Shown: positions 1 to 64,000 of the stretch, in pieces | Numbering within the stretch: position 1 is the first letter of the stretch | How the letters are laid out: every line of letters starts with the position of its first letter | From: Gemmatimonadota bacterium | GTDB taxonomy: Bacteria > Gemmatimonadota > Gemmatimonadetes > Gemmatimonadales > Gemmatimonadaceae | NCBI GenBank assembly: GCA_028287235.1 | Contig: JAQBQB010000025.1 | Coordinates: 124,001 to 188,000 of the forward strand | Direction of reading: 5' to 3' | Length of the DNA stretch: 64,000 nt | Translations under genes and position numbers: made by a program | The notes under the pieces: model-generated | Database searches by the model: none | The model's input: the letters and a program-made list of their open reading frames with translations, nothing else | What the model was told of the DNA's origin: nothing

Positions 1-653
1 AACGCTCTGACTTGCACGCGCGCTTCGGAAGGTTGTTCGCCGACGCGCGCGAGGAACCGCTGGAGTCCCTCGGCGGCCGCGGTTCGCGCCCCAGCATGGC
101 AGTGCGCTTCGGCAAGAGATAGTGCGGCTTCCTCGTTTAGGTCGTCTACCCGTTGGATGCACTGCGCGAGTGAGTCCGTCGTAGACCATTCCCCACGGTC
201 AACGGCATCACGAAGTCGAGGCAGGAGCTTCCACAACACGGCCGCAGAGAGAACAGAGCGTCGATCGTCGAGCCACTCGGTGAAGCTCCGAGAAAGGACC
301 GGCGCATAGCCTGGCAAAACGGCGCCGATTGTCTCGGGTCGCATCTGGTCGACCTCGTCCACGTCGATGGACACGTCTCGGACTGAAAGAGCGAGCTCCG
401 TAGACTTGTTTTCTAACGGGAGCCCAAGCGCGCGCAACTTGGCGAGCAGCCACCGTAGTCGCGCGGCACGGGTCGTGTAATCGACGTCAGGCCAGAGCAT
501 CCCAGCCAGATCGGCCCGCAGCCATCGGCGCCCGGGCTCGAGTCCAAGCAAGAGCAGTGCGGCGAATACGATGGCGGCGCTGGGTTCAATCCGCTTGTCT
601 CCGACGACGGCCACACATCGGCCCAATGTCTCGATCCGTAGAGTCGCTGGCAT
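1..653 (-). CDS. BTAD-domain transcriptional regulator, 5' part only (runs off left edge)
   Basis: The minus-strand frame is open without a stop from an ATG at 653 to the window edge and gives about 217 residues. It matches the N-terminal part of the neighbouring regulator (753-3821) almost residue for residue: first the OmpR/SARP-like DNA-binding fold (about residues 1-95, including LRWLLAKLRALG), then the bacterial transcriptional activation domain (about 100-215, including LNEEAALSLAEAHC). An ATPase/TPR part would be expected beyond the edge by analogy with the paralogue. The start is placed at the ATG that aligns with MSATL of the neighbour; an in-frame GTG lies 9 bp further upstream in both genes. 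It is a tandem duplicate, about 100 bp downstream of the neighbour's stop. Its target is unknown. Confidence 0.85.
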   Translation of the reverse strand, partial: MPATLRIETLGRCVAVVGDKRIEPSAAIVFAALLLLGLEPGRRWLRADLAGMLWPDVDYTTRAARLRWLLAKLRALGLPLENKSTELALSVRDVSIDVDEVDQMRPETIGAVLPGYAPVLSRSFTEWLDDRRSVLSAAVLWKLLPRLRDAVDRGEWSTTDSLAQCIQRVDDLNEEAALSLAEAHCHAGARTAAAEGLQRFLARVGEQPSEARVQVRA

Positions 654-682
654 CGATGTCACATTTTGGGGATTCCCTCGTT

Positions 683-702
683 GAGACGCTGCATCGCGTC
701 TC
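683..702. promoter_or_regulatory. Inverted repeat upstream of the truncated BTAD gene
   Basis: Perfect 7-bp arms, GAGACGC and GCGTCTC, flank a 6-nt spacer. The site lies about 30 bp upstream of the gene's ATG. The same structure is found at the same distance upstream of the paralogue (3853-3872), so it is a candidate operator or 5' UTR hairpin shared by the duplicates. Confidence 0.5.
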
Positions 703-752
703 GACGTTTCCTACTGGAGGACAGCTTTGGCGGGCAGCGCAGTCGTCGACGG

Positions 753-3700
753 TCAGAGCACAGCTAGGTGGTCGACGCTCGCATGCGCAGCGAGCTCGAT
801 GAGGCTATTCGGTGGAGGGTAGAGCTCGCGACGAAATGAATGGATGTAGCGCGATGCGAACCGTGCGGCGTCTTCGGGGTCGTCGCACGCCAGGCAACTC
901 GCATAGACGCTCGCCGGCCAGTCGAACCAACGGTCTGGTTCCGCGAAGCACGGCGTCATGTGGCGAACCACTTCGCGAACGAGATCTCTCTTTCCCAGCT
1001 GGCTCAAAGCCGCGGCATGGATCGCGAGCAGTCGAATTCTCCAACTCGGCGCCTCGAGGTTCATGCACTTTTCCAAAGGCATCGCCCACTTCAACGCAGC
1101 GGTTGCATCTCCCTGCAACACCGCAAGTTGAGCTTCATGGCTGGGGAAGACGAACTCGCTGACGATCCCTGACGTCATTTCAATCTCCTTGATCGCCTGC
1201 CACGATTCGTCGAGGAGTGTTCTAGTCGTCGCCAGCGGGTCGAGATCAAGCGCAATTCCAATGAGACAATCGTATGTGTACACGAGCGATGCGAGCCAAC
1301 CCATCCGGGTCGACAACCGAATGCCTTCCTCGAGTGAAGCCTTCGCTTCGGTAATTCGACCCGCAATGGCGTAAGCCTCCCCGCACGCCGTCAGCGCATG
1401 GCCACGATGAACCTCGCTGTGCCAGGCCGTCGAGGCGAGGCTCTCCGCGATGCTGACGGCTGTGGAGCGGTCTCCCAAACGAAGCTCATACATCAGTTGT
1501 GTCAACGCGCCATCCCACCGTGCTTCGTCGGTGGTGCGCGGAATATCGCGCGCCACATCCGCGACCAAACGAAGCGTCGCAGGCGAAACTAGATCGGCGC
1601 TTTTTGCACACACTTTCGCCGCATTCAGCCGGTGAGCGCTGGAGCCGCGCGGATCCAGCGCACACCGTAGCGCGTGCCTCATTTGGTTTGCCAAATCACC
1701 TCCAATGTCATAGCTGAGGTGTATGCGCATGATCTCCAGCTCGTTGTGTTCGTCATACGCGGGGTTGAGCTCGACGGCGAGCTGTTCGTGTTTGTCGATT
1801 TCTTCCCCGAGCTCACTCCAGCGTGCCGCAGTCCGAAGGAGCTCGATTCGCCGGCGCAGGAACGCCAAGCGCTCCGCGGGATCTCCTGCCTGTTGGATCA
1901 CGCCTCGATATGCGCGCGCCGCATCGATGACAAACCCGTTTTCCGCGAGATGCTCCGCCCCCTGCACCACACAACTCCTCGCCCGGTCTGGATGTCCCGC
2001 ACGATCCCAATGCCTGGCACACTCCCACAACATCGATAACGACGGACCGTCTGCGAGCTCATCGCGCAACCGCTCCGCCGCATGGCGGTGAATGATCTTT
2101 GCAACGTTCCTCGAGAGCCGAGAAAGCGCCGCTTCCGCCCATAGGACGTGTCCATACGTGCTCCCACGCGCGTCGGCGGTGAGAATCCCCGAAGCCTCCA
2201 GATCCGCGATGGCGTCGATGAAGGTTCCGCGCGGCAACTCGGCAACGCACTCGATTCGCTCCAACGTCGCATACGTGTCGAGCACCGCCGCCACCTGCAG
2301 CGTACGCAACGCGTAGCGATTCAGCGACGCGAGGCCGGTGTCGAAGATCGCGATCAGTGATCCGGGTAGCTCGTGGCAGCGGCCCGTGGCGCCCCACTGC
2401 CGTGTCAACTCCCGGAGGAATAGTGGACTGCCCCCGCCGCGAGCCATGAGCGCTTCTCGCGACGCCGGGTCCATGTGCCGATTCGCCTGGCCAGCCAGAT
2501 CGTCCAACAGCTCGTTCGTCGCGCCTTCGTCGAGCGAGCCGACGCCGATACTCGGTGCCCCGATCGCGACGGAGTCGCGCCGCGTCGTTCGGTGACCGAA
2601 GAGCCAGCAGACGTCGTGGTCTCCGCTCCACGCCAGGATTCGATCCCACAACCAACCGAGCGCGGGGTCGGCCCACTGCACGTCGTCAATCTCGACGAGC
2701 AAGGCGGATTCGGAGCTCACGGCGTCGATCAAGTCCAATAAGGCGGTAACCAACTGTGAGCGGCGGAGGCTGGGACTTACAGAGTCTCGCACATCGCGCG
2801 CGTCGCCTGTCTCAACCTGTGTGAGTCCCTGCAGGCGATCCAAGTTGATCGGATCACAGCCAGCGGCGCCCCGGAGCTCGAGGAGTTGGGGAATGAGCTC
2901 GATGATCCCCGACAACGACCGAACTGCCGACCCCCGCTGACAGCGAATCCGCACCACCTGCATTCCGGCCAACCGCGCTCGGATACTTGCCTCATCGAGC
3001 AACCGAGTCTTCCCAATCCCCGCGGGCCCCGTGAGAATCAACGCGCCACCGCGCCCCTTTCGTGCCGCGCGCAACAGCTCGTCGATCCGCTGCAACTCCT
3101 CCCGCCTGCCGACAAACCGCGGTTCCGATGGACGGCTCGAGCTCCCCACGCTGCGAATGCGCTCGAGAAACACCCGCGCCCGCACGTGCGCTTCCGACGG
3201 CCGTTCGCCGAGCCGTTCGAGGTATCGTTCGAGCCCCGTCATCGCGGCCGCTCTCGCTCCCACCCGGCAATGCGCCTCGGCCAGCGCGAGCGCGGCATCT
3301 TCGTTCAGCTCGTCGACGCGCAGCAATCCATGCGCGATCGATTCCGTCGCGGTCCAATCGCCGCGATCGAGTGCGCGACGCAGGCGCGGAATCAGCTTGC
3401 GGACGATGGCGGCCGACAGCACCGAGCGCTGGTCGTCGAGCCAGGCGGCGAAACGCGGCGAAAAGTCCGGCGTATAGCCCGGCAGCACGGCGCCAATCGC
3501 GTCGGGACGTATCTCGTCGACGTCCTCGACGTCGACGCTCACGTCGCGCGTCCGGAGGAATAGCTCCGCCGAGCCGTTCTCGAGCGGAATGCCCAATGCG
3601 CGCAACTTGGCGAGCAGCCATCGGAGTCGCGCTGCGCGCGTCGGATAGTCGGCGTCAGGCCAGAGTAGCTCCGCCATGTCGGCGCGCGACCACCGGCGGC

Positions 3701-3821
3701 CTGGCTCGAGTCCTAATAGAAGCAGCGCCGCGAATACTACGGCGGCATGTGGCTCGACTCGCTTGTCGCCAACCGCGGCGACACATCGTCCCAGCGTCTC
3801 GATTCGCAGCGTCGCTGACAT
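753..3821 (-). CDS. BTAD-AAA ATPase-TPR transcriptional regulator
   Basis: About 1022 residues with the layout of large SARP-type ATPase regulators. An N-terminal winged-helix DNA-binding segment (about 1-95) is followed by a BTAD helical domain (about 97-215), an AAA/NACHT-like ATPase with Walker A GPAGIGKT (about 265-272) and Walker B LLVEIDDV (about 373-380), and a long helical TPR-like C-terminal half. It is expected to be a cytoplasmic DNA-binding regulator switched by a ligand and ATP. The ATG at 3821 is chosen because it aligns with the paralogue; a GTG at 3830 is the alternative. It is divergent from a small ORF at 4010-4138 that carries SARP-box-like direct repeats in front, so that ORF is a plausible target. 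The inducing signal is unknown. Confidence 0.9.
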   Translation of the reverse strand: MSATLRIETLGRCVAAVGDKRVEPHAAVVFAALLLLGLEPGRRWSRADMAELLWPDADYPTRAARLRWLLAKLRALGIPLENGSAELFLRTRDVSVDVEDVDEIRPDAIGAVLPGYTPDFSPRFAAWLDDQRSVLSAAIVRKLIPRLRRALDRGDWTATESIAHGLLRVDELNEDAALALAEAHCRVGARAAAMTGLERYLERLGERPSEAHVRARVFLERIRSVGSSSRPSEPRFVGRREELQRIDELLRAARKGRGGALILTGPAGIGKTRLLDEASIRARLAGMQVVRIRCQRGSAVRSLSGIIELIPQLLELRGAAGCDPINLDRLQGLTQVETGDARDVRDSVSPSLRRSQLVTALLDLIDAVSSESALLVEIDDVQWADPALGWLWDRILAWSGDHDVCWLFGHRTTRRDSVAIGAPSIGVGSLDEGATNELLDDLAGQANRHMDPASREALMARGGGSPLFLRELTRQWGATGRCHELPGSLIAIFDTGLASLNRYALRTLQVAAVLDTYATLERIECVAELPRGTFIDAIADLEASGILTADARGSTYGHVLWAEAALSRLSRNVAKIIHRHAAERLRDELADGPSLSMLWECARHWDRAGHPDRARSCVVQGAEHLAENGFVIDAARAYRGVIQQAGDPAERLAFLRRRIELLRTAARWSELGEEIDKHEQLAVELNPAYDEHNELEIMRIHLSYDIGGDLANQMRHALRCALDPRGSSAHRLNAAKVCAKSADLVSPATLRLVADVARDIPRTTDEARWDGALTQLMYELRLGDRSTAVSIAESLASTAWHSEVHRGHALTACGEAYAIAGRITEAKASLEEGIRLSTRMGWLASLVYTYDCLIGIALDLDPLATTRTLLDESWQAIKEIEMTSGIVSEFVFPSHEAQLAVLQGDATAALKWAMPLEKCMNLEAPSWRIRLLAIHAAALSQLGKRDLVREVVRHMTPCFAEPDRWFDWPASVYASCLACDDPEDAARFASRYIHSFRRELYPPPNSLIELAAHASVDHLAVL

Positions 3822-3852
3822 CGATATCACACGACTGGAATACTACTCCGTT

Positions 3853-3872
3853 GAAACACCGCGTCGTGTCTC
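3853..3872. promoter_or_regulatory. Inverted repeat upstream of the full-length BTAD gene
   Basis: Arms GAAACAC and GTGTCTC with a 6-nt spacer, 32 bp upstream of the ATG at 3821. Compared with the copy at 683-702, one pair has changed on both sides (G-C to A-T), which keeps the pairing, and one position is mismatched. This suggests the structure itself is conserved after duplication. Confidence 0.5.
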
Positions 3873-3916
3873 CACCCTACCAATACGGAACCGCAATCGG
3901 TCCCACAAGAGAACCC

Positions 3917-3956
3917 GCTCACGCGCCGGACCGTCTCCGCTCACGTCCTGCTCACG
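3917..3956 (+). promoter_or_regulatory. Candidate SARP/BTAD box: three GCTCACG direct repeats with 11-bp phasing
   Basis: GCTCACG occurs at 3917, 3939 and 3950, so the spacings are 22 and 11 bp, which puts all three on one face of the helix. SARP-family activators with the same BTAD architecture are known to bind heptameric direct repeats at 11- or 22-bp intervals just upstream of the -10 box. A weak -10-like CACATT follows 8 bp after the last repeat. The site lies between the divergent BTAD gene and the small ORF at 4010. Function is inferred. Confidence 0.45.
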
Positions 3957-4009
3957 ACGACTCTCACATTGCCAGCGTCGAACATCCTACCCCTCACTTT
4001 GGAGCGGCC

Positions 4010-4138
4010 ATGACCAACATCTCCCTTCTGCTCGGACGAGCCCTCGCGTCCCTTGCCGCCACGGTCTGGTTGACCGGGATTCAGCTGTGGACCGTCGATG
4101 GCCTGGCGGCGAGGCGGCTTTCACCGTTCGGCCGGTGA
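4010..4138 (+). CDS. Small hydrophobic peptide (42 aa), divergent from BTAD regulator
   Basis: A 42-residue ORF starts at an ATG with GGAG at a good distance (ttggagcggccatg). The product has a hydrophobic stretch (about residues 5-28, ALASLAATVWLTG) and a basic end (RRLSPFGR), so it could be a membrane or secreted peptide. Three phased direct repeats precede it and a GC-rich hairpin with a short T-run follows five bases after the stop, which together look like a complete small transcription unit. No family is recognised. It may be the target of the divergent BTAD regulator, but this is context only. Confidence 0.5.
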   Translation: MTNISLLLGRALASLAATVWLTGIQLWTVDGLAARRLSPFGR

Positions 4139-4143
4139 TCCAG

Positions 4144-4176
4144 GAGCGGGGCGGCGTGTCGCCGTCCCGCTCTTTC
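4144..4176 (+). terminator. Rho-independent terminator after the 42-aa ORF
   Basis: Stem GAGCGGGGCGGCG paired with CGCCGTCCCGCTC (one G-T pair), loop TGT, followed by TTT. It begins five bases after the stop of the small ORF. Confidence 0.6.
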
Positions 4177-4276
4177 GCCGCTCCAGCCGATCTCGGCCGC
4201 ACCTGCCGCGCCTTGCCCCCTTGACGCACCCTCGTCCACGCCGCAGCCTAGGAAAGAGCAGGGTTCGAGAATCGCA

Positions 4277-4525
4277 ATGCCGAGAGTATCCGCGAGCAGC
4301 ACGACACACCGCCCGTCCGGCGGCGCGCGCGTATTCGCCGATGATCAGGGTAGGCTCTGGAGCGCCGCGCATACAGGCGAAGCCATCGTCTTCGCCTGCA
4401 TCAGCGACGGCCGCCAGTCCGGGCGCGCCATTGCCGTGGACCTCGTGAGCTTGGACGACTCGGTCGGCGACGAAATCCTGCGCGCGTGGCTCTCCGCAGC
4501 CCCGCGTATCGGTACACTGCCATAG
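4277..4525 (+). CDS. Hypothetical small protein (82 aa)
   Basis: This 82-residue protein has balanced composition and alternating short strands (ARVFADDQGRLWSA, AIVFACISDG, AIAVDLVSLDD), ending with a helix-like DEILRAWLSAAPRIG. It reads like a genuine compact soluble domain rather than a shadow frame, because no longer gene overlaps it. It sits just upstream of the EF-G-like gene in the same direction with a 33-bp gap, so the two could be co-transcribed. No function is recognised. Confidence 0.65.
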   Translation: MPRVSASSTTHRPSGGARVFADDQGRLWSAAHTGEAIVFACISDGRQSGRAIAVDLVSLDDSVGDEILRAWLSAAPRIGTLP

Positions 4526-4558
4526 TGCTTCCGTACCCTGAGCGCAGGAGTCGATGCT

Positions 4559-6664
4559 ATGAGGGAGTACAAAGGATCTGAGATCCGAAACATCGCGGTG
4601 GTCGGACATGGGGCGAGCGGCAAGACCAGTTTGGTCGATGCGCTCGCCTTTGTCTCAGGGAGCTCCAAGCGCCACGGCTCCGTGAAGGACGGAACCGCGC
4701 TCACCGACGGCGCCCCCGAAGAGATCGAGCGCGGCTACTCGATCAACCTCGGCTGCGCGTTCGCCGAGTGGCAGGATACGAAGATCAATCTCATCGACAC
4801 GCCGGGGTATCTCGATTTTCAGGGCGACGCGATCGCCGGACTCGCGGCCGCCGACGGCGCGCTGTGCGTCGTGCCAGCGACGTCGGGTGTCGAAGTCGGC
4901 ACGGAGCGCATGTTCCGCGAAGCGGTGCGCCGGCGCGACCCGGTGCTCTTCGTCGTCTCCATGATGGACAAGGAGCACGCCGACTTCGATCGGATCTACC
5001 AACAGATCAAGACGCGCCTCACGAGCAAGGTCATTCCCGTCGAGGTGCCGGTCGGACAGGGCGCCGACTTTCACGGGGTCGTCAACCTCTTCACCAAGCG
5101 CGCGCACCAGTTCAAGCGCGGGGTCAAGACGGGCGAGTATGAGGAAACTGACATTCCCGCCGAGTCGAAGGAACTGTTCGACCGCTATTACAATGAGTTG
5201 ATCGAGTCGATCTCCGCGACCGACGACACGCTGCTCGAGCACTACCTCGAGGGCGGCGAGATCTCGCGCGAGGAGGCGGTCGCCGGAATGAAAGAGGCGA
5301 TGAAGCGGCAGGAGCTCTTTCCGCTCTTCTGCGTGTCCGGGGAGTTGAACTACGGCACCCAGGCGCTGCTCTCCACTATGGTCGAGGTGATGCCGAACGC
5401 CTTCGAGATGGAGGAGCTGCACGCCTTCAAGGGCGCCGAGGGCGACGCGACGGTCGAGATCCACGCGGCGGACGACGGGCCGTGTGCCGCGCACGTCTTC
5501 AAGACGACGTCCGAGCCGCACGTGGGCGACGTCACGTTCTTTCGTCTCTTCTCGGGCACGATCAACAGCGGCGACGAGCTGTACAACGCCACGCGCAGCG
5601 GCGCCGAAAAGCTCAACCACCTGTCGATCTCGCAGGGCAAGGAGCGCATCGAGATTCCGCGGCTGCACGCGGGCGACATCGGCTGTGTCGCCAAGCTGCG
5701 CAATACGCACACGAACGACACGCTGTCCACGCGCCAGCATCCGGTGCGCATGCCGCCGATCGAGTTTCCCGAGGGACAGATCCAGATGGCCGTCCACGCG
5801 ACGAATCGCGCCGACGAGGAAAAGCTCCAGTTGGGGCTGCATCGCCTCCACGACGAGGATCCCACCTTCGAGGTGCACTACAACACCGAGACACACGAGA
5901 CGATCGTCTCCGGCCTCGGCGAGCGGCATCTCGAGGTGAACGCGTCGAAGCTCAAACGAAAGTTCGGTGTGGTGGCCGAGTTGACGAAGCCGAAAATCGC
6001 CTACCGGGAAACGCTCAAGGCGAAGGCCGAGGGACAAGGACGGCACAAGAAACAGTCGGGTGGGCGCGGTCAGTTCGGCGACTGCTGGGTGCGATTCGCG
6101 CCCGAGCCGCGGGGCTCAGGCTACACCTTCAAAGATGAAATCGTGGGCGGGTCGATCCCGCGGCAGTTCATTCCCGCGGTGGATCGCGGCATTCAGGAGG
6201 CGGCGGTGCGCGGCGTGCTGGCGGGCTTTCCGCTCGTCGACTTCCGTGTCGAGCTGTTCGACGGCTCGTATCACACGGTCGATTCCAACGAGATGTCGTT
6301 CAAGATGGCGGGCATTCTCGCGTTCAAGGCGGTGGCCGCGAAGTGCAAGCCGGTGCTGCTCGAGCCGCTCGACGAGCTCGAGATCTTCACGCCCGACGAC
6401 TACATGGGCGACGTGCTCGGCGACCTCTCGTCGCGGCGCGGCCACATTCTCGGCACGGAGCCGGCCGACAACAGCACGGTGATTCGCGCCATCGTACCGC
6501 AGGCGGAGCTGCATAGCTATGCGGCGTCGGTGCAGTCGATGACGCACGGCCGAGCGTCGTTCAAGCGGCGGTTCAAAGGCTATGAGGAGGCTCCGCACGA
6601 CGTGGCCCAGCAGGTGATCGAGGAGCACGCGAAGGAGCGCGAGGAAGAGCTGGTCGCGCACTGA
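4559..6664 (+). CDS. Elongation factor G-like translational GTPase
   Basis: 701 residues, with the full EF-G domain order: GTPase domain, domain II, and domains III to V. The P-loop reads GHGASGKT (about 16-23), not the AHIDAGKT form of the main EF-G. The switch region is ERGYSINL, G3 is DTPGYLDF (about 80-87), and the G4 position reads MMDK where NKMD is normal. These differences place it in the EF-G-like (EF-G2) group, whose role is less clear than that of canonical FusA; some members act in ribosome recycling or have no proven translocation role. The ATG at 4559 gives the family-typical N-terminus. A small lipoprotein gene follows after 46 bp. Confidence 0.92.
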   Translation: MREYKGSEIRNIAVVGHGASGKTSLVDALAFVSGSSKRHGSVKDGTALTDGAPEEIERGYSINLGCAFAEWQDTKINLIDTPGYLDFQGDAIAGLAAADGALCVVPATSGVEVGTERMFREAVRRRDPVLFVVSMMDKEHADFDRIYQQIKTRLTSKVIPVEVPVGQGADFHGVVNLFTKRAHQFKRGVKTGEYEETDIPAESKELFDRYYNELIESISATDDTLLEHYLEGGEISREEAVAGMKEAMKRQELFPLFCVSGELNYGTQALLSTMVEVMPNAFEMEELHAFKGAEGDATVEIHAADDGPCAAHVFKTTSEPHVGDVTFFRLFSGTINSGDELYNATRSGAEKLNHLSISQGKERIEIPRLHAGDIGCVAKLRNTHTNDTLSTRQHPVRMPPIEFPEGQIQMAVHATNRADEEKLQLGLHRLHDEDPTFEVHYNTETHETIVSGLGERHLEVNASKLKRKFGVVAELTKPKIAYRETLKAKAEGQGRHKKQSGGRGQFGDCWVRFAPEPRGSGYTFKDEIVGGSIPRQFIPAVDRGIQEAAVRGVLAGFPLVDFRVELFDGSYHTVDSNEMSFKMAGILAFKAVAAKCKPVLLEPLDELEIFTPDDYMGDVLGDLSSRRGHILGTEPADNSTVIRAIVPQAELHSYAASVQSMTHGRASFKRRFKGYEEAPHDVAQQVIEEHAKEREEELVAH

Positions 6665-6710
6665 GCCGGACGTGCGAGCACACCCACACCGACGATCTGG
6701 AGAGACCATC

Positions 6711-7130
6711 ATGCGTTCTCGTTCTGTAGGTTCCGTAGTCGCGGCGTTGTTGACGGCGGCAGGCTGCGCTGCCTCCGGGCCGTCCGGCACCGCGGCCGGA
6801 TCCGCCGGCGGCGCGTCGTCGGCAAGTGTCGCGCATGGCGGTCCCGTGATCACGCAGGACGAGCTCGCCGGCACGTCGGCGCAAACGGCGATGGACGCCA
6901 TCAAGCGCTTGCGTCCGAATTTTCTCACGGGCCGCGGAGCGCCGAGCGCGAATTCGCCCGACGTGGGGATCGTCATTTACGCCAACGGAATGCGCCTCGG
7001 CGGACCATCGGCGCTGAACGACGTCCTGGTGCAGGACATCAAGCAGATCCAGTATCTGAATGCGTCGGAAGCGACTCAGCGCTTCGGCACCGGGCATCCG
7101 AACGGCGCGATCCTCATCACGAGGAAGTGA
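6711..7130 (+). CDS. Small lipoprotein with TonB-plug-like C-terminus
   Basis: 139 residues. It starts at the ATG at 6711 with GGAGAG in front. The signal peptide ends in a lipobox (LLTAAGC, about residues 12-18), followed by a Gly/Ser/Ala-rich linker. The C-terminal 60 residues (about IVIYANGMRLGG to GAILITRK) look like the core of a TonB-dependent receptor plug: a short strand, an IKQIQYL segment, and the closing RFGTGHPNGAILI strand. No barrel follows, so it is an isolated plug-like domain anchored to a membrane. The function is unknown; the plug relation is by pattern only. Confidence 0.75.
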   Translation: MRSRSVGSVVAALLTAAGCAASGPSGTAAGSAGGASSASVAHGGPVITQDELAGTSAQTAMDAIKRLRPNFLTGRGAPSANSPDVGIVIYANGMRLGGPSALNDVLVQDIKQIQYLNASEATQRFGTGHPNGAILITRK

Positions 7131-7144
7131 AACGCGCCGTTCGG
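7098..7144. terminator. Hairpin at convergent gene ends (lipoprotein / kamA)
   Basis: Perfect 12-bp arms, CCGAACGGCGCG and CGCGCCGTTCGG, flank a 23-nt loop that contains the lipoprotein stop codon. There is no clear T-run on either side, so termination is only probable. It sits between two convergent genes. Confidence 0.4.
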
Positions 7145-7152
7145 GCGGACGA

Positions 7153-8325
7153 TCAGGTGCCCGTCTTTCGTTTCCTGGCTACGGCCTTCTTTCGCGGCGC
7201 CGCCTTCTTCCCGGTCTGAATGGGCACCACGTCCGACTCGGCGGCAACGGCGTCGCCGCGCTGCGGCACCGCGACCTGACGCGGCTGCTTGTAGACGAAG
7301 CGCTGCCCTTCGTAGTTCCGGAAGATCACTTCGTCTTCGTTGATCTCCTCGACGTACTCCGGGAGCAGGGGCACCTTGCCGCCGCCTCCCGGCGCGTCGA
7401 TCACGAAGTGCGGAACGGCGAGGCCTGACGTCCAGCCGCGCAGCGCCTTGATGATCTCCAGTCCCTTCTCGACCGTGGTGCGGAAGTGCTCACCGCCGGC
7501 GACCTGGTCGGCCATGTAGAGGTAGTACGGCCGCACGCGCGCCTTGAGGAGCTTCTGCATCAGCTCCTTCATGATGAGCGGATCGTCGTTCACGCCGCGC
7601 AGCAGCACCGTCTGGCAGCCGAGGGGAATGCCGGCACTCGCCAACCGCCCGAGCGCGGCGACCGTTTCCTCGGTCAGCTCCGCCGGATGGTTGAAGTGTG
7701 TGTTCATATAGATGGGATGGTACTTTTGCACCATCTCGCAGAACTCGGGCGTGATGCGCGACGGCAGATGCGAGGTGATGCGGCTGCCGAGGCGGATGAT
7801 CTCGACGTGCGGAATCTCCCGGAGCTTTTGGAAGATGTATTCCAGCCGCCGGTCGGAGAGCATCATCGGATCGCCGCCCGAGAGGATGACGTCGCGGATC
7901 TCGGTGTGGTTCCGGATGTAGTCGAACGCCGAGTCGTACTGGTTGAGCGGAATCTTCTCGGGATCGCCGACTTTGCGGCGCCGGGTGCAGAAGCGGCAGT
8001 ACGTCGCGCAGATGGGGCTCACGAGGAACAGCACGCGGTCGGGATAGCGGTGCGTGATGTTGGGCACCGGCGAGTCGCCGTCCTCGTCGAGCGAGTCGAT
8101 GACGCCGTCGACGACGTCGAGCTCGGCCACGGTCGGCACGTACTGCTGCCACATGGCGTCGCCGACTTCCTTGATGGTCGCCAGCACGTTCGGCGTGATG
8201 CGCATCTGGAAGTTGTCGAAGGCGGGCTTCAGGCCTTCGACGTCGATGACCTCTTCGCCGTAGCGCGCTTCGAGCTTGTCGAGGGTGTCGACGCTTGCGT
8301 GCAAGGACTTCTGCCAGTCACTCAT
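7153..8325 (-). CDS. kamA: Lysine 2,3-aminomutase, radical SAM/PLP enzyme
   Basis: 390 residues. The radical SAM cluster motif is CATYCRFC (Cys 106, 110, 113). The PLP lysine lies in PGGGGK (about Lys317). The two aspartates that hold the substrate's side-chain amino group in lysine 2,3-aminomutase are both present (about Asp273 in MADQ and Asp310 in VIDAPGG), which argues for L-lysine rather than glutamate as substrate. The product would be L-beta-lysine. The C-terminus carries an unusual Lys/Arg-rich tail of about 20 residues. It is the last gene of a four-gene operon: its start overlaps the GNAT stop by 8 bp. No epmA or efp is near, so an EF-P modification role is not supported. Confidence 0.93.
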   Translation of the reverse strand: MSDWQKSLHASVDTLDKLEARYGEEVIDVEGLKPAFDNFQMRITPNVLATIKEVGDAMWQQYVPTVAELDVVDGVIDSLDEDGDSPVPNITHRYPDRVLFLVSPICATYCRFCTRRRKVGDPEKIPLNQYDSAFDYIRNHTEIRDVILSGGDPMMLSDRRLEYIFQKLREIPHVEIIRLGSRITSHLPSRITPEFCEMVQKYHPIYMNTHFNHPAELTEETVAALGRLASAGIPLGCQTVLLRGVNDDPLIMKELMQKLLKARVRPYYLYMADQVAGGEHFRTTVEKGLEIIKALRGWTSGLAVPHFVIDAPGGGGKVPLLPEYVEEINEDEVIFRNYEGQRFVYKQPRQVAVPQRGDAVAAESDVVPIQTGKKAAPRKKAVARKRKTGT

Positions 8326-8878
8326 TGCGGGACGACTCCGCGTTCTGTCGGGTGTGGAGGAGCTCGGATGCAGCGAACCGCTTGGTGTAGATCACCCGGG
8401 AATCGCCGGGCGCGTAGTAATCCGCGAGGCTCGCGGCCGGCTCGTAGCCGTGCAGCTCGTAGAAATGCCTCGTGGGCGCATAATCCATACGCGACGACGT
8501 CTCGACGACGAGCAATCGCGCCTCACGCTGGCGAAGACGGCGCTCGACTTCATCGAGCAGTTGCGTGCCGCCGCCTTCGCCCTGAAACTCGGGGTGCATC
8601 GCGATCCAGTAGAGATCGTAGACCCGATCCGTTCCTGGAGTCGCACCGTAACAGACGTATCCGACGAGTTGGCCATCACGCGAGAAGGACCCCACGAACT
8701 CGTAGTTCGCCACGCCGTCGCCCGGATCGTACGGCGCGCGGGCCGGTCCCACAGCAAAGGTCTCGTCGAATAGCTCGAGCGCGACCGCGACTTCCTCATC
8801 CCGGAAGACGGAGGTCGCGTCGAGAATTTCACGGATGCGGGTTCGATGGCCCCGCTGAAGGGCCCCGAGTTTCACCAC
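8318..8878 (-). CDS. GNAT N-acetyltransferase of the kamA operon
   Basis: 186 residues with a GNAT core: YDLYWIAMHPEFQGEGGG is the beta4 strand and acetyl-CoA loop (Q/G-x-G-x-G/A type), followed by the LLDEVERRL helix and a RHFYELHGY-like end. The GTG at 8878 is chosen because AGGAG lies 5-6 bp before it and it follows the upstream stop by 4 bp; a longer ATG start at 8935 would overlap the upstream gene by 53 bp without a ribosome site. In methanogens kamA-type ablA is paired with an acetyltransferase (AblB) that makes N-epsilon-acetyl-beta-lysine, so acetylation of beta-lysine or a derivative is a reasonable guess. The sequence is not clearly AblB. Confidence 0.85.
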   Translation of the reverse strand: MVKLGALQRGHRTRIREILDATSVFRDEEVAVALELFDETFAVGPARAPYDPGDGVANYEFVGSFSRDGQLVGYVCYGATPGTDRVYDLYWIAMHPEFQGEGGGTQLLDEVERRLRQREARLLVVETSSRMDYAPTRHFYELHGYEPAASLADYYAPGDSRVIYTKRFAASELLHTRQNAESSRNE

Positions 8879-8882
8879 GCTC

Positions 8883-9944
8883 TCACTCCTGGCCAACGGC
8901 GAAAAGATCGAGCTCCCCATCGGCCGGCGTTGCACCGGACAGCTGTTGCGCGAGGATCCACTCGTCCGCAGCCGGCACGACCCGGGCCCGCGCGAGCGCC
9001 ATCTCGCAAATATTTCTAATCAACGCCGGATATTCGTCGCCGGCCACGCGCGCCATGCGCGCGAGCCCGGCATCGGGCGAAATATCCGGATTCGCGTTCA
9101 CCTCGAGAATCCACGGCTGGCCGTTCACGTCGATGCGCATGTCCACGCGCCCATAGCCGAATCCGCCCGACAACTTCCAGGCGCGAAGCGCGACGCGACG
9201 AACTTCGTTCGCAATCTTGGCCGGCAACCGTGCGGGACAGCGGGGCTGCGCGCCGACATCGTCGACGCTCCCGGTGGCCCACTTCGACTGATAGGTGATG
9301 ATGCGCCAGCGGCCGCGCGGCATCTTGCTGAAGTCGATCTCCGAGATCGGCAGCACCGTGTCGCCCAGAATGCCGACATTTACCTCGCGGCCTTCGACGT
9401 ACCGCTGGACGAGCACCTCGTCCCACAGCTCGAGCATCGCGCTCACACGCTCGGCGAGCTGGCGCGTGTTGCGCACCACCGAGCGCTGCTCCACGCCGAG
9501 CGACGCGTCTTCAGCGGCCGGCTTCACGATCGCCGGGAAGCCGACGCTCACCAGCGGATCGCCGCGACGAATGGCCGCGAACCGCGGGATTGGAAGCCCG
9601 GCCTTCTCCAGCAGTCCGTTCACGACGTGCTTTCGCAGGCAAACGGCGGTGGTGTAGCTCGACGCGCCCGTAAAGGGAATCTTGAACAGCTCGAGCACCG
9701 AGATGACCGCCGACTCCAGCGCCGCGATACCGTCGATTCCCTCGCACATGTTGAACGCGAGATCGAATTTTCCCCGGCGAAGCTTCTCGATCCACTTACC
9801 GTCCTGATGCACCGGGATGTAGCCGACCTCGTTCCCCTCGGACACGAGCGATTTCTCGATCGCCTCGACGGTGCCGAGGATGAGCTGGTCGGGTGTCGCT
9901 CCCGCGTAGGCGGATGCACCGTCGAACAGAATGGCGACTTTCAA
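8883..9944 (-). CDS. ATP-grasp ligase, D-Ala-D-Ala ligase-like (second copy)
   Basis: 353 residues with an ATP-grasp fold: N-terminal Rossmann-like part (KVAILFDGASAYAG), the lysine-containing AIVKPAAEDASLGV nucleotide loop, and the metal-binding C-terminal signature WILEVNANPDISPD. It resembles D-Ala-D-Ala ligase, but the usual EVNTLPG end is replaced by EVNANPD, so its substrate probably differs. It starts at a TTG at 9944 whose last two bases overlap the upstream TGA (TTGA), with GGAG eight bases before it, so translation is coupled to the gene before. The operon context suggests it joins amino acids or beta-lysine in a peptide or amide bond. Confidence 0.88.
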   Translation of the reverse strand: MKVAILFDGASAYAGATPDQLILGTVEAIEKSLVSEGNEVGYIPVHQDGKWIEKLRRGKFDLAFNMCEGIDGIAALESAVISVLELFKIPFTGASSYTTAVCLRKHVVNGLLEKAGLPIPRFAAIRRGDPLVSVGFPAIVKPAAEDASLGVEQRSVVRNTRQLAERVSAMLELWDEVLVQRYVEGREVNVGILGDTVLPISEIDFSKMPRGRWRIITYQSKWATGSVDDVGAQPRCPARLPAKIANEVRRVALRAWKLSGGFGYGRVDMRIDVNGQPWILEVNANPDISPDAGLARMARVAGDEYPALIRNICEMALARARVVPAADEWILAQQLSGATPADGELDLFAVGQE

Positions 9945-11083
9945 GCGACGGACTCCGCGAGAGAGGAGTAGCGGGAGCTGAGCGGGGCGTCGAGGTCGAG
10001 GAAGTAACGCTCGGCGGCATGCACGAGGGCGCTCTGGATGAGCTGATCGTAGCTCAGCCCCGCGGCGCGAGCCGCCTTGGGCAGGCAGGAGTTGTCTTCG
10101 AAACTGGGCAGGATGCCGGGCAGCGGATTGACCTCGACGATGTTCGGCACGCCGTCGGCGTCGAGGCGGACGTCGATGCGCGACCAGTCCCGGCAGCCGA
10201 GGGTGTGATAGGCGCGCAGGACCACCGCTTCGATCGACGACTGCAGCCAGGGGTCGATCCGCGCCGGACATTCGAAGATGTCGAGCGGCTCGCTGGGCGT
10301 GTCCCAGATCCACTTCGCTTCGAACCCATAGATCGGAAGGGCTCCGTGAGGGAGCGAGCCGAAATTAATTCCCACGAGCGGAAGCACGCGCGCCCGGCTG
10401 CCGTTGCCGAGGACGCCGCAGGTGAATTCTGCACCGGGCAGGAACGCCTCGGCGATCACCGGCTGGTCGTACGTCTCGAGAAGAAAGCGGACCTGTGCCT
10501 CCAGCTCGTCGCGGGAGCGAACGAGATTTTTCTCGGTGATCCCCTTGGACGATCCCTCTTGGACCGGCTTGAGGAAGATCGGCGCCAGAGGAGACAGACG
10601 CGCGACGAGCGGCGAGTTGCCATGAAGCAACGCGTCTAATGACGCCGCGGAATCGATCAACGCGAAGCTGGCGTTCGGAATTCCGTAGGCGCTCAGGACG
10701 TCTTTCGTCCGGCCTTTGTGGAGGCACAGCGAGAGCGTGTACGGGTCGCTGCCCGAGTAGGGAACGCCGAAAAATTCGCAGATCGCCGGCACGTGGGCCT
10801 CGCGATTCGCGCCATGAAGACCTTCGGCGATGTTGAAGACGATGTCGGGGCGTTCGGCCCGCAGGCGCTCGGGGAACTCTTCGGTGGCCTCGAGGCGGAC
10901 AACCTCGCCATAGGCGGAAAGCGCGGAGGCGACGGCGTCGATCGTTTCGGCGGAGTCCCACTCCGCGTAAACGTCGCTCGTACTAGGAGGCTCCTCATCG
11001 GGGCGCGGCTCCGTTGCCGCCGCGCTGACCAGCCCCACCGGTGAATCAGGTTTTTGGTTGTACGCGAACCCGATGCGCGTCAT
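9941..11083 (-). CDS. ATP-grasp ligase, D-Ala-D-Ala ligase-like (first copy)
   Basis: 380 residues, with an N-terminal MTRIGFAYNQK strand, an internal FNIAEG / GVPYSGSDPYTLSLCLHK block typical of Ddl-like enzymes, the ATP loop FLKPVQEGSSKGI, and the Mg-binding end NIVEVNPLPGILP, which is close to the classic EVNxxPG. It is the first gene of the four-gene operon (ATP-grasp, ATP-grasp, GNAT, kamA). The two ligases differ clearly from each other, so they probably catalyse different steps. A role in cell-wall D-Ala-D-Ala synthesis is unlikely in this setting but cannot be excluded from sequence. Confidence 0.88.
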   Translation of the reverse strand: MTRIGFAYNQKPDSPVGLVSAAATEPRPDEEPPSTSDVYAEWDSAETIDAVASALSAYGEVVRLEATEEFPERLRAERPDIVFNIAEGLHGANREAHVPAICEFFGVPYSGSDPYTLSLCLHKGRTKDVLSAYGIPNASFALIDSAASLDALLHGNSPLVARLSPLAPIFLKPVQEGSSKGITEKNLVRSRDELEAQVRFLLETYDQPVIAEAFLPGAEFTCGVLGNGSRARVLPLVGINFGSLPHGALPIYGFEAKWIWDTPSEPLDIFECPARIDPWLQSSIEAVVLRAYHTLGCRDWSRIDVRLDADGVPNIVEVNPLPGILPSFEDNSCLPKAARAAGLSYDQLIQSALVHAAERYFLDLDAPLSSRYSSLAESVA

Positions 11084-11251
11084 CCCGTCTCTGTTGGTCG
11101 TCCGCGGCGACTGTGCCGCCAGAATCTCGAGCGGTGAGCGGTGCGTGAAGTACGCTACTCAGCGACGCGAGGGCGCAAGACAAATGCCATGTATGGTCGG
11201 AGCGCAAAATACGGGACGCGATTTTTTCGCGCAATGATTTTTTTACGATGT

Positions 11252-11333
11252 GATCCTGAGGAGCGACGCGATGAAGGATCGCCGTCGTTCATCGCGATCC
11301 TCTTTCATCGCGATCCTTCGCGTCGCTCAGGAT
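11252..11333. repeat. Imperfect inverted repeat (ATCCTGAG...AAGGATCGC family)
   Basis: The left arm (11252-11282) and right arm (11310-11333) pair over about 24 bp around the words ATCCTGAG, CGACGCGA and AAGGATCGC, with a few extra bases in the left arm. The middle contains TCATCGCGATCCT twice. It lies between the divergent start of the ATP-grasp operon and the end of thyX. Repeats with the words TCATCCTGAGCG and AAGGATC recur in many soil-bacterial genomes, so this is probably a dispersed REP-like element that may also end thyX transcription. Confidence 0.7.
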
Positions 11334-11339
11334 GACAGG

Positions 11340-12101
11340 TCACACCTTGTGGTAAGAAATCCTCGCCGCCTCTCGCCGATCTTCTCCCACGTAGATCTCG
11401 AAATCGGAGAAGAATCCCGGCGCCTCACGCTGGAGCAGCCGGAGCACCGCCACCGCCATGCGGCGGATCTCGAGCTCGGCGCCCTCACTGCTGCGGAGCT
11501 CGAGCATCGTGCGCCAGGCGCGCGCGTTCGCCGTGACCACGATCTTCGTCTCGGTGGCATTGGGCAGAACGGCGCGCGCCGCCTCGCGCGCCATCTTCCG
11601 GCGATGAACCTTGTCCGCAACCCAGCCATACCGCTCCATCAATTGGGCAACGAGGCCGACGTAGACGGCCTGCGCCTGCTCCACCTGTGTGCGCCACGTC
11701 GTCTCGAGCGCGTCGTCGCCGATCACCGCCGGCGGGATCACGAAGTTCGCCTCGGACTCGTCCACGTAGCGCTGCGAGAGCTGCGAATAGGCGAATCCGG
11801 CGCGATGCCGCACCAGCTCGTGCGTGAGCGAGCGGCTCACTCCCTCGAGGAGAATCGAGTAGTTGGCGTGCTCCAGGACGCTGCCGTGCCCCTGCTTCTT
11901 GATGTTCTCGAGGTATTCACGCGTCTCGCGCTTTGCCGGATTGTGCTGGCTCATGTAACAGAGCCGGCCGGCAAATTCCGCCAGGCGCTCTCCGTCGGTG
12001 CTCTCGCCAATCCAGCTCACCGGCAGATGCTCGGGCGCGGTGAAGCTCGGGCGGGAGAGGAGGGTGAAAACTGGCTCGGTGTAATAGCGTGGCGTCGGCA
12101 T
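11340..12101 (-). CDS. thyX: Flavin-dependent thymidylate synthase ThyX
   Basis: 253 residues. ThyX converts dUMP to dTMP using FAD, NADPH and methylene-tetrahydrofolate. The ThyX signature is present as RHRAGFAYSQLSQRY (about 98-112), one residue longer between RHR and the final serine than the textbook RHR-X7-S form. The preceding QGHGSVLEHANYSI block is the other hallmark of the family. Length is usual. The gene is preceded by heptamer repeats at 12114-12134 and followed by a dispersed inverted repeat. Confidence 0.95.
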   Translation of the reverse strand: MPTPRYYTEPVFTLLSRPSFTAPEHLPVSWIGESTDGERLAEFAGRLCYMSQHNPAKRETREYLENIKKQGHGSVLEHANYSILLEGVSRSLTHELVRHRAGFAYSQLSQRYVDESEANFVIPPAVIGDDALETTWRTQVEQAQAVYVGLVAQLMERYGWVADKVHRRKMAREAARAVLPNATETKIVVTANARAWRTMLELRSSEGAELEIRRMAVAVLRLLQREAPGFFSDFEIYVGEDRREAARISYHKV

Positions 12102-12113
12102 GCGCGGCGGAGA

Positions 12114-12134
12114 GGGGAACGGGAAGCGGGGAAA
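12114..12134 (+). repeat. Three tandem G-rich heptamers upstream of thyX
   Basis: GGGGAAC, GGGAAGC and GGGGAAA stand directly next to each other, 13 bp upstream of the thyX start, in the short gap between thyX and the FAD oxidase gene. The unit is like that of the array at 52429-52465. Confidence 0.5.
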
Positions 12135-12191
12135 TCAACGAGATCGCGCGCCGCGCGACAAGTCGCGGCGAACGATCGGCCAACCAGCCGA

Positions 12192-13829
12192 TCAGCCGGC
12201 GTCGTCGAGGAGATCGAGACGAAAATGGGCGTAGCCGCGCTCCCGCTCCACCACGTCGAGCGCCGCTCGCGCGCGCGCCGGAAGCGGGGGAAGCGACGGG
12301 TCGTACTTGATGTCGCCAAGCGCGCTCTCGCCCGGGAGCGCCACCTTCACGCCCGGGTTGAGAATCCCGAGCGGATCGAACGCGCGCTTCACCTCGCGGA
12401 AATGCTCGATCGCCTCCTCCGGCCAAACGCGCGGCAGGAGCGGCGTCCGAAGCCGGCCGTCGCCGTGTTCGCCGGTGAGCGTTCCGCCGAGCGACGCTGT
12501 GAGAGCCACCACGGCATCCAAAATGTTCTGAACGCGCGCTCGCCAGTCGGCGCGGCTCACGTCGACGAGCGGATTCACGTGGACGTGGGCGTCGCCCGCG
12601 TGCCCGAAGATCACGCCGCGCGTGTCGTTCGCCGAGAGAATGGCACGCACGCCGCGGACGTACGCCGGCAGATTTTCCGGCGGAACTGCACAGTCCTCGA
12701 CGAATTGCATCGACTTGAGCGCTGGGTCGAGGCGGGCGAGGATCGGGCTCGCCGCGTGGCGCAGCTCCCATAGCTCCGTCTCGGTTGCGTGGTCGAGCGC
12801 GATGCGCACGGTCGTCGCTCCGGCGGCGCGGAAGATCTCTTCTACCCGCTTCGCCGCCTCCGCCGCCGACTGCGGATCCGCACCCTCCACCTCGGCGAGC
12901 AGTGCCGACTCGGTCTCCGCGGGCACCTGACGCTCCGCTCCGCCCGACGCGGCCACGTCGAGGAAGGTGCGATCGAGCAGCTCACACGCGACCGCCCCGG
13001 CGGCGCGCGCTCGGCCGGCGGCCGTCACCGCCGCCTCGATCGTCGCGAACGCGCCGAGCACGCTGCTCGTCGCCGCGGCAACGGGCACGAGGTCGAGCTC
13101 CAGCTCTACGAAGAACACGAGTGTGCCCTCGCTGCCGACGAGCAGGTCGACGAGCTCCCTCGATCTCGCGTACGCAGCGACGCCATAGCCGGAGGAATCC
13201 TTGATCACGTGCCGGTGCGACGACGGCGAGCGCAACTCGGCGGCGACCACTCGGTCGGCGACGGTGAGGAATTGGTCGAGGCCGGAGATGCCGGTGGGCG
13301 GCGAAACGCCTCGGCGAACCTCGGCGCGCGATCCATCGGCGAAGACGCAGTCCACGGCTCTCACCCATCGGCGCATCGAGCCGAAATACATCGAGTGCGA
13401 ACCCGCCGCGTTCGTCGACGCCATGCCCCCAACGGTGCAGAACGCGCCGCTCGACGGGTCGACGGGAAAGCGTAGTCCCTGCTCGCGCGCCGTTCGATCG
13501 ACCTCGGCACGCAGAGCTCCCGGCCCGACTCGAACCGTTCGAGACGAGGTATCCACCACGCCGATCGTGCGCCAGCGGCTCAGATCGACGATGACACCGT
13601 CGCCGATCGCGCCGCTCGGCATGCTACTTCCCGAGCCACGCGGAATCAGCGGCGTGCGGGTCGATTCTGCCCAGCGGACGAGGGCGCGCAGGTCGTCGAC
13701 ATCGACAGGTACGGCGACGGCGCGCGGGGCGATTCGCGCGATGCCGGCCGCTTCCGAATACACGGCGCGCGCGTCGTCGTCAGTGCGAAAGGCACCCCGA
13801 AAGGCGTCGGGAGGAGAGAGTGGAGTCAT
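12192..13829 (-). CDS. FAD-linked oxidase, glycolate oxidase/D-lactate dehydrogenase (GlcD) type
   Basis: 545 residues from the ATG at 13829 (MTPLSPPDAF). The N-terminal FAD_binding_4 domain shows the pyrophosphate-binding segment LIPRGSGSSMPSGAI and the SGAFCTVGGMASTNAAG loop. The C-terminal FAD-oxidase_C domain ends with the family block GTLTGEHGDGRLR and FDPLGILNPGVKV. Such enzymes oxidise 2-hydroxy acids (glycolate, D-lactate, D-2-hydroxyglutarate) and pass electrons to the respiratory chain or a partner Fe-S protein. No Fe-S subunit follows, so it is a single-component form. It is divergent from the squalene/phytoene synthase gene across 106 bp. Confidence 0.9.
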   Translation of the reverse strand: MTPLSPPDAFRGAFRTDDDARAVYSEAAGIARIAPRAVAVPVDVDDLRALVRWAESTRTPLIPRGSGSSMPSGAIGDGVIVDLSRWRTIGVVDTSSRTVRVGPGALRAEVDRTAREQGLRFPVDPSSGAFCTVGGMASTNAAGSHSMYFGSMRRWVRAVDCVFADGSRAEVRRGVSPPTGISGLDQFLTVADRVVAAELRSPSSHRHVIKDSSGYGVAAYARSRELVDLLVGSEGTLVFFVELELDLVPVAAATSSVLGAFATIEAAVTAAGRARAAGAVACELLDRTFLDVAASGGAERQVPAETESALLAEVEGADPQSAAEAAKRVEEIFRAAGATTVRIALDHATETELWELRHAASPILARLDPALKSMQFVEDCAVPPENLPAYVRGVRAILSANDTRGVIFGHAGDAHVHVNPLVDVSRADWRARVQNILDAVVALTASLGGTLTGEHGDGRLRTPLLPRVWPEEAIEHFREVKRAFDPLGILNPGVKVALPGESALGDIKYDPSLPPLPARARAALDVVERERGYAHFRLDLLDDAG

Positions 13830-13935
13830 TAGTCGGCTGTGCGGCGGGCACCAGTCAGGGCCGTTGCCTATCTTCTCATGCGCCGCAGCTGTAGTGTAAC
13901 CGAGTCGGCGATAGCAACGCGAGCGAGCCACGCCA

Positions 13936-14982
13936 ATGACAGCGCCCATTCCAGATTCCCGAAGTGCGGAAGCGAACGAGTTCTGCCGTGAGATCCTCCC
14001 GGCGGTGTCTCGCACGTTCGCGCTGAGCATTCGGCTGCTGCCGGGCAATTTGGGCGCAGCTGTCCGCTGCGCCTATCTCATCTGTCGGATCGCCGACACC
14101 GTGGAGGACGAGCCGAATCAGCCGGCCGCGCGGAAGGCGGACCTCCTCGATTGCCTGGCGCTCTGCTTCGACGACCCGAGCGCTCCAGCCGAATTCGTCC
14201 GGCGCACCGCCCGCGTGACCGGCGATCCGGCGCACGTTCGTCTCGTTCGAAACGCCGACCTCGTGTTCGTGGCGTATCGCGAGCTGCCGGAGAACACACG
14301 CGGCTACGTTCGCCACTGGGTGAGCGAGATGATCGCGGGCATGCGGAAATTCGTGCTCCTGTACCCGCACGGCATCCGCATCCAGAGCCTCGACGAGTAC
14401 AAGGAGTACTGCTACTACGTCGCCGGCACGGTGGGTTATCTCCTCACCGATCTCTGGCACGAGCACTCGTCGAGCATTGGGACGCGGCAGCACCAGCAGT
14501 TGAGGGAACGCTGCCGCGCCTTTGCCGAAGCGCTCCAGACGGTGAATATCCTCAAGGACGTCGCGCGCGACGCGGAGCACGAGAACTCGATCTATATCCC
14601 CGAGCAGCTGCTCCGAGAACACGGGAGCGCGCACGCGTCGATCCTCGCGACAGATCGCATGCACGAGAATCGTGCGGCGCTGGCGACGCTCATTCAGCTC
14701 GCGTGGCAGGATCTCGATCAGGCCACCGCGTACCTACTGGCCATTCCGCGCCGCGCCGTGTCGATCCGGCTCTTCTGCGCGCTGCCGCTGCTTTTCGCCT
14801 ACGCCACGCTTCGCGATCTGACCGGAACGCCCGGGGCGCTCGAGCATCGCCTGGTCGTGAAGATCTCGCGCTCCGAGGTGAAATCGCTCACGGTTCTCAG
14901 CATGCTCGGCGTATTGAGCAATCGCGCCATGGCGCGGCTGGTGGAGCGGGCCCGTACCAAGCCGTTGATGCTCGGGTGGTAG
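13936..14982 (+). CDS. Squalene/phytoene synthase family protein
   Basis: 348 residues. The first aspartate-rich motif is DTVED (Asp54-Asp58) in LICRIADTVEDEPN, the second is DVARD (Asp208-Asp212) in VNILKDVARDAEHENSIYIP, and the family core EYCYYVAGTVG is present. These are the prenyl-diphosphate binding sites of head-to-head condensing enzymes. The longer spacing and the ILKDVARD-NSIYIP end look closer to squalene-type than to CrtB phytoene synthases. The product, squalene or phytoene, cannot be settled here because no carotenoid or hopanoid genes are adjacent. Confidence 0.88.
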   Translation: MTAPIPDSRSAEANEFCREILPAVSRTFALSIRLLPGNLGAAVRCAYLICRIADTVEDEPNQPAARKADLLDCLALCFDDPSAPAEFVRRTARVTGDPAHVRLVRNADLVFVAYRELPENTRGYVRHWVSEMIAGMRKFVLLYPHGIRIQSLDEYKEYCYYVAGTVGYLLTDLWHEHSSSIGTRQHQQLRERCRAFAEALQTVNILKDVARDAEHENSIYIPEQLLREHGSAHASILATDRMHENRAALATLIQLAWQDLDQATAYLLAIPRRAVSIRLFCALPLLFAYATLRDLTGTPGALEHRLVVKISRSEVKSLTVLSMLGVLSNRAMARLVERARTKPLMLGW

Positions 14983-15025
14983 GGAGGGAGATCTCTCGAC
15001 GTCGCTCCGGATGCCCGAGCGGTGC

Positions 15026-15889
15026 TCAGAACCGCCGAGGCGGGATCGCCGTTGCCGCGGCGACGATTGCGCCGAGGAGCGAGTCTGGCGAGCGGCGTAC
15101 GAACTCGCCGCGCTCTAGGCGATCGAGGAGCTGTTCCAACGCGAGCTGCGCGCGAGTTACGACGCGCCCTTGCAGCGCACGGGCGCCGGCGATGCCCGTG
15201 GCCGACAGAATCACGATGGGAGCGGCGGCAAGCACTGCCGCGACGCCGATCACCGCGAGCGACACCGTGGCCGCTCCGCCGATGACCGAGCTCGCCACCG
15301 CCTGTTGCGTCGACCGCGAGCGTTGGCTGCGGAAGTCGGCGTCGAGCGAGACGTGCACCTGCGTGTCGTCGATTGCGAGCACCGTGGCCGACACCTCGAA
15401 CGCTTGCGACAGGGCGTAGTCGCGCCCGCCCACCTTCAGCGCGCGCTTGATGCCGACCAGAAAGTCGCGGCGCGGTTCCCAGACGATGCGGTCGGAGTGA
15501 TGCCGCTTGACGATCAACAGCTCCTGGCGCTGCATCCACGCATCGATGGCGGCCAGCGCCTCCGGTGCCCGTCCGGGAACGGTGCGCGACGCATGCACGC
15601 GGCTCGGGCCGAACAGGCTCGCGGTGAAGCCATGCTCTTCCTCGGGCGCGATCGACCGCGTGCGCTCCTCCGCGAGCGCCTGCCGCAAATTCTGTGGCGA
15701 GAGACCCACTTCTCGGCCCAGCTCCAGTAGCTGCTCTTCCGTGAAATTCTCGTCGGTGTCGCCGGGGCCGCTCTGCAGCTCCGCGGCTCGAGCCAACACG
15801 CGCTCCAAGCCCGATCGATCGAGACGCGGTACTGGCGGCTTGGGCGACGGAACGGGCGGAGTGGGACGCTGAGAAGAATCGTCGGGCAT
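15026..15889 (-). CDS. Hypothetical membrane protein with N-terminal helical domain
   Basis: 287 residues. A proline-rich start is followed by a helical segment FTEEQLLELGREVGLSPQNL (about 49-68) that looks like a small SHOCT- or helix-turn-type oligomerisation domain, then a mixed domain (about 85-195). Two hydrophobic segments follow (about 205-245, rich in Val, Ala and Ile), then a basic amphipathic end. It probably sits in the inner membrane with both ends cytoplasmic. No named family is recognised. It is convergent with the squalene/phytoene synthase gene. Confidence 0.75.
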   Translation of the reverse strand: MPDDSSQRPTPPVPSPKPPVPRLDRSGLERVLARAAELQSGPGDTDENFTEEQLLELGREVGLSPQNLRQALAEERTRSIAPEEEHGFTASLFGPSRVHASRTVPGRAPEALAAIDAWMQRQELLIVKRHHSDRIVWEPRRDFLVGIKRALKVGGRDYALSQAFEVSATVLAIDDTQVHVSLDADFRSQRSRSTQQAVASSVIGGAATVSLAVIGVAAVLAAAPIVILSATGIAGARALQGRVVTRAQLALEQLLDRLERGEFVRRSPDSLLGAIVAAATAIPPRRF

Positions 15890-15955
15890 GAACTGAAAGC
15901 TACTCGTATGAGCCTATGACTTAACGGTCACGAATTCATACAGTTTCAACCCACG

Positions 15956-17095
15956 TCAGATCCCACCGAGCACGACGTCGATTTGGCGGCTGACCGCGGT
16001 GAGGATGGCCGCGGGAATCGGAAACGCCGCGGCGAACGCGGCGGTTGGGTCGCCCTGCGGCGAGGTGGTGCCCAACGTGCGGAGATAGAAGCGCATGTAA
16101 CCCTGCACCTCCTCCGGCGCGACACGCTGCAGGAGCAGCGCCCCCGCGCGGACGGCGCCGTTGCCCGAGTACCCGAGCGTCGTGCCCGACCGTTGCTCGG
16201 CCGGTGACGTGTTGTCGCGAATCGATTCCTCCACGAGCTTCGCCACCGCTTCGTGCACGAATCCGTACAGCGCCTCGGGCGCGGCGTCGACCGTGGTCGG
16301 ATAGTCGACGGCGATCATGTTGTACTGCTTGCCGTCATTGATCGTGCGTCCCTCGCCGCCGAGCGGCAGCGAGAGCGCGAGCTGGCCCGAGCTCTGCTGG
16401 GTGTTGTTTAGAAAACGCGAAAATTTCTGATAGTAACGCGACATCCACGCTTCCCGGAACGCCGCATAAGCCGCGCCTCGCGCCTGTTGCTCGTTCGTCC
16501 AGTAGCCATGATAGAAGCGCGTGCTCTCGTCCTGCAGGCTCTGGACGAACAGCCGCAGCCAGTTGCGGTCGGCCGGCGTAGGAAAGATGCCGGCCAGCAG
16601 GGCGATCTCCTGTTGCATCTGCGGATCGCTCGCCGCGCGCGGGTTGCCGCTCGAGCGAATGAACAGATCCGTGGCGTTCACGATCTCCTGGAACGACGGG
16701 AAGTACATCGCCACGAACTGCGCGTTGGCGAGCCCGGGGTTCGTCGCGAAGCGCGCCGACAGATCGTGCTGGTTGGCGTCGAGCTGCGTGAAGAGATTTC
16801 GCTGCCGCTTGAGCGCCGTGACCTGCTGTTTGTATCCGCGCGCGAAGAACGGCACGCGTCCCGTGTCGCTCGTGAGCAGCGCGAATCCGTGCAGCCAGAG
16901 GTCGACGTGCTCGAGCGTCGTGACGCGCCACGCACTCGTCTGGGCCGGCACCGGCAGGCCGATACCGGACGACGTCGTTCCGCTCGGCGACGAGGCGGCA
17001 GCCATGCCGCTCGCCGCGCATCCGGCGGCGATCAATAGAGTCGCGAGCGCACCAAGGCGTCGCGCGCCGTGGATACGAGGAATTGCTTCGTGCAT
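15956..17095 (-). CDS. Hypothetical lipoprotein (379 aa)
   Basis: The start has a signal peptide with a lipobox (LLIAAGC, about 20-26), so the protein is probably membrane-anchored outside the cytoplasm. The body is helical with many aromatic residues (DLWLHGFALL, FFARGYKQQV, RFYHGYWTNEQQ, YGFVHEAVAKLVEES). It contains FVHEAVAKLVEE, which could resemble a peptidase helix, but a full HExxH is absent, so no activity is proposed. A 15-Ser/Gly/Thr linker follows the lipobox. It probably has its own promoter in the gap before 17173. Confidence 0.75.
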   Translation of the reverse strand: MHEAIPRIHGARRLGALATLLIAAGCAASGMAAASSPSGTTSSGIGLPVPAQTSAWRVTTLEHVDLWLHGFALLTSDTGRVPFFARGYKQQVTALKRQRNLFTQLDANQHDLSARFATNPGLANAQFVAMYFPSFQEIVNATDLFIRSSGNPRAASDPQMQQEIALLAGIFPTPADRNWLRLFVQSLQDESTRFYHGYWTNEQQARGAAYAAFREAWMSRYYQKFSRFLNNTQQSSGQLALSLPLGGEGRTINDGKQYNMIAVDYPTTVDAAPEALYGFVHEAVAKLVEESIRDNTSPAEQRSGTTLGYSGNGAVRAGALLLQRVAPEEVQGYMRFYLRTLGTTSPQGDPTAAFAAAFPIPAAILTAVSRQIDVVLGGI

Positions 17096-17172
17096 CGTGT
17101 AGTTCTCAGCGCTGAGGTCGTGCTACTTCCTTCTGCACCACGTGGGCCGGGCGGTCGTTGGCCGAGGTCGCT

Positions 17173-17862
17173 CTAGGCTGCAGGCGCAGGACGGCCGCAC
17201 GTCGGACAGAACTTCCATCCAACCTCGAGCTCGGATCCGCACGCCGGACAGTTCATCGTCGTGACGTTCTGGCCGCAATGTGGGCAAAAGGTGATCGGAC
17301 GTCCGGGCGGCAGCACCTCGTCGCACGCGCGGCACCGATCGCCCGCTTCTGGAATCACCGCACCGGTTCCAGGAACCGACGACCCGGACGGGCGCACAAC
17401 GTTTGGTGCCGGCGCGGAGGCCGCCGCTGCGGGAGTAGGCGCGCGAGGCGGCACGCTCGCCGGAGCGGCTGCAGCCGCCGGCGCTGCCGGCGTACGCGGC
17501 GGAGACGATTCATCGGGAGGCCCCGCCTCGAGACTGCGCAACGCCGCGGGCGACAGCGCGATCGTCGCGCTGGCGAACTGCTTGAACGCCGTCGGATCGG
17601 GATTCACCGCACCGAGCTCCGAGCGCAGCGTATCGCGCATCCGGTCGTCGACGATCAGATAGTCGCGCGCTCCCGAGAGCAGCTCGGTGAGCGTGATCTC
17701 GTAGTCCTCATTCGTCTCGATTCCGAGCTCGCGACGATGGTGGCGGTACGGCAGAATGGTCGTGTGCAGCTCGCTGACGTCGAACGGCTGCGTGAGGTAC
17801 TGCGGGAAGCGGGAGCGAATCGTTCGCACGAGGTGCCGGTACATCCGGTCGACGGAATCCAT
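17173..17862 (-). CDS. Double zinc-ribbon protein with N-terminal alpha/beta domain
   Basis: 229 residues in three parts: an N-terminal domain (about 1-110, MYRHLVRTIRSRFPQYL, DYEITLTELLSGARDYLIVDD), a low-complexity Ala/Pro linker (about 115-165), and two C-terminal zinc ribbons, CRACDEVLPPGRPITFCPHCG and CPACGSELEVGWKFCPTCG. The ribbons are complete with four cysteines each. Proteins of this build are usually structural or protein/nucleic-acid binding; the role here is unknown. The region just upstream of its start holds a repeat element with telomere-like heptamers. Confidence 0.8.
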   Translation of the reverse strand: MDSVDRMYRHLVRTIRSRFPQYLTQPFDVSELHTTILPYRHHRRELGIETNEDYEITLTELLSGARDYLIVDDRMRDTLRSELGAVNPDPTAFKQFASATIALSPAALRSLEAGPPDESSPPRTPAAPAAAAAPASVPPRAPTPAAAASAPAPNVVRPSGSSVPGTGAVIPEAGDRCRACDEVLPPGRPITFCPHCGQNVTTMNCPACGSELEVGWKFCPTCGRPAPAA

Positions 17863-17871
17863 TCAACGACA

Positions 17872-17997
17872 GGGGTTAGGGTGTCGGGTTTAGGGTTTAG
17901 GGAAGGTATGCGGGCGCGCCGTGGGCGCGCCCGCTTTTTGTCAGGACACGGCGCGACGTACGTTCCCTATACCCTAAACCCGATACCCTACACCCGG
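17872..17997. repeat. Inverted heptamer array (TTTAGGG-like) around a hairpin
   Basis: The left arm (17872-17905) reads as heptamers AGGGTGT, CGGGTTT, AGGGTTT; the right arm (17963-17996) on the other strand reads CGGGTGT, AGGGTAT, CGGGTTT, AGGGTAT. The arms pair over about 33 bp with few mismatches. Between them lie a perfect GC-rich hairpin with five T's and about 25 bp of other sequence. The whole is about 125 bp and fills the gap between two minus-strand genes. Confidence 0.7.
17910..17939 (+). terminator. Hairpin plus T-run inside the heptamer element
   Basis: An 11-bp perfect stem (GCGGGCGCGCC with GGCGCGCCCGC), loop GTG, then TTTTT on the plus strand. Both flanking genes are on the minus strand, so the terminator points the wrong way for them and is better read as part of the repeat element. 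Confidence 0.7.
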
Positions 17998-18005
17998 CGG
18001 TCGGG

Positions 18006-18188
18006 TCAGGGCCGGCTCGCGTCCTCGACCTTCCGCTCGCGTGCGTCTTGCGCCGCCTTCACCTTCGACGTCCCGAACCGGTCGAGCGTCCGCGATACGA
18101 TCGACGACTTCCCGTCATTTCCGTCGCCGTACCCCCAGTGATAGCCCATCACCAGCCCGACGATCAACGCCAGCACGACTTTCTTCAT
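18006..18188 (-). CDS. Small membrane-anchored protein (60 aa)
   Basis: 60 residues with a basic start and one hydrophobic segment (MKKVVLALIVGLVMGYHWG, 1-19), followed by a charged tail of about 40 residues (TSKVKAAQDARERKVEDAS). It may be a signal anchor or an uncleaved signal peptide with the tail outside. It lies 25 bp downstream of the RNase HI-like gene on the same strand and probably belongs to that operon. No function is recognised. Confidence 0.7.
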   Translation of the reverse strand: MKKVVLALIVGLVMGYHWGYGDGNDGKSSIVSRTLDRFGTSKVKAAQDARERKVEDASRP

Positions 18189-18213
18189 GGTACCGCCCGT
18201 CCGCTCCGCGGAC

Positions 18214-18879
18214 TCAGATAATCAAATTCTGCCTCGGCGCCGCCGGATACGGTCGCAGCGCCTTGAAGCGTTCGGTCTCTGGAAACGACTGCGGCGCCAT
18301 CGCCATGCGTCCCCGTTTCCGCTCCGCCGCCAACCACTCGTCGAACTTCGACGACACGATGCCGTCGGAATTCAGCTGCTCCTTCGCGGCGCGAACCGCC
18401 AGGTCGTTCGCGTACTCGTTCTGCGGATGCCCTTCGTGTCCGCGCACCCACTGCCAGTTCACCTGGTGTCCGCGAACCGCCTCCACCGCTTCCTGCCACA
18501 GCTCGAGGTTGAGAATCGGTCCGTCTTTTTTCCGCCAGCCGCGCGACATCCATCCGAACACCCACTCGCTCATACCCTTCACGAGGTACTGCGAATCGCT
18601 CGTGAAGGTGACGCGAAAGCGAACGCCCTTTCGCGAGATGCCGCGAAACGCGTCGATTACGCTCCGGAGCGCCATGCGATTGTTCGTCGTGCCAGGCTCC
18701 GACGCCCAGTAATCCCAGCGCGTGAGATTGCCGGTCTCGGTGTGTACGTATTCAATGACTCCCGCCGCCCCACCGGGGTTACTTCCTTCCCGCCCGTTCC
18801 CCAGGCAGGACTCGTCGGCGTAAATCGCGAGCATGGGCAGGCCGTCCGCATGCTCCGCGGAATCGGGAAACGGGCTCAT
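18214..18879 (-). CDS. RNase HI-like protein with altered catalytic residues
   Basis: 221 residues with a clear RNase H fold: IYADESCLGN (first Asp present), TTNNRMALRS, TSDSQYLVKGMSEW (third Asp present), and GHEGHPQNEYANDLAV (His present). In E. coli RNase HI the second motif is NNRMEL, with catalytic Glu48; here the glutamate is alanine. In the fourth motif NERCDEL, Asp134 is replaced by asparagine, with an aspartate one position later. A short insertion lies in the first loop and a basic extension of about 60 residues follows the domain. It may have lost hydrolysis or use a rearranged metal site. Its ATG overlaps the stop of the preceding gene (ATGA). Confidence 0.85.
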   Translation of the reverse strand: MSPFPDSAEHADGLPMLAIYADESCLGNGREGSNPGGAAGVIEYVHTETGNLTRWDYWASEPGTTNNRMALRSVIDAFRGISRKGVRFRVTFTSDSQYLVKGMSEWVFGWMSRGWRKKDGPILNLELWQEAVEAVRGHQVNWQWVRGHEGHPQNEYANDLAVRAAKEQLNSDGIVSSKFDEWLAAERKRGRMAMAPQSFPETERFKALRPYPAAPRQNLII

Positions 18880-19097
18880 TTCACCAACTCGATGCTGTCC
18901 AACTCGTCGAGAAAGACCTTCAGGTCATGGCCCGTGGTCGGATTGCGCGCCTCGACGACTTCTCGTCCGTCGATCACCCGCAACGTGAGCGGGATCACAA
19001 TGTTCTCGCGCCGCCCTTTGCGCCGCAGAATCACCCGCGTGCCGTTCAACACGGCGCGCTCCAGAATGTCGTACTGCTCGTGGGTCAACTGCGCCAT
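18876..19097 (-). CDS. Hypothetical small protein (73 aa) between M20 and RNase H genes
   Basis: 73 residues from the ATG at 19097. It begins with a helix (MAQLTHEQYDILERAVLNG) and continues with basic strands (RVILRRKGRRENIVIPLTLRVI, VVEARNPTTGHDLKVFLDEL), which looks like a small beta-rich nucleic-acid-binding-like domain. Its start overlaps the end of the M20 gene by 13 bp, and its stop overlaps the RNase HI-like start by 4 bp, so translation is probably coupled. Linkage to an RNase H-like protein hints at RNA or DNA contact, but that is inference. Confidence 0.75.
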   Translation of the reverse strand: MAQLTHEQYDILERAVLNGTRVILRRKGRRENIVIPLTLRVIDGREVVEARNPTTGHDLKVFLDELDSIELVK

Positions 19098-20257
19098 GCG
19101 CTTCCCCGACCGCCACACCAGCTCGATGCCAGGCGCGCCAACACGTTCGTTGCGCGCTCGATCTCCGATGTCGATACCCACTCCTCCGCGGCGTGCGCGA
19201 GCGCGATGTCGCCCGGCCCGAAACAGATCGCCGGAACGCCGGCCGCGTTGAGCAGCGCCGCGTCGGTCCACGCCGACATGCCTTCCACGTTCACCGATTC
19301 GCCGGCGCCGCGCAGCGCATCGCCCAGGGCGAGCACGATCGGCGCGTCCACCGCCACGTCGCTCGGCAGCTGCGAGAAGGTCACCGTCACGTCGCCGCGA
19401 AAGTTCGAGCGACGCGTCGCCACGCGAGCGCACGCCGCTTCCAGCTCGGCCTGAACCTGGAGAGGCGACTCGCCGGGAATCGTACGCCGCTCGATGCGAA
19501 TCGTGCACCGATCGGGATACGTCGACATTCCCGTGCCGCCCTCGATCGTCGACGCGTGAATCGACGGACGTCCGAGCAAGGGATGCGAGCGCGTCGGCAG
19601 CAGCTCGGCGTCCATGCGGTCCAATTCTGCCAGCACGAGACCCGCATGACGAATCGCGTCGACACCGATCTCCCACCGGCTGCCGTGCGCGGCGTGGCCG
19701 TGCGTCGTCACGTCGATCCAGACGAAGCCCAGGTGCGCCGGCATGATCGCGAGCCGCGTCGGCTCGGTGACGATCGCGGCGTCCGCGCGCACGCCGCGCT
19801 CGAGCAGCCCGCGCGTGCCGATGCTCTCGAATTCCTCGTCCACGACGGCCGTGACGATGATCTCTCCGTCCAACCCGTCGGACGTCGCGCGAATCGCCGC
19901 GGCACACATCGACGCGACGCCGGCCTTCATGTCCGACGAGCCGCGGCCGTAGATCCGCCCGTCGCGCTCGTCGGCAGCCCACGGTTCGTGGACCATGCCG
20001 TCGACGCCGACCACGTCCACGTGCCCGTTGAACATGAGGCTCCGCGTTCCGGCGCGGCCGGTGCGCGCCACGACGTTCGGCCGGCCCGGCGCTACCTCGA
20101 CGACTTCGACGACGAAGCCCCATTCGGTGAGCACGTCCGCGAGCGTGCGCGCAACGGCGTTCTCGCCGGGACCGCCCGGAACGAGCGACGGATTGCGTGA
20201 GTCGATCCGAACGAGCTCCCGCGTGAGCGCAACAGCATCGCCCCGCGCTACTCGCAC
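19085..20257 (-). CDS. M20 family metallo-deacylase/peptidase (ArgE/DapE type)
   Basis: 390 residues from a GTG at 20257. The metal ligands of the M20 di-zinc site are visible: His in NGHVDVV, Asp in GRGSSDMKAG, and the Glu pair in VVDEEFES, followed by the dimerisation domain and a final histidine near IALAHAAEEW. The family splits N-acyl amino acids (acetylornithine, succinyl-DAP) or short peptides; the exact substrate is not settled. The start overlaps the GHMP kinase stop by 10 bp. A longer ATG start at 20485 would run deep into the kinase gene and is rejected. Confidence 0.88.
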   Translation of the reverse strand: MRVARGDAVALTRELVRIDSRNPSLVPGGPGENAVARTLADVLTEWGFVVEVVEVAPGRPNVVARTGRAGTRSLMFNGHVDVVGVDGMVHEPWAADERDGRIYGRGSSDMKAGVASMCAAAIRATSDGLDGEIIVTAVVDEEFESIGTRGLLERGVRADAAIVTEPTRLAIMPAHLGFVWIDVTTHGHAAHGSRWEIGVDAIRHAGLVLAELDRMDAELLPTRSHPLLGRPSIHASTIEGGTGMSTYPDRCTIRIERRTIPGESPLQVQAELEAACARVATRRSNFRGDVTVTFSQLPSDVAVDAPIVLALGDALRGAGESVNVEGMSAWTDAALLNAAGVPAICFGPGDIALAHAAEEWVSTSEIERATNVLARLASSWCGGRGSAWRS

Positions 20258-21201
20258 TGATCGACCCCGTGCCGCGCGATCGTGAACGGCAGAATCTCGC
20301 CCAGCGGCTCGACGACCTCGCGGACCTGGTCGATGCGATCGTTGCGCGCGATGACGAGCACGCACCCTCCGCCCGAGGCGCCGAGCGCCTTCGCGCCGAT
20401 CGATCCCGCTTCGGCGGCTTTCTCGACGATGTCGTCGATGAGCGGCGTCGGAATCGCCGGATTGAGTGAACGCTGATGCGTCCACTGCTCGGTCACCAGC
20501 TTCGCCAGCGTCTCGAGATCGCCGGCGGCGAGCGCGTCCGCCATCGACTCCGCCAGCGCGCGAATGCGCTGCAGAGCGAAGAGCACGACCGGATCGCGGT
20601 TGCGGTACGCGTCCATGACGGCGGTGATCGTCTCGCCGGAGACGCGACTTTGCCCGGTATACACGATGAAGCAGCGCCGCTCGATGTCGGAACGAATCTT
20701 CGCGCCGAGCGGAATGTTGCGCACCTCGGTGCCGCGCGCCGAGAAGCGAAGCCCGAGCGCGCCGCCGAAGGCCGCGGCGTAGTGATCTTGCCGTCCGCCG
20801 GCGATACCCAGATCTCCCACCTCGATCGATCGGCTGAGCTCGGCGATCGCGCTCGGCAGCATCGACTCACCGCGCGCCATCGCCAGTGCGGCGACCGCGG
20901 CGACGCCCGTCGCCGACGATCCGCCCAACCCCGCGCCGATAGGGAAGTCGCTTCGCACCGAGATGCTCGCGTCGTTCATGTGGAACCGGCGCGCGGCTGC
21001 ATCGGTGATCGACTTGTCCGATCCGCGCGACTCCGCATCGGGCTCGCGATGGCCGCCGCGCGTGACCGTGACGGTCGCGTAGCGTGTGATGGCGAGGTTG
21101 CAGACGTATCCACCCATCTCGTCGGAGTAGGGTGGCACGTCGGTCCAACCTCCTCCAAAATCGATACGCGTCGGTGCGCGTGTGACGATCGTCGCTGGCA
21201 T
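20248..21201 (-). CDS. GHMP-family sugar kinase
   Basis: 317 residues from the ATG at 21201 (MPATIVTRAPTRIDFGGG). The N-terminal TRIDFGGGWTDVPPY is the HddA-like first motif, the ATP loop is GAGLGGSSATGVA, and the third motif is GAKALGASGGGCVLV. This pattern is closest to D-glycero-D-manno-heptose 7-phosphate kinase and fucokinase-type enzymes, so phosphorylation of a sugar or sugar phosphate is likely. It heads a minus-strand operon that continues with the M20 enzyme, the 73-aa protein and the RNase HI-like gene. It is divergent from otsA across 58 bp. Confidence 0.88.
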   Translation of the reverse strand: MPATIVTRAPTRIDFGGGWTDVPPYSDEMGGYVCNLAITRYATVTVTRGGHREPDAESRGSDKSITDAAARRFHMNDASISVRSDFPIGAGLGGSSATGVAAVAALAMARGESMLPSAIAELSRSIEVGDLGIAGGRQDHYAAAFGGALGLRFSARGTEVRNIPLGAKIRSDIERRCFIVYTGQSRVSGETITAVMDAYRNRDPVVLFALQRIRALAESMADALAAGDLETLAKLVTEQWTHQRSLNPAIPTPLIDDIVEKAAEAGSIGAKALGASGGGCVLVIARNDRIDQVREVVEPLGEILPFTIARHGVDQCE

Positions 21202-21259
21202 TGCGGGTAAACGTAGCCTACGCTCGCCTATGCTCGCTATGCTCACATCAGGACGGGGC

Positions 21260-22786
21260 ATGGCTGTTGCTGGCTTGCCGCTGCCTATGGTCGACATCGC
21301 GCACTATCTGGACGATTGCAAGTTCATCCTCGTGAGTAACCGAGAGCCGTACGAGCACATGCGCGGCGCCACGGGAGTCGAGGTCAAGCAGCCCGCCGGC
21401 GGCCTCGTTAGCGCGCTCGATCCCACCATGCGTCGCACGCACGGAACATGGGTCGCATGGGGGTCGGGAACCGCCGACCGCGACGTGACCGACGAAGCGG
21501 GACGGGTGGCCGTGCCGCCCGATGAAAATTGTTATACGCTGCGCCGAGTCTGGCTCGATGATGCCGATGTGAACGGGTACTATCACGGCTTCGCGAATCA
21601 GGCGCTCTGGCCGCTCTGCCACATGCTCATTCAGCACTTCGAGTTTCGCACCGAGTACTGGGAGCGCTACCGTACCGTCAATCTTCGCTTCGCGCACGCC
21701 GTGGCCGACGAAGCCGAGCGCTGCTCGGGGCGCGCCATGGCCTGGATCCAGGACTACCACTTCGCGCTCGCCGCGGAATACCTGCGCGCCATGCGGCCGT
21801 CGCTGTTCATCCATCAGTTCTGGCACATTCCCTTTCCGCCCGCCGACATCCTGCGCTTGCTTCCCGACGGAACGCATCAGGCCGTGCTGCGCGGGTTGCT
21901 AGGGAACGATCTGATCGAGTTTCAGATCGATCGCTACGCGGCGAATTTTCTCGACTGCGTGGAGAAATTCGTTCCCGAGGCGCGCGTCGATCACGCCCGC
22001 CAGACGATCGTCTTCCGCGACCGCCTCGTGGCGGTCGGCGCTTTTCCGATCAGCATCGACGTCGAGCGCTTCGAGCAGATGGCCGCGTCGCCCGAGAGCG
22101 AAGCGCGCGTGGCCACGCTGCGCGACCGCTACGCCAAAGGCACGCGGCAGCTCGGAGTGTGCGTCGACCGCATCGACTACACCAAGGGAATTCCCGAGCG
22201 CCTGCACGCCCTCGAGACCCTGTGGACCGAGTCGCCCGAGCTGCGCGAGCGCTTCACCTTCCTCTTCGTCTGCACGCCGTCGCGCACCGACCTTCCGGCA
22301 TACGCGATGCTCGAGCGCGAAGTGTTGCAGTCGGTGATGGCGATCAACACACAGTTCGGCACGCCGGACTGGACGCCGATCGTGTTCATCAACGAGAACG
22401 TCGACTCGGACCTGCTCGCGAACGTGTATCGGGCAGCCGATCTGTGCATCGTGTCGTCGTTGCAGGACGGAATGAATCTCGTGGCCAAGGAGTTCGTCGC
22501 CTGCCAGCTCGACGAGCGCGGAGCGCTGATCCTCAGCCGCTTCACGGGCTCCGCCGAAGAGATCGAAGGTGCGATATTGATCAACCCGTTCAACGTGGAC
22601 GGATTCGTCGCCGGAATACGCACCGCGCTCGGGATGTCGCCCGAAGAACGCAAACGGCGAATGCACCGCATGCGGCGCGACCTTCACAATTCGACCATCT
22701 TCGATTGGCTCGACTCCATCCTGGCGCGTGCCACGGGCATCATGGGCGCGCAACGCATTGCGCAGCGGCAGGTCGCGGCGGTCTAG
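21260..22786 (+). CDS. otsA: Trehalose-6-phosphate synthase (GT20)
   Basis: 508 residues from the ATG at 21260, which has AGGACGGGG in front. GT20 motifs are in order: WIQDYHF, FWHIPFPPADILRLLP, VDRIDYTKGIPERLHALE (phosphate and nucleotide-sugar loop) and DGMNLVAKEFVACQ. The reaction is UDP-glucose plus glucose 6-phosphate to trehalose 6-phosphate. The N-terminal VSNREPYEHMRG differs from E. coli OtsA, and glucosylglycerol-phosphate synthases are related, so the acceptor is not fully certain. The adjacent phosphatase four bases downstream supports trehalose synthesis. Confidence 0.88.
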   Translation: MAVAGLPLPMVDIAHYLDDCKFILVSNREPYEHMRGATGVEVKQPAGGLVSALDPTMRRTHGTWVAWGSGTADRDVTDEAGRVAVPPDENCYTLRRVWLDDADVNGYYHGFANQALWPLCHMLIQHFEFRTEYWERYRTVNLRFAHAVADEAERCSGRAMAWIQDYHFALAAEYLRAMRPSLFIHQFWHIPFPPADILRLLPDGTHQAVLRGLLGNDLIEFQIDRYAANFLDCVEKFVPEARVDHARQTIVFRDRLVAVGAFPISIDVERFEQMAASPESEARVATLRDRYAKGTRQLGVCVDRIDYTKGIPERLHALETLWTESPELRERFTFLFVCTPSRTDLPAYAMLEREVLQSVMAINTQFGTPDWTPIVFINENVDSDLLANVYRAADLCIVSSLQDGMNLVAKEFVACQLDERGALILSRFTGSAEEIEGAILINPFNVDGFVAGIRTALGMSPEERKRRMHRMRRDLHNSTIFDWLDSILARATGIMGAQRIAQRQVAAV

Positions 22787-22790
22787 CCTC

Positions 22791-23606
22791 ATGACCATCC
22801 CGGCGCTCCCCGTGACGCCGGCGCTCGCCCGGCGATTGTGTGGCCGTCCGCTCATGCTGCTGCTCGACATCGATGGAACGCTGTCGCCCATCGCGCCGCG
22901 CCCGGAATACGCGATCGTGCCGCTCGACACGCAGCAGGTGCTTGCCGAGCTCGCGGCGTTGCCGTACGCGAGCGTGGTCGCGATCTCCGGTCGCGCCGCG
23001 GATGACGCGCGGCGCGTCGTGGGCGTGGACGGCATCTGGATCATCGGCAACCACGGCTTCGAGATTGCACCGCCGAATCGGCCCGCCGAGACGCGCCCTG
23101 AGGTCGCGCCCTTCGCCGCGAGAATCGCCGACGCCGCGGCGCGGTGCTCGACGATCGCGCAGCACACCCCGGGCGTAGTCGTGGAAGACAAGCAGTGGAC
23201 GGTGAGCGTTCACTACCGGCTCGCGCACCCGAGCATCGTTCCGGCACTCTCGAACGAGATCGCCGACGTCGCGCGCGACCTGGGACTTCGAGTCACGCGC
23301 GGAAAGGAAGTGCTCGAGCTCCGCCCGCCCATCGACATCGACAAGGGCACCGCGGCCGCCGAGCTGGCGGCGAGGCTGGGCGCGCTGCACGCGGGTGCGT
23401 CGCTCCTCTGCGCCGGCGACGACCGTACCGACGAGGATGCGTTTCGCGCGTTGCGCGCCGCGAGTCCGACTTCGGTGACCGTTCACGTCGGCACCGACCC
23501 GGCGGCGTTCGAGACGGACGCCGAATTTTACGTGCTGGATACCACCGCGATGCGCGAGCTGCTCGAGGTGGTGCTCGTGCTACAGCGCGGCGGCTCGCCG
23601 ATCTAG
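22791..23606 (+). CDS. otsB: Trehalose-6-phosphate phosphatase (HAD family)
   Basis: 271 residues. The HAD nucleophile motif is DIDGTL (about 22-27), followed by VAISGR (motif II) and the motif IV aspartates in GDDRTDEDAF. The cap contains the family block VVEDKQWTVSVHYR. It dephosphorylates trehalose 6-phosphate. The ATG at 22791 lies four bases after the otsA stop. Trehalose is used as an osmoprotectant and drying protectant, which fits a soil-type life. Confidence 0.92.
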   Translation: MTIPALPVTPALARRLCGRPLMLLLDIDGTLSPIAPRPEYAIVPLDTQQVLAELAALPYASVVAISGRAADDARRVVGVDGIWIIGNHGFEIAPPNRPAETRPEVAPFAARIADAAARCSTIAQHTPGVVVEDKQWTVSVHYRLAHPSIVPALSNEIADVARDLGLRVTRGKEVLELRPPIDIDKGTAAAELAARLGALHAGASLLCAGDDRTDEDAFRALRAASPTSVTVHVGTDPAAFETDAEFYVLDTTAMRELLEVVLVLQRGGSPI

Positions 23607-23616
23607 GTCGAGCAGA

Positions 23617-24378
23617 TCAGCGCTTGCCGCCCTTTTTTGCCGCGGGCTTGGCCGCTGCCTTCGCGGGAGCTTTTGCCGCCGGCTTTGCGGCAGCCTTCGC
23701 CGCGGGTTTTGCTGGCTTAGCGGCGACCTTGGGCGCCGGCTTCGCGGCCGCCTTGGGCTGAGGCTTGGCAGGAGCCTTCGCGGCAGTCTTTGCTACCACC
23801 TTGGGCGCCGACTTCGCCGGCTCCTTTGCCGCAACGGGCTTGCTCGGGGCAGCCACCGGCTCGGGAGCGGCGACCGGCGGAACGACAGGGCGAATCGCCG
23901 GACGGAAGGGCGGCATGGCTGCGGCCTGCGCGGCGGCGCGAGCCGCCGCCTCGATCTTCGCGGCCTTCGCCCGCTCGGCGGCGATGGTCGTTGCGGTGGG
24001 GCGGCTCTTCTCGCTCGCCGGCCGCTTCTCGTGCGCGGCCTCGGCTTCGCGAATGAGCTTGTCGGCTTCCTCGGGCGTCATCTGGCCGCGCTTGACCATG
24101 TACTGTACGAGGTCGCGCGCGCTCTCGATGGCGAATCCGGCGATACCGGCACCGGCGCTGATGACGTCGCGCATTGCGTGGGCGACTTTGGTGCCGGCTT
24201 CCTGACTGATCAGCTGCGCCCGCTCGGCCATCTCGGCGACGGTGTCGCGCATGTCGGCGCCGCGGTGCCCGGGACCCCGGCGGGGAGCGAGCGGCGGCGT
24301 CGAAGCAGGAACTGAAGCAGGAGCTGGAGCTGGAGCGGGAGTGCCGGGCGCGTCAGTCGAAAGCGGCTTGTCCACCAT
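23617..24378 (-). CDS. Phasin-like protein with Lys/Ala/Pro-rich repetitive tail
   Basis: 253 residues. After a Pro/Ala-rich start, residues about 43-115 form a helical region (MAERAQLISQEAGTKV, ESARDLVQYMVKRGQMTPEEADKLIREAE) like a phasin/PhaF- or poly(hydroxyalkanoate) granule-associated helix. The rest (about 165-253) is a histone H1-like tail of KPAAKAA-type repeats. In PhaF proteins such a tail binds DNA and helps distribute granules or nucleoid, so the same may hold here, but no PHA genes are nearby. Tail coding sequence (23640-23860) is internally repetitive. Confidence 0.75.
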   Translation of the reverse strand: MVDKPLSTDAPGTPAPAPAPASVPASTPPLAPRRGPGHRGADMRDTVAEMAERAQLISQEAGTKVAHAMRDVISAGAGIAGFAIESARDLVQYMVKRGQMTPEEADKLIREAEAAHEKRPASEKSRPTATTIAAERAKAAKIEAAARAAAQAAAMPPFRPAIRPVVPPVAAPEPVAAPSKPVAAKEPAKSAPKVVAKTAAKAPAKPQPKAAAKPAPKVAAKPAKPAAKAAAKPAAKAPAKAAAKPAAKKGGKR

Positions 24379-24602
24379 ATAGGGTAACCCGAAAGGGCGA
24401 GAGTAGGCGGGCGTGCGTTGCGCGAAACGCGGGGCAGGGTAAGTTGGCGCGGCCCCGGGGCGTCTAGGTGGCGGAAGTATATGATTTTGCAGCAGCTACG
24501 CAAGGCAGAGTCAACGTCATTCGAGGTGACTGGGCCGATGTGCAAAATAACTTTACTACGCGCCAGGATAGCAACATTAACTAGGCAGTATATAAACACT
24601 TG
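24379..24602. promoter_or_regulatory. AT-richer divergent intergenic region
   Basis: A 224-bp gap between the divergent phasin-like and CoA-transferase genes. The right half is clearly richer in A and T than the surroundings, with TTAACT, then TATATAAAC ending a few bases before the ATG at 24603. No Shine-Dalgarno is visible there. This suggests a promoter right at the gene and a leaderless or nearly leaderless mRNA. Confidence 0.4.
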
Positions 24603-25697
24603 ATGCTCAAAGGCCTCAAAGTACTCGATCTCACGCGAGTCCTCGCCGGACCGCTCGCGACCATGCTACTCGGTGACCTCGGCGCCGATGTCATCAAGGT
24701 AGAGCGGCCGGGCGCTGGCGATGACACCCGCGGCTGGGGCCCTCCCTTCGATACCGAGGGCCGGAGCGCGTACTATCTGAGCATCAATCGGAACAAGCTG
24801 GGACTGGGTGCGGACCTGGACTTGGACGCCGATCGCGCGCTGATCGAGCGGTTACTCGCCGAGGCGGATGTGGTCGTCGACAACTTCCGGCGCGGGACGC
24901 TCGAGAAAAAGGGAATCTCGCCTGAGGATTGGCGCGCCCGCCGGCCCGAGCTCGTTTGGTGCACGATCACCGGCTTCGGGCCAAACGTCGATCGCCCCGG
25001 CTACGACTTCGTCACGCAGGCCGAGAGCGGCTGGATGGCGATTACGGGCGAACCCGATGGCGATCCCATGAAGGCCGGCGTGGCGCTCGCCGACATTCTC
25101 GCGGGCAAGGACGCCGCCGTCGCCATCCTCGCGGCGGTGATTCAGCGAATGCGCACGGGCGTAGGCGCGCGGATCTTCATCTCGCTTGCCGACAGCGCGC
25201 GCGCGGCGCTCGTGAACGTCGGCCAGAATGCGCTCGTGAGCGGGCACGATGCGAAGCGGTGGGGCAACGCGCATCCGAATCTCGTCCCGTACCAGCTCTT
25301 CCGCGCCGCGGACAAACCGATCGTGATCGCGGTCGGCAGCGACGCGCAGTGGCTGGCGTGCGCACGCGCGCTCGGACTCGAGGCACTCGCCGCCGACTCG
25401 TCGCTCGCCACCAATGCCGGCCGTCTCGCGCGGCGCGAACGGATCGTGTCGGAATTCTCACGCCGCATTGCGACGGCTCCGGCCGCGACGTGGCGTACGG
25501 CGCTGGACGCGGCCGGCGTTCCGAACGGGATCGTGCATTCGGTACTCGAAGCGCTTCGCGAAACGAACGGTTCGGCGCTCACGGGAATGCCGTCGAGCGT
25601 GGGCGGTTCGGTCCGGTTCGCGCCGCCGGCCATCGACGAGCATGGCGAGGCGATTCGCGCGCGCGGCTGGGGCGCTTTCGAGGCGCTGGAGGGGTAG
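24603..25697 (+). CDS. CaiB/BaiF CoA-transferase family III protein
   Basis: 364 residues. The start block GLKVLDLTRVLAGPLATMLLGDLGADVIKVERPG is the family signature, followed by the catalytic-region pattern LSINRNKLGLG and the aspartate area around TGFGPNVDRPGYDFVTQAESGWM. These enzymes move CoA between acyl groups, or between acid and acyl-CoA, without a covalent relay. The substrate cannot be told. An ATG at 24603 is preceded by an in-frame TTG at 24600; the ATG is preferred. The next gene is the ECF sigma factor. Confidence 0.9.
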   Translation: MLKGLKVLDLTRVLAGPLATMLLGDLGADVIKVERPGAGDDTRGWGPPFDTEGRSAYYLSINRNKLGLGADLDLDADRALIERLLAEADVVVDNFRRGTLEKKGISPEDWRARRPELVWCTITGFGPNVDRPGYDFVTQAESGWMAITGEPDGDPMKAGVALADILAGKDAAVAILAAVIQRMRTGVGARIFISLADSARAALVNVGQNALVSGHDAKRWGNAHPNLVPYQLFRAADKPIVIAVGSDAQWLACARALGLEALAADSSLATNAGRLARRERIVSEFSRRIATAPAATWRTALDAAGVPNGIVHSVLEALRETNGSALTGMPSSVGGSVRFAPPAIDEHGEAIRARGWGAFEALEG

Positions 25698-25840
25698 CCG
25701 GCGAGTCGGTGACCGGACAGGTCTACCGATTGTTACGCGGTATGGAGCCGTTTCGTCTTATCTACGTGACGAGCCTCATCGAGCAGCGGGACGGGCCCCG
25801 TGCCCTGTCCCAAGCGCGCAAAGTGCGTTACTCTGTTGTC

Positions 25841-26422
25841 GTGAAGACGACGGAGCCAGCCCTGCGGGCTGATCAAAACGCGGTTGATCAGGACAACACT
25901 GATCAACTCATCATCCAGCGCGTGCTCGGCGGGAATCGCGACGAGTTCAAGACTCTGATTTCGCGGTACAGCGACCCGCTTTACCGTCATGCCCTGTGTA
26001 TGACGGGTAGTCCGGACGTTGCCGAAGACATTCTGCAGCTCAGCTTCATCAAGGCCTACCAGCATCTGGCCGAGGTTCGCGGTCGTTTCGATGCCTGGGT
26101 GTTCAGGATCGTCGCGAACGGCTGCAAGGATTGGCTGAAGAACATCCGCCGGTCGCACCTGAGCTACGACGAGGACGACCAGCCGTCGTCCTACTCGACG
26201 CCGGATGAGGAACTCGACCGGACCGAATTACGTACTGATTTGGACCGAGCGCTCGCGACCCTTCCCGGGTCCCTGCGCGAGGCGTTCGTGATGAAGCACG
26301 TGGAAGGCCGCTCGTACGAAGAGATGGCCGATTTGCTCGGTACTACGGTCGGAGCGCTGAAGATGCGCGTACACCGCGCGCGTGAAGCTCTCCAAGCACT
26401 CTTAGAGGAAAAGTACGCCTAA
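25841..26422 (+). CDS. ECF-type RNA polymerase sigma factor
   Basis: 193 residues from a GTG at 25841. Sigma region 2 contains FKTLISRYSDPLYRHALCMTGSPDVAEDILQLSFIKAYQHL (split here only for reading) and the DNA-melting segment AWVFRIVANGCKDWLKN; region 4 has LPGSLREAFVMKHVEGRSYEEMADLL. The linker lacks extra domains, so it is a plain ECF sigma. An in-frame ATG at 25742 would add 33 residues without ribosome-binding evidence and is less likely. A putative anti-sigma gene follows after one base, so the pair is probably a co-transcribed regulatory unit. Confidence 0.9.
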   Translation: MKTTEPALRADQNAVDQDNTDQLIIQRVLGGNRDEFKTLISRYSDPLYRHALCMTGSPDVAEDILQLSFIKAYQHLAEVRGRFDAWVFRIVANGCKDWLKNIRRSHLSYDEDDQPSSYSTPDEELDRTELRTDLDRALATLPGSLREAFVMKHVEGRSYEEMADLLGTTVGALKMRVHRAREALQALLEEKYA

Positions 26423-26423
26423 C

Positions 26424-26879
26424 ATGGTAGACGATCTCCGCTCCGACGACGGCCTAGGCGGGTTCGACGGCCACCATCATCGGCCGGTGACGCGACGCAG
26501 CGAAACGCAGCGTCCGCTCTCCGACCGGGAAGTGCCGCTGGGTCATCAGGAACAGGATGCACGTGTACTCGCGCCGGCGGTACACGCGTGGTTGGATGGT
26601 GAGCTTCCGGAAGCGAGCGTCCGCAAGGGTGACACCGCGCGCGACGTCGAGTTCTGGAAGAACGTGAACGTCGAGGTCGAGTCGCGGCGCCGTATGCGTA
26701 CGCCCGCGTACCTCGAGGCGCAAATCATGGAAGCGCTTCCGCAAACGGCTCCGCAGTTGATCACGCCGTGGTGGAGTCGCGAGTTCGTGATCACGCCAAT
26801 GGCGGCAGTCGGTGCGGCGGCAACCCTCGTGGTCGTCGCGGCCGCGGTCACCGCCGCGGTGATGTTCGTCGCTCGATAA
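26424..26879 (+). CDS. Putative membrane anti-sigma factor
   Basis: 151 residues: a polar N-terminal part containing HAWLDGELPEASVRKG (about 50-66) and a single C-terminal membrane helix (about 125-150, MAAVGAAATLVVVAAAVTAAVMFV). The short HAWLDGELPEA element looks like the start of anti-sigma domains, but the zinc ligands (HxxxCxxC) are absent, so it would be a zinc-free type. It starts one base after the sigma factor stop, which is the strongest argument for the role. The hydrophobic end fits attachment to the inner membrane. Confidence 0.6.
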   Translation: MVDDLRSDDGLGGFDGHHHRPVTRRSETQRPLSDREVPLGHQEQDARVLAPAVHAWLDGELPEASVRKGDTARDVEFWKNVNVEVESRRRMRTPAYLEAQIMEALPQTAPQLITPWWSREFVITPMAAVGAAATLVVVAAAVTAAVMFVAR

Positions 26880-26905
26880 CGCACGACGTTCGATTGGATT
26901 GTGCG

Positions 26906-26934
26906 ACGGCCAGCCTTCCGGGGCTGGCCGTTTT
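26906..26934 (+). terminator. Rho-independent terminator after the sigma/anti-sigma pair
   Basis: Stem ACGGCCAGCC with GGCTGGCCGT (10 bp, perfect), 6-nt loop, then TTT. It lies 26 bp after the anti-sigma stop. Confidence 0.8.
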
Positions 26935-27064
26935 GCGTCGCGGGAGGTGGGAGTTCCCCGATACCGCCGCCGTTTGACGGAACACAGCTTGCTTGAGCGA
27001 ACTCAGCGTACACCAGGCGGGTTGTCCGTATACAAGGGTTGTCGGCGGTTACCCTAGGGGACGC

Positions 27065-27295
27065 ATGTCACAAGCGGAACGGTTCGCACATTTGCTCCAG
27101 GAGTTCGAGCGCGTGGGCGTCGATCCGAACACGATCAGCGCCGGATTGGCCGTACGCGAGGAAGACGTTCTTCGCGCGCTCGCCGCGTTGCCGGACGGCG
27201 CCGGCCCATCGGCGTTCCTGTCCCAGTTGCGCGTGATGGTGACGCAGCTCGCCGACCAAGGCGAACGGCCGAGGCACGGCGGCTCATCGCTGTAG
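27065..27295 (+). CDS. Hypothetical small helical protein (76 aa)
   Basis: 76 residues from the ATG at 27065, with GGGGA at 8 bp before it. The product is helical with an arginine- and glutamate-rich surface (ERFAHLLQEFERVGVDPNTI, EEDVLRALAALPDG). It resembles small cytosolic hypothetical proteins, possibly with a helix-turn-helix-like fold. It lies directly upstream of the exported protein gene at 27306. No function is recognised. Confidence 0.65.
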   Translation: MSQAERFAHLLQEFERVGVDPNTISAGLAVREEDVLRALAALPDGAGPSAFLSQLRVMVTQLADQGERPRHGGSSL

Positions 27296-27305
27296 TTTTA
27301 GCCGC

Positions 27306-28445
27306 ATGACGCTTCGGTGCAGGATCTCCATCGCGTGGCTGGCCGCCGCCGTTGCCGGCGGTGTCGTACAGTCGGCGCCGCTTCGCGCGCAACGCGGCGC
27401 CGACTCGTCGTTCGCCGGACTCGTGGCGCGACTGTCGGAGCCGAGCGGCTACTTCGATTCCGACAATATCATCACCAACGAGGCGTCGTATCTTCACGTC
27501 GCGAGCCAGTTGGAAAAGGCGCACGTGCGCGGCGGGATCTATCTCGGCGTGGGCCCGGACCAGAACTTCTCGTACATCGCGCTGATCCGGCCCACGATCG
27601 CGTTCCTGATCGACATTCGGCGCGACAACCTGCTCGAGCACCTGCTCTTCAAGTCGCTGTTCATGATGTCGCGCAACCGGCTCGAGTACCTCTGCCTCCT
27701 GCTCGGCAAGCCGGTGCCGGCGGACGTGGAGAAGTGGACAGGACGGCCGACGCAGGAAGTATTGGCGTACCTCGGTGGAACGAAGGTCGATTCCCAAGCC
27801 GTAGACGCGACACGAAAGGCGAGCAACGCGCGCATCACGCGCATGAACGTTCCGCTCGACGCGCACGACCGCGACATGATCGACCGATACCGCGCGCAAT
27901 TCGTGGCCGAAGGGCTGGACACGCGCTACTCCAGCTTGGGGCGCAACAACCGGTTCGACTATCCGTCGTTCGGCGGCTTGATGGTCGCCACCGATCGCGC
28001 GGGGCGTCAGCTCAGCTACCTCGCCGACGAATCAGAATTTCAATTCGTGCGCACGATGCAGATGAACGACCGCATCGTGCCGATCGTGGGCAACGTCGCC
28101 GGCGACAAGGCACTCAAGGCGGTGGCCGTCTACGCCGCTGAGCACAACCTCAACGTGTCGGCGTTCTACCTGTCGAACGTGGAGCAGTATCTCATGGGGC
28201 GCGACGGCGGCTTCGACGCGTACGCGAAGAACGTGAAGCTGCTCCCGCACGACAGCACGAGCGTCATCATCCGCAGCTACTTCGGCGGGCGCTTTGGCGC
28301 GGGCCAACATCCGCTGTACGTGCCGGCGCCGGGGAACATCAGCACGTCGCTGGTGGAGCTCATGGACTCGTTCAACCGGGCCTTCGCGGCCGGCGAGCTG
28401 TGGGGATACACCGCGCTCGTCTCGGACCGTTACATCAAACCGTGA
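27306..28445 (+). CDS. Exported protein of unknown function (379 aa)
   Basis: A signal peptide is present (about residues 1-29, ending in SAPLRAQ, a signal-peptidase I site). The mature part contains a hydrophobic central block (IALIRPTIAFLIDIRRDNLLEHLLFKSLFMMSRNR, shown in two halves: RPTIAFLIDIRRDN and LLEHLLFKSLF), which is a recurring feature of a group of exported bacterial proteins without assigned activity. Later parts, including YPSFGGLMVATDRAG and YAAEHNLNVSAFYLSNVEQYLMG, look like an alpha/beta domain such as a nucleoside or SAM-like fold, but I cannot support a name. It overlaps the next gene by 4 bp (GTGA). Confidence 0.8.
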   Translation: MTLRCRISIAWLAAAVAGGVVQSAPLRAQRGADSSFAGLVARLSEPSGYFDSDNIITNEASYLHVASQLEKAHVRGGIYLGVGPDQNFSYIALIRPTIAFLIDIRRDNLLEHLLFKSLFMMSRNRLEYLCLLLGKPVPADVEKWTGRPTQEVLAYLGGTKVDSQAVDATRKASNARITRMNVPLDAHDRDMIDRYRAQFVAEGLDTRYSSLGRNNRFDYPSFGGLMVATDRAGRQLSYLADESEFQFVRTMQMNDRIVPIVGNVAGDKALKAVAVYAAEHNLNVSAFYLSNVEQYLMGRDGGFDAYAKNVKLLPHDSTSVIIRSYFGGRFGAGQHPLYVPAPGNISTSLVELMDSFNRAFAAGELWGYTALVSDRYIKP

Positions 28446-29077
28446 CGGCGAGCGACTCACCAGCGGGCGTGCGCATCCTCGCGCTGGGCGATTCCTACAC
28501 GATCGGCGAAGCGGTCGCGGAGAGCGAGCGCTGGCCGGTGCGGCTCGCCGAGCTGTTGCGCGCCGACGGAATTTCGTCGGCCGAGCCATTGATCGTCGCG
28601 CGCACCGGATGGACGACCGACGAGCTCTCGTCCGCAATCGATGCCGCAGACATCGCTCTGGCGGAGCCGTACGATCTCGTGACGCTGTTGATCGGCGTCA
28701 ACGATCAGTATCGCGGACGCGGCACGGAAGAATATCGGTCGCACGTTCGCACGCTGATCGATCGTGCAGTGGCATTCGCCGGCGCGCGCGCGTCGCGCGC
28801 GATCGTGCTATCGATTCCGGATTGGGGCGTGACGCCCTTCGCCGAGGGTCGCGATCGCGCGCGGATTGCGTCGGAGATCGACGCGTTCAACGCCGTCGGG
28901 CGCGACGAGACGTCTCGCGCCGGCGCTCGCTTCGTCGACGTCATGCCCATCTCACGGCGGGCGGCCGCGGAGCCCGCGCTCGTGGCGAGCGACGGGCTGC
29001 ATCCGTCCGGCCCGATGTACGACGAGTGGGCGCGGCTCGTGCTGCCAGTCGCGCTCGACGCGTTAGCTCAGTCCTAG
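28442..29077 (+). CDS. SGNH/GDSL-family esterase
   Basis: 211 residues from a GTG at 28442 that overlaps the previous stop. The GDSL serine is in GDSYT (about 17-21), the block III Gly and Asn are in GVNDQ, and the catalytic Asp/His pair is in DGLHPSG. The family hydrolyses ester bonds of lipids, sugars or peptidoglycan. No signal peptide is seen, so it is probably cytoplasmic. The last bases overlap the convergent M28 peptidase by 4 bp. Confidence 0.87.
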   Translation: MTASDSPAGVRILALGDSYTIGEAVAESERWPVRLAELLRADGISSAEPLIVARTGWTTDELSSAIDAADIALAEPYDLVTLLIGVNDQYRGRGTEEYRSHVRTLIDRAVAFAGARASRAIVLSIPDWGVTPFAEGRDRARIASEIDAFNAVGRDETSRAGARFVDVMPISRRAAAEPALVASDGLHPSGPMYDEWARLVLPVALDALAQS

Positions 29078-30174
29078 CGCCCCGGACAACCAACCATCGC
29101 GATCCGCCCCACCGCTGGCGGCTTGCGGCCGTCATACCACTGCGGTGCCGGTCCGTTGCCGAGAAGATCCACCGCGCCGACCGCCGCGCGGATGACGCCC
29201 GTCATGTGCGGAATGTCGGCGAGGCGTGCATCATCGTCCGCGCGGTGGTAGTCGGCGTGCAAGTCGAACGTCGACAACGTGTGCGCGGGAATTCCCGCGC
29301 GCGCGAAGGCGATGTTGTCGCTCCGCTCGAAGAATCCCTGGCAGAGTCGCTTGTCGGGGACCACCGGCAAACCGGCGACGGCGAGCATGTCGCCCATCGA
29401 TGAGCGGTCGTAACCGGTGAGCCACGCCCGCCCCGGACCACCGGCGAGCGAGTCGGGGCGATCGATCATCTCGATCTCGAGGTTTGCCGTCATTTTGTCG
29501 AGCGGAATCGCCGGGTGCGCGATGTACCAGCGCGTTCCGATCAGTCCAACCTCTTCACCGGTCGTCGCGACGAACACGATCGTGCGGTGCGGCTTCTGGC
29601 CGGATGCGAGCGCCTTCGCGATCTCGATCACCGCCACCGTGCCCGACGCATCGTCGTCCGCGCCATTGCAAATGGAGTCGGCGCCCAGCGCTCGGCACGG
29701 GCCATGTCCCACCGTGCCGAGGTGATCGTAGTGTGCGTCGACCACCACGGCGCTGTCGCTGCGCTCACCGTCGAGGATTCCGATGACGTTGTACGCGATG
29801 CCGCGTTTGTTTTCCGGAAGCAGGTTCCAAACGGCGAAGCTCTCCAGGCTGCGAGGGGTAGAGCCTTCGCCGGTCAACACGGGAACACGCTGCAGGTACC
29901 CGCCGCTGTCGCCGGCTGGCCGGAGGCCGGCTGCCTTCATCTGCGCGGCGATGTAGCGCGCGGCGCGGGCCCCTCCCGGCGACGCCGTCATGCGCCCTTC
30001 CATTGAATCGGCAGCGAGGGCGAACAGCTCCGCGCGTACGTTTGCTTCCGTCACCCGCTGCTCGAGCGCTTCGCGCTTCGCGGCGGGCGATTGGGCGCCA
30101 GCGGGCGACACGCCGGCGAGGCATGCGACGGCGAGCGTTGCGCCGCCTACCAAGAGGAGTCGAACCGTCTTCAT
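29074..30174 (-). CDS. Secreted M28-family zinc peptidase
   Basis: 366 residues with a signal peptide (about 1-28, ending GAQSPA). The zinc ligands of the aminopeptidase fold are visible: His in VDAHYDHLG, Asp in NGADDDASG, Glu pair in TTGEEVG, and a His in LHADYHRADD. The family removes N-terminal residues from peptides outside the cytoplasm. It is divergent from the lipoprotein gene at 30299 and convergent with the GDSL gene. Confidence 0.9.
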   Translation of the reverse strand: MKTVRLLLVGGATLAVACLAGVSPAGAQSPAAKREALEQRVTEANVRAELFALAADSMEGRMTASPGGARAARYIAAQMKAAGLRPAGDSGGYLQRVPVLTGEGSTPRSLESFAVWNLLPENKRGIAYNVIGILDGERSDSAVVVDAHYDHLGTVGHGPCRALGADSICNGADDDASGTVAVIEIAKALASGQKPHRTIVFVATTGEEVGLIGTRWYIAHPAIPLDKMTANLEIEMIDRPDSLAGGPGRAWLTGYDRSSMGDMLAVAGLPVVPDKRLCQGFFERSDNIAFARAGIPAHTLSTFDLHADYHRADDDARLADIPHMTGVIRAAVGAVDLLGNGPAPQWYDGRKPPAVGRIAMVGCPGR

Positions 30175-30298
30175 GAATATTGGATTTTGGGATGAACAGG
30201 CCTTCCGCCGAGCCCATGATGGAACTTACACATAGGTACGGGATTGCGACTCCAGTCCGGCGTCGCATCTTGTGAATATTCTTTTACCGGACGTGCGC

Positions 30299-30835
30299 AT
30301 GCGCCGTGCTCTTCTGCTCCTCGCTGTCGGCGGTTGTGTCAGCGCGAACACGCCCGCGGAGGAAACCACTCCACGGCAGGCCGCCATCTACCAGAGCCGG
30401 GAAACGGGAACGCTCCTCGCCGAGGCGCCTCGAAGCGTCGCCATCACCATCGCCGCGCCTCCGGCCGCGGTGTGGGTGGCCGTCAAAAAGGTCTACTCCG
30501 ACTTCGAGATTCCGGTCACCGTCGAGAACATGCCGGCGCACCAGTTGGGCAACGCCAACTTCTACAAGTCGCGTGAGCTCGGTGGCCGCCCCATGGGCGA
30601 TTTCGTCGACTGCGGATCGGGAATGACCGGTCCGAAGGCGTCGTCGTACCGGATCTACATCTCCTTGCTCACCGAAGTTTCCACGGACGGCAAGGGCGGA
30701 ACGGACGTTCACACGACGTTCGTTCCGATGGGCCAGGACATGAGCGGCAACAGCACCGACCGCATTCCGTGCGGCTCGAGCGGTCGGTTCGAGCAGTATT
30801 TCCTCGATCACGTCAAGTCAACGCTGGGCAAGTAG
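30299..30835 (+). CDS. Hypothetical lipoprotein (178 aa)
   Basis: 178 residues from the ATG at 30299. The start MRRALLLLAVGGC is a lipoprotein signal peptide. The mature protein has balanced composition with a beta-rich pattern (SVAITIAAPPAAVWVAVKKVY, FEIPVTVENM), like a START- or SRPBCC-type cavity fold; the sequence PPAAVWVAV is typical of such folds. A GTG at 30293 and one at 30272 are alternatives. It is divergent from the M28 peptidase gene and convergent with the amidohydrolase. Confidence 0.75.
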   Translation: MRRALLLLAVGGCVSANTPAEETTPRQAAIYQSRETGTLLAEAPRSVAITIAAPPAAVWVAVKKVYSDFEIPVTVENMPAHQLGNANFYKSRELGGRPMGDFVDCGSGMTGPKASSYRIYISLLTEVSTDGKGGTDVHTTFVPMGQDMSGNSTDRIPCGSSGRFEQYFLDHVKSTLGK

Positions 30836-30838
30836 CGC

Positions 30839-32542
30839 TCAGCGCGTTCCGACGGCGTACCCCGGTCCGCGCAACGCGCGACCGGGTTTGGCGCCGGTGT
30901 GCACTCCGTCGCGAATGACCTGTGCACCGTTCACCCAGACGTCGCGCACGCCCACGGACAGTTGCTTCGGCTGCTCGTACGTCGCGCGGTCGCCGATCGT
31001 CGCCGGATCGAAGACCACGACGTCGGCGAACATGCCGGGCTTGAGCATTCCGCGGTCGTGAATCGACAGCCGCTCCGCGACGGCCGACGTCATCTTGCGA
31101 ACCGCATCCTCGAGGGGAATGACGTGCTCCTCGCGTACGTACTTACCGAGGATGCGCGGAAAGTTGCCGAAGGTGCGCGGATGGGTGAGCGCGCGGACGC
31201 TGTCCGGATCGGGACCGCCGGCGTCGCTGCCGAACTTCATCCATGGCTGCTGCATCTGCAGCTTGATGTTGTCTTCGCTCATCAGGAAGTAGATCGTCTC
31301 GACGCGACTGCGCTCGCTGAGGATGAGGTCCATCGCGGCATCGAGATAGTTCGCGTTTTTCATCTGCGCGATCTCGGAGAGTCGCTTGCCGATGTACGGC
31401 TGATTCTGCGCCTGACGAAGGCTCGTGATGAGCACGCCGGCGGGCGTGGCCAACTCGCACAAATTCTCCCACTCGCTGGTCGGGTGCTCGACTTCCTGAT
31501 GAATCTTCGCGCGGATCTGCGGGCTCGCGAGATTCTCGTACAGCTTGCCCTCGGCGGAGAATTCCGGAGGCAGGCACGACGTGAGCCCCGTGCCGCCGGC
31601 GGTGTACGGGTACATGTTCGCCTGCAGGTCGATGCCGGCGGCGCGCGCCGAGTCGATCTTCGCGATCGCCATGCGTGCTTTCGGCCAGTTGCGAATGCCC
31701 GCCGCCTTGAGGTGGTAGATCTCGCCCGGCACGCCGCTCTCGCGCGAGATGCGAATCACCTCGTCGATTGCTTCGAGATACCGATCTGCCTCCGAGCGCA
31801 TGTGCGTGATGTACACGCCGCCGTACGGCGCCATCGCCTTCGACTCCTCGACCAGCTCTTCGGTGGTGGCGAAGGTGTTGGGCGGATAGATCAGCGCGCT
31901 CGCCATGCCGAACGCTCCGTCTTCCATGGCGCGCCGGACCGCGGCGCGCATGGAGTCGAGCGCGCTGCCGGTGGCCGCGCCCATGCGCTCGGACATTCCG
32001 TACACCCGAATCGTTCCCGCGCCCACGAACGATCCTACGTTCTGCGAGATGCCGTGCGCTTGCATGGCGCTGAGCCAGGCGTCGAAGCCGTGCGGGGTGG
32101 CAAACCGGCGCATCATGTCGTTCGCGCCGGCGGGAAGCGTTGCCGGATTCAACGGCGCGGGGGTCGAGCCCTCGCCGAGGATGCCGGTGGTCACGCCCTG
32201 GGTGACCTTGCCGAGCTGTCGTCCGTCGCCCGCGAGGAGCTGTCCGCCCGACTGATCCTGGATATCGATGAATCCGGGCGCGACGACGAGGTTGCGCGCG
32301 TCGACGCGGGACTTTGCCTGCGCGTTGCGCAGCATGCCGCGCGGCACCACCGCAGCGATGCGGTCGCCGCGAATTCCGACGTCGCCGTAGAACCAGGCCG
32401 CGCCCGTTCCATCGACGACGCGGCCGTTCTCGATGACCACGTCGTAGGCGCCCGACGGTGTGGGGGCGGTGAGAGAGCCGGTGGCGGCGCCGCGACAGGC
32501 GGCGACGAGGACCAGCGCGACAGACGCGACTCGCTTGCGCAT
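30839..32542 (-). CDS. Exported amidohydrolase, D-aminoacylase type, with altered first metal motif
   Basis: 567 residues. A lipobox (VLVAACRG) is followed by the N-terminal beta-sandwich, the TIM-barrel and the C-terminal GMLKPGMFADVVVFDP sandwich of the amidohydrolase superfamily. Later metal residues are present: His in YITHMRSE, His in IYHLKAAG and Asp in FGSDAGG. The first motif, HxH in D-aminoacylases (GFIDSHTH), reads GFIDIQDQS, so two metal histidines are glutamines. D-aminoacylase-like enzymes already use a reduced metal site, so activity may remain. Expected reaction: cleavage of N-acyl-D-amino acids or similar in the periplasm. Confidence 0.85.
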   Translation of the reverse strand: MRKRVASVALVLVAACRGAATGSLTAPTPSGAYDVVIENGRVVDGTGAAWFYGDVGIRGDRIAAVVPRGMLRNAQAKSRVDARNLVVAPGFIDIQDQSGGQLLAGDGRQLGKVTQGVTTGILGEGSTPAPLNPATLPAGANDMMRRFATPHGFDAWLSAMQAHGISQNVGSFVGAGTIRVYGMSERMGAATGSALDSMRAAVRRAMEDGAFGMASALIYPPNTFATTEELVEESKAMAPYGGVYITHMRSEADRYLEAIDEVIRISRESGVPGEIYHLKAAGIRNWPKARMAIAKIDSARAAGIDLQANMYPYTAGGTGLTSCLPPEFSAEGKLYENLASPQIRAKIHQEVEHPTSEWENLCELATPAGVLITSLRQAQNQPYIGKRLSEIAQMKNANYLDAAMDLILSERSRVETIYFLMSEDNIKLQMQQPWMKFGSDAGGPDPDSVRALTHPRTFGNFPRILGKYVREEHVIPLEDAVRKMTSAVAERLSIHDRGMLKPGMFADVVVFDPATIGDRATYEQPKQLSVGVRDVWVNGAQVIRDGVHTGAKPGRALRGPGYAVGTR

Positions 32543-32692
32543 GCTGAACTCGGTGTGGGTGGCGATGAACGGTCGACAGAGAATGCCGTGTGGGCGTTTC
32601 TGCCGCTAGAGACAGTGGACATCCGGCGTGCGCCGAGGCAGAATTTCAGTCAAGCATCCGCGTCATCCCGTCTCAATTTCGGAGAAAGCCTC

Positions 32693-34705
32693 ATGCGTCG
32701 CCACCGCGCCGCGTCACTCCTGCTCGTCTGCCTTGCCCTTCCGCTCGCCGCCCAATCGGCGAAGCGCGCGCTCCGCGTGGGCGACATGTACAAGCTGAAG
32801 AACGTCGGCGATCCGCAGATCTCGCCGGAAGGGAAGTGGGTGGCCTACACCGTGAGCACCACCGACTCGGTGAAGGACAAGGGCGACACCGACATCTGGA
32901 TGACGAGCTGGGACGGCGCGCAAACGATTCAGGTCACGTCGTCGCCCGACGGTGAGAGCTCGCCGCGCTGGAGTCCCGACGGCAAGTACCTCGCGTTCCT
33001 TTCGTCGCGGCAAGGGGGCAAGGGCTCGCAGCTCTGGCTGCTCGACCGCCAAGGCGGCGAGGCGAAGCGGATCAGCGAGCTGAAGTCGGGTATTAGAGAA
33101 TACGAGTGGTCGCCCGACAGCAAGCGGATGGCCATCGTGATGAACGATCCGTCGCCCGAGGCTGATTCGTCGAAGAAGCCCAAGCCCATCGTGCTCGACC
33201 GCTACCATTTCAAGAGCGACGCGGGCGGCTACCTCGACTCGACGCACGCCCACCTCTACGTGTTCGATCTCGCCACGCGCAAAGCCGAAATCGTCACGCC
33301 CGGGCTGTGGGACGAGAGCACCCCCGCCTGGTCGCCCGACGGACGGAGAATCGCCTTCGAGAGCAAGCGCGTGCCGGGCGACCTCGATCACTCCAACAAC
33401 TCCGACGTGTACGTCGTCGAGGCGCGCGCCAACGCCGTGGCGAAGCAACTCACCACGTTCGCCGGTCCCGACGGTGGACCGCTCGCCTGGAGCCCCGACG
33501 GGTCGACTATCGCCTATCTGCAGGGAAGCGAGCCCAAATTCAGCGCGTACAACGAGGATCGGCTCGCCCTCATCCCCGCCGCGGGCGGCACTCCGCGCAT
33601 CCTCACCGCGGCGCTCGACCGTCCGGTGACGGAACCGCATTTCAGCCCGGACGGGAAGTCGATCGTTTTCCTCTACACCGACGACCGCGCGCGCTACATC
33701 GGCCGCATTCCGGTGGCCGGCGGCGCCGTCCAGAACCTGCTCGACGGTCGTCACGTCATTGGCGCGTACACGATTGCGCCCGATGGAAAAACCGCGATTC
33801 TCAAGGCCACCGCCGCGCAGCCCTCGGAAGTGTTCGCATTCGACAATGGTGAGCTGCGGCAACTGTCGCACCAGAACGATGCGTGGCTCTCGGAGGTGCA
33901 GTTGGGCACCACCGAGGACGTCAGCTTCAAGGCGAAGGACGGCAACGAAGCGCACGCCTTGCTCGTGAAGCCGGTGGGCTATGTCGCCGGCCAGAAAGTT
34001 CCGCTGTTGCTGCGCATTCACGGCGGACCGAACGGACAGGACGCGCATTCGTTCATGTTCGAGCGCGAGCTGTTCGCGGCGAACGGTTACGCCGTGTTGA
34101 ACGTGAACTATCGCGGAAGCAACGGCCGGGGCGAGAAATATCAGCAGGCGATCTTCGCCGACTGGGGGAACAAGGAGGTGCTCGATCTCCTCGCCGGCGT
34201 GGACTACGCGGTATCGATCGGCGTGGCCGATCCCGACCGACTGGGCATTGGCGGCTGGAGCTACGGCGGCATCCTCACCGACTATTCGATCGCGACGACC
34301 AATCGGTTCAAGGCCGCGATCTCTGGCGCCGGCAGCGCGCTTCAGCTCTCGATGTACGGTTCCGACCAGTACATCTATCAATACGAGAACGAGCTCGGTG
34401 CGCCGTGGAAGTCACAGGATCTCTGGATCAAGCTGTCGTATCCGTTCTTCCATGCCGACCGCATCACCACGCCCACGATGTTCCTGGGCGGCGACAAGGA
34501 CTTCAACGTTCCGGTCATCGGCGGCGAGCAGATGTACCAGGCGCTCCGCAGCCTCAACGTGCCCACGCAACTGATCGTTTATCCAAACCAGCACCACGGG
34601 CTGTCGCTCCCGAGTTTCAACTACGATCGGCTGGAGCGGTATCTGGGGTGGTATGACAGATATCTAAAGACCGGGTCGGTGCAGGCGGGAGCGGTGCGGC
34701 CGTAG
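32693..34705 (+). CDS. Secreted S9 family prolyl oligopeptidase-type peptidase
   Basis: 670 residues from the ATG at 32693 with GGAGAAA in front. A signal peptide (about 1-20) precedes a beta-propeller with repeated SPDGKW/WSPDGK/FSPDGK blades (about 40-400), then an alpha/beta-hydrolase domain with the serine in GGWSYGG (about Ser523), Asp in GGDKDFNVP (about 601) and His in HHGLS (about 634-635). This is the dipeptidyl/acylaminoacyl peptidase layout. A long plus-strand frame extends the ORF upstream to 30899, but that part is the antisense of the amidohydrolase gene and is not coding. Confidence 0.93.
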   Translation: MRRHRAASLLLVCLALPLAAQSAKRALRVGDMYKLKNVGDPQISPEGKWVAYTVSTTDSVKDKGDTDIWMTSWDGAQTIQVTSSPDGESSPRWSPDGKYLAFLSSRQGGKGSQLWLLDRQGGEAKRISELKSGIREYEWSPDSKRMAIVMNDPSPEADSSKKPKPIVLDRYHFKSDAGGYLDSTHAHLYVFDLATRKAEIVTPGLWDESTPAWSPDGRRIAFESKRVPGDLDHSNNSDVYVVEARANAVAKQLTTFAGPDGGPLAWSPDGSTIAYLQGSEPKFSAYNEDRLALIPAAGGTPRILTAALDRPVTEPHFSPDGKSIVFLYTDDRARYIGRIPVAGGAVQNLLDGRHVIGAYTIAPDGKTAILKATAAQPSEVFAFDNGELRQLSHQNDAWLSEVQLGTTEDVSFKAKDGNEAHALLVKPVGYVAGQKVPLLLRIHGGPNGQDAHSFMFERELFAANGYAVLNVNYRGSNGRGEKYQQAIFADWGNKEVLDLLAGVDYAVSIGVADPDRLGIGGWSYGGILTDYSIATTNRFKAAISGAGSALQLSMYGSDQYIYQYENELGAPWKSQDLWIKLSYPFFHADRITTPTMFLGGDKDFNVPVIGGEQMYQALRSLNVPTQLIVYPNQHHGLSLPSFNYDRLERYLGWYDRYLKTGSVQAGAVRP

Positions 34706-34762
34706 AGCGGGTCTCGCCGCCGCCCGGCATTCCGATATCGGAAACGGCAGCTTGCAAGCGCC

Positions 34763-35245
34763 TCAGAGCGGCAGTCTGAGAAAGGTCAGCGCCACGCCCT
34801 CTCGGAAGAAATCGGGCACCCGCGCCTCCTCCTTGAACCCGTGCTGGCGCAACAGCGCCAGCACGGTGCCCAGCGCCGGATCGTCCGGCATCTCGGCGAG
34901 CATGAAGCGCGCACCCGCGGCGCGCGACGCGTCGCTCATCGCGCGCATCAGGCGTTGGCCCACGTCGTCGGCCTGCACGCCCGGCACGAGCACCGCGGTG
35001 TGCAGGCGCGCCCCGCCTTTGGTGCCGGCGATCGTTCCGTAGAGCACGAGGCCGGCGACCGTGCCGTCGCGCGCGATGACGAGCGCGCGATGCTCGGGGT
35101 CGTTGCCGCGCTCGGCGAGCTCCAACACTTCGAGCGCGCGGTCGATGTACGGTGTGACACCGAGCGCACCCATGAGCAGCGTTCGCGTGCCCTGGGCATC
35201 TTCGGGCAGCAGCGCCCGCGGATCACGGTCGAAGTAGCCCGGCAC
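34763..35245 (-). CDS. GNAT-family acetyltransferase-like protein
   Basis: 160 residues from a GTG at 35245, one base after the lpdA stop. The GNAT core is visible with RALVIARDGTVAGLVLYGT, RLHTAVLVPGVQADDVGQRLMRAM (acetyl-CoA segment) and a C-terminal LLRQHGFKEEARVPDFFREG. The Q/R-x-x-G-x-G/A loop is degenerate, so activity is likely but not certain. A longer frame upstream runs antisense into lpdA and is not used. Its genomic link to lpdA is probably accidental or reflects operon read-through. Confidence 0.75.
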   Translation of the reverse strand: MPGYFDRDPRALLPEDAQGTRTLLMGALGVTPYIDRALEVLELAERGNDPEHRALVIARDGTVAGLVLYGTIAGTKGGARLHTAVLVPGVQADDVGQRLMRAMSDASRAAGARFMLAEMPDDPALGTVLALLRQHGFKEEARVPDFFREGVALTFLRLPL

Positions 35246-35246
35246 G

Positions 35247-36698
35247 TCAGATGTGGATGGCGCGGCCGAGAACGGCGAGCGCCGCTTCCTTCGTCGTCTC
35301 GGACAGCGTCGGGTGTGCGTGCACGGTGACGGCAATGTCTTCCGACGATCCGCGATACTCGAAGGCCAGCACGACTTCGGAGATGAGCTCCGAGACGTTC
35401 GGTCCGATCATGTGCGCGCCGAGCAACTCGTCGGTCTTCGCGTCCGCGATGAATTTCACGAAGCCGGTGGTATCGCCCATCGAGCGCGCGCGGCCGTTCG
35501 CCGAGAAGGGGAACTTGCCCGTGCGATATTCGCGGCCGCTCTCCTTCACCTGCTGTTCGGTGAGCCCGACTGCCGCGATCTCCGGCCAGGTATACACGAC
35601 GCCCGGGATCGACTTGTAGTGCATGTGCACTTTCTGTCCAGCGATCACCTCGGCGGCAATCACCCCTTCATCCTCGGCCTTGTGCGCCAGCATCGGGCCT
35701 GGCACGCAGTCGCCGATCGCGAAGACGTTCGGCAGGTTGGTGCGCATCTGGTCGTCGACGAGGATCTCGCCGCGCTTGCCGACGTTGAGGCCGAGCGCCT
35801 TCACGTCGATGCCGTTCGTCGACGGCCGCCGGCCGACGGACACGAGCACGTAGTCGCCCTCGATCCGCTCGGCCTTGCCGTCCTTCTCGACCTCGATGAA
35901 CACGCCGGTCTCGGTGCGTCCGCCGTTGGTGACGCGCGTGCCGGTGCGAATGTCGAGGCCCTGCTTCTTGAAGGTCTTGTCGGCTTCCTTCACCACGTCG
36001 TCGTCCATGCCCGGCAGGATCGCGGGCAGCAGCTCGACCACGGTGACCTTGGCGCCGAGCCGCTTCCACACGGAGCCGAGCTCGAGGCCAATGACGCCGC
36101 CGCCGATGACGATGAGGTGCTTGGGGACCTGCGGAATCTTGAGCGCGCCGACGTTGGAGAGAACCCGCTCTTCGTCGAATTTGAGGAAGGGGAGCTCGAT
36201 CGGTACGGAGCCGGTGGCGATGATGACGTGCTTTGCCTGATAGGTCGCGATCTTCTCAGCGGGGGGGCCCCCCGCCGCACCGCCGGTCGTCACTTCGACC
36301 ACGTTCCCGGCCAACAGCGTTCCGCGCCCCTTGGCCCACGTGATCTTGTTCTTCCGAAAGAGGAACTCGATGCCCTTGGTGTTCTGCCCGACGACGTCGT
36401 CCTTCCGCTTGAGCATCGTGGACAGATCGAGGCTCAGCTGCCCGATGCCGATGCCATGTGCCGCCGCCGCGTGTTGAGCAAACTCATAATGCTCGGACGA
36501 CGAGAGCAGCGCCTTCGACGGAATGCAACCGACGTTGACGCACGTGCCGCCCAGCGTCTTGTCCATCTCGACGCAGACGGTGTTGAGCCCGAGCTGCGCG
36601 GCGCGGATCGCGGCGACGTAACCGCCGGGTCCGCCGCCAATGATGACGACGTCGGCAGGCGTGGGCGAAACGGGGGAGGGGGAGGCGGAAGTTCCCAT
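35247..36698 (-). CDS. lpdA: Dihydrolipoyl dehydrogenase (E3)
   Basis: 483 residues. The FAD Rossmann motif is VVIIGGGPGGYVAA (about 17-30), the redox disulfide is in GGTCVNVGCIPSK (Cys53 and Cys58), the NAD motif is VIGGGVIGLELG, and the C-terminal active-site His-Glu pair is in HAHPTLSE. E3 reoxidises dihydrolipoyl groups of 2-oxo acid dehydrogenases. The gene lies about 150 bp downstream of the 2-oxoglutarate dehydrogenase E2 gene on the same strand, so they form one functional set with a hairpin between. The GNAT-like gene follows. Confidence 0.96.
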   Translation of the reverse strand: MGTSASPSPVSPTPADVVIIGGGPGGYVAAIRAAQLGLNTVCVEMDKTLGGTCVNVGCIPSKALLSSSEHYEFAQHAAAAHGIGIGQLSLDLSTMLKRKDDVVGQNTKGIEFLFRKNKITWAKGRGTLLAGNVVEVTTGGAAGGPPAEKIATYQAKHVIIATGSVPIELPFLKFDEERVLSNVGALKIPQVPKHLIVIGGGVIGLELGSVWKRLGAKVTVVELLPAILPGMDDDVVKEADKTFKKQGLDIRTGTRVTNGGRTETGVFIEVEKDGKAERIEGDYVLVSVGRRPSTNGIDVKALGLNVGKRGEILVDDQMRTNLPNVFAIGDCVPGPMLAHKAEDEGVIAAEVIAGQKVHMHYKSIPGVVYTWPEIAAVGLTEQQVKESGREYRTGKFPFSANGRARSMGDTTGFVKFIADAKTDELLGAHMIGPNVSELISEVVLAFEYRGSSEDIAVTVHAHPTLSETTKEAALAVLGRAIHI

Positions 36699-36760
36699 GA
36701 CGAATTGAGGGTGAGCGAACTACCCGAATTCTAACCTCGCTGCGCGACCGCGCTCAAACG

Positions 36761-36791
36761 ACGAAGGGCCGGACATTGTCCGGCCCTTCGT
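36761..36791. terminator. Perfect hairpin between sucB and lpdA
   Basis: ACGAAGGGCCGGAC pairs with GTCCGGCCCTTCGT over 14 bp with an ATT loop. No T-run follows on either strand, so it may attenuate rather than fully stop transcription from sucB into lpdA. Confidence 0.5.
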
Positions 36792-36809
36792 GTGCGCAAA
36801 AATCAACAG

Positions 36810-36853
36810 CCGATCGATAGCCGGTCGGTAGCCGGTCGATAGCCGGTCAGTCG
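36810..36853. repeat. 11-bp tandem repeat (four units) at the sucB 3' end
   Basis: Units CCGATCGATAG, CCGGTCGGTAG, CCGGTCGATAG and CCGGTCAGTCG follow each other without gaps. The last unit overlaps the sucB stop codon (36847-36849) and last codons. The start word CCGAT/CCGGT also resembles the unit upstream of gyrA. Confidence 0.6.
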
Positions 36854-38124
36854 ACGAGCATCGACGCCGGATCTTCCATCAGCTCCTTGACGCGCACGAG
36901 GAAGAGCACGGCCTGCTGCCCGTCGATGATGCGATGGTCATACGACAGCGCGACGTACATCATCGGTCGGATCTCCACCTTGCCGTCGATCGCCACCGGC
37001 CGATCCTGCGTCTTGTGCAGGCCGAGGATGCCGACCTGCGGGTAGTTGATGATCGGCGTGGAGACGAGCGAGCCGAACACGCCGCCGTTCGTGATGGTGA
37101 ACGTGCCGCCGGTGAGATCGTCCATCGCGAGCTTGCCGTCGCGTGCGCGCTTGGCGACCGCCCCGATGTCGCGCGAGATCTCGAGCATCCCTTTGCGGTC
37201 GGCGTCTTTCACGTTCGGGACGACGAGACCCGCGTCGGACGCGACGGCGATTCCCATGTTCACGTAATGCTTGTAGACGATCGTATCGCCGTCGATCTGC
37301 GCGTTCACGGTGGGATACGCCTTGAGCGCCATGCACGCCGCCTTCACGAAGAAGGGCATGAACGACAGCTTGACGCCGTGCTCCTTCTCGATCTTCTCCT
37401 TCAGCCGCTCACGGACCGCGATGACGGCCGTCATGTCGATCTCGTTGAACGTCGTGAGATGCGCCGTCTGATGCTGCGATTCGAGGAGATGTTCGGCGAT
37501 GCGCTTCCGGCGCGTCGTCATCTTCTCGCGCGTTTCACGGGAGGAAGCGGGAGGAGGAACGGGCGAAGGGGGAACGGCTGCTGGCTTTGCAGGCTCAGCC
37601 TTCGCCGGCTGACCACCTTGCTCGATCACGTCCGGCTTGCTGACCACGCCACCGCGGCCTGTTCCTTGGACGGTCCCAAGATCGACGCCCTTTTCGGCCG
37701 CAACCCGCTGGGCCGCGGGCGACGCGCGCACTTCACCCGAAGGCGCTGGGGCAGGCGCAGGCGCAGGTGGAGTTGCAGGTGCCGGCGCGGCTGCCGGTGC
37801 TGCCTTCGCGGGCTCCGCGGGCTGCGCCGTCTTCGCAGGAGCAGCCTCTCCCTTCTTCGCGCTTCCCCCGTCCCCCACAGCCGCCGAAGCGCCCTCCTCG
37901 ATCTCGGCGAGCACGTCGTCCACCTTCACGACGTCGCCCTCGGCGTGCGCTTGCCTCGACAGCACGCCCGCGGTCATCGCCGGCACTTCGACGGTGATCT
38001 TGTCCGTCTCGAGCTCAACGAGTGTATCGCCAACGGCGATCGGATCGCCTGGCTTCTTCAACCACCGCGAGATCGTCGCTTCGACGATCGATTCACCCAG
38101 CGGAGGCACCTTGATGACAGTCAT
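36847..38124 (-). CDS. sucB: Dihydrolipoyllysine succinyltransferase, E2 of 2-oxoglutarate dehydrogenase
   Basis: 425 residues from the ATG at 38124. One lipoyl domain (lysine about 42 in [11 protein letters not shown]), a Pro/Ala/Lys-rich linker, a peripheral subunit-binding domain ([18 protein letters not shown]), a second linker, and the acyltransferase domain with HxxxDG at SYDHRIIDG (about His397). The substrate-type pattern ([10 protein letters not shown] and FMPFFVKA) is of the succinyl type. The longer in-frame upstream start at 38202 runs into the divergent gene and is rejected. It works with lpdA and an E1 gene not in the window. Confidence 0.95.
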
Positions 38125-38192
38125 TCGACGGAGCCGCAGAACGGTTAAGTTGGATTCGACCGCCTGAATATAACGGTGCCTCCCCCCTCCTC

Positions 38193-39227
38193 GTGCAAGC
38201 ACTCACGATCTCCAGCCACGGCGGGCTCGATCGCATCGAGCTTCGCGACGACCTTCCGATTCCCGAGCTTCGCAAGCCGGACGACGTTCGCATCCGCGTG
38301 CGCGCGGCCGCGCTCAATCATCTCGACCTGTTCATGGTTGGCGGGTTGCCGGGCATCTCGATGACACCGCCCTGGATCCTCGGCGCCGACGCGTGCGGCG
38401 TCGTCGACGCGGCCGGGCCCACGGCTGGTTTCTCGGTGGGTGACTATGTCATCGTGAACCCGGGGCTCAGCGACCGTACCTGCGACTACTGTCTCGAGGG
38501 CGAGCAGCCGCTCTGCCCTCGCTTCGGCATCCTCGGCGAGCATTTCCCTGGTACGATGGCGGAGCTCGTCGTCGTTCCCGCGCCGAACGTGCGCGTCATT
38601 CCGGAGACGATCCCACCGGAGCAGGCCGCCGCGTTCTCGCTCGCCACACTCACCGCGTGGCGGATGATCGTGACGCGCGCCGGCGTGCAGCCGGGCGAGA
38701 ACGTGTTGATCTGGGGCATCGGCGGCGGAGTCGCGCTTGCCGCCCTGGAGATCTGCAAGAACATCGGTGCGCGCGTCTGGGCGGTGTCGGGGAGCAACGA
38801 CAAGCTTCGTCGCGCCGGAGAGCTCGGCGCCGACGAGCTGCTCAACCGCAACGAAGTCGACGTCGCCAAGGTGATCCGCCAGCGCACGAACAAGCGCGGC
38901 ATGGACGTCGTGGTCGACAACGTGGGCCAGGCAACGTGGGCGCAGTCGCTGCTCGCGCTCGGCAAGCGTGGCCGGCTCGTCACCTGCGGCGGAACGTCGG
39001 GCCCCCTCCTCGAGACCGACGTACGCCGGCTGTTCTGGAACCAATGGTCGATCCTCGGCTCCACGATGGGCAACGACGCGGAATACGACGCAATTGTCGG
39101 CGAGCTGCGCGCCGGCCGGCTGCTGCCGCCGGTGGACAGCGTCCATGCGCTGCGCGACGGCCGCGCCGCGTTCGAGCGGCTGGCGAGCGCGCAGCAATTC
39201 GGAAAGGTCGTGGTGCGCGTCTCGTGA
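38193..39227 (+). CDS. Zinc-type alcohol dehydrogenase/quinone oxidoreductase (MDR superfamily)
   Basis: 344 residues from a GTG at 38193. The catalytic domain has [14 protein letters not shown] and a structural-zinc-like loop with cysteines ([17 protein letters not shown]). The NAD(P) domain has the fingerprint [16 protein letters not shown] (AXGXGG-like). Reaction: NAD(P)-dependent alcohol or quinone oxidoreduction, substrate unknown. It is divergent from sucB with 68 bp between, and overlaps the next small gene by 4 bp (GTGA). Confidence 0.88.
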
Positions 39228-39451
39228 GCGACGCCACCGCGCGGTTCGACCTGGACGAGGAGCGGGTCATCCGCGACGCGTACGCGCGGGGTGAGGCGCC
39301 AAAATGCCCGCGCGACGGTGCGGCGATGACCGTCCGCAGCATCGGCGGCGGCTCGTTCGGCCTCGGCTACTCGCGCAAGCGCGAATGGCTCATCTGTCCC
39401 ACCTGCAAGCGCAGCGTGATCTTCGACCTCAAGCGGGGGACGCGAAACTAG
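39224..39451 (+). CDS. Small zinc-ribbon-type protein (75 aa)
   Basis: 75 residues from a GTG at 39224 that overlaps the MDR gene stop. The C-terminal part has one cysteine in PKCPRDGAAM and two in LICPTCKRSV. Only three cysteines of a ribbon are visible, so a metal site is possible but incomplete. The basic central GGGSFGLGYSRKREW could bind nucleic acid. Translation is coupled to the oxidoreductase. Its function is not known. Confidence 0.7.
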   Translation: MSDATARFDLDEERVIRDAYARGEAPKCPRDGAAMTVRSIGGGSFGLGYSRKREWLICPTCKRSVIFDLKRGTRN

Positions 39452-39473
39452 CTTGGCCCTATAGATTCCCCTC

Positions 39474-40295
39474 ATGCTACAAGACACGACGAACTTCGGC
39501 GACCGTCTGCAGGGCAGCTTTTCACAGGTCTTCGGGCAGACGCTTCCCGCGCTGCTCGGCGCACTGGTCATTCTCTTCGCGGGCTATCTGCTCGCGAAGG
39601 TGCTGGAGAAGCTCACCGAGCGCGGGCTCAGGCGCATTCGGCTGAACCACCTGCTGGAGCGCGGTGGCGTGACCCAGGCGGTGGAGCGCTCGGGAACGCA
39701 CGTGAATCCCACGCGCGTGCTGGCCAATCTCGTGTTCTGGCTGGTGATGTTCACGGTGATCCTGCTCGCCGCGAACGCGTTGGGGCTCGACTCGCTCGCC
39801 AACGTGGTGTCGACGCTCGTGAGCTACATCCCGAGCGTGATCGCGGCGATCGTGATCATCCTCGTGGGCATCGTGCTCGGCGGGTTCGTGGGCGGCTTGA
39901 TCGCCGCCTCGGCCGGCGCGGTGCACGGCGGACGCGCGCTGGCGCGCATCGGCCGCGGCGGCGTGCTGCTTCTCGCCGTATTCATGGCGCTGCAGGAGCT
40001 CGGCATCGCCACCGACATCGTGACGACGGCGTTCGCGATCCTCTTCGGCGCGATCGCGCTGGCCTTGGCGCTGTCGTTCGGGTTGGGCAACCGCGAGCTG
40101 GCGGGGGAAGTCACGCGCGAGTGGTACGAGCGGTATCGTCGCGAGCGCGCCGAAGCGGAGGCGCGCGAGGCGAAGGAAGAAGCGCTGGCCGAGGCCGAGC
40201 TCGACGCGGAGGAAGAGGAGGCTCAGCTGCGCGACATCGCGCGCCGAGAGACGCCGCCGAAGTCCCCGCCGGCGCCGCCGACCCCGCCCGAGTAA
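39474..40295 (+). CDS. Mechanosensitive-channel-like membrane protein
   Basis: 273 residues. Four hydrophobic segments are visible (about 23-45, 82-105, 115-145, 158-205), ordered like the small conserved TM-helix family that is found in MscS-type proteins, with Gly-rich VIILVGIVLGGFVGGLI and AIALALALSFGLGNRE. The C-terminal 65 residues are a strongly charged Glu/Arg coiled coil and a Pro tail, probably cytoplasmic. It likely responds to membrane tension or is a scaffold, but the MscS beta domain is missing. A strong terminator follows. Confidence 0.8.
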   Translation: MLQDTTNFGDRLQGSFSQVFGQTLPALLGALVILFAGYLLAKVLEKLTERGLRRIRLNHLLERGGVTQAVERSGTHVNPTRVLANLVFWLVMFTVILLAANALGLDSLANVVSTLVSYIPSVIAAIVIILVGIVLGGFVGGLIAASAGAVHGGRALARIGRGGVLLLAVFMALQELGIATDIVTTAFAILFGAIALALALSFGLGNRELAGEVTREWYERYRRERAEAEAREAKEEALAEAELDAEEEEAQLRDIARRETPPKSPPAPPTPPE

Positions 40296-40322
40296 GCGAC
40301 TCGGGCCGCTGCCTTGGACTGG

Positions 40323-40351
40323 AAAGGGCGCCCTGGAATGGCGCCCTTTTT
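40323..40351 (+). terminator. Rho-independent terminator after the membrane protein
   Basis: Stem AAAGGGCGCC with GGCGCCCTTT (10 bp, perfect), a 7-nt loop and five T's. Confidence 0.85.
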
Positions 40352-40352
40352 C

Positions 40353-40547
40353 GTGTCCACACGACTCAGAAATGTGACTGGCGAAAGTCGTTGTAAATCA
40401 ATGACTTACACAAACACCCGTCCGTTGCGTTTCGCTGTGTTTTCGGGTACATTTCAAAGTCTGGGAAAGTCCCCTTTTTAGTCGACCGATGCGGCGTTTT
40501 ACTCCCGTGTCCGATAGCCGACTGCCGACAGCCGACAGCTCTCAATA
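40353..40547 (+). promoter_or_regulatory. AT-richer leader/promoter region upstream of gyrA
   Basis: A 195-bp gap between a terminator and gyrA with lower GC than the genes. It contains the imperfect dyad TGTAA-9-TTACA (about 40390-40410), T-rich stretches, and a heptamer array just before the ATG. No single promoter can be named with confidence, but it must contain the gyrA promoter. Confidence 0.4.
40511..40538. repeat. Four tandem heptamers CCGANNG just upstream of gyrA
   Basis: CCGATAG, CCGACTG, CCGACAG and CCGACAG are contiguous, 9 bp before the gyrA ATG. Only positions 5-6 vary. No GGAG-like ribosome site is visible in the same stretch. Confidence 0.6.
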
Positions 40548-43073
40548 ATGACCGCTCCAAACAACCGCGAACGCATTCTTCCGCGCCTGATCGACGACGA
40601 GATCAAAGAGTCGTTCATCAACTACTCGATGAGCGTCATCGTGTCGCGCGCGCTCCCCGACGTGCGCGACGGATTGAAGCCCGTGCACCGCCGCGTGCTG
40701 TACGCGATGAACGAGCTCGGGCTCGTGCCCGGCCGTCCGTTCAAGAAGTGCGCGACGGTGGTCGGCGAAGTGCTCGGCAAGTATCACCCGCACGGCGACT
40801 CGTCGGTGTACGACGCGCTCGTGCGCATGGTGCAGGAGTTCTCGCTCCGCTATCCGCTCATCGATGGCCAGGGCAACTTCGGGTCGGTCGAAGGCGACGG
40901 CGCGGCGGCGTACCGCTACACCGAATCGCGCTTGATGCCGATCTCGATGGAGATGTTGGCGGACATCGACAAGAACACCGTCAACTTCGTTCCCAACTTC
41001 GACGATCAGCTCGAGGAGCCTTCGGTGCTGCCTTCGGGCGTGCCGAACCTGCTCGTCAACGGATCGTCGGGGATCGCGGTGGGTATGGCGACGAACATTC
41101 CGCCGCACAACCTCCGCGAGATCGTCTCGGCGATCGTCCACATGATCGACAATCCCGACACCACGATCGATCAGTTGCGGAAGATCGTGAAGGGTCCCGA
41201 TTTCCCCACCGGCGGCTACATCTACGGCCGTGCCGGCATCAAGGATTATCAGGAGACGGGCCGCGGCCGCATCGTCATGCGCGCTCGCGCGGTGATCGAG
41301 GAGAAGGAGTCGTCGAACAAGTCGCAGATCGTCATCACCGAGATCCCGTACCAGGTCAACAGCGCGAAGCTGATCGAGAACATCGCCGACCTCGTGCGCG
41401 ACAAGAAGCTCGAGGGCATCTCCGACCTGCGCAACGAGTCCGACCGCGACGGCATGCGCATCGTGGTGGAGCTCAAGCGCGACGCCATTCCGCGCGTGGT
41501 GCTCAACCAGCTCTACAAGCACACGGCGATGCAGTCGACGTTCGGCGTGATCATGCTGGCGCTGGTGCCGGACGCCCGCACGGGCAGCCTGGTGCCGAAG
41601 GTGATGGGGCTGCAGGAGATCCTCCATCACTACATCGAGCACCGCCACGTCGTCATCGTGCGGCGCACGCAGTTCGACCTCGACAAGGCGCTCGAGCGCG
41701 AGCACATCCTCGAAGGCCTCAAGATCGCCGTCGACAACATCGACGAAGTGATCAAGGTCATCCGGGCGGCGAGCGACACGCCCACGGCGAGCACGCAACT
41801 CCAGACGCGCTTCAAGCTTTCCGAGCGGCAGGCCGAAGCGATTCTCAACATGCGTCTCGCCAAGCTCACCGGCCTCGAGATCGAGAAGCTGGAAGAGGAG
41901 CTGGCCGAAGTGCGTGCGTTCGTCAAGGCGTGCCGCGAGCTGCTGGCGTCGAAGGATCTTCGCATGAAGGTCCTCAAGGACGAGCTCTCGGAGATCAACA
42001 AGAAGTTCGGCGACGAGCGGCGCACCGAGATCACGAGCGACGAAGGCGAGTTCACGATCGAGGACCTCATCGCCGAAGAGGAGATGGTCGTCACCATCTC
42101 GCACTCCGGCTACATCAAGCGGACTTCGGCGTCGACCTACAAGAAGCAGCGGCGGGGCGGGCGCGGGAACAACGGCGCCACGCTCAAAGACGAGGATTTC
42201 GTCGAGCATCTCTTCGTCGCGTCGACGCACGACTACGTGCTCGCGTTCACCGACGACGGGCGCTGCTTCTGGCTCAAGGTGCACGAGATCCCGCAGGCCG
42301 GCCGCGCGGCCAAGGGCAAGCCGATCGTCAACATGATCAACGTGTCGCCCGACACGCAGGTCTCGGCGATCGTCACCGTGCGCACCTTCCCCGACGATCA
42401 GTTTCTGCTGTTCTCGACGAAGAAGGGCACCGTCAAGAAGACGGCGCTGTCGCAGTACTCGAACGTGCGCGCCACGGGCATCAAGGCGATCAAGATCGAG
42501 GACGGCGACGAGCTCATCGACGTGCAGGTCACGACGGGCACGAACGACATCGTGCTCGCCACGCGGCACGGCCTGTCGATTCGCTTCCACGAGCAGGACG
42601 TGCGCGAGATGGGGCGCGACACGACCGGCGTGAAGGGCATCGAGCTGGGCGCGCGCGACGAGATGATCGGGATGGTCGTGATCAAGCGCGAAGCGAACCT
42701 GCTCGTCGTCACCGAGAAGGGCATGGGCAAGTGCTCGCCCATCGATGAATACCGCGTGCAGAAGCGCGGCGGCAAGGGCATCATCACCGTGCACCGCACC
42801 GACAAGACGGGCGACGCGGTATCGATCAAGGAAGTGCTGCCCGACGACGAGCTGATGCTGATCACAAAACAGGGCATTGCCATCCGCATGCCGGTGAAGG
42901 GCATTCGCGTGGCCGGCCGCAACACCCAGGGCGTGAAGCTCGTGAACCTCGAGTCGAACGACTTGGTGATGGACGTCGCGCGCGTGGTGCCGGAAGACGG
43001 CGCCGAAGGGATCGACGACAGTGACGACACGGCGGGCGAAGGTCCCGACGTTGCCGAGGGCGACGAGGAATAA
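40548..43073 (+). CDS. gyrA: DNA gyrase subunit A
   Basis: 841 residues. The breakage-rejoining domain has the active-site tyrosine in [10 protein letters not shown] (about Tyr124). The quinolone-determining region is [16 protein letters not shown]; the positions equal to E. coli Ser83 and Asp87 are Ser85 and Asp89, both wild type. The C-terminal domain has the GyrA box QRRGGRG, which separates gyrase from topoisomerase IV. The acidic end ([21 protein letters not shown]) is usual for GyrA tails. It works with GyrB to introduce negative supercoils. Terminators lie on both sides, so it is a single transcription unit. Confidence 0.97.
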
Positions 43074-43102
43074 CGTATCCCGTTTGGGATGCAATCGACC
43101 GC

Positions 43103-43134
43103 AAAGGGCCGGCGCGCGTGCGCCGGCCCTTTTT
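43103..43134 (+). terminator. Strong rho-independent terminator after gyrA
   Basis: Stem AAAGGGCCGGCGC with GCGCCGGCCCTTT (13 bp, perfect), GCGT loop, five T's. Confidence 0.9.
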
Positions 43135-43219
43135 GCGATGATGTAACGAAATGTTGCACGACTTAAATCTTTCCGCCCTGCGAAATTACGTGTAGCTTAG
43201 GGTCCTTCCCACATCTCTG

Positions 43220-44500
43220 ATGTCCTCCCCAGCCCGTATCGAGCGAGAAGAGACCCCGATGACCCTCACTCCGTCCGCGGCGAGGGTCACGCAGGAGCTC
43301 CCACTGATCTCCGTGGAGCTCGGAGAGGCCCTGCTCATCGAGCAGGCGAACCTCCGCTGCGAGGTCCTGCTCTGGCAGCGCTGGGTACGCTATCTGGCGC
43401 TCGGCGCGATGGTGCTCCTCACCCTCGTCTTCAGCTCCACGGTGCAGGACGCGCTGTTGCCGTTGGCGCTCATCGCCGCCGGGTACATCGGCGTGGTGAT
43501 GTCGACGGCGTGGATCCTTCAGCACAACGCGTCGCGCGCCGCGCAGACCTGGTTCCCGTCGCTCCTGCTGACTGCCGACATCGCGGCCCTCGCCGGATTC
43601 TGCTACCTCACGAGCGCGCCGCTTCAGCTCCATCGCATCCTGCTGCTCGGCTTCCTGTCGATCCAGCTCGGCGTCTTCTATTTCGGACGCCGGCACGGAT
43701 TGCTCGCCGCGTCGCTCACGGTCGTCGCGTACCTGGTGTTCACGCTCGGCGTGCCGGCGTTCATTCCCGGACCGCCGCCCACGGGGCTCAGCGTCGCGTT
43801 CAACGTCACGCTGTTCTCGATCATCAGCACGGTGCTGATCTACACCTTCGGCAGCTTCCGCGAGCGCATGGACTCGTTGCGGATGTACTGCAAGGTGGTC
43901 GAGCGGGGCGAAGTGGCGACCCTTCCGCAGCTCGGCGCCGAGCGCTGGCCCGACGAGCTCACGCTGCTGGCGCGCAGCTTCCAGTCCATGCACGTGCGGC
44001 TCGCCGAGCAGATCGGCAGCGATCCGCTCACGGGGTGCATGAATCGCCGCTCGCTCGAGGCGCGGCTGCGCGTCGACCTTCGCCAGGCGCGGCGCCGCGG
44101 AACCACGGTTGCGGTAACGGCCATCGATCTCGATCATTTCAAGGAGATCAACGATTCGCGCGGCCACCCGGTCGGCGACGTCGTGCTGCAACAGCTCGCC
44201 GGCATCATGAAGCAGACGGCGCGCGACACGGACGCGGTGGCCCGCTTCGGCGGCGACGAGTTCGTGATCATCCTGCCGGACACCGGCTGGCAGGGCGCGC
44301 TCACCTTCGCTGAACGCCTTCGTCGTCGCGTCGACGACTACACCTTCGGACCACCTGGAACACCGATGAGCATCACGATCTCCGTTGGCGTCGCCCTCGG
44401 GCGCGGCAGCGATCCGATTTCCACCGACATGCTGCTCAAGGAAGCAGACGCCGCTCTCTACAAGGCCAAGGCCGCCGGACGGAATCGGGTGTTCTCTTGA
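43220..44500 (+). CDS. Membrane diguanylate cyclase (GGDEF)
   Basis: 426 residues. About six membrane segments (residues about 55-220) are followed by a short linker and a GGDEF domain with the intact FGGDEF active site (about 344) and the inhibitory I-site RDTD five residues before it. It makes cyclic di-GMP in response to a membrane-borne signal. An ATG at 43259 (M14) is an alternative start. The gene opens a run of tightly overlapping genes: its stop overlaps the TTG of the threonine dehydratase. Confidence 0.9.
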   Translation: MSSPARIEREETPMTLTPSAARVTQELPLISVELGEALLIEQANLRCEVLLWQRWVRYLALGAMVLLTLVFSSTVQDALLPLALIAAGYIGVVMSTAWILQHNASRAAQTWFPSLLLTADIAALAGFCYLTSAPLQLHRILLLGFLSIQLGVFYFGRRHGLLAASLTVVAYLVFTLGVPAFIPGPPPTGLSVAFNVTLFSIISTVLIYTFGSFRERMDSLRMYCKVVERGEVATLPQLGAERWPDELTLLARSFQSMHVRLAEQIGSDPLTGCMNRRSLEARLRVDLRQARRRGTTVAVTAIDLDHFKEINDSRGHPVGDVVLQQLAGIMKQTARDTDAVARFGGDEFVIILPDTGWQGALTFAERLRRRVDDYTFGPPGTPMSITISVGVALGRGSDPISTDMLLKEADAALYKAKAAGRNRVFS

Positions 44501-45489
44501 CCGTCTCGCAATTGGACTCGCCATTGGACTCGCGATTGGTGTCGCTCGGCGACCTCGAGGCCGCCGCCCGTGTCTTGAAGCCCGTCGCCGTTCGCACGCC
44601 CCTGCTGCCGGCCGACGCCATCTCCGATCACGTCGGCATGCCGGTGCGGATCAAGCCGGAGATGTTGCAGCGCGGCGGCGCGTTCAAGTTTCGCGGCGCG
44701 TACAACTTCCTGTCGCGCATGGATCCCGAAGTGCGGAAGCGCGGTGTGATTGCGCCGTCGTCGGGAAATCATGCGCAGGCCGTGGCACTCGCGGCCAAAC
44801 TGTTCGGCATTCCGGCCACCGTCGTCATGCCCACCACGGTGACGCCGGCCAAGCGCGGCGGTGCGGAACGGCTGGGTGCACGCGTGGTGCTCGCGGGCAA
44901 GACGACGGCCGATCGCATGTCGAAGGCCGAAGAGCTGGTCGAGCAGGAAGGGCTGTCGATGGTGCCGCCGTACGACCATCCCTGGATCATCGCGGGGCAG
45001 GGTACCGTGGGACTCGAGATCGCCGACGACATGCCCGACGTCGAGGCGGTGCTCGTGCCGGTCGGCGGCGGCGGGTTCAGCGCCGGACTCGCGACGGCAA
45101 TCAAGCTGCGTCTTCCGAACGCACGCGTCATCGGCGTCGAGCCCACGGGCGCGGCCAAGCTGAGTCGTGCCCGCGCGGCGGGAAAGCCGGTGAAGCTCGA
45201 TCACACCGCCGGTCTCGCCGACGGGTTGCTCGCGGTGGAGATCGGGCATCTCACCTTCGCGCACCATCAGCAGTACATCGACGATGTGGTGCTCGTCGAC
45301 GACGAGGCGCTGTGCCGCGCCATGCGTCTCCTGCTCGACCGCATGAAGCTCGTCGTAGAGCCCAGCGGCGCCATCACCGTCGCCGCGCTCATGGAAGGGA
45401 AGTTCAAGCCGCGCGGACCGACGGTCGCAGTCTTGAGTGGCGGCAACATCGAGTGGGACGGACTTCGTGAGCTCCTCGGCGGCGGGTGA
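44497..45489 (+). CDS. Threonine/serine dehydratase (threonine ammonia-lyase)
   Basis: 330 residues from a TTG at 44497 that overlaps the previous stop (TTGA). The PLP lysine is in GAFKFRGA (about Lys64), the SSGNHAQ loop and the glycine loop VGGGGFSAG are intact, and the length fits the short catabolic type without a C-terminal regulatory ACT domain. The reaction is L-threonine to 2-oxobutyrate and ammonia (or serine to pyruvate). Its position between two cyclic di-GMP genes is unusual. Serine racemase-like or other fold II enzymes remain possible. Confidence 0.88.
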   Translation: MTVSQLDSPLDSRLVSLGDLEAAARVLKPVAVRTPLLPADAISDHVGMPVRIKPEMLQRGGAFKFRGAYNFLSRMDPEVRKRGVIAPSSGNHAQAVALAAKLFGIPATVVMPTTVTPAKRGGAERLGARVVLAGKTTADRMSKAEELVEQEGLSMVPPYDHPWIIAGQGTVGLEIADDMPDVEAVLVPVGGGGFSAGLATAIKLRLPNARVIGVEPTGAAKLSRARAAGKPVKLDHTAGLADGLLAVEIGHLTFAHHQQYIDDVVLVDDEALCRAMRLLLDRMKLVVEPSGAITVAALMEGKFKPRGPTVAVLSGGNIEWDGLRELLGGG

Positions 45490-46954
45490 TACCGAGCACG
45501 TCGTCGTCGCGGAAGCGCACCCCGTCATTGCCGGGGCGCTTTCCTGGCTGCTCCGTGAGCACGGGTACGCCGTTACCGCGGTCGCCGATCGCGAAGCGCT
45601 CTTCGCCGCGATCGGCAGGGCAACGCCCGATCTGATCCTGCTCGACGGCGACGCCGTCGAGCGGGACGGCGCGATCCTCGGACAACTCCGCAGCGACAAA
45701 CGGTGGCACGACGTGCGTGTCATCGTAACGGCGCCGTGGGCCGCTGTGGAGGACGGCGGCGCCGGTCTGCCGTGGGGCGCCGACGACTGCGTCAGCAAGC
45801 CGTATCGCGTGCCGGAGCTGCTCGGCCGCGTGCGCACACAGCTCCGCGCCAGCGGACAGCTCCGCGCGGCGCGTGCAGCGCTGCGCGACACCGCCGCGGA
45901 GCTCGAGCGCGCGCGCGAAGACGCCGTGAGCAACCGCCGGCTCATCGACATTCTGCACGAGGTTACGGGCGAGCTGTCGGCGACGGAGATCTACCGCATC
46001 CTCGCGCGGCGGGTCGCGCGGGCATTAGAGATCTCACACTGCTCCGTCGTGCTCGCCCGCCCGGGCGACGTCGTGGGCACGGTGGCCGCGGCCGTGGAAG
46101 ATCCGTCGATTCAGAATGTCGACATCCAGCTCGATCACTACCCCGAGATCACGACCGCGCTCGAGTCGTCGCGGCCGGTGCTGGTGGAAGACGCCCGGAT
46201 CCATCCGTTGTTCGCGCACATGCGCGACCTCTGGGTTCAGGAAGGGAAGACGGTCGACATTCGGTCGGTGGCGACGATTCCGTTCTCCATCGATCGCTGG
46301 CGAGCCGGCGTGCTGTTCCTTCGCACCGATCGCGACGAGCGCAGCCTGACGAGCGAAGACGTCGACTTCGCCGACATCGTGATCCGCGCGGCAGTCGCCG
46401 CGATCCGGCGCGCGCAGGCGCTCGAGACCACGCGCGCCGACAACCGCCGGCTCGAGGCGCTGGCGACGACCGATCCTCTCACGCGCGTGCTCAATCGGCG
46501 CGCGCTGCTCGATCGCCTCACCGCCGAGGTGGACCGCGCGCGGCGCTTCAGCTCGTCCTTGTCTCTTCTGTTGCTCGACGTCGATCACTTCAAGCAGATC
46601 AACGACACGGCCGGCCACCTCGCCGGAGACAGCGTGCTTCGCCAACTCGGCGCGCTGCTCGAGGATGCGATCCGCAAAGTCGACATCGTCGCGCGCTACG
46701 GCGGCGAGGAGTTCGTCGCGATCCTGCCGGAGACGGCGCTCGACGGCGGTGTGACGTTCGCCGAACGGCTGCGCGAGCGGATCGCCGCCAAGGCGTTCGA
46801 CGTGGGCGCGGAGCATCCCGTGCATTTGACGGTGAGCGTCGGGATCGCCACCTTTCCCTCCCCCCGCGTCGCGTCGACCGAGGATCTCTTCGCCCGTGCT
46901 GACGAAGCGCTGTATCGCGCGAAATCCGGCGGGCGCAACCAGGTACGTACCTGA
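45467..46954 (+). CDS. Response regulator with REC-GAF-GGDEF domains
   Basis: 495 residues from a GTG at 45467, overlapping the previous gene by 23 bp. The receiver domain has the phospho-acceptor Asp in LILLDGDA (about Asp60) and the conserved Lys in CVSKPYR. Then come a coiled coil (about 128-165), a GAF domain (about 165-315) and a GGDEF domain with GGEEF (about 412) and an I-site RKVD five residues before. It is a soluble diguanylate cyclase probably activated by phosphorylation, perhaps also by a small molecule at the GAF domain. The histidine kinase is not in the window. Confidence 0.92.
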   Translation: MSSSAAGDTEHVVVAEAHPVIAGALSWLLREHGYAVTAVADREALFAAIGRATPDLILLDGDAVERDGAILGQLRSDKRWHDVRVIVTAPWAAVEDGGAGLPWGADDCVSKPYRVPELLGRVRTQLRASGQLRAARAALRDTAAELERAREDAVSNRRLIDILHEVTGELSATEIYRILARRVARALEISHCSVVLARPGDVVGTVAAAVEDPSIQNVDIQLDHYPEITTALESSRPVLVEDARIHPLFAHMRDLWVQEGKTVDIRSVATIPFSIDRWRAGVLFLRTDRDERSLTSEDVDFADIVIRAAVAAIRRAQALETTRADNRRLEALATTDPLTRVLNRRALLDRLTAEVDRARRFSSSLSLLLLDVDHFKQINDTAGHLAGDSVLRQLGALLEDAIRKVDIVARYGGEEFVAILPETALDGGVTFAERLRERIAAKAFDVGAEHPVHLTVSVGIATFPSPRVASTEDLFARADEALYRAKSGGRNQVRT

Positions 46955-48096
46955 TGAATCGCTGCCCGACCTGCGGAACGACGTACCCGGACGACGCGCG
47001 CTTCTGTACGCGCGACGGGACCAGGCTGCTCACGCCGGCGGGCGACACGGCGATGACTCCCCCGCTCGGATCGCCGGTGATTGGAGATTCCGGGTCGATG
47101 TCGCGGGTGACTCCACCGAGGCCCACGACTCCGGCTTCACGCGGCGATTCAGTCACACCGCTCACGCACTTCAACCTCACGGGCAAGACGCTGCAAGGTC
47201 GCTACGAGGTCGTGAAGAAGGTCGGCGAGGGGGGGATGTCGTTCGTCTATCTCGCGAACGACGTCTCCACGCGGGAGCGGTATGCGATCAAGGTGTTGTC
47301 GGCTGCGCTGTCGCAGGACGCGAATGCAATGGCGCGGCTTCGTCGCGAAGCGAGCCTCGGCATGCGCCTGGCCCATCCGAACGTCTGCCACATCATCCGG
47401 CTCGGCGAAACGGAAGACGGCCTGGTGTACGTCGTCATGCCCTTCGTCGAAGGCGAGATCCTCGCCGACCGGACGAACCGGCGCGGGCACATTCCCCTCA
47501 ACGAGACCGTACGCCTGTTGCGCGACATGGCGGCGGGCCTGAACGTGGCGCACGACCTCAAGATCGTGCACCGCGACCTCAAGCCGGAGAACATCATGGT
47601 GTGCACCCGTCCCGACGGGACGGACTACGCCGTGGTCATGGATTTCGGGCTCGCGAAGGAGCGCAAGGCGGGCGCCGAGCTGCAGAAGCTCACGGCCACG
47701 GGGATCATCCTGGGCACGCCCGAATTCATGAGTCCCGAACAGCTGCGTGGGAAGCCGCTCGACGCGCGAACCGACATCTATTCGCTGGCGCTCATGACGT
47801 ACGAAATGCTCACGGGCAAGCTGCCGTTTCAGGGCCGCACGCAGCAGGAGATGATGATCGCACGATTGCGGAGCGAGCCCACGCCGCTGCGGAAGATGCG
47901 CCCAGAGCTCGACTTCCCCGAAGCGGTCGAGCGCGTGCTCGCCAAGGCGATGCAGCGCAATCCCGACGAGCGCTATCAGACGACATGCGAGTTCTCTGAT
48001 GCGTTCACGGCCGCGGCGGCGGAGCGTGCCGCGCTGCCCGGCACAAACACCCTGGCCGCCGACGGCGGACTTCTCGGCAAGCTGTTCGGTCGCTGA
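46954..48096 (+). CDS. Serine/threonine protein kinase with N-terminal zinc-ribbon
   Basis: 380 residues. An N-terminal CPTC...CTRD motif (residues 4-21) is a small zinc-ribbon. The kinase domain (about 80-345) has the glycine loop GEGGMSFVYL, Lys113 in YAIKVL, catalytic loop HRDLKPENIM (Asp208), DFG (Asp230) and SPEQLRG. All are intact, so it should be active. No membrane helix is visible, in contrast to PknB-type kinases. The ATG shares a base with the previous stop (TGATG). Substrates are unknown, but the operon context with cyclic di-GMP enzymes suggests regulation of signalling. Confidence 0.93.
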   Translation: MNRCPTCGTTYPDDARFCTRDGTRLLTPAGDTAMTPPLGSPVIGDSGSMSRVTPPRPTTPASRGDSVTPLTHFNLTGKTLQGRYEVVKKVGEGGMSFVYLANDVSTRERYAIKVLSAALSQDANAMARLRREASLGMRLAHPNVCHIIRLGETEDGLVYVVMPFVEGEILADRTNRRGHIPLNETVRLLRDMAAGLNVAHDLKIVHRDLKPENIMVCTRPDGTDYAVVMDFGLAKERKAGAELQKLTATGIILGTPEFMSPEQLRGKPLDARTDIYSLALMTYEMLTGKLPFQGRTQQEMMIARLRSEPTPLRKMRPELDFPEAVERVLAKAMQRNPDERYQTTCEFSDAFTAAAAERAALPGTNTLAADGGLLGKLFGR

Positions 48097-48098
48097 TC

Positions 48099-49751
48099 GT
48101 GATACGACGCAGGCTCGCGCGCGCCAGCGTGACGGTGGCATTGAGCACCGCGGTCGCGCGCGGCGCGTCGGGACAACAGATTCGGCCCTACCGCCCGGCG
48201 TTCGACGTGCAGGACTACGCGATTACGCTGGATCTGCCCGACACCGGAGCCGTGATCCACGGAAACGCCGTGCTCACCGTCGCGCGCACGGCGAAAGCGG
48301 ATACGCTGGTGCTGGACCTGCTCGACCTCCACGTCAACGGCGTCACCGTCGACGGACGTGCCGTGGCCTTCGCGCGCGGCGCGGCGACGGTGGCGATCCC
48401 GTTGCCACGGAAGAGCGGTGCGCGGCCAACGTATCAGGTCGCGGTGGACTACGGCGGTGCGGTGAAGGACGGCCTGATCATCCGCCAGGACAGCGCCGGC
48501 CGTTGGACGTACTTCGGCGACAACTTCCCCGACCGCGCGCGCCACTGGATTCCGAGCATCGACCACCCGAGCGACAAGGCGACGGTGACGTGGCGCGTTC
48601 GGGCACCCGCCGGACGCACGGTCGTCGCGAACGGAACGCTGGTGGGAACGCGCACGCTTCGCGACGATCGCGGCGCGGAGCGAGTCGAGACCGAGTGGCG
48701 CGAGTCGCGTCCGATCTCGGTCTATCTCATGGTCGTCGCCGCCGCGCCGCTCGTGGAATTCGATCTCGGCGATACCGACTGTGGCCTCGCCGAACTGCAG
48801 CGATGCGTTCCCCAATCGGTCTATGTGGCGCCGGAGCAGCGCGCCGCGCTGCCCGGGCCGTTTGGCCGCGCGGCGGAGATCATTCAATTCTACTCACGGC
48901 TCGTGGGGCCGTTCCCCTACGAGAAGCTGGCGCACCTCCAGTCGTCGACTCGCTTCGGGGGCATGGAGAACGCGAGCGCCATCTTCTACTCGGACCGAGC
49001 CATTCGGCGTGGCACGCTGCACGACGACGTCGTGGCGCACGAGACCGCGCATCAGTGGTTCGGCGACGCTGTGACCGAGCGCGAGTGGGCGCACGTTTGG
49101 CTGTCGGAAGGATTCGCTACCTACTTCGCCGCGCTCTGGACTCGCGCCGCGCGAGGCGACAGCGCCTTTCGCGTCGAGATGACGGGAATCCGGGCCGCGA
49201 TTCTCGCCGACACGACGGCCGTACCGAAACGCCCGGTAATCGACACGATCGAGACCGACTACATGTCGCTGCTGAATCGCAACAGCTACAACAAGGGCGG
49301 GTTCGTGCTGCACATGCTGCGCGAGCAGGTGGGGGAGCGAGCCTTCTTCGACGCGATCCGCGCCTACTACGCCAAACACCGGCACTCCACGGCGCTCACC
49401 GACGATCTCCGTGCCGAAATGGAGCACGCGTCGAAGCAATCGCTCGGTTGGTTCTTCGATCAATGGCTGCGGCGTCCGGGCTATCCCGAAGTGACGGCGA
49501 CGTGGTCGTATGACCCGAGCGCCCACGAAGTCGTCATTGGAGTGACTCAGGGGTCGCGCTTCGGCGCGTTTCAGTTTCCGCTCACGGTCGCAGTGGTCGA
49601 TTCGGCAGGGGTGGCGCACCGCGCCACGCTCCAGATGCCGGCGACTTCGGGCGTAACGCGGCAACTGCGCATCGCGCTCGCGTCCCCGCCCGTCCGTGTG
49701 ATCGTCGATCCGGACGCGGAGCTCTTGGCGACGATGACGGTGATGCAGTGA
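48099..49751 (+). CDS. Secreted M1 family aminopeptidase
   Basis: 550 residues from a GTG at 48099. The zinc site is HETAHQWFGD (His314, Glu315, His318) with the third ligand in WLSEGFATYF (Glu337). The substrate-binding GGMEN (about 287-291) is present. A signal peptide (about 1-25) is visible and the length is that of the short M1 type. It removes N-terminal residues of peptides outside the cytoplasm. It begins two bases after the kinase stop and ends one base overlapping the next gene. Confidence 0.92.
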   Translation: MIRRRLARASVTVALSTAVARGASGQQIRPYRPAFDVQDYAITLDLPDTGAVIHGNAVLTVARTAKADTLVLDLLDLHVNGVTVDGRAVAFARGAATVAIPLPRKSGARPTYQVAVDYGGAVKDGLIIRQDSAGRWTYFGDNFPDRARHWIPSIDHPSDKATVTWRVRAPAGRTVVANGTLVGTRTLRDDRGAERVETEWRESRPISVYLMVVAAAPLVEFDLGDTDCGLAELQRCVPQSVYVAPEQRAALPGPFGRAAEIIQFYSRLVGPFPYEKLAHLQSSTRFGGMENASAIFYSDRAIRRGTLHDDVVAHETAHQWFGDAVTEREWAHVWLSEGFATYFAALWTRAARGDSAFRVEMTGIRAAILADTTAVPKRPVIDTIETDYMSLLNRNSYNKGGFVLHMLREQVGERAFFDAIRAYYAKHRHSTALTDDLRAEMEHASKQSLGWFFDQWLRRPGYPEVTATWSYDPSAHEVVIGVTQGSRFGAFQFPLTVAVVDSAGVAHRATLQMPATSGVTRQLRIALASPPVRVIVDPDAELLATMTVMQ

Positions 49752-50701
49752 TGATCAATCGACGAAAGTTCGCGGCGCTCCTGGCCGCCGTGATGGCGAT
49801 GCGGGCCGAGGCCCAGTCTGTTCCGCGCGCCGACTCGCTCCTCCAGATCGGCGCGCTCGCGAGCGCAGAATCGCTGTACTACGCGGCGGCCCGCGTTCGC
49901 CCACGCGATCCGATCGCGCGGTGGGCGCTCGGGCGCTATCTGGTCGCGCGCGGCGCGAGCCGCGTGGGCGCGACGCTGTTCGAGGAGTCGCTTCGGTTCG
50001 GCGGCGAGCCGGCAATCGTGGGACGCGATCTGGTGCCCGTGTATCTCGCGATCGGCGAGTACGCGCCGCTCGCCGCGCTCACTGCCGCGACGCCCGCCGA
50101 GCGTGCGCGCGCGAAGTGGCTCGTGGCGCACGCGACACGCGTGCACGCGCCCGACTCGGCGCTGGCTGCCGTGTTTCGACCCGCTACCGACAGCGGAAGC
50201 ATCGGCTCGATTCCCATTCGCATCAACGGCCGCGCCGTCGACGCGACGGTCAGTGCGCGCGTGCAGGGAATCGTCGTATCGGATACGACGCTCATTGCGC
50301 GCGGATTACACACCTTCGACGGCGGCGTTCCGCGCGCCGCACGGATCACCGTTCTCGCCGCGGCGGATTCGGTGGGGATCGGGCGGCTGGGGATGAGCAA
50401 CTATCCCGTGACCGTCGCGCACCTCGACGGCGCGCAGCGCGCGATGATCGGCCTCGACATGCTTGGCAGGCTGGCGCCGACCTTCGATCCCAAGGCGAAC
50501 CGCGTAACGCTGCACATCGGGGGAGCCGCGCCGTCGAGCGCGGCGGCCAATCACTTCCTGACGCTGAGCGCCGGCTCTGATCTTCGGATCATGCAGGGCG
50601 GTGGCTGGATCTCGGTGACGCGGCCGCAGATCGCCCGCTTCCTGCGCGAGCGCCGATGGACCTTCGACGGCAAGCGCGGAGAGCTGATCGTCGAGCCGTG
50701 A
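49751..50701 (+). CDS. Exported TPR/retropepsin-like protein lacking the DTG motif
   Basis: 316 residues from the ATG at 49751. The start MINRRKFAALLAAVMAMRAEAQ is a signal peptide. Residues about 25-130 form helical TPR-like repeats. Residues about 155-265 follow the retropepsin-like aspartic peptidase pattern (IPIRINGRAVDATV, GIVVSD, ARGL, IGLDMLGRLAPTFDPKANRVTL), but the catalytic DTGA is replaced by SARV, so no protease activity is expected. It may act as a binding or sensor subunit for the M1 aminopeptidase that precedes it. The relation is by pattern and needs a structure comparison. Confidence 0.7.
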   Translation: MINRRKFAALLAAVMAMRAEAQSVPRADSLLQIGALASAESLYYAAARVRPRDPIARWALGRYLVARGASRVGATLFEESLRFGGEPAIVGRDLVPVYLAIGEYAPLAALTAATPAERARAKWLVAHATRVHAPDSALAAVFRPATDSGSIGSIPIRINGRAVDATVSARVQGIVVSDTTLIARGLHTFDGGVPRAARITVLAAADSVGIGRLGMSNYPVTVAHLDGAQRAMIGLDMLGRLAPTFDPKANRVTLHIGGAAPSSAAANHFLTLSAGSDLRIMQGGGWISVTRPQIARFLRERRWTFDGKRGELIVEP

Positions 50702-50718
50702 GTCGACATGAGTCGACG

Positions 50719-51174
50719 TCAGTGGCCGTGACGCCGTAGCTCCACCATCAAGCATCGGTCCTGCACGACGTCGATGCCGGCGCGCGCCAATCGCTCGGCA
50801 ACGTCGTCGTCGCGAATGCCGAGCTGCATCCACACCGACTTCGGTTTTTTCGCGAGAATGTCGTCGACGTGAGCGGCGACGTCGCGGCTGCGGCGGAACA
50901 CATTCACCATGTCGACGTCGCCCGGCACGTCGGCCACCTTGCGGTAGACGCGCTCGCCAAGAATCTCGGTCACCTCGGGGTAGTACACGGGCACGGGAAC
51001 GATCTCGTAGCCCGCGTCCTTGGCGAACCGAGGCACGTAGTTCGCCGGCTGTCCCTCGTCGATCTTGATGCCGACAACGGCGATGCGCCGCGTCGCGTCG
51101 ATGACCCTGCCCACACCAGCGTCGTCGTCGATGAGATGCCGGCGCCAATCGGCGCTCGAGTCGGGTGTCGTCAT
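50719..51174 (-). CDS. CoA-binding protein (YccU family)
   Basis: 151 residues from the ATG at 51174. The CoA-binding Rossmann-like motif is RRIAVVGIKIDEGQPANYVPRFAKDAGYEIVPV, with the family-typical VWMQLGIRDDDVAERLARAGIDVVQDRCLMVE end. These proteins bind CoA or acyl-CoA; the role is unknown. It is convergent with the retropepsin-like gene and divergent from the lysine dehydrogenase-like gene (104 bp). Confidence 0.88.
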   Translation of the reverse strand: MTTPDSSADWRRHLIDDDAGVGRVIDATRRIAVVGIKIDEGQPANYVPRFAKDAGYEIVPVPVYYPEVTEILGERVYRKVADVPGDVDMVNVFRRSRDVAAHVDDILAKKPKSVWMQLGIRDDDVAERLARAGIDVVQDRCLMVELRRHGH

Positions 51175-51278
51175 GCGCTGGACCCTGTGCGAAGATCGTG
51201 CGAGCCCGCAGGTGACGAGCCCCACGGCTCCGGGTAAATTTCAAGGTTGATCAATACGTTTTCACGGAGAACGACCGC

Positions 51279-52418
51279 ATGAAGATGCTCGTCTTGGGGG
51301 CTGGCCTGCAGGGTTGTGCGTGCGCGTACGACCTGCTACAGGATTCAGAGGTCACTGAAGTTCGTCTCGCCGACATTCACGTTGGCCACCTTCCGGACTT
51401 TCTCGCGCCGTACTCCGGACCACGCTTGCTCCCGACTCCGCTCGACGTGCGCGACCACGCCGCCGTTCTCGGCGCCATGCGCGACTCCGACTCCGTCATG
51501 AGTGCTATTCCGTATTACTTCAATGAAGCCATGGCGCGACTCGCGGTCGAGGCCGGCGTGCACTTCTGTGACCTGGGCGGCAACACCGAGATCGTTTTCA
51601 AGCAGAAGAAGCTCGATCCGGAAGCAAAAAGGAAGAACATCAGCGTCGTGCCCGACTGCGGGCTCGCGCCCGGCATGGTGAACATCCTCGCCGAGTACGG
51701 AATTCAGCAGCTCGACAGCGTGGATTCGGTCAAGATCTTCGTCGGCGGCCTTCCCCAACATCCGGAGCCGCCGCTGAACTACATGCTCGTGTATTCGCTC
51801 GAAGGCGCGCTGGACTACTACACCACGCTCTCGTGGGTCCTTCGCAATGGAAAACGCACGCAGGTGAAAGCGCTCTCCGAGCGCGAGCCGGTACGGTTCG
51901 AGTCGCCGCTCGGCACACTCGAGGCGTTCCACACGGCGGGCGGGCTCTCGACGATGGCGTTCCGGTACGAGGGCAAGATCCCGACGATGGAATACAAGAC
52001 GCTCCGCTATCCCGGCCACGCCGAGTTGATGGAGAACGTGCGCTCCATGGGGCTGCTCGATCTCGAGCCGGTCGACGTAAAAGGTACGAAGGTCGTTCCG
52101 CGCGACGCGTTCATCGCCTCCGTGCAGCCAAAGCTCACGAAGCCGAAGGGGCGCGACCTCGTGGCGCTTCGCGTGATCGTGACGGGCACGAAGGACGGCA
52201 AGCCGGCGTCGAAGACGTTCGATCTGGTGGATCGCTACGACGAGAAGCACGACGTGAGCGCCATGATGCGCACCACGGGCTACTCGCTGTCGATCACTGG
52301 CCTGATGCAGGTTCGCCGCGTCGTGCCGCCCGGCGTGCACACGCCCGACGAATGCATTCCGCCGGCGCTGTACATCGCCGAGTTGAGGAAGCGGGGGATC
52401 GAGATTAGAGAATCGTGA
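51279..52418 (+). CDS. Saccharopine dehydrogenase-like / lysine 6-dehydrogenase family oxidoreductase
   Basis: 379 residues. The NAD(P) Rossmann loop is VLGAGLQGCACA (about 5-16), followed by VMSAIPYYFNEAMARLAVEAGVHFCDLGG and the catalytic-domain block VPDCGLAPGMVNILAEY, both typical of the saccharopine dehydrogenase family. The length and the VPDCGLAPGM element fit the L-lysine 6-dehydrogenase group, which oxidises lysine to 2-aminoadipate semialdehyde. Other members act on carboxynorspermidine or saccharopine. The lysine link to kamA elsewhere in the window is noted but not proof. Confidence 0.8.
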   Translation: MKMLVLGAGLQGCACAYDLLQDSEVTEVRLADIHVGHLPDFLAPYSGPRLLPTPLDVRDHAAVLGAMRDSDSVMSAIPYYFNEAMARLAVEAGVHFCDLGGNTEIVFKQKKLDPEAKRKNISVVPDCGLAPGMVNILAEYGIQQLDSVDSVKIFVGGLPQHPEPPLNYMLVYSLEGALDYYTTLSWVLRNGKRTQVKALSEREPVRFESPLGTLEAFHTAGGLSTMAFRYEGKIPTMEYKTLRYPGHAELMENVRSMGLLDLEPVDVKGTKVVPRDAFIASVQPKLTKPKGRDLVALRVIVTGTKDGKPASKTFDLVDRYDEKHDVSAMMRTTGYSLSITGLMQVRRVVPPGVHTPDECIPPALYIAELRKRGIEIRES

Positions 52419-52428
52419 TGGGGAAAGA

Positions 52429-52465
52429 GGGAAGCCGGACGGCAGGTCTGCCCTTCCCGCTTCCC
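52429..52465. terminator. Nested hairpin between convergent genes (G-rich heptamers)
   Basis: Outer stem GGGAAGC/GCTTCCC and inner stem GGCA/TGCC. The right arm read on the other strand gives GGGAAGC, GGGAAGG as heptamers, and the left side has GGGAAAG and GGGAAGC. It lies exactly between two convergent genes and likely ends both, although the T-run is short. Confidence 0.4.
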
Positions 52466-54030
52466 TATTGTCGAACGAACTCCGCCATCGTCGCGCCGAT
52501 CTGATCCATCGCCGTCTTCGCATTCCAGCGGTCGGCGCCGTTGTAGATCAGTGAGAACGCGAGGACCTCGCCGTTCTTCGCAGTGACGTAGCCGCCGAGC
52601 GCCGCGACGGTGTTCGTCGTGCCGGTCTTCGCGTGCAGATTGCCGCGCGCCGGCGTGCCCTTCGAGCGGCGCTTGAGCGTGCCCGACTCGCCGTCGACGG
52701 GAAGCGCGGCGTGGAACACGGGGCCCCAGTCGGCGTTGTGCACGTAGCCGAGCAGCTGCACCATCGAGCGCGCGGTGACGTGGTCGAGCAGCGAAAGGCC
52801 GCTGCCGTCGGCGACGTCGACGACCGTGGGCGCAGTGCCGACTTTCTTCGACAGGAAGTCGCGCAGGTTCGCCAAGCCGCTCTCGGCCGAGCCCACCGGA
52901 TTGTTCGCGGCGCCATGCGCCGCGGCGCGGAAGAGCAGCTCGGCCACGATGTTGATGCTCTCGCGGTCCATCTCGCCGATGATCTGCGCGAGCGGCGGCG
53001 ACGCGAGCGCGGCGACTTGTGTCGCGGTCGCCGGCGTGGGTCCGAGCCGCGTCTGGCCATCCACCGTTACGCCCGCTTTCTCGAGCGATGCGCGCAGTGC
53101 GCCGGTGGTGAACAACGCGGGGTTGTCGGCGACGAGCGAGTACTTCAACGGTCCCGAGCGCGCGCCGATCGATCCGCGAACGGCGATCGCGCCATCGGAG
53201 CGGCGCGACGCGCTGATACGGCCGCCCGATCCGCTGGTGAGGCTGACCGATGCGTCGATTGGAATCGTCGTCGTCGCCGGCTCGAGGGTGACGACGGCCT
53301 TGTTGCCCTCCGGCTTCACGACGACCCAGACGAGATTCTCGTTGAGCGACAGCGCCGATACGCGTGCCGCGTAGGCGGCGCCGAGGTAGCTCGTCTTCCA
53401 TCCGTCGGGAACGAGCTTTTCGTCGAATGCGCTCGCGTCGCCGACGATGTCGCCGCGCACGTGTTTGATGCCGGCCGCAGCGATCTCTTTCGCCAGCACA
53501 TCCATGGGCGGCTCATCGTGCCAGAAGCGCGCGCTCATCGACGGATCGCCGACGCCGCGCAGATAGAGGTTGCCGGCGAGCGTTCCGTCGGTGCCGACGG
53601 CGCCGTCGCGAAGTACCGGCGTGCGGAAGGTGTAGTCCGGGCCGAAGCGATCGAGCGCGACGGCGGAGGTGTACATCTTCATGGTCGACGCCGGCTGAAC
53701 CATGGCGTCGGGATTCTGCGCGAAGAGCGTGTCGCCGCGCGTGAGGGAGACGATGATCGCGCCCCACTCTCCGCCTTTCGTGTGGCTCGCGAGCGCAGCA
53801 CCCACGGCATCCGAGAGCGCGTCGGCACCGCGCGGACTGCTCCACGCCGGCTTCGATGCGGCAGCGGATGCCCTCTTGGACGACGGCTTGGCAGTGGCCT
53901 TGGACGAAGCCCGTTTGACCGGTCGCCGCGGATCGGCGGCCTCAGCAGTGGAACTGAAAGATGCGCTTATAGATACGACTAGAGCGAGGCCGGCAACAAC
54001 GCCGGCCAGGCGAGGGATTCTGTACGTCAT
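52465..54030 (-). CDS. dacB: D-alanyl-D-alanine carboxypeptidase/endopeptidase (PBP4 type, S13)
   Basis: 521 residues from the ATG at 54030. A signal peptide (about 1-31) is followed by a Lys/Ser/Ala linker. The three penicillin-binding motifs are present: SxxK in PASTMK (about Ser115), SxN in ESINIV, and KTG in HAKTGTTN (about Lys468). The insertion between SxxK and SxN is the hallmark of S13 enzymes. It trims or cuts cross-linked peptidoglycan in the periplasm. A longer start at 54132 has no signal and overlaps the next gene. Confidence 0.93.
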   Translation of the reverse strand: MTYRIPRLAGVVAGLALVVSISASFSSTAEAADPRRPVKRASSKATAKPSSKRASAAASKPAWSSPRGADALSDAVGAALASHTKGGEWGAIIVSLTRGDTLFAQNPDAMVQPASTMKMYTSAVALDRFGPDYTFRTPVLRDGAVGTDGTLAGNLYLRGVGDPSMSARFWHDEPPMDVLAKEIAAAGIKHVRGDIVGDASAFDEKLVPDGWKTSYLGAAYAARVSALSLNENLVWVVVKPEGNKAVVTLEPATTTIPIDASVSLTSGSGGRISASRRSDGAIAVRGSIGARSGPLKYSLVADNPALFTTGALRASLEKAGVTVDGQTRLGPTPATATQVAALASPPLAQIIGEMDRESINIVAELLFRAAAHGAANNPVGSAESGLANLRDFLSKKVGTAPTVVDVADGSGLSLLDHVTARSMVQLLGYVHNADWGPVFHAALPVDGESGTLKRRSKGTPARGNLHAKTGTTNTVAALGGYVTAKNGEVLAFSLIYNGADRWNAKTAMDQIGATMAEFVRQ

Positions 54031-54067
54031 GCGATGAAGACGGGCAACATTGGTACCTGAGAGAGCG

Positions 54068-55375
54068 CTAAACCTTGAAGAAAATTTTCTTTCGGTAGAG
54101 CACGTACAAGACGGTGAACCAGAAGAGCACAAATGTGATCGCGAAGGCGAGCGATGCGTTCACGGGATCAAGCCAGGACGCGAAGGCGCTCTGGTAGATC
54201 GCCGTCTCGAGCGGCGTCGTCTTCCCGTGATAGTTCACGGTGAATATCGAGTAGATCAAACGGGCCATCACACCCGACCCGACGAACGCCACCATTGGGT
54301 TCATGCCGTAGATGACGAACGGCTTCGTCCACGACTTGATGTGATGGACGTCGACGATCCACATGATCGTCGCGATGGCCACCGCGGCCATCCCGGCGCA
54401 GAACACGACATAGGAGCTGGTCCACAGACTCTTGTTGATCGGAAACGACCAGTTCCACATCATGCCGGCTACCATGCCGAGCGTGCCCGCGGCGAACAGG
54501 CCGTTGAGGCGCTCGGTGAGCGGGCGCTTGATGCTCAACCATTGGCCGGCAAGGTTGCCGAGCATCGCGGTGCAGATCGCGGGAATGGTGGAGAAAATCC
54601 CTTCCGGATCCCACGTCACGCTGCTCACCCACGTGTGGTTGCCGAGCCCGAAACGCGACCAGTCGAGGAGCAGGCGGTCCCACCAGGCGGACATCGTGCG
54701 CGGTGCGTCGCCGAGCACGAGCTGGCCCATGGCGCCGGAGCCCGGCACGGGCAGCAGGGTCATGGCGAACCAGTAGCCGTACAGGAGCACGGCGATGGTC
54801 GCGACCTGCTGCTTCACCGTTCGACCCTGCGTGAGGAGCGCGGCGACGAGATAGGCGAGTCCGATGCGCTGGAGCACGCCCATGATGCGCCAGTGGTACA
54901 GCCGATCGACGACGCGCTGCACGAACGTGGGATCGGCGACGCCGGCAACGTTGCCCCAGGTGAAGAAGGGAAAGCCGTTGACGAGGAAGCCGAAGAGGAA
55001 AATCAGCAGTCCGCGTTTGATGATCTGGCGGCGGATCTCCGATTCGTCGGCGCCCTGCGCCCGTCGGGCGTTGAGCGACAGATGCGTCGTGACGCCGGCG
55101 ATGAACAGGAAAAACGGGAAGATCAGATCGGTCGGCGTCCACCCATTCCACGCCGCGTGCTCGAGTGGTGGATAGATCGAGCCCCAACTGCCGGGATCGT
55201 TGACGAGCAGCATCCCGGCGATCGTGAGGCCGCGAAAGACGTCGAGCGACAGCAGCCGTTCACGCGGCGTCTTCGCGACCGGTGCCGTGATCGGTGCCGG
55301 TGCTCCAGCCGGAGCACGCTCGGCAAGCTCGTCCTGAATACTTGAGGCGGGAACGGTAGTACTCACGTGGACCAT
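54068..55375 (-). CDS. DUF5009/heparan-alpha-glucosaminide N-acetyltransferase-like membrane protein
   Basis: 435 residues with about ten membrane helices. The first cytoplasmic/membrane block [23 protein letters not shown] is the family signature, followed by [17 protein letters not shown]. The group is related to human HGSNAT and to NagX-like bacterial proteins that move acyl groups onto amino sugars across a membrane. The reaction here is not proven. The Thr/Ala/Pro-rich N-terminus (about 1-35) is probably cytoplasmic. The gene is followed by dacB, suggesting a cell-wall or envelope sugar role, but this is inference. Confidence 0.85.
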
Positions 55376-55462
55376 CCGGTATCAGTACGCACAAGTATAG
55401 TACCGGGGAGTGCACGGAAGGAGCCATGAGGGCTGGCTCGTCCGTCCACGCTTTTTTGTCTT

Positions 55463-56326
55463 TTAGACCGCCCGCCAATCCACCTGCGCACCCGCGCGAG
55501 ACTCGACGCCGTCGCGCTGCTGCCACTTGAAGAAGACGATCGAGATGATCGTGTAGAAAAACAATCCACCCGGAATCCACATGATCAGGCCACCGATGAG
55601 CTGGTCGCTCATGGGCGTGATGCCCCAGACGCGCGGCGCGCTCGCGTAGAGCGGGTAGAGCACCGTGTCGGCGTACGAGATGTAGACCGCCACGATCGCC
55701 ATGGGGATGCTGAGCAGAAACATGTACAGCATCTGGCCGGGAAAGCTGAGGCGCGGGAGCTCGGGGAGCGGGCTCAGGACGGGCCACCACATCAGCACCG
55801 ACGCCACGAGGAACATGAGGTGCTGCGCGATGTGCACCGGGTGATGCGCCAGCGCGTAGTTGTACATCGGGGGCAGGTGCCAGCCCGCGACGATGATGTT
55901 GAAGATCGCGAACGTGTGAGTCGGCGCGGTGAGCCACTGCGCCACGGGGCGCACGCCGCGCAGCGCGAGCGCGGGACGCAGCATGGCGCCGGGCGTGCCC
56001 ATGATCATGAGCGGCGCCACGACCAGCGCGAGCATGAGGTGCTGCACCATGTGCGCGCTGAACAGGTACGAATCGCTGAGGTCGTGCAGCGGCCCGTTCA
56101 GCGAGAGGAACATGAGCAGGAGGGCGCCGTGGAAGCACAAACGCTGCGTGGGGCGTGGGGCGAGGCCCGTGGGGCGATCACCCTGCGCCCCACGGCCCAC
56201 GACCCGCGCCCCACGTTCGTACAATCCCGCCAGCCCGATGATACCGACCACCGTGCTGGGATGAACCGTGAAGCTCGTCAGACTGATCCGCGCGCTGGTG
56301 TGCAGCAGCGCGAGTGACATCACCAT
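55463..56326 (-). CDS. ctaG: Cytochrome c oxidase assembly factor CtaG (caa3 type) with repeat-derived insertion
   Basis: 287 residues from the ATG at 56326, overlapping the coxD stop by one base (TGATG). Membrane helices and the conserved HMVQHLMLALVVAPLMIMG, PVHIAQHLMFLVASVLMWWP and ISYADTVLYPLY segments are those of the caa3_CtaG family, which helps put copper into the oxidase. An unusual hydrophilic segment (about residues 37-60, containing RGAQGDRPTG) is encoded by an inverted heptamer repeat at 56147-56215, which looks inserted in frame. The gene ends the oxidase cluster. Confidence 0.88.
   Translation of the reverse strand: MVMSLALLHTSARISLTSFTVHPSTVVGIIGLAGLYERGARVVGRGAQGDRPTGLAPRPTQRLCFHGALLLMFLSLNGPLHDLSDSYLFSAHMVQHLMLALVVAPLMIMGTPGAMLRPALALRGVRPVAQWLTAPTHTFAIFNIIVAGWHLPPMYNYALAHHPVHIAQHLMFLVASVLMWWPVLSPLPELPRLSFPGQMLYMFLLSIPMAIVAVYISYADTVLYPLYASAPRVWGITPMSDQLIGGLIMWIPGGLFFYTIISIVFFKWQQRDGVESRAGAQVDWRAV
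56147..56215. repeat. Inverted array of CGTGGGG-type heptamers inside ctaG
   Basis: The left arm (56147-56176) reads CGTGGGG, CGTGGGG, CGAGGCC, CGTGGGG, CG. The right arm (56186-56215) on the other strand reads CGTGGGG, CGCGGGT, CGTGGGC, CGTGGGG, CG. The arms pair with a 9-nt loop. The whole 69 bp keeps the ctaG frame open. Confidence 0.7.
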
Positions 56327-56670
56327 CAGCGCCCCGAGAACTTTCCGAACAGGAAGAGCAGTGCGACGAGCGTGGACATCGCGATGATCAGTGGTCCGGT
56401 GAACAGCGCCTTGAACAGCTTGTGGTCGTACTTGAGGTGCATGTAGAAGAGCACGACGATCGCGAACTTCACCGCCGACATGATCAGGAGCACCGGCACG
56501 AACAGCGGTGACTCCTTGAACGGCGTGTAGTAGATCCACACCTCCACGACGGTGATCAGCGTGAGGATGAGCGCGACCCACTTGTACTGCTTCCACGTCG
56601 GATGCTCGTGCACCTCGCCCATCGCGTGTACGTCGGTTTCCGCGTGGGTGTGCGTGAACTGGTCAGCCAT
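56326..56670 (-). CDS. Cytochrome c oxidase subunit IV-like protein
   Basis: 114 residues, His-rich N-terminus (about 1-25), then three hydrophobic segments (about 30-48, 57-76, 89-109) with the family-typical FAIVVLFYMHLKYD. This matches the small prokaryotic subunit IV (CtaF/CoxD) of aa3-type oxidases. It lies between ctaE and ctaG, with 6 bp to the former and one base overlap with the latter. Confidence 0.88.
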   Translation of the reverse strand: MADQFTHTHAETDVHAMGEVHEHPTWKQYKWVALILTLITVVEVWIYYTPFKESPLFVPVLLIMSAVKFAIVVLFYMHLKYDHKLFKALFTGPLIIAMSTLVALLFLFGKFSGR

Positions 56671-56676
56671 GATCGG

Positions 56677-57327
56677 TTACTTGATGAGGTAGACGAGCGT
56701 GAAGATCGCGATCCAGACCACGTCGACGAAGTGCCAGTACAGCGCCGCGATGTCGACGAGCAGCGCGTCCTTTGGACCCAGCCCGCGCTTGATGTCGATC
56801 GCCAGCAGCGTGATGAGCCAGAGTACACCCGCCGTCACGTGCGCGCCGTGGAAGCCGGTCAGCGTGAAGAACGAGGAGCCGAACAGGTTCGTGCGAATCG
56901 TCAGTCCTTCGTGGACGAACGAGGTGAACTCGTACGCCTGACAGCCGAGGAACGTGATGCCGAGGACCGCGGTGGAGATCAGCCAGAACTTCGACGAGCC
57001 GAGGAGGCCTTCGTAGCCGGGCTTGCCCTTGTTCTCGACCGCCGCCAGCGCGAGCACCATCGCCAGCGACGACATCAGCAGCACGAACGTCGAAAACGAC
57101 GTGACGGGAATGTTGAGGATCGGGTTGAGGTGCGTCGCGCACACCGGCGGGTTGCACGCCTCGTGCGGGAACGGCCCGACGACGCTGCGGCCCTTGTAGA
57201 TCAGATACGTCGAGATGAGCGACGCGAACAGCATGCACTCCGACCCGATGAACGCCCAGATCGCGATCTTGCGATGATCGAGCCCGGTGCTGGTCGGTGG
57301 ATGCGCGTGAGAGGCGACGGCAGTCAT
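56677..57327 (-). CDS. ctaE: Cytochrome c oxidase subunit III
   Basis: 216 residues with about five membrane helices, the conserved FIGSECMLFASLISTYL and the LTGFHGAHVTAGVLWLITLL block of subunit III. The short N-terminus (starts near MTAVASHAHPP) is usual for five-helix subunit III. It lies directly downstream of ctaD with an 84-bp gap filled by a heptamer repeat element. Confidence 0.93.
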   Translation of the reverse strand: MTAVASHAHPPTSTGLDHRKIAIWAFIGSECMLFASLISTYLIYKGRSVVGPFPHEACNPPVCATHLNPILNIPVTSFSTFVLLMSSLAMVLALAAVENKGKPGYEGLLGSSKFWLISTAVLGITFLGCQAYEFTSFVHEGLTIRTNLFGSSFFTLTGFHGAHVTAGVLWLITLLAIDIKRGLGPKDALLVDIAALYWHFVDVVWIAIFTLVYLIK

Positions 57328-57331
57328 GATG

Positions 57332-57411
57332 CAGGGTCTAGGGTCTAAGGTCTGGGGGCTGGGGGTGGGGAGGGTTCTACTACACCCTAAACCCCATACC
57401 CTAAACCCTGT
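57332..57411. repeat. Inverted AGGGTNT heptamer array between ctaE and ctaD
   Basis: The left arm reads AGGGTCT, AGGGTCT, AAGGTCT, GGGGGCT; the right arm (57381-57410) on the other strand reads AGGGTTT, AGGGTAT, GGGGTTT, AGGGTGT. The element fills nearly the whole gap between two oxidase genes. Related arrays are at 17872-17997. Confidence 0.7.
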
Positions 57412-59409
57412 CTAATGATGATGTGGCTCGAGCGGAGCCGTCAGCCAGGCGTACAGGAAGCCGGTCATGAGCGTCGCGAAGGTGACGACGCCGGCCATCG
57501 CGAGCGGAAGCTTGTCTTTGTGGATCAACAGCAGGCTCGCGAACATCAACGTCATGAACAGCGCCACCCAGAGCGGCTTGATCGTCGGATACGGCATCGG
57601 AATCCCGAGCTCCTCCGCCGTCTTGAGCGACACCTTGCTCGACGCCTGCGTCGCGTTCGGATTGAGACCGCCTTCCGGCGTGCCAGCGGCCATGTGGTCG
57701 TGGAACGCGCCAACGTGCTTGCCGCCGAGCGACACGTCGTTCCGCTCGTCGCCGTGGCGGCTGTGCGGTACGGACGCGGTGAGCTCGGGATGCTTGATGT
57801 CCCACAGCGGATACCGCGACGTCACCGTCGGGATCGTCTCGAAGTTGTAGTCCGGCGGCGGCGACGGGATCGACCACTCGAGGCTCGGCGCCTCCCAGGG
57901 ATCGTTGCCGGCGATCTCGCCGTGGGTGCGGCTGCGGAAGATGTTGTACGCGAAGATGATTCCCGCGAGCGCCTGCAGATACGCGCCCGTGGAGCTCATC
58001 AAGTTGAAGATCTCCCAGCCCTGGCCGGCGTCGTACGTGTAGACGCGGCGCGGCATGCCGTAGAGACCCGACCAGTGCATCGGCATGAACGTCAGGTTGA
58101 CGCCGATGAACGTGAGCCAGAAGTGCCAGTTGCCGATTTTTTCGCTCAGCAGGCGCCCGGTGATCTTGGGGAAGTAGTAGTAGATGCCGCCCCAGAGTCC
58201 CATCAGCGAGCCGGCGACGAGCACGTAGTGGAAGTGCGCCACGATGAAGTACGTGTCCGTCTGCTGCAAGTCGGCCGGCGGCGACGCGTGCATCACGCCC
58301 GAGATACCGCCGATCGTGAACAGCGCCACCAGCGAGATCGCGAACTTCATCGCGACCGTGAAGCGCAGGTTGCCGCCCCACATCGTGAAGATCCAGTTGA
58401 AGATCTTCACGCCCGTGGGGATGGCGATGAGCATCGTCGTCATGCTGAACACGGAGTCGGCGATCGGACCCATGCCCACGGCGAACATGTGATGCGCCCA
58501 CACGCCGAAGCCGAGGAAGGCGATGAGGATTCCCGAGTAGACCATGACCGGGTATCCGAAGATCGGCTTGCGGGAAAACGTCGGGAGAATCTCGGAGACG
58601 AGGCCGAACGCCGGCAGGATCAGGATGTAGACCTCCGGGTGTCCGAAGATCCAGAACAGGTGCTGCCAGAGGAGCGGGTCGGCGCCCTGCGTGATGGTGT
58701 AGAAGTTCGTGCCGAAAAAGCGGTCGAACTGCAGGAACACCAGCGCGATCGTGATCACCGGGAAGGCCAGCACGAGCAGGAACTGCACGACGAACGCCAT
58801 CCAGGTGAACATCGGCATGCGCATCAGGTTCATGCCCGGCGCGCGCATGTTGATGATCGTCGTGATGAAGTTGAACGCCGCGGCGAGCGACGACACGCCG
58901 AGGATCTGCAGGCCGAGCATCCAGAAGTCGATGTTCAGGCCGGGCGAGTAGGGCAGCGTCGTGAGCGGCGCGTAGCCGAACCAGCCGCCGTTCGGCGCCA
59001 TGCCGACGAGCCACGAGGCGTTCATGAACAACGAGCCGAACAGATACACCCAGTAGCTGAAGGCGTTGAGCCGCGGGAACGCCACGTCTCGTGCGCCGAT
59101 CTGCAGCGGGATCAGGAAGTTGAAGAAGGCCGCGGACAGCGGCATGACGACGAGGAAGATCATCGTCGTGCCGTGCATCGTGAACAGCTGGTTGAACACC
59201 TCGGCCGAGACTACGCGGCCGTTCGGTCCCTGCAGCTGCATGCGCATGATGACGGCTTCGGTGCCGCCGACCGCGAACCAGGCCAGCGCGGTATAGAGGT
59301 AGAGCGTGCCGATCCGCTTATGGTCGACAGTGGTGAGCCAGCTCCAGATGCCGCTGGGCGAGCCGGAGCTCGTACGGGCATATGATGGGCTGACGGCGGC
59401 GGTTGCCAT
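57412..59409 (-). CDS. ctaD: Cytochrome c oxidase subunit I
   Basis: 665 residues with 12 or more membrane helices. Haem and copper ligands are visible: His in FTMHGTTMIF (low-spin haem), GHPEVYI (CuB His and the cross-linked Tyr), WAHHMF (CuB His pair), and AHFHYVLV (haem His residues). The C-terminus has an extra His-rich hydrophilic segment (HGDERNDVSLGGKHVGAFHDH) and two further helices, as in caa3-type subunits I with fused extra helices. It reduces O2 to water and pumps protons. Confidence 0.96.
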   Translation of the reverse strand: MATAAVSPSYARTSSGSPSGIWSWLTTVDHKRIGTLYLYTALAWFAVGGTEAVIMRMQLQGPNGRVVSAEVFNQLFTMHGTTMIFLVVMPLSAAFFNFLIPLQIGARDVAFPRLNAFSYWVYLFGSLFMNASWLVGMAPNGGWFGYAPLTTLPYSPGLNIDFWMLGLQILGVSSLAAAFNFITTIINMRAPGMNLMRMPMFTWMAFVVQFLLVLAFPVITIALVFLQFDRFFGTNFYTITQGADPLLWQHLFWIFGHPEVYILILPAFGLVSEILPTFSRKPIFGYPVMVYSGILIAFLGFGVWAHHMFAVGMGPIADSVFSMTTMLIAIPTGVKIFNWIFTMWGGNLRFTVAMKFAISLVALFTIGGISGVMHASPPADLQQTDTYFIVAHFHYVLVAGSLMGLWGGIYYYFPKITGRLLSEKIGNWHFWLTFIGVNLTFMPMHWSGLYGMPRRVYTYDAGQGWEIFNLMSSTGAYLQALAGIIFAYNIFRSRTHGEIAGNDPWEAPSLEWSIPSPPPDYNFETIPTVTSRYPLWDIKHPELTASVPHSRHGDERNDVSLGGKHVGAFHDHMAAGTPEGGLNPNATQASSKVSLKTAEELGIPMPYPTIKPLWVALFMTLMFASLLLIHKDKLPLAMAGVVTFATLMTGFLYAWLTAPLEPHHH

Positions 59410-59437
59410 TCGTCTGTGTCTCCGATTCAGCGGTTCG

Positions 59438-60832
59438 TTACTTCAAAGAACTCAGATAGGCCACGATGTCGGCGATCTGCGCGTCGGTGAAACCGATCTT
59501 GACCGTCGACTTCGTGATCGGATCGTACTCGCCGATGCCGAACGTGTTCATGCCGACGCCGGCCTTCATTTCATTCGCGTTCTTGACCCACCGCGCGAGG
59601 TGGCGCGGGTCGTTCGGGTAGAGACCGGCCGCGATCGTCGTGCGCGAGCCCACGTGCGTGAGGTTCGGTCCCACCGTCGCCTGCATCGTCGGCACGCCGC
59701 GAACGGTGTGACACGCGATGCACATGCCGGTCGCGACCAGCTTGGCGCCGTTCGCCGCGTTGCCCGAGGCGAGCACGTTGTCGTCGAACTTGAGCGCCGC
59801 CGGCAGCGGCGTCGACGGAACGGTGTACGCCGGCATCTTCTCGCGCGGGAAGGCGACGAAGCCTGCCTGCGTCACCTGCGTATTCACCGCGCCGGGCGAC
59901 GGCGGAACGCCGACGCCGGCCTTGCCGGACGAAGGAACCGTGGGGCCCGCCTGCGTGCTGCCGGCCGCGAGATTCTTGTTCGGGTCGATCTGCGAGCCCA
60001 ACGGCGACCGCGGCGCCGCCGCCTTGGCGGCGCTGTCCGGCGAGATCGGCGTGCCGACGGCGACCGCGCCTTCAGCCGGCGCTTCCTGATGCGCGACCCA
60101 GCTGTCGAAGTCCGCCTGCGATACGGTGAACGCCTTGAACCGCATGTTGGCGTGGCTCGTGCCACAATACTCGACGCACGCGCCGTTGAACGCATCCGAC
60201 GTCGTAGAATCGGGCGTGTACCACAGGTAGTTCGTGTGGTTCGCGATGAGATCGCGCTTGCCGGCGAGCGCCGGAACCCAGAACGAGTGAATGACGTCGC
60301 GCGACTTCAGCGTGAAGTTCACCGTCTTGCCCAGCGGCAGATAGAGCTCGTTCGCCGTGACGACGGTGTCGAGCTTTCCGCTCGCGCTGCGCATGGTGAA
60401 CTGCGGATAGCGGAACTCCCACCACCACTGGTGTCCGATCACCTCGACCTGCAGGGCGTCGGAGCGCGCCGCCGCCTGCTGCTTGAAGATCGTCTTCACC
60501 GTCGGAATGCCGATGACGATCAGGATGAGCAGCGGGATGACGGTCCACGCGATCTCGAGCGTCGTGTTTCCGTGCACGTGCTCGGGCTCGGGTTGTCCGG
60601 GACGCGCGCGGAACTTGAACAGCGTCCAGACGAGAATGGCCTCGACGAAGATGAAGACCGCCGTACCGGCGTAGATCAGGATCTTGAAGAGGTAATCGAC
60701 GTCCCGATTGACATCCGTCCGATGATGGAAGATGGTATCGGGATGGTCCTGCCCGCAGGCAGCCAAAAATGCCACCAGGGCGACCGTCAGCGCGAGCTGG
60801 GCCAGCCGGCGCGGGCGGGGATGAAAAGGCAT
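59438..60832 (-). CDS. ctaC: Cytochrome c oxidase subunit II fused to cytochrome c
   Basis: 464 residues from the ATG at 60832. A lipobox (FLAACG) is followed by two membrane helices, the CuA cupredoxin domain with CVEYCGTSHANM, an Ala/Pro/Gly-rich linker (about 290-350), and a C-terminal cytochrome c domain with CIACH and a distal Met probably in GVGMNTFG. This is the caa3-type subunit II that receives electrons directly from its own haem c. The longer start at 60901 has no signal peptide advantage. Confidence 0.95.
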   Translation of the reverse strand: MPFHPRPRRLAQLALTVALVAFLAACGQDHPDTIFHHRTDVNRDVDYLFKILIYAGTAVFIFVEAILVWTLFKFRARPGQPEPEHVHGNTTLEIAWTVIPLLILIVIGIPTVKTIFKQQAAARSDALQVEVIGHQWWWEFRYPQFTMRSASGKLDTVVTANELYLPLGKTVNFTLKSRDVIHSFWVPALAGKRDLIANHTNYLWYTPDSTTSDAFNGACVEYCGTSHANMRFKAFTVSQADFDSWVAHQEAPAEGAVAVGTPISPDSAAKAAAPRSPLGSQIDPNKNLAAGSTQAGPTVPSSGKAGVGVPPSPGAVNTQVTQAGFVAFPREKMPAYTVPSTPLPAALKFDDNVLASGNAANGAKLVATGMCIACHTVRGVPTMQATVGPNLTHVGSRTTIAAGLYPNDPRHLARWVKNANEMKAGVGMNTFGIGEYDPITKSTVKIGFTDAQIADIVAYLSSLK

Positions 60833-60973
60833 GCGAAGTCCTTTTACCGGCGTTCTGAGCGTAACTACCGCAACACGCTCGGGGCGAATTGTAAGAAGCA
60901 TGCGGAACCTACCGGCTCACGATGGCCAAATCAAGCGAGCCGCCCCGGCAGTAGGGCCTTTCCCGACAGGGGG

Positions 60974-61372
60974 TTACGTGCCGTCCGATGCGCCCGGTTT
61001 CGGCGGCGTTTCTTCGCGAACCGCGTGTCGATCTTTGGTCTGCGCGAACGCGATCTCGAGCGCCTGCTTGATCTGCGCCACGCCTTCGCGCAACTGTCGC
61101 AACCGAACCACCTCGCTCGCCCCCCGGCTGGCCGACAGATTCACCGCCATGATCTGGTCGGCGATCATCCCGAACTGCCCTTTCAGGTTCTCGGAAAGGC
61201 TCGGCAGCGTGCGGCGAATGTTCTGGACGAGCGGGCCCGCGGGACGGTTGTTCTTCAGCGCGATGGCGTATTGCTCGACCAACCCGTTGACGCGCTGCAG
61301 GAGCAGCAGCGCCTCGTCGAGCGTCTTGAGCTTCGCCTGTCCCGCGGCGTCGAGTCTCGGGCCAGCGGCCAT
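60974..61372 (-). CDS. Hypothetical helical protein (132 aa) coupled to nicotinate phosphoribosyltransferase
   Basis: 132 residues from the ATG at 61372, whose first base overlaps the upstream TAA (TAATG). The product is almost all helix (LDEALLLLQRVNGLVEQYAIAL, PLVQNIRRTLPSLSENLKGQFGMIADQI), like a four-helix or coiled-coil domain. It is very probably translationally coupled to the NAPRTase gene and may be a partner or regulator. The frame upstream of 61372 is not coding. Confidence 0.7.
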   Translation of the reverse strand: MAAGPRLDAAGQAKLKTLDEALLLLQRVNGLVEQYAIALKNNRPAGPLVQNIRRTLPSLSENLKGQFGMIADQIMAVNLSASRGASEVVRLRQLREGVAQIKQALEIAFAQTKDRHAVREETPPKPGASDGT

Positions 61373-62433
61373 TACTTCACTCGCTCCAGCCGCGGGTTCT
61401 CGCGCAGCTGGCGGCCGGCCTTCGCTTCCAATTTGCCGTTGACGCGTACGATGTCCGCCGTGAAGTCGAACCGTCCCTCGAACAGCGCGGCGCCTACGCC
61501 GTAGCCGTCCACCGGTACGCCGTCCTCCTCGAACGCGCGAATGCGCTCCGCGTCGAAGCCGCCCGACACGATGATCTTCACGTCGCCATACCCTTCGGCG
61601 TCGAGCGCGTTGCGCACGTTCCAGACGAGGCTCGGGTTCACGCCGGTCGGCCTGAAGTCGCCCATCTGCGAGAACACCGACTTGTCGACCATGTTCTCCG
61701 CCGTATCGAGGCGCACGCCCCACAGCCGGTCCTCGAGCGCGCGCGCCACCTCGAGACTCGTCTTCACGCAGTCGTTGTCATAGTCGACGAGCGCGATCAC
61801 CTCGACGCCTTCGATCGTTTCGGCGAAGCGCTTCGTGGCCTTTACTGTATCGCCGCCAAACGCCGCGATCAACGCATGGGGAATCGTGCCGACCGCCTTG
61901 CCGCCGAAGAGCGACGCCTGCGCCTCGGTCGAGACCATCTTCACGCCGCCGACCATGGCGCTGAAGCCGTCGCCCGGTTGGGTCCAGAGCACGTCGTCGC
62001 GGGCGCCGAAAAACATGACCGTCTTGGCATGCGCCGCCTCGCAGACATGCTTGGCGTTCGTGCAGATCTTCGTCCGGCGGCCGAGCGCGCCGAGGCAGAC
62101 GGTCTCGAGATGGCCGAACGCGTCGTAGGGGCCTTCGACGGTCAGCACCGTGTCCCAGCTCTCGTACCGGTCGCCCTCGTACAGGGCGTTAACGGTGAGC
62201 GCGCGCCAGTCGTCGCTACAGAGCTTGAGCAGCGCGATGGTCTCGTCGACGCCGCTCACCCACCCTTCGCTCTTGCCGGTGAATTGCATCAGGACCTGCG
62301 GCGATCGCTTGTCCTGCCGCACGATCTCCCGCGCGCGCACGAAGTACGCGTCGGTGTAGAAGCCCGCCTTGATCTGCTCGACCGGCAGGTTGAACGCCGC
62401 GGGCTCGATCCGTTTGCGCCGGCGCGGAGGCAT
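61372..62433 (-). CDS. Nicotinate phosphoribosyltransferase (NAPRTase)
   Basis: 353 residues. The family-typical start AFNLPVEQIKAGFYTDAYFVRAREI (a QIKAGFYTDxYF motif), the middle FAETIEGVEVIALVDYDND and the C-terminal VKIIVSGGFDAERIRAFEEDGVPVDGYGVG place it in the type II PRTase NAPRTase/QAPRTase group. It converts nicotinate to NaMN in NAD salvage. It follows aspA by one base on the same strand and is coupled to the 132-aa gene downstream. Residues 1-10 are basic and may be an extension. Confidence 0.88.
   Translation of the reverse strand: MPPRRRKRIEPAAFNLPVEQIKAGFYTDAYFVRAREIVRQDKRSPQVLMQFTGKSEGWVSGVDETIALLKLCSDDWRALTVNALYEGDRYESWDTVLTVEGPYDAFGHLETVCLGALGRRTKICTNAKHVCEAAHAKTVMFFGARDDVLWTQPGDGFSAMVGGVKMVSTEAQASLFGGKAVGTIPHALIAAFGGDTVKATKRFAETIEGVEVIALVDYDNDCVKTSLEVARALEDRLWGVRLDTAENMVDKSVFSQMGDFRPTGVNPSLVWNVRNALDAEGYGDVKIIVSGGFDAERIRAFEEDGVPVDGYGVGAALFEGRFDFTADIVRVNGKLEAKAGRQLRENPRLERVK

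Positions 62434-64000
<1,567 letters not shown>

Follow-up and report, generated by a model that had tools for sequence, protein, structure and literature searches.

The window, a stretch of 64,000 nucleotides on contig G000:C30 of a 5.7 Mb Gemmatimonadota genome, contains a run of four genes on the minus strand, transcribed in the order ATPg1 (11083-9941), ATPg2 (9944-8883), GNAT (8878-8318) and KamA (8325-7153). A Pfam search of the four proteins yielded two Dala_Dala_lig_C domains, a GNAT domain, and a radical SAM domain together with LAM_C: ATPg1 (380 aa; PF07478, E 7e-34), the first gene of the operon, codes for an ATP-grasp ligase of the D-Ala-D-Ala-ligase fold, ATPg2 (353 aa; PF07478, E 3e-29) for a second, distinct ATP-grasp ligase, GNAT (186 aa; PF00583) for an acetyltransferase and KamA (390 aa) for a radical SAM enzyme of the lysine 2,3-aminomutase type. 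ATPg1 starts with ATG at 11083 and stops with TGA at 9943-9941; ATPg2 starts with TTG at 9944 and stops with TGA at 8885-8883, and the sequence TTGA (9944-9941) is common to the end of the former and the start of the latter, a 4-base overlap. GNAT starts with GTG at 8878, after a gap of 4 bases, and its stop codon ends at 8318; KamA starts with ATG at 8325, overlapping GNAT by 8 bases, and its stop codon ends at 7153. A GGAG sequence is found upstream from the ATPg2, GNAT and KamA starts. An earlier note on this DNA had described this layout, which proved correct to the base, and had named the two ligases, the GNAT and KamA, identities that are backed by the Pfam and NCBIfam matches.

A same-strand gene read as ThyX (11340-12101) ends 256 bases upstream from ATPg1, and a plus-strand frame (6672-7130) converges on KamA from the downstream side; the four genes thus form a unit of their own. 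Promoter and terminator scans gave nothing above chance. A long inverted repeat with CATCCTGAGCGACGCGAAGGATC lies upstream from ATPg1 (11240-11340); it occurs as a single copy in the window and looks like a dispersed repeat.

The window KamA was aligned over residues 2-350 with the solved lysine 2,3-aminomutase of Clostridium, 2a5h (phmmer E 1.5e-116). It retains the CxxxCxxC motif, Asp293, Asp330 and Lys337 (2a5h numbering), which bears out the claim that both lysine-specific aspartates and the PLP lysine are kept. The three cysteines and the two aspartates were present in 103 of 103 aligned KamA sequences, and Lys337 in 102 of 103. In the Clostridium enzyme these aspartates hold the epsilon-amino group of lysine, and Lys337 is the PLP lysine; the strict conservation of the lysine-binding aspartates makes beta-lysine the likely product of KamA. 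The protein scored above the cut-off of TIGR00238 and below those of the EpmB model TIGR03821 (219.5 vs 369.3) and of the glutamate and arginine aminomutase models. It has no N-terminal tail; at the other end, a tail rich in Lys, Arg and Ala (KKAAPRKKAVARKRKTGT, 7153-7210) takes the place of the end of the LAM C-terminal domain.

KamA together with an acetyltransferase is the composition of the AblA/AblB pathway of methanogens and some bacteria, in which a lysine 2,3-aminomutase adjoins a GNAT and N-epsilon-acetyl-beta-lysine is made. The operon might be a variant of this osmolyte pathway, with the ligases as an accessory extension or as unrelated passengers, and KamA does score well with the AblA model TIGR03820 (442.6 bits). 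This score is nevertheless below the cut-off of 525.4, as is that of the KamA of another locus, L101 (499.1), and the AblB NCBIfam model gave no match to the window GNAT up to E 1, nor to two of its relatives up to E 0.01. We consider such a variant rather unlikely, also in view of the distribution of the genes (see below). The closest solved relative of the window GNAT is 2r7h (E 3e-27), and Desulfobacterota have relatives of 2r7h within this gene set; it is labelled 'putative D-alanine N-acetyltransferase', a function label given as putative only.

The ligases share with Ddl the fold and the ATP and metal site. The AlphaFold model of ATPg1 (pLDDT 82) gave as best PDB match the DdlB structure 8evz (Z 31.5, 296 residues, 2.5 A) and that of ATPg2 (pLDDT 85) the DdlB structure 8evy (Z 34.1, 290 residues, 2.2 A); in sequence alignments the Lys, the Glu/Asn of the ExN motif and the Asp that serve ATP and metal binding are conserved in both. 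The mutual identity of the two proteins is about 32%, in agreement with the earlier description of two distinct D-Ala-D-Ala-ligase-like enzymes. They differ from Ddl in their low family scores, in their substrate-site residues and in their operon context, and ATPg1 also in a loop insertion with the motif DEEPPS. Against the Ddl model TIGR01205 (cut-off 245.65) ATPg1 scored 135.8 bits and ATPg2 127.8 bits, while a canonical Ddl encoded elsewhere in the same genome scored 322 bits. Residues of the Ddl substrate site (Tyr216, Ser281 and Leu282 of E. coli DdlB) were compared by alignment, in which single loop positions are uncertain: ATPg1 keeps only the serine, which belongs to the acceptor-carboxylate site, and ATPg2 has Trp, Ala and Gly at the three positions. 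ATPg1 carries a conserved AE(W/F)D motif near the position of the Ddl Ser-Glu-Arg motif, and ATPg2, instead of the three lost residues, a conserved N-x-N-P/A-x-x-S-P-D-A-G-like stretch. The unlike acceptor sites and the limited mutual identity suggest that the two ligases use different substrates.

A role of the ligases in the cell wall, as enzymes making D-Ala-D-Ala, a depsipeptide variant or a beta-lysine cross-bridge, would be in line with the Ddl fold (Z >30 for both models) and with the label of the solved GNAT relative. We hold it to be highly improbable: both proteins lie far below the Ddl cut-off in a genome that has its own Ddl, Tyr216 is replaced in both and Ser281 and Leu282 in ATPg2, and no cell-wall gene was conserved next to the operon in the surveyed neighbourhoods. 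The earlier note had proposed ordinary D-Ala-D-Ala activity as a test; by sequence, the ligases are unlike an ordinary Ddl. Outside the operon, at G000:C17:6011-6907 (L138), the genome encodes one more Ddl-like ligase, which is about 35% like ATPg1 and also scores below the Ddl cut-off.

The conservation of the gene set, which the same note had named as a check, was borne out in a sample of 200 genomes of the phylum searched for close KamA and close ATPg1. KamA was found in 56 genomes, ATPg1 in 65 and both in 55; ATPg1 therefore occurs in 55 of the 56 genomes with KamA as against 10 of the 144 without it (Fisher 1e-37, uncorrected for phylogeny, a value that overstates independence because the sampled genomes are related). 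In 53 of the 55 genomes the two genes lie on one contig, less than 2 kb apart (1.1-1.9 kb); in the other two (G076 and G049) they lie on separate contigs, which is consistent with assembly breaks. Families f4, f5 and f9 have flanking genes different from those of f1 and f2, yet the four genes stay together, and this constancy amid changing flanks is better evidence of co-conservation than the Fisher figure. The order ATPg1, ATPg2, GNAT, KamA was kept throughout the loci of the phylum. In some of them (L012, L014-L016, L022) no GNAT lies between ATPg2 and KamA, and in L051 ATPg2 and GNAT form a single open frame. No plasmid record searched for ATPg1 at E 1e-40 carried it.

In four genomes (G041, G088, G106 and G133) the operon consists of ATPg1-ATPg2-GNAT and a divergent KamA is found elsewhere. 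This arrangement, which is known from two genera, fits a supply of beta-lysine in trans. The divergent KamA of G088 lies near two genes read as CoA-transferase subunits (L145 14258-18201) and may be a lysine-degradation enzyme providing the beta-lysine. Ligases were present and no KamA was found by the genome search in G102, G125 and G179, in the last of which a contig end truncates the locus. The absence of KamA from G184 is a search artefact, since the frame that follows GNAT starts like KamA and is then masked with N. Ligases that are conserved at least as tightly as the GNAT, and that occur with KamA but without the GNAT between them in some genomes and with the GNAT but without an adjacent KamA in others, also speak against a variant of the Abl pathway.

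Outside the phylum, a search of named genomes with the GNAT family yielded 80 loci. All four genes occur on one strand in 48 of them, in the order KamA-ATPg1-ATPg2-GNAT, unlike the window; L119 has the gene order of the window, L129 a third one, and many of the remaining loci are cut by contig ends. The set is present in Desulfobacterota, Planctomycetota, Proteobacteria, Acidobacteriota, Bacteroidota, Spirochaetota and others; carriers include Halodesulfovibrio, Desulfosarcina cetonica, Desulfatitalea alkaliphila, Oceanicella actignis, Filomicrobium and Dasania and, by name, metagenome-assembled genomes of Planctomycetota, Acidobacteriota, Aminicenantes, Krumholzibacteriia, Bacteroidetes, Fibrobacter, Spirochaetales and Victivallis. 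Among cultured carriers, Desulfatitalea alkaliphila, Oceanicella actignis, Dasania sp. GY-MA-18 and Desulfosarcina cetonica have the complete set of four. The habitats of the matches are mixed. In Halodesulfovibrio both ligases scored best as ATPg1. Recurrence of the four genes across the phylum and in other phyla indicates that the operon is more than a chance arrangement. The GNAT was alone in 13 of the 80 loci, so its family may also exist outside the gene set.

An extra protein, whose gene usually separates ATPg2 from GNAT, was encoded in 29 loci (e.g. L101 4183-6432; L092 4162-6432); it combines a GNAT-like domain at the N-terminus with one of the histone-deacetylase type (PF00850, about 240-264 bits). 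This protein is fused to the cluster GNAT (GNAT-HDAC-GNAT) in 10 loci, and ATPg2 is fused to GNAT in 11 others. Deacetylase genes found elsewhere in the genome of the window were considered as missing parts and rejected, being 27-31% like the cluster type. A CxxCxxCC protein (PF03692), possibly metal-related, adjoins KamA or ATPg1 in 10 loci (e.g. L072 3323-3904). No other neighbour recurs beyond a C39-like cysteine peptidase, which lies directly downstream from GNAT in two loci (L064 6497-7216; L134 6585-7394).

Since ATP-grasp ligases and beta-lysine are both known from antibiotic pathways, the product could be a secreted bioactive compound, that is, an antibiotic, a siderophore or a signal. 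We regard this as very unlikely: no transporter, exporter, receptor, regulator, NRPS, PKS or resistance gene was conserved in the surveyed neighbourhoods, and the stable chromosomal neighbours within families and the many carrier species resemble those of a core metabolic trait. An intracellular metabolite is favoured by the absence of export genes, by a chromosomal position that is steady within families and by the wide, free-living distribution of the set.

In the other phyla KamA carries a long tail at its N-terminus, in which almost nothing is conserved except (D/E)EPP(S/T/G/D), sometimes present twice (loci L055-L134 and L163-L190). The discovery set had EPP[STGD] in 41 of 50 KamA frames, whereas the neighbouring frames, 152,178 residues in all, contained it 5 times. 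A first test set, KamA from other genomes of the Desulfosarcina class, gave the strict motif in 23 of 28 proteins, the other five showing a close variant by eye (DDKPPD, DDPPDA, DEPPEP), and in none of 20 KamA paralogues of that class which do not adjoin ligases. In a second class, to which the Phycisphaerales genome belongs, the motif was present in 12 of the 14 KamA that have a ligase next to them and a tail that could be read, and in 2 of the 14 for which the stretch read showed no neighbouring ligase. Taken over the discovery and first test sets it occurs in 66 of 77 tails; 500 shuffles gave 1.5 on average and 6 at most.

Within the phylum of the window, where KamA has no such tail, the motif is found in ATPg1: DEEPPS (residues 29-34; 10982-10999, minus strand) lies in a disordered loop that joins the first strand to the first helix, and the model has pLDDT <50 at residues 15-36. 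It was present in ATPg1 of most family f1 loci read and largely lost in f2; L119, which shares the gene order of the window, also carries it in ATPg1. That the same motif occurs on two unlike proteins suggests that a third component, present in both arrangements, has a binding site for it. Whether on KamA or on ATPg1, the motif probably serves to dock the enzyme to such a common partner, the simplest candidates being ATPg2 and the GNAT.

Alternatively, the ligases could modify a protein with beta-lysine or with a peptide of beta-lysine, as EpmA and EpmB modify EF-P and LysX loads LysW, and the acidic-Pro-Pro motif itself might be the acceptor. The conservation of the motif in otherwise unconserved disordered tails, and its presence on different proteins in different lineages, would be compatible with this. 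Such motifs serve more commonly in docking, however; the residue that precedes the two prolines, normally Glu, is occasionally Asp or Lys or is missing; the ligases are similar to amino-acid ligases; and part of the phylum of the window has no motif in any of the four proteins. We give protein modification a very low probability; a covalent acceptor role of the motif is possible, although less likely than docking.

We consider it probable that the operon codes for a single cytosolic pathway to an intracellular, acetylated peptide or amide containing beta-lysine, most likely a di- or tripeptide. KamA, judging by its lysine-binding residues, would convert L-lysine to beta-lysine; we infer that ATPg1 and ATPg2 then each activate a carboxylate as acyl phosphate and form one of two successive amide bonds involving beta-lysine. 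The GNAT would acetylate one amine of the substrate or of the product. In the phyla that have it, the GNAT-plus-deacetylase protein could remove an acetyl group, so that in these phyla acetylation may be a reversible step or a means of protecting an amine. The product would be kept inside the cell, most plausibly as a compatible solute or a nitrogen reserve. The solute role is a guess from analogy, since no salt-linked or stress-linked gene was conserved near the operon, and we hold it to be far less likely than the intracellular product as such. That the pathway stands for a multi-phylum class of beta-lysine peptide metabolites, made by an enzyme assembly which a mobile (D/E)EPP(S/G/D) motif holds together, on KamA in most phyla and on the first ligase here, is put forward tentatively.

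The pathway outlined above differs from each of the systems it resembles. Compared with AblA/AblB, two ATP-grasp ligases are added, KamA and the GNAT fall outside the respective models, and a deacetylase-like gene is gained in many phyla. The osmolyte N-acetylglutaminylglutamine amide (NAGGN), an acetylated dipeptide solute, is also made by GNAT and ATP-grasp chemistry; its pathway has no KamA, whereas in the operon the Ddl-like ligases are two separate proteins and no amidotransferase gene was seen to be conserved. In the beta-lysylation of EF-P a KamA-family enzyme likewise supplies beta-lysine for an amide bond, but the window KamA is well below the EpmB cut-off and the ligases are of the ATP-grasp type, not synthetase-like. 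A possible link to salt adaptation in Desulfovibrio vulgaris was rejected, being absent from the paper on that subject. We know of no named pathway with this gene set, and a literature search, mostly of open papers, returned none that describes it or relevantly combines an aminomutase with ATP-grasp enzymes; aminomutases do not figure in a paper of 2010 on non-ribosomal peptide ligation.

The ligases can readily be taken for D-Ala-D-Ala ligase, an error that misleads the annotation of cell-wall genes and vancomycin targets. The gene set is present in many phyla, cultured species included. Identification of its product would yield a new beta-amino-acid metabolite, and the motif, being conserved, offers a concrete way into the organisation of the enzymes.
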